IMG/VR virus record: IMGVR_UViG_3300038825_000243
Location: 1-21,300 of that record
Reading direction: 5' to 3' (one strand)
Length of the DNA stretch: 21,300 nt
Source: a virus
The notes beneath the pieces were generated by a model, which saw only the letters and a program-made list of their open reading frames with translations, did not search any database and was not told where the DNA came from. Position numbers and translations under genes: made by a program. Of the stretch, positions 1 to 21,300 are shown in pieces (position 1 is the stretch's first letter; the number at the start of each line of letters is the position of its first letter).

Positions 1-44
1 CGGAAGCAAAACTCTTCAAAATCGTCATCAAATATTATGTGCAT
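1..44 (-). CDS. 5' end of an unidentified downstream gene (partial)
   Basis: Reading from 44 to the window edge gives MHIIFDDDFEEFCF, overlapping the end of the upstream nuclease gene by 17 bases. The acidic, hydrophobically patterned start looks like real coding sequence. A competing start at 28 (a TGATG stop/start overlap, reading MTILKSFAS) is in another frame and cannot be excluded. No clear Shine-Dalgarno decides between them. Only about 14 residues are visible, so no function is assigned. Confidence 0.4.
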   Translation of the reverse strand, partial: MHIIFDDDFEEFCF

Positions 45-444
45 GATTTAATATTACATCAATGTCATTACACAAGTCATCAACATAGCCAACAATTACG
101 CTTTGATTGCTTAGTGGCACTGCTTTTAATATTAGTGCTGCTGGCAATACATATCTAGGCTTGTTGCGATTGTATTTATAAATTAAGACTGGAATCAATT
201 TGTCTCCAGCACTTTCACAAGCTTGAGCCCACCATTTCTCTTGGGCAAAGGTTGATCCTTTTCCTGCATAACACTTGCACTCAATTGCAAAATTACGCCA
301 GTAAATATCAGCCATTCCTTTGTTCTGGTATTGATCCAGATTTCTTTTAACAGTTTCATCTAATCCACGTTTCTCACAGAAGTCATTAATCAGCTTGACG
401 ATGCTTCGCTCAAAAGCTGCTCCTTTGTTTCTGGAATTTACCAC
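28..444 (-). CDS. PD-(D/E)XK nuclease, Holliday-junction-resolvase-like
   Basis: This 138-residue protein carries the layout of a small PD-(D/E)XK resolvase. An N-terminal helix has the acidic residue E12 (RNKGAAFERSI), followed by D46 (GMADIYW) and then E55-x-K57 (AIECK). A helix rich in W and Q follows (about residues 67-80), as in Hjc-type and phage recombination endonucleases. The likely role is cleavage of branched recombination or replication intermediates; this is inferred from motif order only. The start is GTG at 444, giving a 7-base overlap with the upstream gene (GTGGTAA). A possible GGTGAG lies only two bases before it, so the start is not strongly supported, but the next in-frame Met (M44) would lose the first motif. 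It belongs to the same recombination block as the YqaJ-like and HNH genes. Confidence 0.65.
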   Translation of the reverse strand: MVNSRNKGAAFERSIVKLINDFCEKRGLDETVKRNLDQYQNKGMADIYWRNFAIECKCYAGKGSTFAQEKWWAQACESAGDKLIPVLIYKYNRNKPRYVLPAALILKAVPLSNQSVIVGYVDDLCNDIDVILNHAHNI

Positions 445-680
445 TGCTCACCATGATCTTGCTCGTACAATCTAACGAGCTGTTCAAAGTCATGGGGTGA
501 ATCTGTGGTTTTAACTGATCCATCGTTGTACATGACCTCTCTGGAATCATCGTTAAAGGTTATTTCATAAAAGCCATCGCCATATCGAGTTTGCATATAG
601 TGAGACTTAACTCTTTTTGCCCACTCATACACATCGTTCTTCAAGGCTTGTAACCTAACCATGTCTGTGTACTGGCTCAT
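438..680 (-). CDS. Conserved-looking hypothetical protein
   Basis: An 80-residue soluble protein with no signal peptide or membrane segment. The middle (about residues 34-58) alternates aromatic and acidic residues (YGDGFYEITFNDDSREVMYNDGS) and looks like beta hairpins. The ends are helical and the C-terminus is acidic. The start overlaps the stop of the RHH gene as ATGA (677-680), suggesting translational coupling. I do not recognise a family. Its placement between a small DNA-binding protein and a nuclease suggests an accessory role in phage DNA metabolism, but nothing in the sequence shows one. Confidence 0.6.
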   Translation of the reverse strand: MSQYTDMVRLQALKNDVYEWAKRVKSHYMQTRYGDGFYEITFNDDSREVMYNDGSVKTTDSPHDFEQLVRLYEQDHGEQW

Positions 681-871
681 TTCTCTTGACTCCTAGCATC
701 GCAAATACCTAGCTTGATGTAATGAGCTGCTAACTCACCTAGACTTCTTGTGCTCCTAGACATCACCTGATGCTCCTTAAGCAACTGATGTATTTCTGAG
801 TCCACCCAAATAGCTTGGGTAGTTGTTCGTTCTGTCAACTTATTTCTTTTATTTTTTATTTCTGTTTTCAT
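677..871 (-). CDS. Small ribbon-helix-helix-like DNA-binding protein
   Basis: A 64-residue protein beginning MKTEIKNKRNK. A short strand (TTQAIWVD) is followed by two helices (SEIHQLLKEHQ and RSLGELAAHYIKLGI), the pattern of CopG/Arc-type ribbon-helix-helix repressors. Its basic N-terminus fits DNA binding. The ATG at 871 is chosen over the upstream ATG at 886 because GGAG (881-884) sits about nine bases before it, whereas 886 has no Shine-Dalgarno. It would probably dimerise and act as a regulator or DNA-architectural protein. Its target cannot be told from the sequence. It could also be one half of a toxin-antitoxin pair, but no toxin gene is adjacent. Confidence 0.55.
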   Translation of the reverse strand: MKTEIKNKRNKLTERTTTQAIWVDSEIHQLLKEHQVMSRSTRSLGELAAHYIKLGICDARSQEK

Positions 872-926
872 ATCTAAACTCTCCATGTTTATTCTATAAT
901 ATTTTTGGGCAGTGGCAAAACTCTCC

Positions 927-1457
927 TTATAACGCTCCCTTCAAGTCTGCTGCCCCTCGTTTCAAATTATAAGGACTAAAAATATCTTCACCCCTTATCC
1001 ATGAAATAATTTCTTTAAATCTATCTAAATCCATTCCACCCCTCAGCATATTAATGCGATAGCAAACAAGCTGAACATTGTCTTTTGTATATCCCTTATT
1101 ATTGTCCTTGCGATCAATAGACATATTTATATCTCTCATTTCAACAGCATTTTTTTTCCAAAACATAAATGCACCAGTTATGGCACATCTTCCATCTTGG
1201 TTATCATAAATTTGTAAAAGATCATCTATTGTAAGCTCATAATCATAACCTTGTTTTTTTCTTACGCTTTTACTTTGAACAATTAAATGTTTTAAATAAC
1301 TGCTTACAGTTCTTGAGATAGACTCATTTCTTGCCAAATGTTTGCATGATCTGCAAGTGCTGATTCTGTCAGTTCCTTGATATTGAATTTTTGACTTAGG
1401 CTTCTTTTCAAATCTATCTGGAGATTTTTCGATACCACATTTAATGCATTGTTTCAC
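927..1457 (-). CDS. HNH family endonuclease with N-terminal Cys4 finger
   Basis: A 176-residue protein. A zinc-finger-like pair, C4-x2-C7 and C35-x2-C38, forms the N-terminus. A helical linker follows, then an HNH-type core: C91 (GRCAITG), the block from S113 (SIDRKDNNKGYTKDNVQLVC, ending C132) and N136. The 'IDR..NNKGYT..NVQLVC' block is typical of phage and intron-associated HNH enzymes, which nick or cut DNA. The start is GTG, overlapping the TGA of the upstream exonuclease half as GTGA, with AGGA eight bases upstream. Phage HNH proteins of this size are often free-standing homing endonucleases, though some act in recombination or packaging. Its position directly behind a split exonuclease gene makes the homing explanation worth considering. 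Confidence 0.8.
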   Translation of the reverse strand: MKQCIKCGIEKSPDRFEKKPKSKIQYQGTDRISTCRSCKHLARNESISRTVSSYLKHLIVQSKSVRKKQGYDYELTIDDLLQIYDNQDGRCAITGAFMFWKKNAVEMRDINMSIDRKDNNKGYTKDNVQLVCYRINMLRGGMDLDRFKEIISWIRGEDIFSPYNLKRGAADLKGAL

Positions 1458-2038
1458 GATCTTTCCTTAATCCTCACCATTTTACGTCTAACGCTTCTGG
1501 CTTCCTTTGCAGGAACAACCTTCTCAGGCGTTGGTTTGTAATTTATGTATCCCCAGTCAAGCTGATATGATCCACAAATAGCCTTCTCATGGTTAGCTAT
1601 CTTTTCCATCAATGCAGTTTGTATCACGTCTTGTTCTTTTTGTAACTCTTTAATCTCAGCACTGATGTTTTCATGTCTAGCTATGATGGTGGTGTAACTA
1701 TCTTCCATCTCTAGAACATCCTCAGCCACTGGGATATCTTCAAACATGACATAAGCATCATCAGAAGTTTCAGGATTGAAGTAAGTTTCTGTTTTAACTC
1801 TTTTCTGCCAGTCATCAGCTAAAAGCCTTAACTGCTCGCTGAAGGCTGGATCACGCTCATAGAAGAAGTATCTAATCTCATTAGCAATATGACTGAAGAT
1901 CACAAGAACGCCCCAAGAACAACCAGTGATTTCAACTTGGGTTTTTAATTGAATCCAGCCACGCCAATCTTCAGGATAATCCTTTGGGTAGTCTTTGGTT
2001 AGTTTGCACTCAATGATGCCTTTACCATTAAGCTTCAT
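1454..2038 (-). CDS. YqaJ-like exonuclease, C-terminal half (Glu-x-Lys half)
   Basis: A 194-residue protein matching the second half of YqaJ/lambda-exonuclease-type phage recombinases. It opens with GKGIIECKLT, where E10-x-K12 is the ExK part of the PD-(D/E)XK active site. This is followed by WRGWIQLKTQVEITGCSWGVLVIF, the usual 'Q.Q..M...G' helix-strand. A helical tail ends with YQLDWGYINYKPTPEKVVPAKEARSVRRKMVRIK, a C-terminal signature I associate with this family. The conserved catalytic Asp and the N-terminal half are absent; they lie in the preceding ORF, one frame away. The ATG at 2038 lies inside the end of that ORF (11-base overlap) with a weak GGTGAG upstream. The role is 5'-3' resection for single-strand annealing recombination, if the two halves work together. 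Confidence 0.75.
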   Translation of the reverse strand: MKLNGKGIIECKLTKDYPKDYPEDWRGWIQLKTQVEITGCSWGVLVIFSHIANEIRYFFYERDPAFSEQLRLLADDWQKRVKTETYFNPETSDDAYVMFEDIPVAEDVLEMEDSYTTIIARHENISAEIKELQKEQDVIQTALMEKIANHEKAICGSYQLDWGYINYKPTPEKVVPAKEARSVRRKMVRIKERS

Positions 2039-2393
2039 TGTTGCTCACCACATAAATGCCCTTAGTAGGGTCAGTTTCAATTTCTAAGTTATCTGCCATT
2101 GCTGTTCCATCTAGAGAGCAATTCACTGGATAGAATGGATGAGTGAAAGCTTCTGGAAACTCAGTCTGCACATCTGTCAGCCCAAGCTTTTTAGCTGCAT
2201 ATCTAATAATACCTTCTTCAAAGAAGTCTCCTAGCTCCATAGCTGTGTTCTGATCAAACCTGACAACCTCACCATGCTTGGCTTTGATGTGTTGTTGCAA
2301 CTGACGTTGCCTAGATTGATACCTGCCTTCGCCCATTGCATTAGCCACAGTTGATGCTGATAGCTCATCGTCTTTTGTTAGTTTGCCTACCAT
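2028..2393 (-). CDS. YqaJ-like exonuclease, N-terminal half (catalytic Asp half)
   Basis: A 121-residue protein resembling the first half of YqaJ-type exonucleases. It has LSASTVANAMGEGRYQSR ('LSAS..p..MG...Y'), NTAMELGDFFEEGIIRYAA ('N.aMe.G...E..i', with E53 and E59/E60 as active-site candidates) and HPFYPVNCSLDGTA, with D95 as the metal-binding Asp. It stops at 2028-2030, about where a full-length protein would run on to the Glu-x-Lys strand. That strand is encoded in the +1 frame by the next ORF. The start forms TAATG with the previous stop. Alone it lacks the ExK residues and should be inactive. The coding is either a real two-subunit arrangement, a frameshifted gene, or a sequence error. 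Confidence 0.75.
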   Translation of the reverse strand: MVGKLTKDDELSASTVANAMGEGRYQSRQRQLQQHIKAKHGEVVRFDQNTAMELGDFFEEGIIRYAAKKLGLTDVQTEFPEAFTHPFYPVNCSLDGTAMADNLEIETDPTKGIYVVSNNEA

Positions 2394-2524
2394 TACAATT
2401 CCCCTTGGAATTTATTAATAATTTTATTAACAATAAGTTGATCTTTTTTACCAACCACAAATCCTTTTAAATACTCTTGCATAATATGCATGATAAAAAA
2501 TTTTTCTTTATAGCTTAATCTCAT
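2393..2524 (-). CDS. Small hypothetical protein (43 aa)
   Basis: I place the start at 2524 (MRLSYKEKFF...), overlapping the upstream stop as ATGA with GGGGAG about seven bases before it. An upstream in-frame ATG at 2587 lies inside the preceding small gene and has no ribosome-binding site. The product is a basic, probably all-helical 43-residue peptide (IMHIMQEYLKGF, QLIVNKIINKF) without a recognisable family. Its stop forms TAATG with the YqaJ-like N-terminal half, so it is likely co-translated with the recombination genes. A role as a small accessory subunit is possible but unproven. Confidence 0.5.
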   Translation of the reverse strand: MRLSYKEKFFIMHIMQEYLKGFVVGKKDQLIVNKIINKFQGEL

Positions 2525-2679
2525 CTCTGCTCCCCTCTGGTTAATCTGAATTCTTGCTGCTTGAAGATTCGATGGTTCTGCTGGCACTTTAATGCCAGCT
2601 TAATTTTAGCGATAAACTCTTCATGGTTGTCAGCCACAATCTTAACGCCCCCTACTTTAGTAATTAATTTTTTACTCAT
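2521..2679 (-). CDS. Small hypothetical protein (52 aa)
   Basis: A 52-residue ORF beginning MSKKLITKVGGVKIVADN. Its ATG overlaps the upstream stop as TAATG (2677-2681) and its TGA overlaps the next start as ATGA (2521-2524). Tight coupling on both sides and a GGGGGT purine run just before the start support it as a real gene despite its size. The protein is basic, with a predicted strand (VGGVKIVAD) followed by a helix (HEEFIAKIKLALKC). I recognise no family. Confidence 0.55.
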   Translation of the reverse strand: MSKKLITKVGGVKIVADNHEEFIAKIKLALKCQQNHRIFKQQEFRLTRGEQR

Positions 2680-3041
2680 TACGCTACCCCCTGTTGTTTA
2701 GCTCTTCTCATTCTTGCACCTGCATTGTTAGCAAGTCTGATGTTCTCATTGACCTCAGCAAACCATTTCTCATTCAGTGCTTCCAGAACTTCTGCATCAG
2801 TAAATGGTGTTTCATTCGTCAGCAGCTCCATGTCTTTAACCCTGACGATCTTGCTGGTATGCCCATGCCAAATCTCTTGCTTGAGCTTGAAGCTGCAATT
2901 GCGATTGTAATAAACGAAGCACTTACCATGACCCCAATAATTATCAGGGTCTTGATAGTCTTTTGACCAGCCACCAGAATGATCTGTGCTGCCCACCTCA
3001 GATTTCTCTGAGGTGTTAAAGTATTTGTTGATATCTTCCAT
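2679..3041 (-). CDS. Hypothetical protein (120 aa)
   Basis: A soluble protein of mixed composition with no clear domain. The first half is rich in G, S, W, Y and D (GGWSKDYQDPDNYWGHGKC) and may be loop-rich or metal-binding. The second half is helical (TDAEVLEALNEKWFAEVNENIRLANNA) and ends basic. It starts in a TAATG overlap with the upstream gene, preceded by GAGAGGT as ribosome-binding site. It ends in QGVA plus TAATG, part of a cassette shared by three successive genes. No function is assigned; the position downstream of the 3.75 kb promoter suggests early or middle expression. Confidence 0.55.
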   Translation of the reverse strand: MEDINKYFNTSEKSEVGSTDHSGGWSKDYQDPDNYWGHGKCFVYYNRNCSFKLKQEIWHGHTSKIVRVKDMELLTNETPFTDAEVLEALNEKWFAEVNENIRLANNAGARMRRAKQQGVA

Positions 3042-3054
3042 TACGCTACCTCTC
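3039..3054 (-). repeat. Recurrent GAGAGGTNGCGTAATG intercistronic cassette
   Basis: GAGAGGTAGCGTAATG (coding strand) ends one gene in REVA-stop and starts the next. The same unit occurs at 3485-3500 (GAGAGGTGGCGTAATG), and a shortened form (GGGGTAGCGTAATG) at 2677-2690. The GAGAGGT acts as ribosome-binding site and forces the shared C-terminal residues Val-Ala. Confidence 0.8.
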
Positions 3055-3487
3055 TTTTTCTTTCAATCAACTGAATATAAGTTTCACATCTCTCTAAGCA
3101 CTCTTCCCAATCATCCATGTAGTGAAAATCATAGTATGGATCATCTTCTTCATTGTGCTCATCAAATAATTCACAGTAGAGCCAAAGATAAGTGCCACCA
3201 TATTCATCATCTGATTCGTCAGTTAAGTCTAGCTCTGGATATTTTTTAAGCATTAAAGTTACAGCTCGCTTGCACATAGATTCGTCATGCAGCATTTTTT
3301 CATGCAAGATAATTGCATTTTCTATATGAATGTTTCGCTGCTTGGATTCTTCTAGTTTTTCTTCAGCCTTTTTTAAATAAGCTTTTTGCTGCTCTATAAG
3401 TTTTTTCTGCTCGCAAATATCAATATTAAATCCTTGCAAGCTGGCTTTTTTTGCAGCAATCATTTTTTTGATTTTAGTTCTATTCAT
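3041..3487 (-). CDS. Hypothetical coiled-coil protein (148 aa)
   Basis: The N-terminus is highly basic (MNRTKIKKMIAAKKASLQ). Residues about 23-65 (EQKKLIEQQKAYLKKAEEKLEESKQRN...) are strongly helical with heptad-like spacing and probably form a coiled coil. The C-terminal half is very acidic (LTDESDDEYGG, DEHNEEDDPYYDF), then returns to a helix ending ERKREVA. Such charge segregation is seen in phage DNA-mimic or scaffold-like small proteins, but no family is recognised. The start overlaps the upstream stop as TAATG behind AGAGAGG. Confidence 0.55.
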   Translation of the reverse strand: MNRTKIKKMIAAKKASLQGFNIDICEQKKLIEQQKAYLKKAEEKLEESKQRNIHIENAIILHEKMLHDESMCKRAVTLMLKKYPELDLTDESDDEYGGTYLWLYCELFDEHNEEDDPYYDFHYMDDWEECLERCETYIQLIERKREVA

Positions 3488-3717
3488 TACGCCACCTCTC
3501 TTGAATCTAGGTCAGCAACAAAAGCATCAATCATTGCTTCTGCATCTTGTATTGAATAAACATCAGCCCAAAATTCCTGACCTAGCTCGCCAAATTGATC
3601 ACCATGATCTTCTCCCCACATTTGATGGGCATACTCGCTTGGTCTAACAATGTAGACTGTAGTTCCAAATTGATTAGCGGTGCTAATCGTAAAGTTGTTG
3701 TAGTATTGTTCTTCCAT
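3487..3717 (-). CDS. Hypothetical acidic protein, first gene after promoter (76 aa)
   Basis: A 76-residue acidic, aromatic-rich protein (YYNNFTISTANQFGTTVYIVRPSEY..., ending DLDSREVA). It has a strong ribosome-binding site (AGGAGA, six bases before ATG). It is the first gene of the unit that starts at the promoter near 3750. Its leader of about 25-30 bases is the only clear untranslated leader in the left half of the window. No domain is recognised. Confidence 0.6.
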   Translation of the reverse strand: MEEQYYNNFTISTANQFGTTVYIVRPSEYAHQMWGEDHGDQFGELGQEFWADVYSIQDAEAMIDAFVADLDSREVA

Positions 3718-3746
3718 TTTATCTCCTATTTAATAATGAATAACCT

Positions 3747-3776
3747 ATTATACAAATATTTAGATATATATGTAAA
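3747..3776 (-). promoter_or_regulatory. Sigma-70-type promoter
   Basis: On the minus strand, TTTACA (3771-3776, five of six matches to the -35 consensus) is followed after exactly 18 bases by TATAAT (3747-3752, a perfect -10). The start site would fall near 3740, about 25 bases before the ATG at 3717. The spacer is AT-rich. This is the best promoter match I found. It sits between the lysis/nuclease block and the small-gene/recombination block, so it probably drives the latter independently of late transcription. Confidence 0.7.
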
Positions 3777-3784
3777 TAATTATT

Positions 3785-4186
3785 TTAATTAATTTCAGAG
3801 ATAATATTTTGCAGGTTTTTAAGAGCATCGTTGTTTTTCATATGCTCGTCAGTGATGGTGATTTGGTTTTTAGTTTGTGGCAGCATGAATACCACATTCT
3901 GATGCCCCAGAGATACCAGAGCGAATAGATCAATGCTGTTACGCTTGTAAGTTCTGTTTTTGGCATGAAGCCCACGCCTTAAATCAAAACGCCAGTTTTG
4001 TCTGGCTTTTTCTATCTTGGTTGCAGTTTTAACTTGGCAACGATACAGGTTGAGTTTGTATTCAAAGATGATATCTGCTGAAGCTCCATGAGGTACGACA
4101 AGGACTGTCGTTATTTCATCAAGCAAGGACAAGTAGGCTGCTGCTAAGTATTCGCCAAAATCCCCAACAGATTTAGGACTAGCCAT
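3785..4186 (-). CDS. PD-(D/E)XK nuclease of the PDDEXK_5 type
   Basis: A 133-residue protein with the order E12 (SVGDFGEYLAAAYL), D38 (PHGASADIIFEY) and Q51-x-K53 (LYRCQVKTATK). The 'G..GE..A...L / P.G...D.I / QVKT' layout matches the small PD-(D/E)XK family that includes group I intron endonucleases such as I-SspI (PDDEXK_5), where Gln replaces the usual acidic residue. The likely activity is DNA cleavage. Whether it is a homing enzyme or serves phage recombination or host DNA breakdown cannot be told. It starts three bases after the lysozyme stop, without an overlap, and is the last gene before the promoter at 3750. Confidence 0.7.
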   Translation of the reverse strand: MASPKSVGDFGEYLAAAYLSLLDEITTVLVVPHGASADIIFEYKLNLYRCQVKTATKIEKARQNWRFDLRRGLHAKNRTYKRNSIDLFALVSLGHQNVVFMLPQTKNQITITDEHMKNNDALKNLQNIISEIN

Positions 4187-4189
4187 AGC

Positions 4190-4639
4190 TTATTCCTTAC
4201 AACTTCTTAATTGCTCCGAGTTGAATATGGCACGTCTGCCAACTTGTTCAGCGTATTTAGAATTAAGTAACTCATCACCAGCCTTTTCCCATTCGTTAAG
4301 TTCCATGTAACTTCTGGTCATTCTAAAGCTCATCCAAGTGTTGATGCCCATGTTAAACACTACATCAATGCAAACGTATTGAGCTGTAATAGGAAGTTTA
4401 CGCCAAGCTATCCAGTGCTTATCTAAATCTTTAATGACGTTAGTAATATCATTATTAAGCAGATACATGGCTTCTTCTTCTGTGATGCCATTGGTTTCAA
4501 GATTCCTGCCCACGCCCACGCTGGTATATCCTGTGGGGCAAACGTAGGACTTGAGGACTAAGCCCTCAAAATCTATCAGCCTTTTTTTAATTAAATCTCT
4601 ATCGAAATGTTTATCTTCTCTAGGCATATCAGCGTACAT
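4190..4639 (-). CDS. Endolysin, GH24 (T4-type) lysozyme
   Basis: This 149-residue muramidase cuts peptidoglycan at the end of infection. The family core is clear: LIDFEGLVLKSY with catalytic E25, then YVCPTGYTSVGVGRNLETNGIT, then EEEAMYLLNNDI. By spacing to T4 lysozyme (E11, D20, T26), the second and third positions are C34 and S40. Cys at position two is common in the E-8x-(D/C)-5x-T family, but Ser at the Thr position is unusual, with T39 one residue earlier. There is no signal peptide or SAR helix, so it should need the neighbouring holin to reach the wall. The start forms TAATG with the holin stop; M5 is an alternative start. Confidence 0.9.
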   Translation of the reverse strand: MYADMPREDKHFDRDLIKKRLIDFEGLVLKSYVCPTGYTSVGVGRNLETNGITEEEAMYLLNNDITNVIKDLDKHWIAWRKLPITAQYVCIDVVFNMGINTWMSFRMTRSYMELNEWEKAGDELLNSKYAEQVGRRAIFNSEQLRSCKE

Positions 4640-5010
4640 TATTTTTTTACTTTTTCGAAAGTTCTTAAACCACTCATGCCAAGCATCGCCATGACGATTG
4701 TTGAAAGCTGACTAAAATCGAATTCTGGGGTTGCAAAATCAGAGCCATTAATAATAAGAATGTATTGAATGATAGGCTCAATAAGAAAATGATAAACAAG
4801 TGCTATGCCACAAGCCCAACCTATAAATGGTCTCCACCCAGAAACAAAAACATTTTCATGTGCAGCTTCTACTTTGTTAAGTTCTATCTGTGCTCTGTTT
4901 AAAGAAATAATTTCTTTTTCTAGTTCGTGAGATAGTTTAAGTTTTAAATCCTTATCAGCAACAAACTTATCCAGAATATCGCCAACAGGCTTAATCAGTT
5001 TTTCAATCAT
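4639..5010 (-). CDS. Holin, 3TM superfamily
   Basis: A 123-residue membrane protein. The amphipathic N-terminal half (residues 1-52, many K/E/L) is followed by VSGWRPFIGWACGIALVYHFLIEPIIQYILII (two hydrophobic segments, about 57-87) and a third (LSTIVMAMLGMSGL, about 102-115), ending RTFEKVKK. The 'GWRPFIGW' and 'MLGMSGLRTFEK' motifs are hallmarks of the GTA/phage 3TM holin family. It should form the inner-membrane lesion that releases the lysozyme encoded immediately downstream (TAATG overlap). Nine bases separate it from the upstream 66-residue membrane gene. Confidence 0.88.
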   Translation of the reverse strand: MIEKLIKPVGDILDKFVADKDLKLKLSHELEKEIISLNRAQIELNKVEAAHENVFVSGWRPFIGWACGIALVYHFLIEPIIQYILIINGSDFATPEFDFSQLSTIVMAMLGMSGLRTFEKVKK

Positions 5011-5019
5011 AGATTGTTT

Positions 5020-5220
5020 TTAAAGCAGACCTCTCACGATGATCGTGAAAAGTGATGCAGCTATTGTCGTAAGACCGCCCAGAAGCCAGACCTTCATGCT
5101 ATTCATTGAAGCTTGAAGATCATCTGTTTTTTTGTAGATTGTTTTCCAACGCTCCTCGCACATTTTTTCGTGAACTCTTAAGTCAGCAGAAACGTCTGTA
5201 ACAGTCTTACGAGTAGGCAT
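5020..5220 (-). CDS. Small single-pass membrane protein, XhlA-like, lysis cassette
   Basis: A 66-residue protein with a charged helical N-terminal part (VHEKMCEERWKTIYKKTDDLQ, about 17-35) and a C-terminal membrane helix (VWLLGGLTTIAASLFTIIV, about 44-62). The 'H...C..R...I....D' pattern followed by one membrane helix resembles XhlA-type haemolysin/holin-associated proteins. It may assist or time holin action, or serve as an inner-membrane spanin-like component. The start overlaps the stop of the 28-residue gene as TAATG. Confidence 0.7.
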   Translation of the reverse strand: MPTRKTVTDVSADLRVHEKMCEERWKTIYKKTDDLQASMNSMKVWLLGGLTTIAASLFTIIVRGLL

Positions 5221-5306
5221 TAGTTTTTAAATTTTTTAATATCTTCTTTGTGTAACCACAAAAGAAAGCCAATGATAATTGTGTTAAAAATAGGCAATAA
5301 TTCCAT
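5220..5306 (-). CDS. 28-residue membrane micropeptide of the lysis cassette
   Basis: A 28-codon ORF that begins MELLPIFNTIIIGFLLWL and ends in a Lys-rich tail. It fills the gap between the lipoprotein and the 66-residue membrane protein exactly: its ATG overlaps the upstream stop as TAATG and its own TAA overlaps the next ATG as TAATG. An AGAGGA lies about nine bases before the start. The hydrophobic stretch (about residues 3-18) followed by charged residues predicts a single membrane helix. Function is unknown; a small holin/antiholin-like or pinholin-like regulator is one possibility. Confidence 0.6.
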   Translation of the reverse strand: MELLPIFNTIIIGFLLWLHKEDIKKFKN

Positions 5307-5322
5307 TATTCAGATTCCTCTG
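5304..5322 (-). repeat. Intercistronic stop/start/RBS cassette, copy 1
   Basis: The 19 bases cattattcagattcctctg (plus-strand reading) are identical to 5573-5591. On the coding strand each copy supplies AGAGGA, the C-terminal codons ESE, the TAA stop and the overlapping ATG of the next gene. Confidence 0.85.
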
Positions 5323-5575
5323 GTTTGTCTTGAAGTTCGTCAGTTTGCTCGTCAATGTTTTCAACAACTGTATCAATTACGCCTTCGTAAGTTTCAGCCA
5401 CTGTATTAACAACGCCACTAACATCTTTTAATGCTGCTCCTGAGATAGAGCCAGCAGTTTTAACAGTTGTATCAACTGTGGTCATGGCAATATCTTTACC
5501 ACCTTCAATCACTGAATTAACAGTTGCACATGAGGTTGCAAATAAGCCAATTAAAATTAAATATAAGTTTTTCAT
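5306..5575 (-). CDS. Small lipoprotein
   Basis: An 89-residue protein with a short basic N-terminus, a hydrophobic stretch (LYLILIGLFATS) and Cys at 16 in an ATSC context. This is an acceptable though not ideal lipobox for signal peptidase II. The mature part is helical with repeated Val/Thr/Gly (VIEGGKDIAMTTVDTTVKTAGSISGA..., VVNTVAETYEGVIDTVVENI) and a very acidic tail ending EESE. It could sit in the outer membrane facing the periplasm. Beside the holin and lysozyme it might replace an Rz1-type outer spanin, although it lacks their Pro-rich character. Superinfection exclusion is another possibility. It starts in TAATG with the upstream gene. Confidence 0.65.
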   Translation of the reverse strand: MKNLYLILIGLFATSCATVNSVIEGGKDIAMTTVDTTVKTAGSISGAALKDVSGVVNTVAETYEGVIDTVVENIDEQTDELQDKPEESE

Positions 5576-5591
5576 TATTCAGATTCCTCTG
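5573..5591 (-). repeat. Intercistronic stop/start/RBS cassette, copy 2
   Basis: Identical over 19 bases to 5304-5322. It joins the 85-residue protein (ending EESE) to the lipoprotein start with the same AGAGGA...TAATG arrangement. Confidence 0.85.
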
Positions 5592-5832
5592 TTTGTGTAT
5601 CTTCTGGTGTTTCCACTTCCAAGCTACGTTTAAAGTCTTGAACCAAGTAATTTTTGAAACGATTAAGTTTTAAATGTTCTCTTTCCAATCTTTGTAATTG
5701 TGGAACGATCTCATTTAGCTCAACTGCAATTGGTAATTGCTCGTCATTTAGATCAGATGCCCTGTAAGGCACATCATCAAATGTAAGGATGATTGGTTCT
5801 TCGTTACTCATTTCTTTTTTCTCTTTAGTCAT
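5575..5832 (-). CDS. Small acidic hypothetical protein (DUF6447-like pattern)
   Basis: An 85-residue protein. A strand (PIILTFDDVPYRASDLNDEQ) leads into a long helix (LPIAVELNEIVPQLQRLEREHLKLNRFKNYLVQDFKRSL), with an acidic tail ending EESE. The pattern 'I..D...Y...DL..E......L.....Q...L' resembles small phage proteins of the DUF6447 kind that often lie beside tail fibre genes; I am only moderately sure of that. A good GGGAG precedes the ATG by about six bases. M8 is an internal alternative start. The role is unknown; a fibre-associated helper is plausible from position. Confidence 0.6.
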   Translation of the reverse strand: MTKEKKEMSNEEPIILTFDDVPYRASDLNDEQLPIAVELNEIVPQLQRLEREHLKLNRFKNYLVQDFKRSLEVETPEDTQTEESE

Positions 5833-5874
5833 AGTTTGCTCCCTATAAAAGCTAGTTAATAAAGTTATATTCTA

Positions 5875-6147
5875 TCAAGAATTATTTGAAATGTAATCTA
5901 AACCAGTTGCAATCGCATCTGTATAGCTAGACTTATCTGATGAGTCTCCTACTACATCAGGTGTTTCATCATTTTCGTCTACTGGTGCATAAGCCAAGAT
6001 AATTTCAAGATGGTCTACATTTCTTTGAACCATGTCGTTGATTTCTTCTTGAGTCATGCTCCCAACATCGTATGTACCATCATTAATAGCATTGATAAGC
6101 GTTACGCTATCGGTTGCTGCTGTTAAGACTTCTGTTACTGTTGCCAT
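5875..6147 (-). CDS. Small acidic hypothetical protein after the tail fibre
   Basis: A 90-residue, strongly acidic protein. The first two thirds look helical (VTEVLTAATDSVTLINAIN, TQEEINDMVQRNVDHLEIILAYAPV). A disordered Asp/Ser stretch follows (DENDETPDVVGDSSDKSS), then a short C-terminal helix. It has a clear GGAG before the ATG and lies 18 bases after the fibre stop. No family is recognised. Position suggests a tail fibre accessory or assembly protein, without direct evidence. Confidence 0.6.
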   Translation of the reverse strand: MATVTEVLTAATDSVTLINAINDGTYDVGSMTQEEINDMVQRNVDHLEIILAYAPVDENDETPDVVGDSSDKSSYTDAIATGLDYISNNS

Positions 6148-6165
6148 TTTATACTCCTATTGTTG

Positions 6166-6546
6166 TTAGCCTTCTAAGGCTTCTATTCTTGTTATTAATT
6201 CAGCATTTTGTGCTGAAAGTTCTTGTATAGATTTTACTAGCATTGGTATCAAAGCTGATGGAGCAATACCTTGTGTTCCATCTACTTCATCTTCTTGCCA
6301 AATCTCACCATTATCTAAAACTTCAGGGTGATTATCTATTGCTTGTTTAACTTCTTGTGCAATAAATCCATATCTATTTAGATTATTTTCAAGTTTAATT
6401 CTATCTTCACTACCTTCTTTATAAGCTGATAAAGATGGGTCAATCTCACCTTTCTTTTTCCAGTCAAAGGTTACAGGTCTTAAATCATTCACAAAAGATA
6501 ATCCTGCTGAAGATGTTTGTATGTTTTCTTTTAGTCTTTCGTCTGA
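6166..6546 (-). other. Encoded S74 autoprotease/chaperone domain
   Basis: This segment encodes residues 1874-1999. S1874 (codon 6544-6546) and K1879 match the catalytic Ser/Lys pair of the endosialidase-tailspike chaperone family, which cleaves next to that serine after the trimer has folded. The end has the helical LVKSIQELSAQNAELITRIEAL that normally trimerises. If cleavage occurs, the virion-bound fibre would end near residue 1874. Confidence 0.85.
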
Positions 6547-9500
6547 GTCTGAATACCATGTGGTTGTTCCAAGAGCAACTCTTGTTCTTAAACTATTTGT
6601 CCTACCAAAAGTTACCCATTCTTGACCATAACCAGTTACAGAAGTTCCTAGAGTTATTCTGCCAACACCATTTCCAGCCCCTGCCCCTGTTGAATTTGCT
6701 TGATAACCTATGCTGACATTATCATAACCATTTTCATTGTTCTTTTCTGCTTCATACCCAAGTGATGCAAGTTTAGTTCCTGTTCTGTTTAATTGTGCTG
6801 CATTATAACCAACTGCTGTGTTGTTACTGCCTGTGGTGTTTGTAATAAGTGCTGATTTGCCGACTGCGGTGTTATAAGCTCCTGTAGTATTTGCAAAAAG
6901 TGCTGCGTGTCCTACAGCTACATTTGCTGTGGCAGTTGTATTGCCTGCTAATGCTTGTGAGCCAACTGCTGTATTATTTTCACCAGTTGTGTTTGCGGTA
7001 AGTGCGGAGATACCAACTGCTGAACAGTTTGAGGCGGTGGTGTTAGCATCCAAACTTAATGCCCCAACTGCTACGTTACTACCACCTGTGGTGTTAAACT
7101 GTAATGTTTTATGACCGACTGCTGTGTTGTTAGATGCTGTGTTTGAAGTCAAAGACGCATAACCTAATGCTGTGTTGTTTGACCCTGTAGTAGTCGCATC
7201 TAATGCTAAGCCACCAACTATTGTGTTTTGAACGCCTGTGGTGATTGAGCCACCTGCTTCATATCCGACACCTACATTGTAAGCATTAACAGCAGATGTA
7301 AAGTTTTGGTCTCGTAATGCGAAAGCTCCTATTGCAACATTATTAGCACCTTGCGTATCTGCTGTTAAAGCATCATATCCAACTGCGGTGTTATAAGAAG
7401 CTGTAGTGTTTGCTCTTAAAGCTTCAAGTCCAATTGCGGTATTGTTTGCACCAGTTGTAATAGAATTTGCTGCTGCTGAACCAACTGCTGTATTTCCACT
7501 AGCTGTCGTTGCAGCACCTAAAGCTGAATCACCGATAGCTACGTTATAGTTACCAGTTGTATTCGCATCTAAGGCTAAAGCACCGAAAGCGTTATTACCT
7601 GTACCTGTGGTGTTTGCTACTAAAGACTGATAACCAAATGCTGTATTATTATCGGCTGTAGTGTTATCTCTTAAAGAACCATAACCAACTGCTGTATTGT
7701 AATTTCCACCATTACTATCTTCTAGTGCTGCATGACCTATAGCAACATTAGAAGTTCCAGATGCTTCACTTGTTAAAGCATTATATCCAATACCAATATT
7801 ATAATTGGCAGTAGTATTTGCATCTACAGCGTTGTTTCCAATCGCAATATTAAATCTACCTGTGGTATTTGCTGCTAAAGCCAAATAACCAAGTGCTGTG
7901 TTATCTGAGGCTGTGGTGTTTGCTGTAAGAGCTTGGCGACCAATTGCAGTATTTTGTGTACCTGTGGTGTTTGCTTCTAAAGTATTGTAACCAACTGCGG
8001 TGTTACTAGAAGCTGTGGTGTTTGCTGCAAGCGACCTATGTCCAAACGCAGTATTTTGACTACCTGTTGTATTAGCTCCTAGAGCATTTACACCAGCAAC
8101 TATGTTCTGTCCTCCTGTCGTATTAGCATCTAAGGCGTTTGCTCCAACTGCTACGTTATCTGTACCTGTGGTGTTTGCTGATAAAGCAAAATAACCAACT
8201 GCGGTGTTGTTATTTGCAGTAGTATTAGCATCTAAAGTGTAATTACCAACGCCAACATTAAATGTTCCTGTGGTGTTTGCTCCTAAAGAATTTCTACCTA
8301 TTGCAGTATTATTTGAGGCGGTAGTGTTAAGAAGTAAAGCATCCCTACCTATAGCAACATTATCTGCGCCTGTGGTGTTTGCAGCTAAAGAACTTTTACC
8401 AACTGCTGTATTATTTGATGCGGTGGTGTTTGATGATAATGCCGATTCTCCAAAAGCAACATTTTCACCTCCTGTAGTGTTTGCAAATAAAGAATAATAA
8501 CCAACTGCTACGTTGTTTGATGCGGTGGTGTTTGCTGATAAAGCATTATATCCAAATGCGGTGTTGTTGGATGCTGTGGTAATCGCATCACCTGCAAGAC
8601 CACCAATAAGAGTATTGTAGTAACCTGTAGTTAATGCTGCTCCTGTTCCATAACCTATAGCTATGTTGTAATTATCTTCAATGACTGTATTGTTCATTGA
8701 GCCTAAAGCATTTACACCTATTGCTATTGCTCTATCATCTGATGTAGCAGCATCCATAGCACCAGCACCTATTGCAACATTACCATTTCCTGAGGTTAAA
8801 GAAGCACCTGCATTAGCACCAATAGCGGTATTATTATTATTTGTAGTAGATGATAAAGCATTATCACCTAAAGCAACATTACTTGTACCAACAGGATAAT
8901 TACCATCAAGTTTGATAGTTCCGCCATCTATTGAGACGTTACCTGCTACTGTAAGACCATCGGTTACTGCTGTACCTGCTACGTCTATGCCTGTTGAGGT
9001 TGTAGAAAATTTAGTAACATTGTCATGCCTTAATTGTACTGCACCATCAGTATTAAATATTGCATATGATTCTACATTTCCTATATTTCCAAGAACAATT
9101 TGGCTTTCACCTTGAATAAATAGACTACCAGTTCCGCTGTCTGCGATAACACTTGCAGTACCTGTATGATAAATCTGTAAATCTGAACCTGCTCCAAAGA
9201 TGGCTTTGTCGTTGTCGCCAAAGTTAATATCGCCTGTAGTTGTTAAACCTGTCAGCGTACCAAGACTTGTAATGTTAGGTTGTGCTGCTGTGGCTAGTGT
9301 GCCTGTGATGTTTCCTGAAGATTGAATAGTACCAGTAATATTAATGTTACCAGTACCTGTAATGTCATTAGAGTTTAAATCTAAATCACCACCTAATTGT
9401 GGAGTTGTATCTTCTACAACATTGTTAATAGAAACTGCTTGTACTCTAGCATCTGTGTAATAGAGGTTAGTGCCCTCAGTTAAATCGCTGGTAGATTTAC

Positions 9501-12165
9501 CAGAGAAGGCTGAGTCAAATCTAGCACTTGTGTAATATAAATTGGTTGTACCTTCGCTGACTGTATCACTATCGCCTTGAGTAAATGTTAGAACACCAGT
9601 GGTTGAGTTGTAAGCTAGTTGAGTTGATCCTTCTGAGATAGCAGCTCTGGCTCTAGCATCTGTGTAATATAAATTGGTTGCTCCTTCTGAAATATCATCT
9701 GAGTCTAATACCACAGCTCCAGTTAATGTATTAACACTGGTTACTGGTGCTGCTGATGCTGTAAAGCTAATAACACCAGTTGAGCTGTTGTATGAAATAT
9801 CACCAGTTGCAGAGATAGAACTTCTTGCTCTGGCTGTGGTGAAATATTCGTTAGTGCCTTCTGAGAGGTCTGATGTGGATTTAGAGCTTAGGTCTAGGTT
9901 TGATCCTGTTTGTAGATTAACCCTAGCATCTGCTCTTGCATCTGTGTAATAAAGATTAGCTCCTTCAGTTAAATCAGCAGTATCGTGATTAGATAAGCTA
10001 GAAACTGTACCAGTAACATTACCAGTAACATTGCCTTCAATGTTAGCAACCAAAGTACCAAGTGAGTTAAGCGTAATATTGCCTGTAGCAGTACCATCGG
10101 CTGTGGTTAATCCTAATGTAAACTTATCAGCAGACTCATCCCACATAAAGATGCCATTATCTTGATTACCCCTGTTAATCAACATACCAGAATCATTGAC
10201 TGGGCTGCCTGTTAGTCCTGCATTAAGCTGGAACAGGTTATCTTCTATGTCTAAATTTGTAGTATCTAATGATGTTAGCGTTCCATTAACAGTTAAATTT
10301 CCTGCAACTGTTAAGCTATCTGCTATTTGCACATCATCTGGCAAAGTTAGAGTTACATCAGCAGATTCACTGCCTGAGCCTGTAACTGTAATTTTGTTAG
10401 CAGTTCCTGTGATTGTTTGAATGTAATTGCCTGTAGTATCTGTGCCTAGAGCAACGCTGTTTGCATCTACGCTTGCAGCTTGAATATTAAGGGCATCAAC
10501 AAACGATTTAGTAACTCTAGTATCAATAGCAGAGTTAGCCCTTGCATCTGTGTAATATAAATTAGTGTTTTCTGTTAAATCGTTAGTTGTCTTATTACTA
10601 AAAGCAGAATCAAATCTGGCTTGAGTGTAATAAAGATTAGTGCCTTCTGTTAAATCGTCTGTATCTTTTGTAGCAAGTCTTGTATCGAATCTAGCATCTG
10701 TGTAATAAAGATTAGTTCCTTCTGCTAAACTGGTTGTAGACTTAGTTGCAAGTCTAGTATCAAAGTCTGCATTAGCTCTGCTTGATGTGTAATATAAATT
10801 AGTAGTACCTTCAGTTAAATCATCTGTGTCTTTTGTGGCTAATCTAGTATCAAAATCAGAATTAACCCTTGCAGTTGTATAGTAAAGATTTGAGCCTTCT
10901 GCCAAATCACCAGTGTCTTTTGTTGCTAATCTAGTATCAAAATCAGAATTAACCCTTGCTGTGGTGTAATAAAGGTTAGAGCCTTCAGCTAAATCGCCAG
11001 TATCTTTGGTAGCCAATCTAGTATCAAACATAGATTCGCCCCTAGCTGTAGTCCAGTAGAGATTAGTGTTCTCTGGAACGATAGAAGTATCTAATGTTGA
11101 TGTTGCTGATTGATTAGAGCCATTACCTATAAATATTTTGCCATTGTCTAAGTTAGGCGTTGCATTTGATCTACCAGCACCACCCACTTTAATTGATCCA
11201 ACAGAAGCATGACTTCTAATAACCTTACCTATGTTTTGTATTTGTGAGCTTTCGCCTGTTGGTACTGTGGTTGTATAAGCTCCTGCTGTGGTAGATACAT
11301 ATAGAATCTGACCCTCTGAAACTCCAGAAGTATCTAAATTCTCTATTGTTCCAAAAGTAACAACCTGTAAAGCAGCATTATCATTTGCATCAGATAAAGC
11401 CAATCCAAAAGCAGGCATCTTAGATGCATCGTCAGCTTTTGCTTGAGCTACTGTTGGCACATCTCCAGAAACTCCAGATATATAAACCACATCTCCAGCA
11501 GATAAAGCACCATCAGCTTTAGCATTAAATCTAATACCACCCTCTAAATCACCTATAAACTCATTGCTTGCTGTAATAGTGTTAAAAGTAACATCACTTG
11601 TTACAGCAACAGCCTGACCAATAGCAACAACTGGTGTTGAACTTTCGCCTGTGCCACCTGTAATTGTTACGCCAGTGCCACCAGATATGCTTTCTACATA
11701 ATCGCCAGTGGTATCAGTTCCAAGAGTAATAGAGTTAATTTGAACAACTGTAGATATATCTACATCAGTACTACCATTAAAAGAAACTGAACCAACAACA
11801 TCTCCTGATAAAGATATAGTTCTTGCTGTTTCTAATGTGGTGGCTGTATCAGCATTTCCTGTTAAGTCTCCAGTAACATTACCAGTAACATTGCCTGTTA
11901 AATTGCCTGTTACATCACCTGTTAAATTGCCTGTAAATACATTTGATGAGCTAATGCTTACGCCAAATGTGATCCAATCTGTGTTAGCAGCATTTCTTAT
12001 TTTTAATAGGCTGTTTGCTGTATCTACCCATAACTGATGGGCAAAAGTAGTTGAAGGCTCAGTAGCCCCTGAATTAACTGTGGCTATGGCTGCTAGAGCA
12101 TTGTTTAAATCAGCTCTGAAGTCAGCTCCACTTTGGTTAGCTAAATTGTAATCGTGTTGTGCCAT
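6166..12165 (-). CDS. Giant repetitive tail fibre with C-terminal S74 intramolecular chaperone
   Basis: A 1999-residue fibre. The N-terminus (MAQHDYNLANQSGADFRADLNNALAA) resembles the virion-attachment domain of many marine phage fibres. Then come short TGN(V/L) repeats (about residues 77-103) and 12 units of the EGTNLYYTxAR type (about 360-912). A stretch (about 1000-1095) contains GDNDKAIFGAGSDLQIYH and leads to 43 copies of a 17-residue unit, NTAVGYxALxANTTGxx (1096-1836), like the beta-roll head of trimeric adhesins. The last 126 residues form a Peptidase_S74 domain: S1874-D-E-R-L-K1879 holds the Ser/Lys pair of the endosialidase-type self-cleaving chaperone, followed by GFIAQEV and a coiled-coil end. 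The mature trimer would bind the host surface. AGAGG precedes the ATG. Confidence 0.9.
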   Translation of the reverse strand: MAQHDYNLANQSGADFRADLNNALAAIATVNSGATEPSTTFAHQLWVDTANSLLKIRNAANTDWITFGVSISSSNVFTGNLTGDVTGNLTGNVTGNVTGDLTGNADTATTLETARTISLSGDVVGSVSFNGSTDVDISTVVQINSITLGTDTTGDYVESISGGTGVTITGGTGESSTPVVAIGQAVAVTSDVTFNTITASNEFIGDLEGGIRFNAKADGALSAGDVVYISGVSGDVPTVAQAKADDASKMPAFGLALSDANDNAALQVVTFGTIENLDTSGVSEGQILYVSTTAGAYTTTVPTGESSQIQNIGKVIRSHASVGSIKVGGAGRSNATPNLDNGKIFIGNGSNQSATSTLDTSIVPENTNLYWTTARGESMFDTRLATKDTGDLAEGSNLYYTTARVNSDFDTRLATKDTGDLAEGSNLYYTTARVNSDFDTRLATKDTDDLTEGTTNLYYTSSRANADFDTRLATKSTTSLAEGTNLYYTDARFDTRLATKDTDDLTEGTNLYYTQARFDSAFSNKTTNDLTENTNLYYTDARANSAIDTRVTKSFVDALNIQAASVDANSVALGTDTTGNYIQTITGTANKITVTGSGSESADVTLTLPDDVQIADSLTVAGNLTVNGTLTSLDTTNLDIEDNLFQLNAGLTGSPVNDSGMLINRGNQDNGIFMWDESADKFTLGLTTADGTATGNITLNSLGTLVANIEGNVTGNVTGTVSSLSNHDTADLTEGANLYYTDARADARVNLQTGSNLDLSSKSTSDLSEGTNEYFTTARARSSISATGDISYNSSTGVISFTASAAPVTSVNTLTGAVVLDSDDISEGATNLYYTDARARAAISEGSTQLAYNSTTGVLTFTQGDSDTVSEGTTNLYYTSARFDSAFSGKSTSDLTEGTNLYYTDARVQAVSINNVVEDTTPQLGGDLDLNSNDITGTGNINITGTIQSSGNITGTLATAAQPNITSLGTLTGLTTTGDINFGDNDKAIFGAGSDLQIYHTGTASVIADSGTGSLFIQGESQIVLGNIGNVESYAIFNTDGAVQLRHDNVTKFSTTSTGIDVAGTAVTDGLTVAGNVSIDGGTIKLDGNYPVGTSNVALGDNALSSTTNNNNTAIGANAGASLTSGNGNVAIGAGAMDAATSDDRAIAIGVNALGSMNNTVIEDNYNIAIGYGTGAALTTGYYNTLIGGLAGDAITTASNNTAFGYNALSANTTASNNVAVGYYSLFANTTGGENVAFGESALSSNTTASNNTAVGKSSLAANTTGADNVAIGRDALLLNTTASNNTAIGRNSLGANTTGTFNVGVGNYTLDANTTANNNTAVGYFALSANTTGTDNVAVGANALDANTTGGQNIVAGVNALGANTTGSQNTAFGHRSLAANTTASSNTAVGYNTLEANTTGTQNTAIGRQALTANTTASDNTALGYLALAANTTGRFNIAIGNNAVDANTTANYNIGIGYNALTSEASGTSNVAIGHAALEDSNGGNYNTAVGYGSLRDNTTADNNTAFGYQSLVANTTGTGNNAFGALALDANTTGNYNVAIGDSALGAATTASGNTAVGSAAANSITTGANNTAIGLEALRANTTASYNTAVGYDALTADTQGANNVAIGAFALRDQNFTSAVNAYNVGVGYEAGGSITTGVQNTIVGGLALDATTTGSNNTALGYASLTSNTASNNTAVGHKTLQFNTTGGSNVAVGALSLDANTTASNCSAVGISALTANTTGENNTAVGSQALAGNTTATANVAVGHAALFANTTGAYNTAVGKSALITNTTGSNNTAVGYNAAQLNRTGTKLASLGYEAEKNNENGYDNVSIGYQANSTGAGAGNGVGRITLGTSVTGYGQEWVTFGRTNSLRTRVALGTTTWYSDSDERLKENIQTSSAGLSFVNDLRPVTFDWKKKGEIDPSLSAYKEGSEDRIKLENNLNRYGFIAQEVKQAIDNHPEVLDNGEIWQEDEVDGTQGIAPSALIPMLVKSIQELSAQNAELITRIEALEG
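6658..8880 (-). repeat. 43 in-frame copies of a 17-residue (51 bp) beta-roll repeat
   Basis: Residues 1096-1836 of the fibre divide completely into 43 units starting N-(T/V)-A-(V/I)-G. Thirty-eight are exactly 17 residues. Three carry a four-residue insertion (units 4, 31, 43) and two are one residue short (1, 34). Units alternate in many places between ...NTTASN and ...NTTGxx endings, giving a 34-residue higher-order period. The codons for conserved residues vary synonymously. Confidence 0.92.
9430..11085 (-). repeat. Twelve dispersed EGTNLYYTxAR repeats in the fibre shaft
   Basis: Twelve copies of a motif read as (E)GTNLYYTDAR with small variations. Many are followed by a spacer such as FDTRLATKDT or FDSAFS, giving an approximate period of 25-30 residues. 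Two adjacent copies (around 10840-11010) are nearly identical in DNA as well. The region is interrupted at about 10070-10500 by unrelated fibre sequence. The motif is common in fibres of aquatic phages and probably forms a repeating shaft element. Confidence 0.85.
11858..11940 (-). repeat. Short 12 bp tandem repeats encoding TGN(V/L)
   Basis: Successive 12-base units of the type aacattgcctgt / taaattgcctgt / tacatcacctgt encode TGNL, TGDV, TGNV and TGDL near residues 77-103 of the fibre. They are in frame and imperfect. Such units often form a thin triple-stranded beta-helical or collagen-like connector; that structure is inference. Confidence 0.7.
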
Positions 12166-12191
12166 TAATTTACCTCTGTTCTATTGTATAT

Positions 12192-12560
12192 TTAATCTGG
12201 TTGAGTTGGAAACACTACATCATCAAAATTTGTAGTTGATTGATGTAAAGATGGTAAGTCTCTTAGCTCTTGCCTGTATGTTGCCCATTCTGTTTTCTTT
12301 GCATCTGTTAAAGGACTATCATTTACTTGAGTCCAATCTGATTCAGTTAATAATGCATCTCTTTTTAATCTTAATATTTCTAATATGTTATCTGTTCTTA
12401 CAACAGCCTCACCATCAACAATTATAAATTCGTTTGATTGATAATTGCCCTCAATAATTCCTTGATTGTCTTGTAAACCAACCTCATTTATCTCTGCAAC
12501 AGTTGTTGTTGAATATTCTATTTGACCAGTTGCTAAATCATAAACAGTAAAAGTATTCAT
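12192..12560 (-). CDS. Phage_tail_APC-like tail assembly protein
   Basis: A 122-residue protein. The N-terminal half is beta-rich (FTVYDLATGQIEYSTTT...NEFIIVDGEAVVR). Residues about 62-103 (ILRLKRDALLTESDWTQVNDSPL...EWATYRQELRDLP) match the 'R..RD.LL..sDWTQ..D.pl...k..W..YRQ.LRdlp' signature of the phage tail/fibre assembly chaperone family (Phage_tail_APC). Proteins of this kind normally lie beside the fibre gene and help fold or attach it, as here. The start overlaps the stop of the J-like gene as TAATG; 26 bases separate its stop from the fibre start. Confidence 0.82.
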   Translation of the reverse strand: MNTFTVYDLATGQIEYSTTTVAEINEVGLQDNQGIIEGNYQSNEFIIVDGEAVVRTDNILEILRLKRDALLTESDWTQVNDSPLTDAKKTEWATYRQELRDLPSLHQSTTNFDDVVFPTQPD

Positions 12561-15500
12561 TATCGTGTGTTATCCATCATTACATTTAAAGATAATTGTG
12601 TATGATTATAGCCACCTGAGAAATAAACTCTCCAGTAAACAGTTGATTGTGATGTACTTAAGGTTGTTATTTGACCTGTATAAACATAGGTATAACCCCT
12701 GTAAGTTCCAGCGTTCCAATAAATATTGGTGTTTCCATTTGCATTAACCCATGTAGAATTATTTAAAGAATATTGCACTCTGCCACCACTAACATTACCC
12801 AAAACTCCAGAAAAAATTGCCACATATCCAGCATTATTTCTTACATCAGTAATGGTTACTGGAACAAAAGCAGCATTGCTTCCTGTGTAAGTTCCTGTTC
12901 TTTGCACATAAGCTTGACCATCTCTACCGAGATCAAATTTAGTGCCTGCTGTTAAATGACTAATAATTTTTGAGCTGGTATTTGCAAATTGTTTTACATT
13001 TAAAGTATCAACATCAATTTTAGTTCCAGATAAATTAGTAATTCTTGCATTATCAATAAATACTTGACCACCACTTACAATGAAAGGAGAAACACTTGAA
13101 CCTGCATCATTGTCAATTTTGAATGTATCAGCCAAGAAAGAAACAATGCTCGTTGCACCTGAGCCAGAAGATGCATTGCTGCCCAGAACCATCTGAGCTA
13201 CTTTTCCATTTGCATTAAGTTTTAATACATAACCAGCAGAAGCATTGCCATCTAATGTTGATATGGCTGTAGCATTAGTTGTGATAGAAGATGTGTTGCC
13301 CCCTACTGTAGAAGTTAAAGATGTTATATCAGCAGCCAAAGCACTATCAGCATTTGCTCTGGTTGTTTGTTCTGTGCTTATTGCTGATGTGTTGCTATTA
13401 ACTGTTGATGTAAGACTTGTAATAGCACTTGCATTGGCTGAGGTATCAGTTGTTAGCGTAACTATATCTCCTTGAGCTGTTGAAATGTTAGAACTATTTG
13501 TAGAAACAGTTGAGCTTAATGAATTATATAAAGTAACTAAAGAAGAATCTCTGGCTTTTACCCAACCATTGTTAGATGCATTTCTTACATAAATTTGATT
13601 GTTGTCATCAGTATCTGCCCATAAATCTTGAGCCTGTAATGCATTTCCATCAGTTCTTGTTGATGGTGCTGAGGTTGATTTTATTAATTGTGTTGAACCA
13701 GCCCCACCTGCATCAATCGCAGCAACTAAATCTGCTGCTGCTTTAGATAGGGTAATAGCATCATCTTTAACATCAGCAGTGTCTACAGGTGCTGTGGCAA
13801 CGCTAAAAGTTAATGTGGCTGGGTCTGACTCAACATTAAGGGTATTTATTGAGCTAACACTAGCAACATAATTAGAGCCAACTGGTAAAAAGTTAAGATC
13901 ACAGAACTCGGTATCAACAATTTTATTTGTAAGTTCGTTGCTTGAGCTATCTACTACGTTGACTCTGTATTGATGATCTGGAAAGTCTGTTGGTTCGTTC
14001 CAAGATAAAAAAGGTCTATCTGTTGAGCTAGAACTGCTATCTGTAAAAGATAATCCTGTTGGTGCTTTTACAGCAAAAGCTGAGGGCAGATTAGATAGTT
14101 CTTCTACTGGCTCTTGTGGTGGCACTTCCCATGTGTAAACATCAAAGTATTCTATTAGACTAACTGCAACCAAACCATTTGACTGAAGCTCTAAGGCTTC
14201 AACCCTGCAAACTTTTCCATTAAATCCTAGTCCTGCATAGGTAAGATCAACTATGTCTCCTACATTAAGCTTATACATCTCAGGAGTGCCCAAGAACTGC
14301 ATAGTGGTCTGATTCCTGCTTCTGGTTAATATAGCTTTTGCCATGTTATAAGCAATGTAAGGATCAGAAACATATGGAAACTCTGCTTTAATCTCTAAGA
14401 CCTCACCACCATCATCAGAAGTGTAGTTAGGCGATGCATCATGTAAAACTGTGGCTGTGTCTAACTCATATTTTTTATTGGCGTTGAAGAACTCAACAAT
14501 AACTTTATTTGCCTTCTTGTCTTTGTTGCCATAATCAACAGATATTCCACCACTAGCAATAATGTTGTCATCAGTAATGCTAAATGTTGATGAGCCTGTA
14601 TCTTCTATTGAGAGCTCATACTTACCATCTATGTAAAGAAATATACCTCGCATATTAGCAAGCAACTCTTTAGCATTATCCATAACATTCTTATTAGCAT
14701 CTAAGTAACCATTGCAATGAAATCTTTTGACCTTTAATAAAGATGTGCCACTTTGAGAAGAATAAGTAGAGCCAAGAGTATTATTAAAATACACAGAATA
14801 TGCTTCATTAGCATCATAAAATTGTGTTCTTTGTATATCTTTTATTTCAGCACCATCTAAAACAAGATTACTAGAGCCATCCTCTAAATCTATTAACTCA
14901 CCAATTTTGTTTTGCCACCAAATAGAATTTGCACCAGTTCCAGTTATATTGATATAGTCATTTCCAGAAGTGCCTTCCCATGTAACGCTTTGTGCAGTGC
15001 CATTAAAATAGGGCTGATCAACCAAAGTATCACAGACATTAGCAGCAGAGCTAAGTGTAGTCATATTGATTTGAGATTGAGTTAAACCTTTTCCATATTC
15101 ATCATTGGTTATGAAATCAAGAAAACATAAGGCTGGATTGTCTGAATGTTTGTAAGTGGAAACAGTGCCAAATGTTTGTGTATTATCTCTAGGATCAAAA
15201 ACTTTTTTACCCCTAACTTGAACTGTTAGCTGAGGTACTCCTTTCCACATACCCTCTTTGTCATAACCATAATGAGCTGCTATATAGCAAATTCCATCCA
15301 GTCTATGTGATGAAGTCCAATTAGGCATAGATGCAACAAGCATGGGATCTGCTGTTTGTGATGCAGCCCCATGATGCAAGTTCATAACATATCTATATTT
15401 AGCAGTAGGATCAGTTCCAAAAGTACCGCCAGCAAGATTCAAGCTATTTGTTCCATTTTGAGAAACTGTATTTAATGATCCTGAACCAGAAGATATTTTA

Positions 15501-15916
15501 TCTGAGCCAATATACCCACCATTTCTAAATCTTGCAGAATCAGTTAATGGGTTGCCATCAAGTTCAATTGTTCTGCCTAAAATCTCATCACACTCACCAA
15601 CTGACAAAGCGTAAACCACATACATATCCCTAGAATCGTTATCATTGACATCCATGTAAATGATTTGTGCTCCAACCCTTCTTGTTCCATAGATGACTGG
15701 TATCTTTCCACCCATAGAGGTTTTGTTCGCCAATATGTCTTGACCTTTAGCAAGCATTTGTCTGGCTTGCATAAATCCTTTTACGCCTACAGCTAAACTG
15801 GCTGCTGTGAGAACCATCGATATTTGGGTTATTGTTTCTGCTGTTTTAAATGCTGCCCATGCAGATGCGGCTTTGCTACCAGCCCATTTGAAAAATGCTG
15901 CTATAGGATTAGCCAT
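12560..15916 (-). CDS. Tail tip / central hub protein, lambda J-like
   Basis: A 1118-residue tail-tip protein expected to cap the tube and mount the fibre. The N-terminus (about 1-60) is Ala-rich and amphipathic. It is followed by GKIPVIYGTRRVGAQIIYMDV (about 70-90), a conserved block of J-type hubs, and the hub body to about 600. Residues about 617-703 look like a fibronectin type III domain (APTGLSFTD...LSWNEP...YRVNVVD...YVASVSSIN). Ser/Thr/Asn-rich helical repeats (about 790-890) lead into a DUF1983-like J C-terminal region (GYVLKLNANGKVAQMVLG..., PFIVSGGQVFIDNARI, about 890-962). The final 130 residues are beta-rich and may be a small adhesin. It follows the upstream stop directly (TAAATG). 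Confidence 0.87.
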   Translation of the reverse strand: MANPIAAFFKWAGSKAASAWAAFKTAETITQISMVLTAASLAVGVKGFMQARQMLAKGQDILANKTSMGGKIPVIYGTRRVGAQIIYMDVNDNDSRDMYVVYALSVGECDEILGRTIELDGNPLTDSARFRNGGYIGSDKISSGSGSLNTVSQNGTNSLNLAGGTFGTDPTAKYRYVMNLHHGAASQTADPMLVASMPNWTSSHRLDGICYIAAHYGYDKEGMWKGVPQLTVQVRGKKVFDPRDNTQTFGTVSTYKHSDNPALCFLDFITNDEYGKGLTQSQINMTTLSSAANVCDTLVDQPYFNGTAQSVTWEGTSGNDYINITGTGANSIWWQNKIGELIDLEDGSSNLVLDGAEIKDIQRTQFYDANEAYSVYFNNTLGSTYSSQSGTSLLKVKRFHCNGYLDANKNVMDNAKELLANMRGIFLYIDGKYELSIEDTGSSTFSITDDNIIASGGISVDYGNKDKKANKVIVEFFNANKKYELDTATVLHDASPNYTSDDGGEVLEIKAEFPYVSDPYIAYNMAKAILTRSRNQTTMQFLGTPEMYKLNVGDIVDLTYAGLGFNGKVCRVEALELQSNGLVAVSLIEYFDVYTWEVPPQEPVEELSNLPSAFAVKAPTGLSFTDSSSSSTDRPFLSWNEPTDFPDHQYRVNVVDSSSNELTNKIVDTEFCDLNFLPVGSNYVASVSSINTLNVESDPATLTFSVATAPVDTADVKDDAITLSKAAADLVAAIDAGGAGSTQLIKSTSAPSTRTDGNALQAQDLWADTDDNNQIYVRNASNNGWVKARDSSLVTLYNSLSSTVSTNSSNISTAQGDIVTLTTDTSANASAITSLTSTVNSNTSAISTEQTTRANADSALAADITSLTSTVGGNTSSITTNATAISTLDGNASAGYVLKLNANGKVAQMVLGSNASSGSGATSIVSFLADTFKIDNDAGSSVSPFIVSGGQVFIDNARITNLSGTKIDVDTLNVKQFANTSSKIISHLTAGTKFDLGRDGQAYVQRTGTYTGSNAAFVPVTITDVRNNAGYVAIFSGVLGNVSGGRVQYSLNNSTWVNANGNTNIYWNAGTYRGYTYVYTGQITTLSTSQSTVYWRVYFSGGYNHTQLSLNVMMDNTR

Positions 15917-16465
15917 TTAAGACCCCCACCTAACATCTTTTTTAACCTGACCAGCAAACTCCATACCTTTATCACCAGAGCTAAATGATTGCTGAGATTC
16001 ATCTGAGAAATGCCTGCCTTTTGTTAAATTCCAGTTAGACCAATGACTTGCAACAGTCATATTGAGAATTGAATTTCCCACATCTTCTTGTATTGATATA
16101 TTTCTTATTTGACCTGTAAAAAAATTAATTGCACCCACGATTGATTCATTTGAATCAAAATAAGCAAGATATATTTCAACAGTTTTATCTGTAAACTCAC
16201 CATTTTGAACTAATGACCTTACTTGATCTGTAATATTTGAGAATCCCAGATTAATTTCATCAACCTGCAATTGACCTGTTTCAGTTATTGAATCTACACT
16301 CAAAAAAGAACCACCAGCTTCATAGCTGTTAGAATCGTAAGTTACATTAGAATACCAGTCAGTAAGCCTAATGGTTGATAATAGGTTTAACTCAACTAAA
16401 AAAGCTGTTTGAGTTGCTGTAGATGATACTTGAGTTTGTAAAGCAGCAGATAGACTTCTAGGCAT
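15917..16465 (-). CDS. Tail tip protein, DUF2163-like
   Basis: A 182-residue protein opening MPRSLSAALQTQVSSTATQTAFLVELNLLSTIRLTDW. Next comes VTYDSNSYEAGGSFLSVDSITETGQLQVDEINLGFSNI, the pattern of DUF2163 (BR0599/GTA tail) proteins, which resembles the N-terminal part of lambda gpL-type tip proteins. A second stretch (VEIYLAYFDSNESIVGAINFFTGQIRNISIQED) fits the same family. It probably links the distal tail protein to the J-like hub. The start overlaps the previous stop as TAATG. Confidence 0.72.
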   Translation of the reverse strand: MPRSLSAALQTQVSSTATQTAFLVELNLLSTIRLTDWYSNVTYDSNSYEAGGSFLSVDSITETGQLQVDEINLGFSNITDQVRSLVQNGEFTDKTVEIYLAYFDSNESIVGAINFFTGQIRNISIQEDVGNSILNMTVASHWSNWNLTKGRHFSDESQQSFSSGDKGMEFAGQVKKDVRWGS

Positions 16466-17064
16466 TAGGTAATAACCTCTCTAACGTCAAATGAAATACT
16501 GTAAAAACCACTAACATCTGTTGAATACATGATTTCATTGTTTTCAAGATAAACAGTAAAGCTAGGTTTATTTACAGTAACAGCTTCATTATCTGCTAGA
16601 GATGCTACTAAATTTGGAGATATGGTTACTGTGGCTGCTCCACCTGATGCATTAGCATCTTCAGAGACCATATACACCTTAGAATGATTGGCAAATTTAA
16701 TATAATCTCCAGCCTTCAGTGCTCCTGTTGTTTGTGAAAAACCATCCATTGCTATTGTATTATCGCCAGAAGAATGAGCCCCATTAACAACTATATCTGT
16801 TTCTGCTTTGCTTGCACCTAAGTTGTCTAATGGTGCTTGAATAGTAAAATCCTCAAAAGAGCCTTTTTGTTTTTGTAGAAATGCAAATATCTCTTGAGCT
16901 TTTGCTTGCTGCAAAGGTGGCATTGATACTGTGAAAGAAAAATATTGTGCCCCTATTTGTCTGACTTGTTTTTTGCCAGATAAAGTCTGGTTTAAAAGTG
17001 TTGGTCTGTTGTCTTTAAAATTTATAGCCCTAAAATTAGGGTCTGTTGGAAATTGACCAGACAT
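16465..17064 (-). CDS. Distal tail protein / minor tail protein
   Basis: A 199-residue, beta-rich protein directly after the tape measure (TAA immediately followed by ATG). The first 80 residues (RPTLLNQTLSGKKQVRQIGAQYFSFTVSMPPLQQAKAQEIFAFLQKQKGSFEDFTI) look like the tube-like ring domain of distal tail proteins such as lambda gpM. The middle Gly/Ala/Ser segment (NGAHSSGDNTIAMDG...GDYIKFANHSKVYMVSED) looks like a small inserted beta domain. Assignment rests on gene order (tape measure, this gene, DUF2163-like, J-like) and fold pattern, not on a diagnostic motif. Confidence 0.65.
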   Translation of the reverse strand: MSGQFPTDPNFRAINFKDNRPTLLNQTLSGKKQVRQIGAQYFSFTVSMPPLQQAKAQEIFAFLQKQKGSFEDFTIQAPLDNLGASKAETDIVVNGAHSSGDNTIAMDGFSQTTGALKAGDYIKFANHSKVYMVSEDANASGGAATVTISPNLVASLADNEAVTVNKPSFTVYLENNEIMYSTDVSGFYSISFDVREVIT

Positions 17065-18750
17065 TTATACAATCCCCATCTTGCCCTGATTGTTCATGGC
17101 GTTGTTTATGATTGATGTGATCAATCCTTTTCTTGATGCCAGTAACTGATCAAAGCCAGCAGCATCAACTGTTGATATGTTGAAGTTGACTGTAGCACCG
17201 CCCATTCCTTGACCTTTGCTGTGATCTACAACTGTTTCATTGGGATGCAATATAGCTGGAAATCCACCTTTACCATCTACACCACCAGCTCTTGCTCCCA
17301 TGCCAGTATATCCACCACCATCAAAGCTGTCTAAAAAATTCTCAAACTTACTAGTAATTGGTTTAATAATCATTTGCTGTATTGCAATTCTCATCAATTG
17401 CTCTACTACAAAATTTGCAAAATCTTCAAATGCCAGTTTTCCTGTTTTGATGCCATCCATAATGGTATCTTCCATTTTTTTCATTGATGCTACTGTTGCA
17501 TTTTCAATTGATAAATTCACATCTTCTAAAGATTGTTTATATTTTTGTATTGGGCTTAGAAGGTCTGTAAATACATTGCCAGTTTTTTTAATTCCATCAG
17601 AAACACCCTCAACACTATCAACCAAATCATCTGCTGTTATTTTCATTCCTCGCAAACTATCAGCAGCTTTTTTTGTTTTTTCTAAGAATTCTTCACTAGC
17701 AATATTTTTTTCAGCTTTACTTAAATCTAATTCTGCTTCTTTTACTCTTAACATTACATCTGCAATAGTTCCAAAAGCATTGCCAAGAGCAGGTGTTGCT
17801 TTAAGAAGATCAGCTATAAAATTTCCATAACTAATTTGTGCTTTCGGTAATAATTGTTCTAAATTTGCTACAAAATCTGCAAAAGCAAATTGAAGCTGTC
17901 CTACTGCTTCTATTCCACTAGCACTAGCATCAATGATTGAATTTGCAATGCTCATACCCAATTTATCCATTCCACCAGCACTATCAATCATAGATTGTAT
18001 GGCTTCTGCAATTTTTTCTTGCATCTCTTCAAAAACTGGTAAAAATGCAGTTGTAATATTGTTCACAAAAGAACCAAGCTGCATCTTGACAACGCCAACA
18101 GCATCATTAAATTGCTCAGTCCTTCTAATTACTTTTTCACTTAAAACAATGCCTAGTTCTTTAGCCCTAGTTATGAAATCTTGCAAACCTCTTTGGCTAA
18201 GGTCTTTAATTGCACCAGTTAAGATAACACCCTGCCTACCAAATAAACCAGCCAAAGCTGCTGCTCTGGTTGATTGATCTGCCATGTTAGAAATTCCAAC
18301 AGCAGTTTCCACCAATAGAGTGTCAAAATCTTTTAAATTTCCATTGTTATCCTTTAGCTCTACGCCAAGATCATTAAAAATATCTTTTTGAGTTTTTAAA
18401 CCCCTAGAGGCATCGCCAATGCTTCTTGCAAATTTAATTAATGCTGTGTTAGCCCCTTCAACTGTTGTTCCAGATTCTCTTGCAGCCAAGTGAAAGGCTT
18501 GCAGGGTATCGGTTGCTATGCCTGTTTGTGTTGATGTTTTTCCAATAGCATCTACAGCTTGAAACGATCTATCAACAAGCAATGCTAACGCTGTTGCTGT
18601 AGCACCAGCAGCCAAGCCAACGCCTGCAACTCCTTTAGCAGCACCAGCAGCAGCACCACCAACAGTTTTAAGACCTTTAGTAACTTTATCAAAAGCTGCT
18701 TTGGTCTTATCTATTGCTGTTAGCTCAAATTTTACTTTTTTATTTGCCAT
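17065..18750 (-). CDS. Tape measure protein
   Basis: A 561-residue tape measure setting siphovirus tail length. The N-terminal FELTAIDKTKAAFDKVTKGLK is typical. An Ala/Gly-rich hydrophobic stretch follows (about 31-58), then helical sequence with FGRQGVILTGAI (about 170-181), a motif repeatedly seen in tape measures. Near the C-terminus MEDTIMDGIKTGKLAFEDFANFVVEQLMRIAIQQMIIKPI is followed by a Gly-rich region from about 476 (FDGGGYTG, GGFPAILHPNETVVDH), as in lambda gpH-type C-termini. At about 0.15 nm per residue the length would correspond to a tail of roughly 80-85 nm. The start lies inside the end of the frameshift extension of the upstream gene. Confidence 0.92.
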   Translation of the reverse strand: MANKKVKFELTAIDKTKAAFDKVTKGLKTVGGAAAGAAKGVAGVGLAAGATATALALLVDRSFQAVDAIGKTSTQTGIATDTLQAFHLAARESGTTVEGANTALIKFARSIGDASRGLKTQKDIFNDLGVELKDNNGNLKDFDTLLVETAVGISNMADQSTRAAALAGLFGRQGVILTGAIKDLSQRGLQDFITRAKELGIVLSEKVIRRTEQFNDAVGVVKMQLGSFVNNITTAFLPVFEEMQEKIAEAIQSMIDSAGGMDKLGMSIANSIIDASASGIEAVGQLQFAFADFVANLEQLLPKAQISYGNFIADLLKATPALGNAFGTIADVMLRVKEAELDLSKAEKNIASEEFLEKTKKAADSLRGMKITADDLVDSVEGVSDGIKKTGNVFTDLLSPIQKYKQSLEDVNLSIENATVASMKKMEDTIMDGIKTGKLAFEDFANFVVEQLMRIAIQQMIIKPITSKFENFLDSFDGGGYTGMGARAGGVDGKGGFPAILHPNETVVDHSKGQGMGGATVNFNISTVDAAGFDQLLASRKGLITSIINNAMNNQGKMGIV

Positions 18751-19224
18751 TGTTTCGTTTCTCTTCAGCTATTTCTAGGTAAGCTATCCACCCTTGAAAT
18801 TCGTGGATAGTAATTTCTTGGATTTCTTGTAAAGTTTTTCCAAGTTTTTCAGCCAGTGCATATTGCACATATAAATTACTATCCTCTATTAGTTTTTTTT
18901 AACTTCCTCAATAGGCTCTTGCCCCATGATCTGTTGAGCTATATTAACCAATACTTCTCTGTCAACTTTGTTTAATAAGGAATTTTTATCACTAAGATCA
19001 AATAACTTATCGCCATTTTCATCTAGTGCCTTATAAATAAGGACATAAGCCATCATCGTTAGATCATCCTCTTTGCTCATTTTGTAGAGCTTAGAAGTTT
19101 CAGCTAAAGTTAATGGCTTACTATATATTTTTAATGGGTTATCTTCATCACCCCATTCAGGCACTTCAATTACTTTTACATCTTGCTCTGCAAAATGTTT
19201 TACAGCATTTTCAATTGCTTTCAT
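18740..19224 (-). CDS. Tail assembly chaperone gpGT-like product of a -1 frameshift
   Basis: The predicted 161-residue fusion consists of the full 111-residue gpG-like protein plus 50 residues read in the -1 frame from 18892 to the TAA at 18740-18742. The extension reads LIEDSNLYVQYALAEKLGKT, then LQEIQEITIHEFQGWIAYLE and a short Lys-rich end. This closely resembles the 'T' part of phage tail assembly chaperones (DUF4035-like: A..lGkt..Ei...t..Ef..Wiay). No start codon with a ribosome-binding site serves the -1 frame alone, and it lies between the chaperone and the tape measure, exactly as in lambda G/GT. The fusion should bind tail tube subunits and coat the tape measure during assembly. Confidence 0.85.
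18889..19224 (-). CDS. Tail assembly chaperone, gpG-like
   Basis: A 111-residue acidic, mainly helical protein. Residues about 15-50 (VKVIEVPEWGDEDNPLKIYSKPLTLAETSKLYKM) carry the 'v.VPEWG....P..iy..pltl.e..kl' signature of siphovirus tail assembly chaperones. This is the zero-frame product, made in excess over the fusion in related phages. It ends at the TAA directly after the slippery run of eight A. It starts two bases after the tail tube stop. Confidence 0.85.
   Translation of the reverse strand: MKAIENAVKHFAEQDVKVIEVPEWGDEDNPLKIYSKPLTLAETSKLYKMSKEDDLTMMAYVLIYKALDENGDKLFDLSDKNSLLNKVDREVLVNIAQQIMGQEPIEEVKKN
18892..18898 (-). promoter_or_regulatory. -1 ribosomal frameshift slippery heptamer A AAA AAC
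   Basis: In the zero frame the sequence reads GTT AAA AAA AAC TAA, containing the X XXY YYZ heptamer A AAA AAC right before the stop codon. Slippage by one base moves both tRNAs onto AAA AAA and opens 50 further codons. The TAA at the next codon and TAG after it may add to the pause. I did not identify a convincing downstream hairpin by eye. Confidence 0.85.
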
Positions 19225-19226
19225 TT

Positions 19227-19616
19227 TTATACAGTGCTTTCTGTTAGAGCACCATTGCCTTGAACTGAAATACTTGCTTCAACCAATCCATCAAATGATG
19301 CAGTTCTTGAAACGCCAGTTACAATAGCTGAACCACTGTAATAAGTATCGCCAGAAGCATCGCCTTCAGGATAAACATTTAAAGTTACTTCTGATCCAAT
19401 GCTTAAAGCACCTTGACCTGATGTATCAGTTTCATCCCAAAACACATCTAAACTTCCTGAGAAGTTTGTTAATGATGGTTTATAAGTTCTAGCAGAATCA
19501 CCCATTGAAGTATCTTCTAAAGTATCAGCAGATTCTTCGATTGAGTAAGACCTAATCTCAGCTACAGCATTTGAGCCAACCTTTACAGTTCCTTCGCTTC
19601 CTTTATGAGTCGCCAT
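19227..19616 (-). CDS. Major tail tube protein
   Basis: A 129-residue beta-rich protein (MATHKGSEGTVKVGSNAVAEIRSYSIEESADTLEDTSMGDSARTYKPSLTNFSGSLDVFWDE...). The pattern 'G..g.v......va...s.si......e.t.mgd....y.p.l...sGslev..D..D' is typical of siphovirus tube proteins (lambda gpV N-domain-like). It should form hexameric rings along the tail. Its length is normal for a tube protein without an added Ig domain. It overlaps the 54-residue gene in another frame by 14 bases. Confidence 0.87.
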   Translation of the reverse strand: MATHKGSEGTVKVGSNAVAEIRSYSIEESADTLEDTSMGDSARTYKPSLTNFSGSLDVFWDETDTSGQGALSIGSEVTLNVYPEGDASGDTYYSGSAIVTGVSRTASFDGLVEASISVQGNGALTESTV

Positions 19617-19767
19617 TTTCTACCTCGTCTTTCGACTTTTTAGAAGAAGATTTAACTTTATCTTTCGATGGGGCTGCTTCTTCTTTCCAACCCTTATTCA
19701 ATAAAGACTCAACCTTTGAAGGATGAGCTTCTATAGAAACTTCGCCATTTGGACTAATCATTTTCAT
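19603..19767 (-). CDS. Small Lys/Ser/Glu-rich protein before the tail tube (54 aa)
   Basis: A 54-residue gene with an excellent ribosome-binding site (AAAGGAG six to seven bases before ATG). It begins MKMISPNGEVSIEAHPSKVESLLNKGWKE and ends in a disordered stretch rich in Lys, Ser, Asp and Glu. The pattern '(N/S)P.GEv..v.ps.v..ll..GW' recurs in small phage proteins beside tail tube genes and is like the start of peptides found C-terminally in some capsid-associated proteins. The TAA overlaps the tube gene start by 14 bases. Its role is unknown. Confidence 0.7.
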   Translation of the reverse strand: MKMISPNGEVSIEAHPSKVESLLNKGWKEEAAPSKDKVKSSSKKSKDEVENGDS

Positions 19768-19778
19768 AATTATCTCCT

Positions 19779-20225
19779 TTAAACTGCTACGTCAGGAGCG
19801 TTTTCCTTGACATAATAGTTAGTTAAAAATGTAAGAGAGACATAACCCAAAGGCTTTTCTCCCTCGCTATTAAACTCTATCTCTGTGGATTCTAAATAAG
19901 TATCTTTAGCTAATCCATCAAGAGTTCTATCAGCAGCTATCGCTGCTTCAACTTCTTTGCTTATTGTATCAATAGTATCATCAAAGTTGCTAGTAGCTTT
20001 TGCATAACCCTCTACTACAACTGATAATTCTCTGCTCATAAGTCTTTGTGTACCTATAACGATAGGCTCAGAAGTTTCTGATTTAGTATAAATGATTAAT
20101 GCTGGCAAGCTTGCATTTTCTAAAGGGTAAACTCTGGACTCATAAACATTAGAGCCAGTGGTTGTTAATCCTGTTAGAGTAGTGCCAAATTTTTCTCTGA
20201 TTTGTTGTCTAATATGATTTGCCAT
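19779..20225 (-). CDS. Tail terminator protein, gpU-like
   Basis: A 148-residue alpha/beta protein. MANHIRQQIREKFGTTLTGLTTTGSNVYESRVYPLENASLPALIIYTKSE follows the 'IR..i...l...TG..v...Rv.pl....lPAl.vy' signature of minor tail / terminator proteins (lambda gpU class). It is followed by RELSVVVEGYAKA...DDTIDTISKEVEAAI and a beta C-terminus. It would cap the finished tail tube and dock it to the neck. Its place between the neck proteins and the tail tube agrees. It starts in TAATG with the upstream paralogue. Confidence 0.82.
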   Translation of the reverse strand: MANHIRQQIREKFGTTLTGLTTTGSNVYESRVYPLENASLPALIIYTKSETSEPIVIGTQRLMSRELSVVVEGYAKATSNFDDTIDTISKEVEAAIAADRTLDGLAKDTYLESTEIEFNSEGEKPLGYVSLTFLTNYYVKENAPDVAV

Positions 20226-20575
20226 TATATTTCCTCAAGCATTAAAGCAGAAAAGCCAGTCCTGTCTGCTTGTATATTAACAACTGTATAATTTTGTGCT
20301 GCTTTTAATGTATTACCATCAACATCTTTGATGGCTGCAACAGCTAAAGTGTTTCCAAAAGATATGTTTGGAACATCTATGGTTCTGCAATAGGCTATAG
20401 GTTTTAATGCTTCCACACCTATGCCTTCTTCTTGTTCAACATATTCATTATTAAGAATAATTTTAATAGTAGAATCTGAACCATTGTTTGTGTAAACAGC
20501 AGAAACTCCATGACCATAATTAATGTCTAAATATGCAATCATATCTTCTTCTGTTTCCATTTGATACTGAGACAT
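20225..20575 (-). CDS. Neck / head-tail connector protein, paralogue B
   Basis: A 116-residue beta-rich protein. It aligns along its whole length with the gene just upstream: Y-x-D-I-N-x-G-H-G-V-x-A near residues 15-27, an I-x-I-I-x-x-E-Y strand, D-x-P-x-I-S-F, L-x-V-x-A-I, and a closing TGFSALMLEE. Position between capsid and tail terminator, and size, suggest a head-completion or stopper protein of the lambda FII / HK97-neck kind; no diagnostic family motif is claimed. It lacks the roughly 20-residue insert that its partner has after the GHGV block. Start and stop are both in TAATG overlaps. Confidence 0.65.
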   Translation of the reverse strand: MSQYQMETEEDMIAYLDINYGHGVSAVYTNNGSDSTIKIILNNEYVEQEEGIGVEALKPIAYCRTIDVPNISFGNTLAVAAIKDVDGNTLKAAQNYTVVNIQADRTGFSALMLEEI

Positions 20576-20979
20576 TATTGCTCCTCTAATACCAATGAGA
20601 CTAAACCTGTATTATCAGGCTCAACTGTCTTAACTAAAAATGTTGTTTCTGGTTTTAATACACTGCCCCTATTAGTTGTAATAGCATTAACAACCAATCT
20701 ATCTTCTTGAGATATGTATGGAGCATCAGTTGCTTTGATAATGGCTCTAGGTTGATAGCCTGCAACAGGAACTGTGCCACCCTCAATATTAAAATATTCT
20801 TGGTCTATAATAATATTGATGTTGGTTGAGTTTCCAGAATCAATATCATACCAAGTATCAATAAGACCAACTCTTTGATCCCATAAAGAATTCTGCACCT
20901 CGAAGAATGTAGCAGTAACTCCATGACCTGTGTTGATGTCTACATAGGAGTTAAAATCTGCTGCACTCTCGATGGGCAT
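20575..20979 (-). CDS. Neck / head-tail connector protein, paralogue A
   Basis: A 134-residue protein homologous to its downstream neighbour: SYVDINTGHGVTATFF, INIIIDQEYF, TDAPYISQEDRLVVNAI, GSVLKPETTFLVKTVEPDNTGLVSLVLEE. It has an extra acidic/aromatic segment (NSLWDQRVGLIDTWYDIDSG, about 30-49). It is probably a neck component by position. The two together could form stacked or mixed rings, or one may be the stopper and the other an adaptor. Four bases separate it from the small Lys-rich protein gene upstream. Confidence 0.65.
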   Translation of the reverse strand: MPIESAADFNSYVDINTGHGVTATFFEVQNSLWDQRVGLIDTWYDIDSGNSTNINIIIDQEYFNIEGGTVPVAGYQPRAIIKATDAPYISQEDRLVVNAITTNRGSVLKPETTFLVKTVEPDNTGLVSLVLEEQ

Positions 20980-20982
20980 GAT

Positions 20983-21198
20983 TTATTTTTTTGCTCTTTT
21001 CTTTGGAGCTTTAACCTCTGATGTTTCTAAACCAACGCTTCTATTAGCTTGTTTAGCTTTTGGTTTTTCAACATGAATTTCTGCCTTGCCATAGCCACAT
21101 AATGAATGACCTGTTTGTTGATCTAGTTCTACTATATCTCCAGCATGAACCTTTGATCCATTGGCAATTGTGTCTTGTAAAATTTTATATTTTTTCAT
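20983..21198 (-). CDS. Small Lys-rich protein after the capsid gene
   Basis: A 71-residue protein starting MKKYKILQDTIANGSKVHAGDIVELDQQTGHSLCGYGKAE. The start forms an SH3-like beta unit ('g....G.vVeLd...a..L...G.Ae'). A disordered, very basic tail follows (KPKAKQANRSVGLETSEVKAPKKRAKK). Such short proteins are common between capsid and neck genes in siphoviruses. I prefer ATG 21198 over the in-frame ATG at 21240, because the extra 14 residues (MLKWNGGGNPSTLI) are encoded by a GC-rich hairpin and look non-coding. Neither start has a good Shine-Dalgarno. The basic tail may contact DNA or the capsid interior. Confidence 0.65.
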   Translation of the reverse strand: MKKYKILQDTIANGSKVHAGDIVELDQQTGHSLCGYGKAEIHVEKPKAKQANRSVGLETSEVKAPKKRAKK

Positions 21199-21207
21199 AA
21201 TTAAGGT

Positions 21208-21225
21208 GGAGGGGTTTCCCCCTCC
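21208..21225 (-). promoter_or_regulatory. GC-rich hairpin between capsid and downstream gene
   Basis: On the coding strand GGAGGGG-GAAA-CCCCTCC forms a perfect 7 bp stem with a GAAA tetraloop, in otherwise AT-rich DNA. It lies just after the probable capsid gene. There is no U-tract after it, so it is not a standard terminator. It may be an attenuator, an RNA-processing or stability element for the capsid mRNA, or a structure that hides the next start. Confidence 0.6.
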
Positions 21226-21247
21226 ATTCCATTTAAGCATCAGCTAA

Positions 21248-21300
21248 TTAGTCAGATGACTTACAGAAACTAACAGCATGACGAACTGCTACGTCTACAG
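21248..21300 (-). CDS. C-terminal end of probable major capsid protein (partial)
   Basis: Only the last 16 residues, VDVAVRHAVSFCKSSD, and a TAA stop at 21248-21250 are visible. The open frame reaches the window edge. A 'DVAVRHAVSF' ending and the position directly before the neck genes fit a major capsid protein, but a head decoration or other structural protein is equally possible from so little sequence. Confidence 0.45.
   Translation of the reverse strand, partial: VDVAVRHAVSFCKSSD

Follow-up and report, generated by a model that had tools for sequence, protein, structure and literature searches.

We assign a locus in the tail module of a marine bacteriophage to the lambda-type G/GT tail chaperone cassettes, with a probability of roughly 95%. 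Judged from sequence comparison, a fraction of ribosomes is predicted to slip by -1 on the heptamer A_AAA_AAC at the end of the G gene, and a 12-bp RNA stem just downstream probably stimulates the slip. The arrangement itself belongs to an already known class (lambda G/GT); the part worth following is the stem, which is conserved and whose pairing partners change. A sequence-only reading of the same DNA had predicted a programmed -1 frameshift producing a G/GT-type tail chaperone. This prediction is supported by the position of the genes, the conservation of the heptamer and of the -1 frame, frame-specific selection, the HK97-type fold of G, and isolate genomes, including a joined coding sequence (CDS) in an isolate.

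Gene order and protein families at the locus

The IMG/VR virus record has 22,945 bases, of which the analysed window covers 21,300. Pfam, PHROG and the list of open reading frames (ORFs) place a siphovirus tail module on its minus strand, which holds a distal tail protein gene and others in addition to the features listed in Table 1. Two overlapping frames, G and T, are flanked by the major tail protein and tape measure genes, the location known from lambda G/GT and from the G-T frameshifts of many long-tailed phages (PMC5009743). The 3' end of G reads GTT AAA AAA AAC TAA, with A_AAA_AAC in slippery phase, and the zero frame stops right after it, as the sequence-only reading had stated. From the heptamer, the -1 frame (KKLIEDSNLYVQYALAEKLGKTLQEIQEITIHEFQGWIAYLEIAEEKRNNGK) continues for the 50 codons that had been proposed and terminates inside the start of the tape measure gene, as expected; an open frame of 50 codons arises by chance in the local sequence with p ~0.01. 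The predicted G-T fusion is 161 aa long. Seven copies of the string AAAAAAC occur in the window versus a mean of 9.0 by chance, hence the string alone carries no meaning. In the whole window, the copy at the end of G is the sole A_AAA_AAC in slippery phase within a gene.

Table 1. Coordinates of the tail genes, the frameshift junction and the RNA stem in the window
Feature	Position	Strand	Details
Tail terminator	19779-20225	minus	
Major tail (tube) protein gene	19227..19616	minus	upstream of G; PHROG 1407 "major tail protein", 1.2e-16
G, tail assembly chaperone	18889..19224	minus	zero frame; 111 aa; TAA at 18889-18891
Slippery heptamer A_AAA_AAC	18892..18898	minus	abuts the zero-frame stop
T	18740..18898	minus	-1 frame from the heptamer; 52 codons (50 beyond the heptamer); TAA at 18740-18742
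Tape measure protein gene	17065..18750	minus	start (18750) overlaps the end of T; Pfam Tape_meas_lam_C 4e-13; PHROG 8462 7e-33
RNA stem, 5' arm	18873..18884	minus	GGAUAGUAAUUU; starts 7 nt after the heptamer
RNA stem, 3' arm	18805..18816	minus	AAAUUACUAUCC
Inner hairpin GUGCA/UGCAC	18856..18868	minus	within the stem loop; 94% of cells paired, less well conserved

Both sequence and fold liken G to known tail chaperones. G matches PHROG 344 ("tail assembly chaperone", 6e-9), and its match to Pfam Phage_TAC_13 falls below the family cut-off. An AlphaFold model of G (mean pLDDT 82) found its best PDB match in 2OB9, the HK97 tail assembly chaperone gp13 (Foldseek E 4.8e-4, probability 1.00, TM 0.57), although identity in the structural alignment is 15%. 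For T, 18 of 19 members hit PHROG 337 ("tail protein"), and the predicted structure is a short helical hairpin (pLDDT 87); a fold search with T alone gave no match at E <= 0.001. In a viral structure library, the 160-aa tail assembly chaperone of Rhodobacter phage RcRhea matched G (E 4.4e-6) and, weakly, T (E 0.32). T had also been described as DUF4035-like. We found no support for this: none of the 19 T sequences matched DUF4035 in Pfam at E up to 1, in a copy of Pfam that lacks the accession tried for this family, and the match is to PHROG 337 instead.

Conservation and coding selection among relatives

A search of IMG/VR with G returned 80 loci, and the readable set consists of 79 of these plus the window (80 sequences). 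Selection and stem pairing were computed on 51 distinct sequences. An in-phase slippery heptamer and an open -1 frame are present in all 80 readable sequences (one truncated by the end of its contig), which is the conservation in relatives that the sequence-only reading called for. The heptamer is A_AAA_AAC in 79 and A_AAA_AAG in the remaining one. Three types of junction occur, namely A_AAA_AAC TAA (74 sequences), A_AAA_AAC TCC TAG (5), and A_AAA_AAG GAC TAA (1), i.e., the heptamer is retained although its spacing to the stop varies. The Asn codon at the A_AAA_AAC sites is AAC every time; elsewhere in G, AAC is the rarer Asn codon (87 versus 169 AAT).

The -1 frame downstream of the heptamer has a pN/pS of 0.197, compared with 0.82 for the zero frame and 2.70 for the +1 frame; these two other frames are open in none of the 51 distinct sequences. 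For comparison, pN/pS of G is 0.133. Purifying selection on T is confined to the -1 frame, and the alignment check proposed for this frame is thus passed. T residues L3, D6, and L9 are conserved and lie upstream of nearly all possible start codons; T is under coding selection and has no conserved start of its own.

A second search added relatives with 57-74% identity in G, in which the heptamer is A_AAA_AAC, A_AAA_AAG, or A_AAA_AAT and T is alignable. The same arrangement is found in CRP-811, CRP-821, CRP-406, HTVC026P, HTVC112P, HTVC202P, phi3LM21, DSL-LC06, and Mcat11; it is common to cultured Roseobacter, Pelagibacter, and Sinorhizobium phages and extends to the more distant DSL-LC06 and Moraxella phage Mcat11. 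The expectation that the element would be lost in annotation was right for most of these cultured-phage records, which carry no annotated T; several recent marine phage genomes leave this half of the chaperone unannotated. It was wrong for RcRhea, where G and a two-piece chaperone CDS are annotated at the same position. RcRhea and RcCronus (KR935216) resemble the window in that G and a 160-aa joined G-T are annotated with the major tail protein on one side and the tape measure on the other, and in the structural match to both G and T (weak for T), but identity in G is only 26%. No close sequence relation to lambda G/GT was found, and a plasmid collection gave no match.

A base-paired stem downstream of the heptamer

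The sequence-only reading had seen no obvious stimulatory hairpin. We find otherwise. The 94 nt downstream of the heptamer are predicted to form a 12-bp stem and inner hairpins with a folding energy of -23.7 kcal/mol (z -5.9 versus dinucleotide shuffles), and z for the window stem is -3.1 versus shuffles that preserve the T protein and its codons. The 12 stem pairs are kept in 99.5% of cells across the 51 distinct sequences. Pairs vary as U-A/U-G/C-G, as A-U/G-U, and as C-G/G-C, and one locus (L134) has G-C at a position where others carry A-U or G-U. The C-G/G-C swap exchanges AGT...ACT for ACT...AGT and hence Ser...Thr for Thr...Ser. No intermediates of this swap exist among 78 loci; on the G-gene tree it accounts for five changes, with two independent contrasts on well-supported branches.

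In other clades, stems start 4-8 nt after the heptamer, with unrelated sequences and different pairing partners. Examples are the A_AAA_AAG clade (AAGATAAGC/GCTTATCTT, spanning 115 nt), CRP-811 (GCGACCCATTCA/TGAATGGGTCGC), and DSL-LC06 (TGAGGATGCTGAA/TTTAGCATCCTCG). We saw no convincing stem in HTVC026P, HTVC202P, or L141. Across 15 diverse phages, the excess of stems 4-9 nt past the heptamer has a combined p of 3.6e-6, which is too optimistic because related phages were counted as independent; the same test inside G gave 0.37. The locus in the window thus has a stable structure, conserved by pairing, that starts within the ~5-9 nt after the heptamer expected of a -1 frameshift signal with a downstream stem stimulator. 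Rfam returned no match at the gathering threshold in the window, and none up to E = 1 over 18650-19000.

The 12-bp stem is probably a stimulator of slippage. We further consider it reasonably likely that such stems are selected to set the rate of slippage, and with it the stoichiometry of the tail chaperones, in a broad set of phages, most of them from marine alphaproteobacteria, at a near-fixed distance from the heptamer and with a sequence and a partner inside T that change between clades. The stem could instead be a by-product of the amino acid sequence of T and of base composition, with no role of its own. The three phages that have no convincing stem would fit this, as would a few clades in which protein-preserving shuffles fairly often reach the observed stem. 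We nevertheless regard a by-product as unlikely, given the near-complete pairing, compensatory changes of which one alters the protein on both sides, and a spacing fixed at 5-8 nt in several clades despite unrelated sequences and partners.

Two further observations concern this region. Around the G stop of L141 and L142, A_AAA_AAT replaces A_AAA_AAC and no stem is evident, which offers a natural contrast between heptamer strength and stem. In Mcat11 (L170; 1504-1540), a short GCCGAC/GTCGGC hairpin followed by a T run lies 5 nt past the heptamer and resembles an intrinsic terminator in the T frame.

Predicted slippage, its alternatives and other features of the window

By the reading we favor, the majority of ribosomes would terminate at the end of G. 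A minority would slip back one base while tRNAs occupy AAA (P site) and AAC (A site), and would continue through T to yield the G-T fusion; the stem would probably pause the ribosome and make slips more frequent. If the roles known from lambda apply, G would bind the tape measure protein and the fusion, through its T end, would recruit the tail-tube protein (PMC5009743). The locus resembles lambda G/GT in its predicted -1 shift at the end of G and in a short -1-frame T that ends at the tape measure gene; it differs in that A_AAA_AAC abuts the stop and a conserved long-range stem follows 7 nt downstream. In E. coli, A_AAA_AAC shifts far less readily than A_AAA_AAG (PMC5009743), which counts against the favored reading and may be the reason why a strong stem is kept. 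A shift of 6-7% was measured in an HK97-like chaperone cluster (PMC3711429). An E. coli survey predicted a hairpin in three of five phage clusters, and local folding was near or below average in two phage clusters (PMC4066793). A frameshift prediction tool has been trained on ~2,500 annotated phage frameshifts (PMC10885494).

The signal is also like that of IS911, in which an A-rich heptamer is followed by a branched RNA stimulator (three-way junction; PMC5009743), but gene and family are different and IS911 adds an upstream Shine-Dalgarno stimulator (PMC4066793), whereas none is established here. In the window, GAGGA does stand just ahead of the heptamer. Some relatives carry GAAGAA, GAGAAT, or GAGACC there, so it may be mere Glu codons. 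Stimulators in this frameshift class are poorly defined, and the ~80 close and many more distant relatives make a large natural data set in which a heptamer that is weak in E. coli is combined with a stem whose partner changes between clades.

T might be reached in other ways. It could be a separate small protein, made by re-initiation after the G stop from a start of its own (GTG at T codon 11). An early GTG, ATG, or TTG does occur in the -1 frame in 70 of 80 sequences, AGAGGA precedes the GTG of the window by 13 nt, and the phi3LM21 record has a separate short ORF annotated at the T position as a hypothetical protein. We hold independent translation to be very improbable, because 10 of the 80 sequences lack a start codon at this place and T residues ahead of the possible start are conserved; it would also leave the conservation of the heptamer unneeded, and the relative RcRhea is annotated with a two-piece chaperone CDS. 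Equally slim is the chance that RNA polymerase slips on the A run and inserts an extra base into a fraction of the mRNA, from which T would be read by normal translation. The run of eight consecutive A's in the window is near the length that permits such slippage, but it shrinks to six in L017 and phi3LM21 while the in-phase slippery heptamer stays, and it is seven in the CRP phages, DSL-LC06, and Mcat11. The conserved stem 7 nt downstream, moreover, fits the expectation for ribosomal slippage. Homopolymers are prone to error, and a single-frame gene could look like two frames if its A run had been sequenced or assembled wrongly; relatives rule this out, because isolate genomes and ~80 independent contigs have the same junction, some with other stops and with shorter A runs. 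Slippage of the ribosome on the heptamer is, in our view, the reading that these comparisons favor.

Elsewhere in the window, several minus-strand ORFs deserve mention. The ORF that precedes the phage lysozyme gene (ORFs 4639-5010 and 4190-4639) ends in GTA AAA AAA TAA TG. Here, A_AAA_AAA abuts the stop, and the -1 frame enters the lysozyme gene with 152 open codons. This is probably ordinary stop/start coupling, although a fusion is formally possible. The ORF at 2028-2393 has a weak match to the YqaJ recombinase domain (Pfam E 0.0016, below the cut-off), and an apparent continuation (GIIECKL...) lies in another frame in the next ORF at 1454-2038, overlapping it by 11 nt; a gene split in two, a frameshift, or an error could each explain the pair. 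Finally, the ORF at 6166-12165 encodes a fiber-like protein of 1999 aa, which contains numerous repeats of the NTTG..A(V/I)G type and carries a Peptidase_S74 (endosialidase chaperone) domain at its C terminus.
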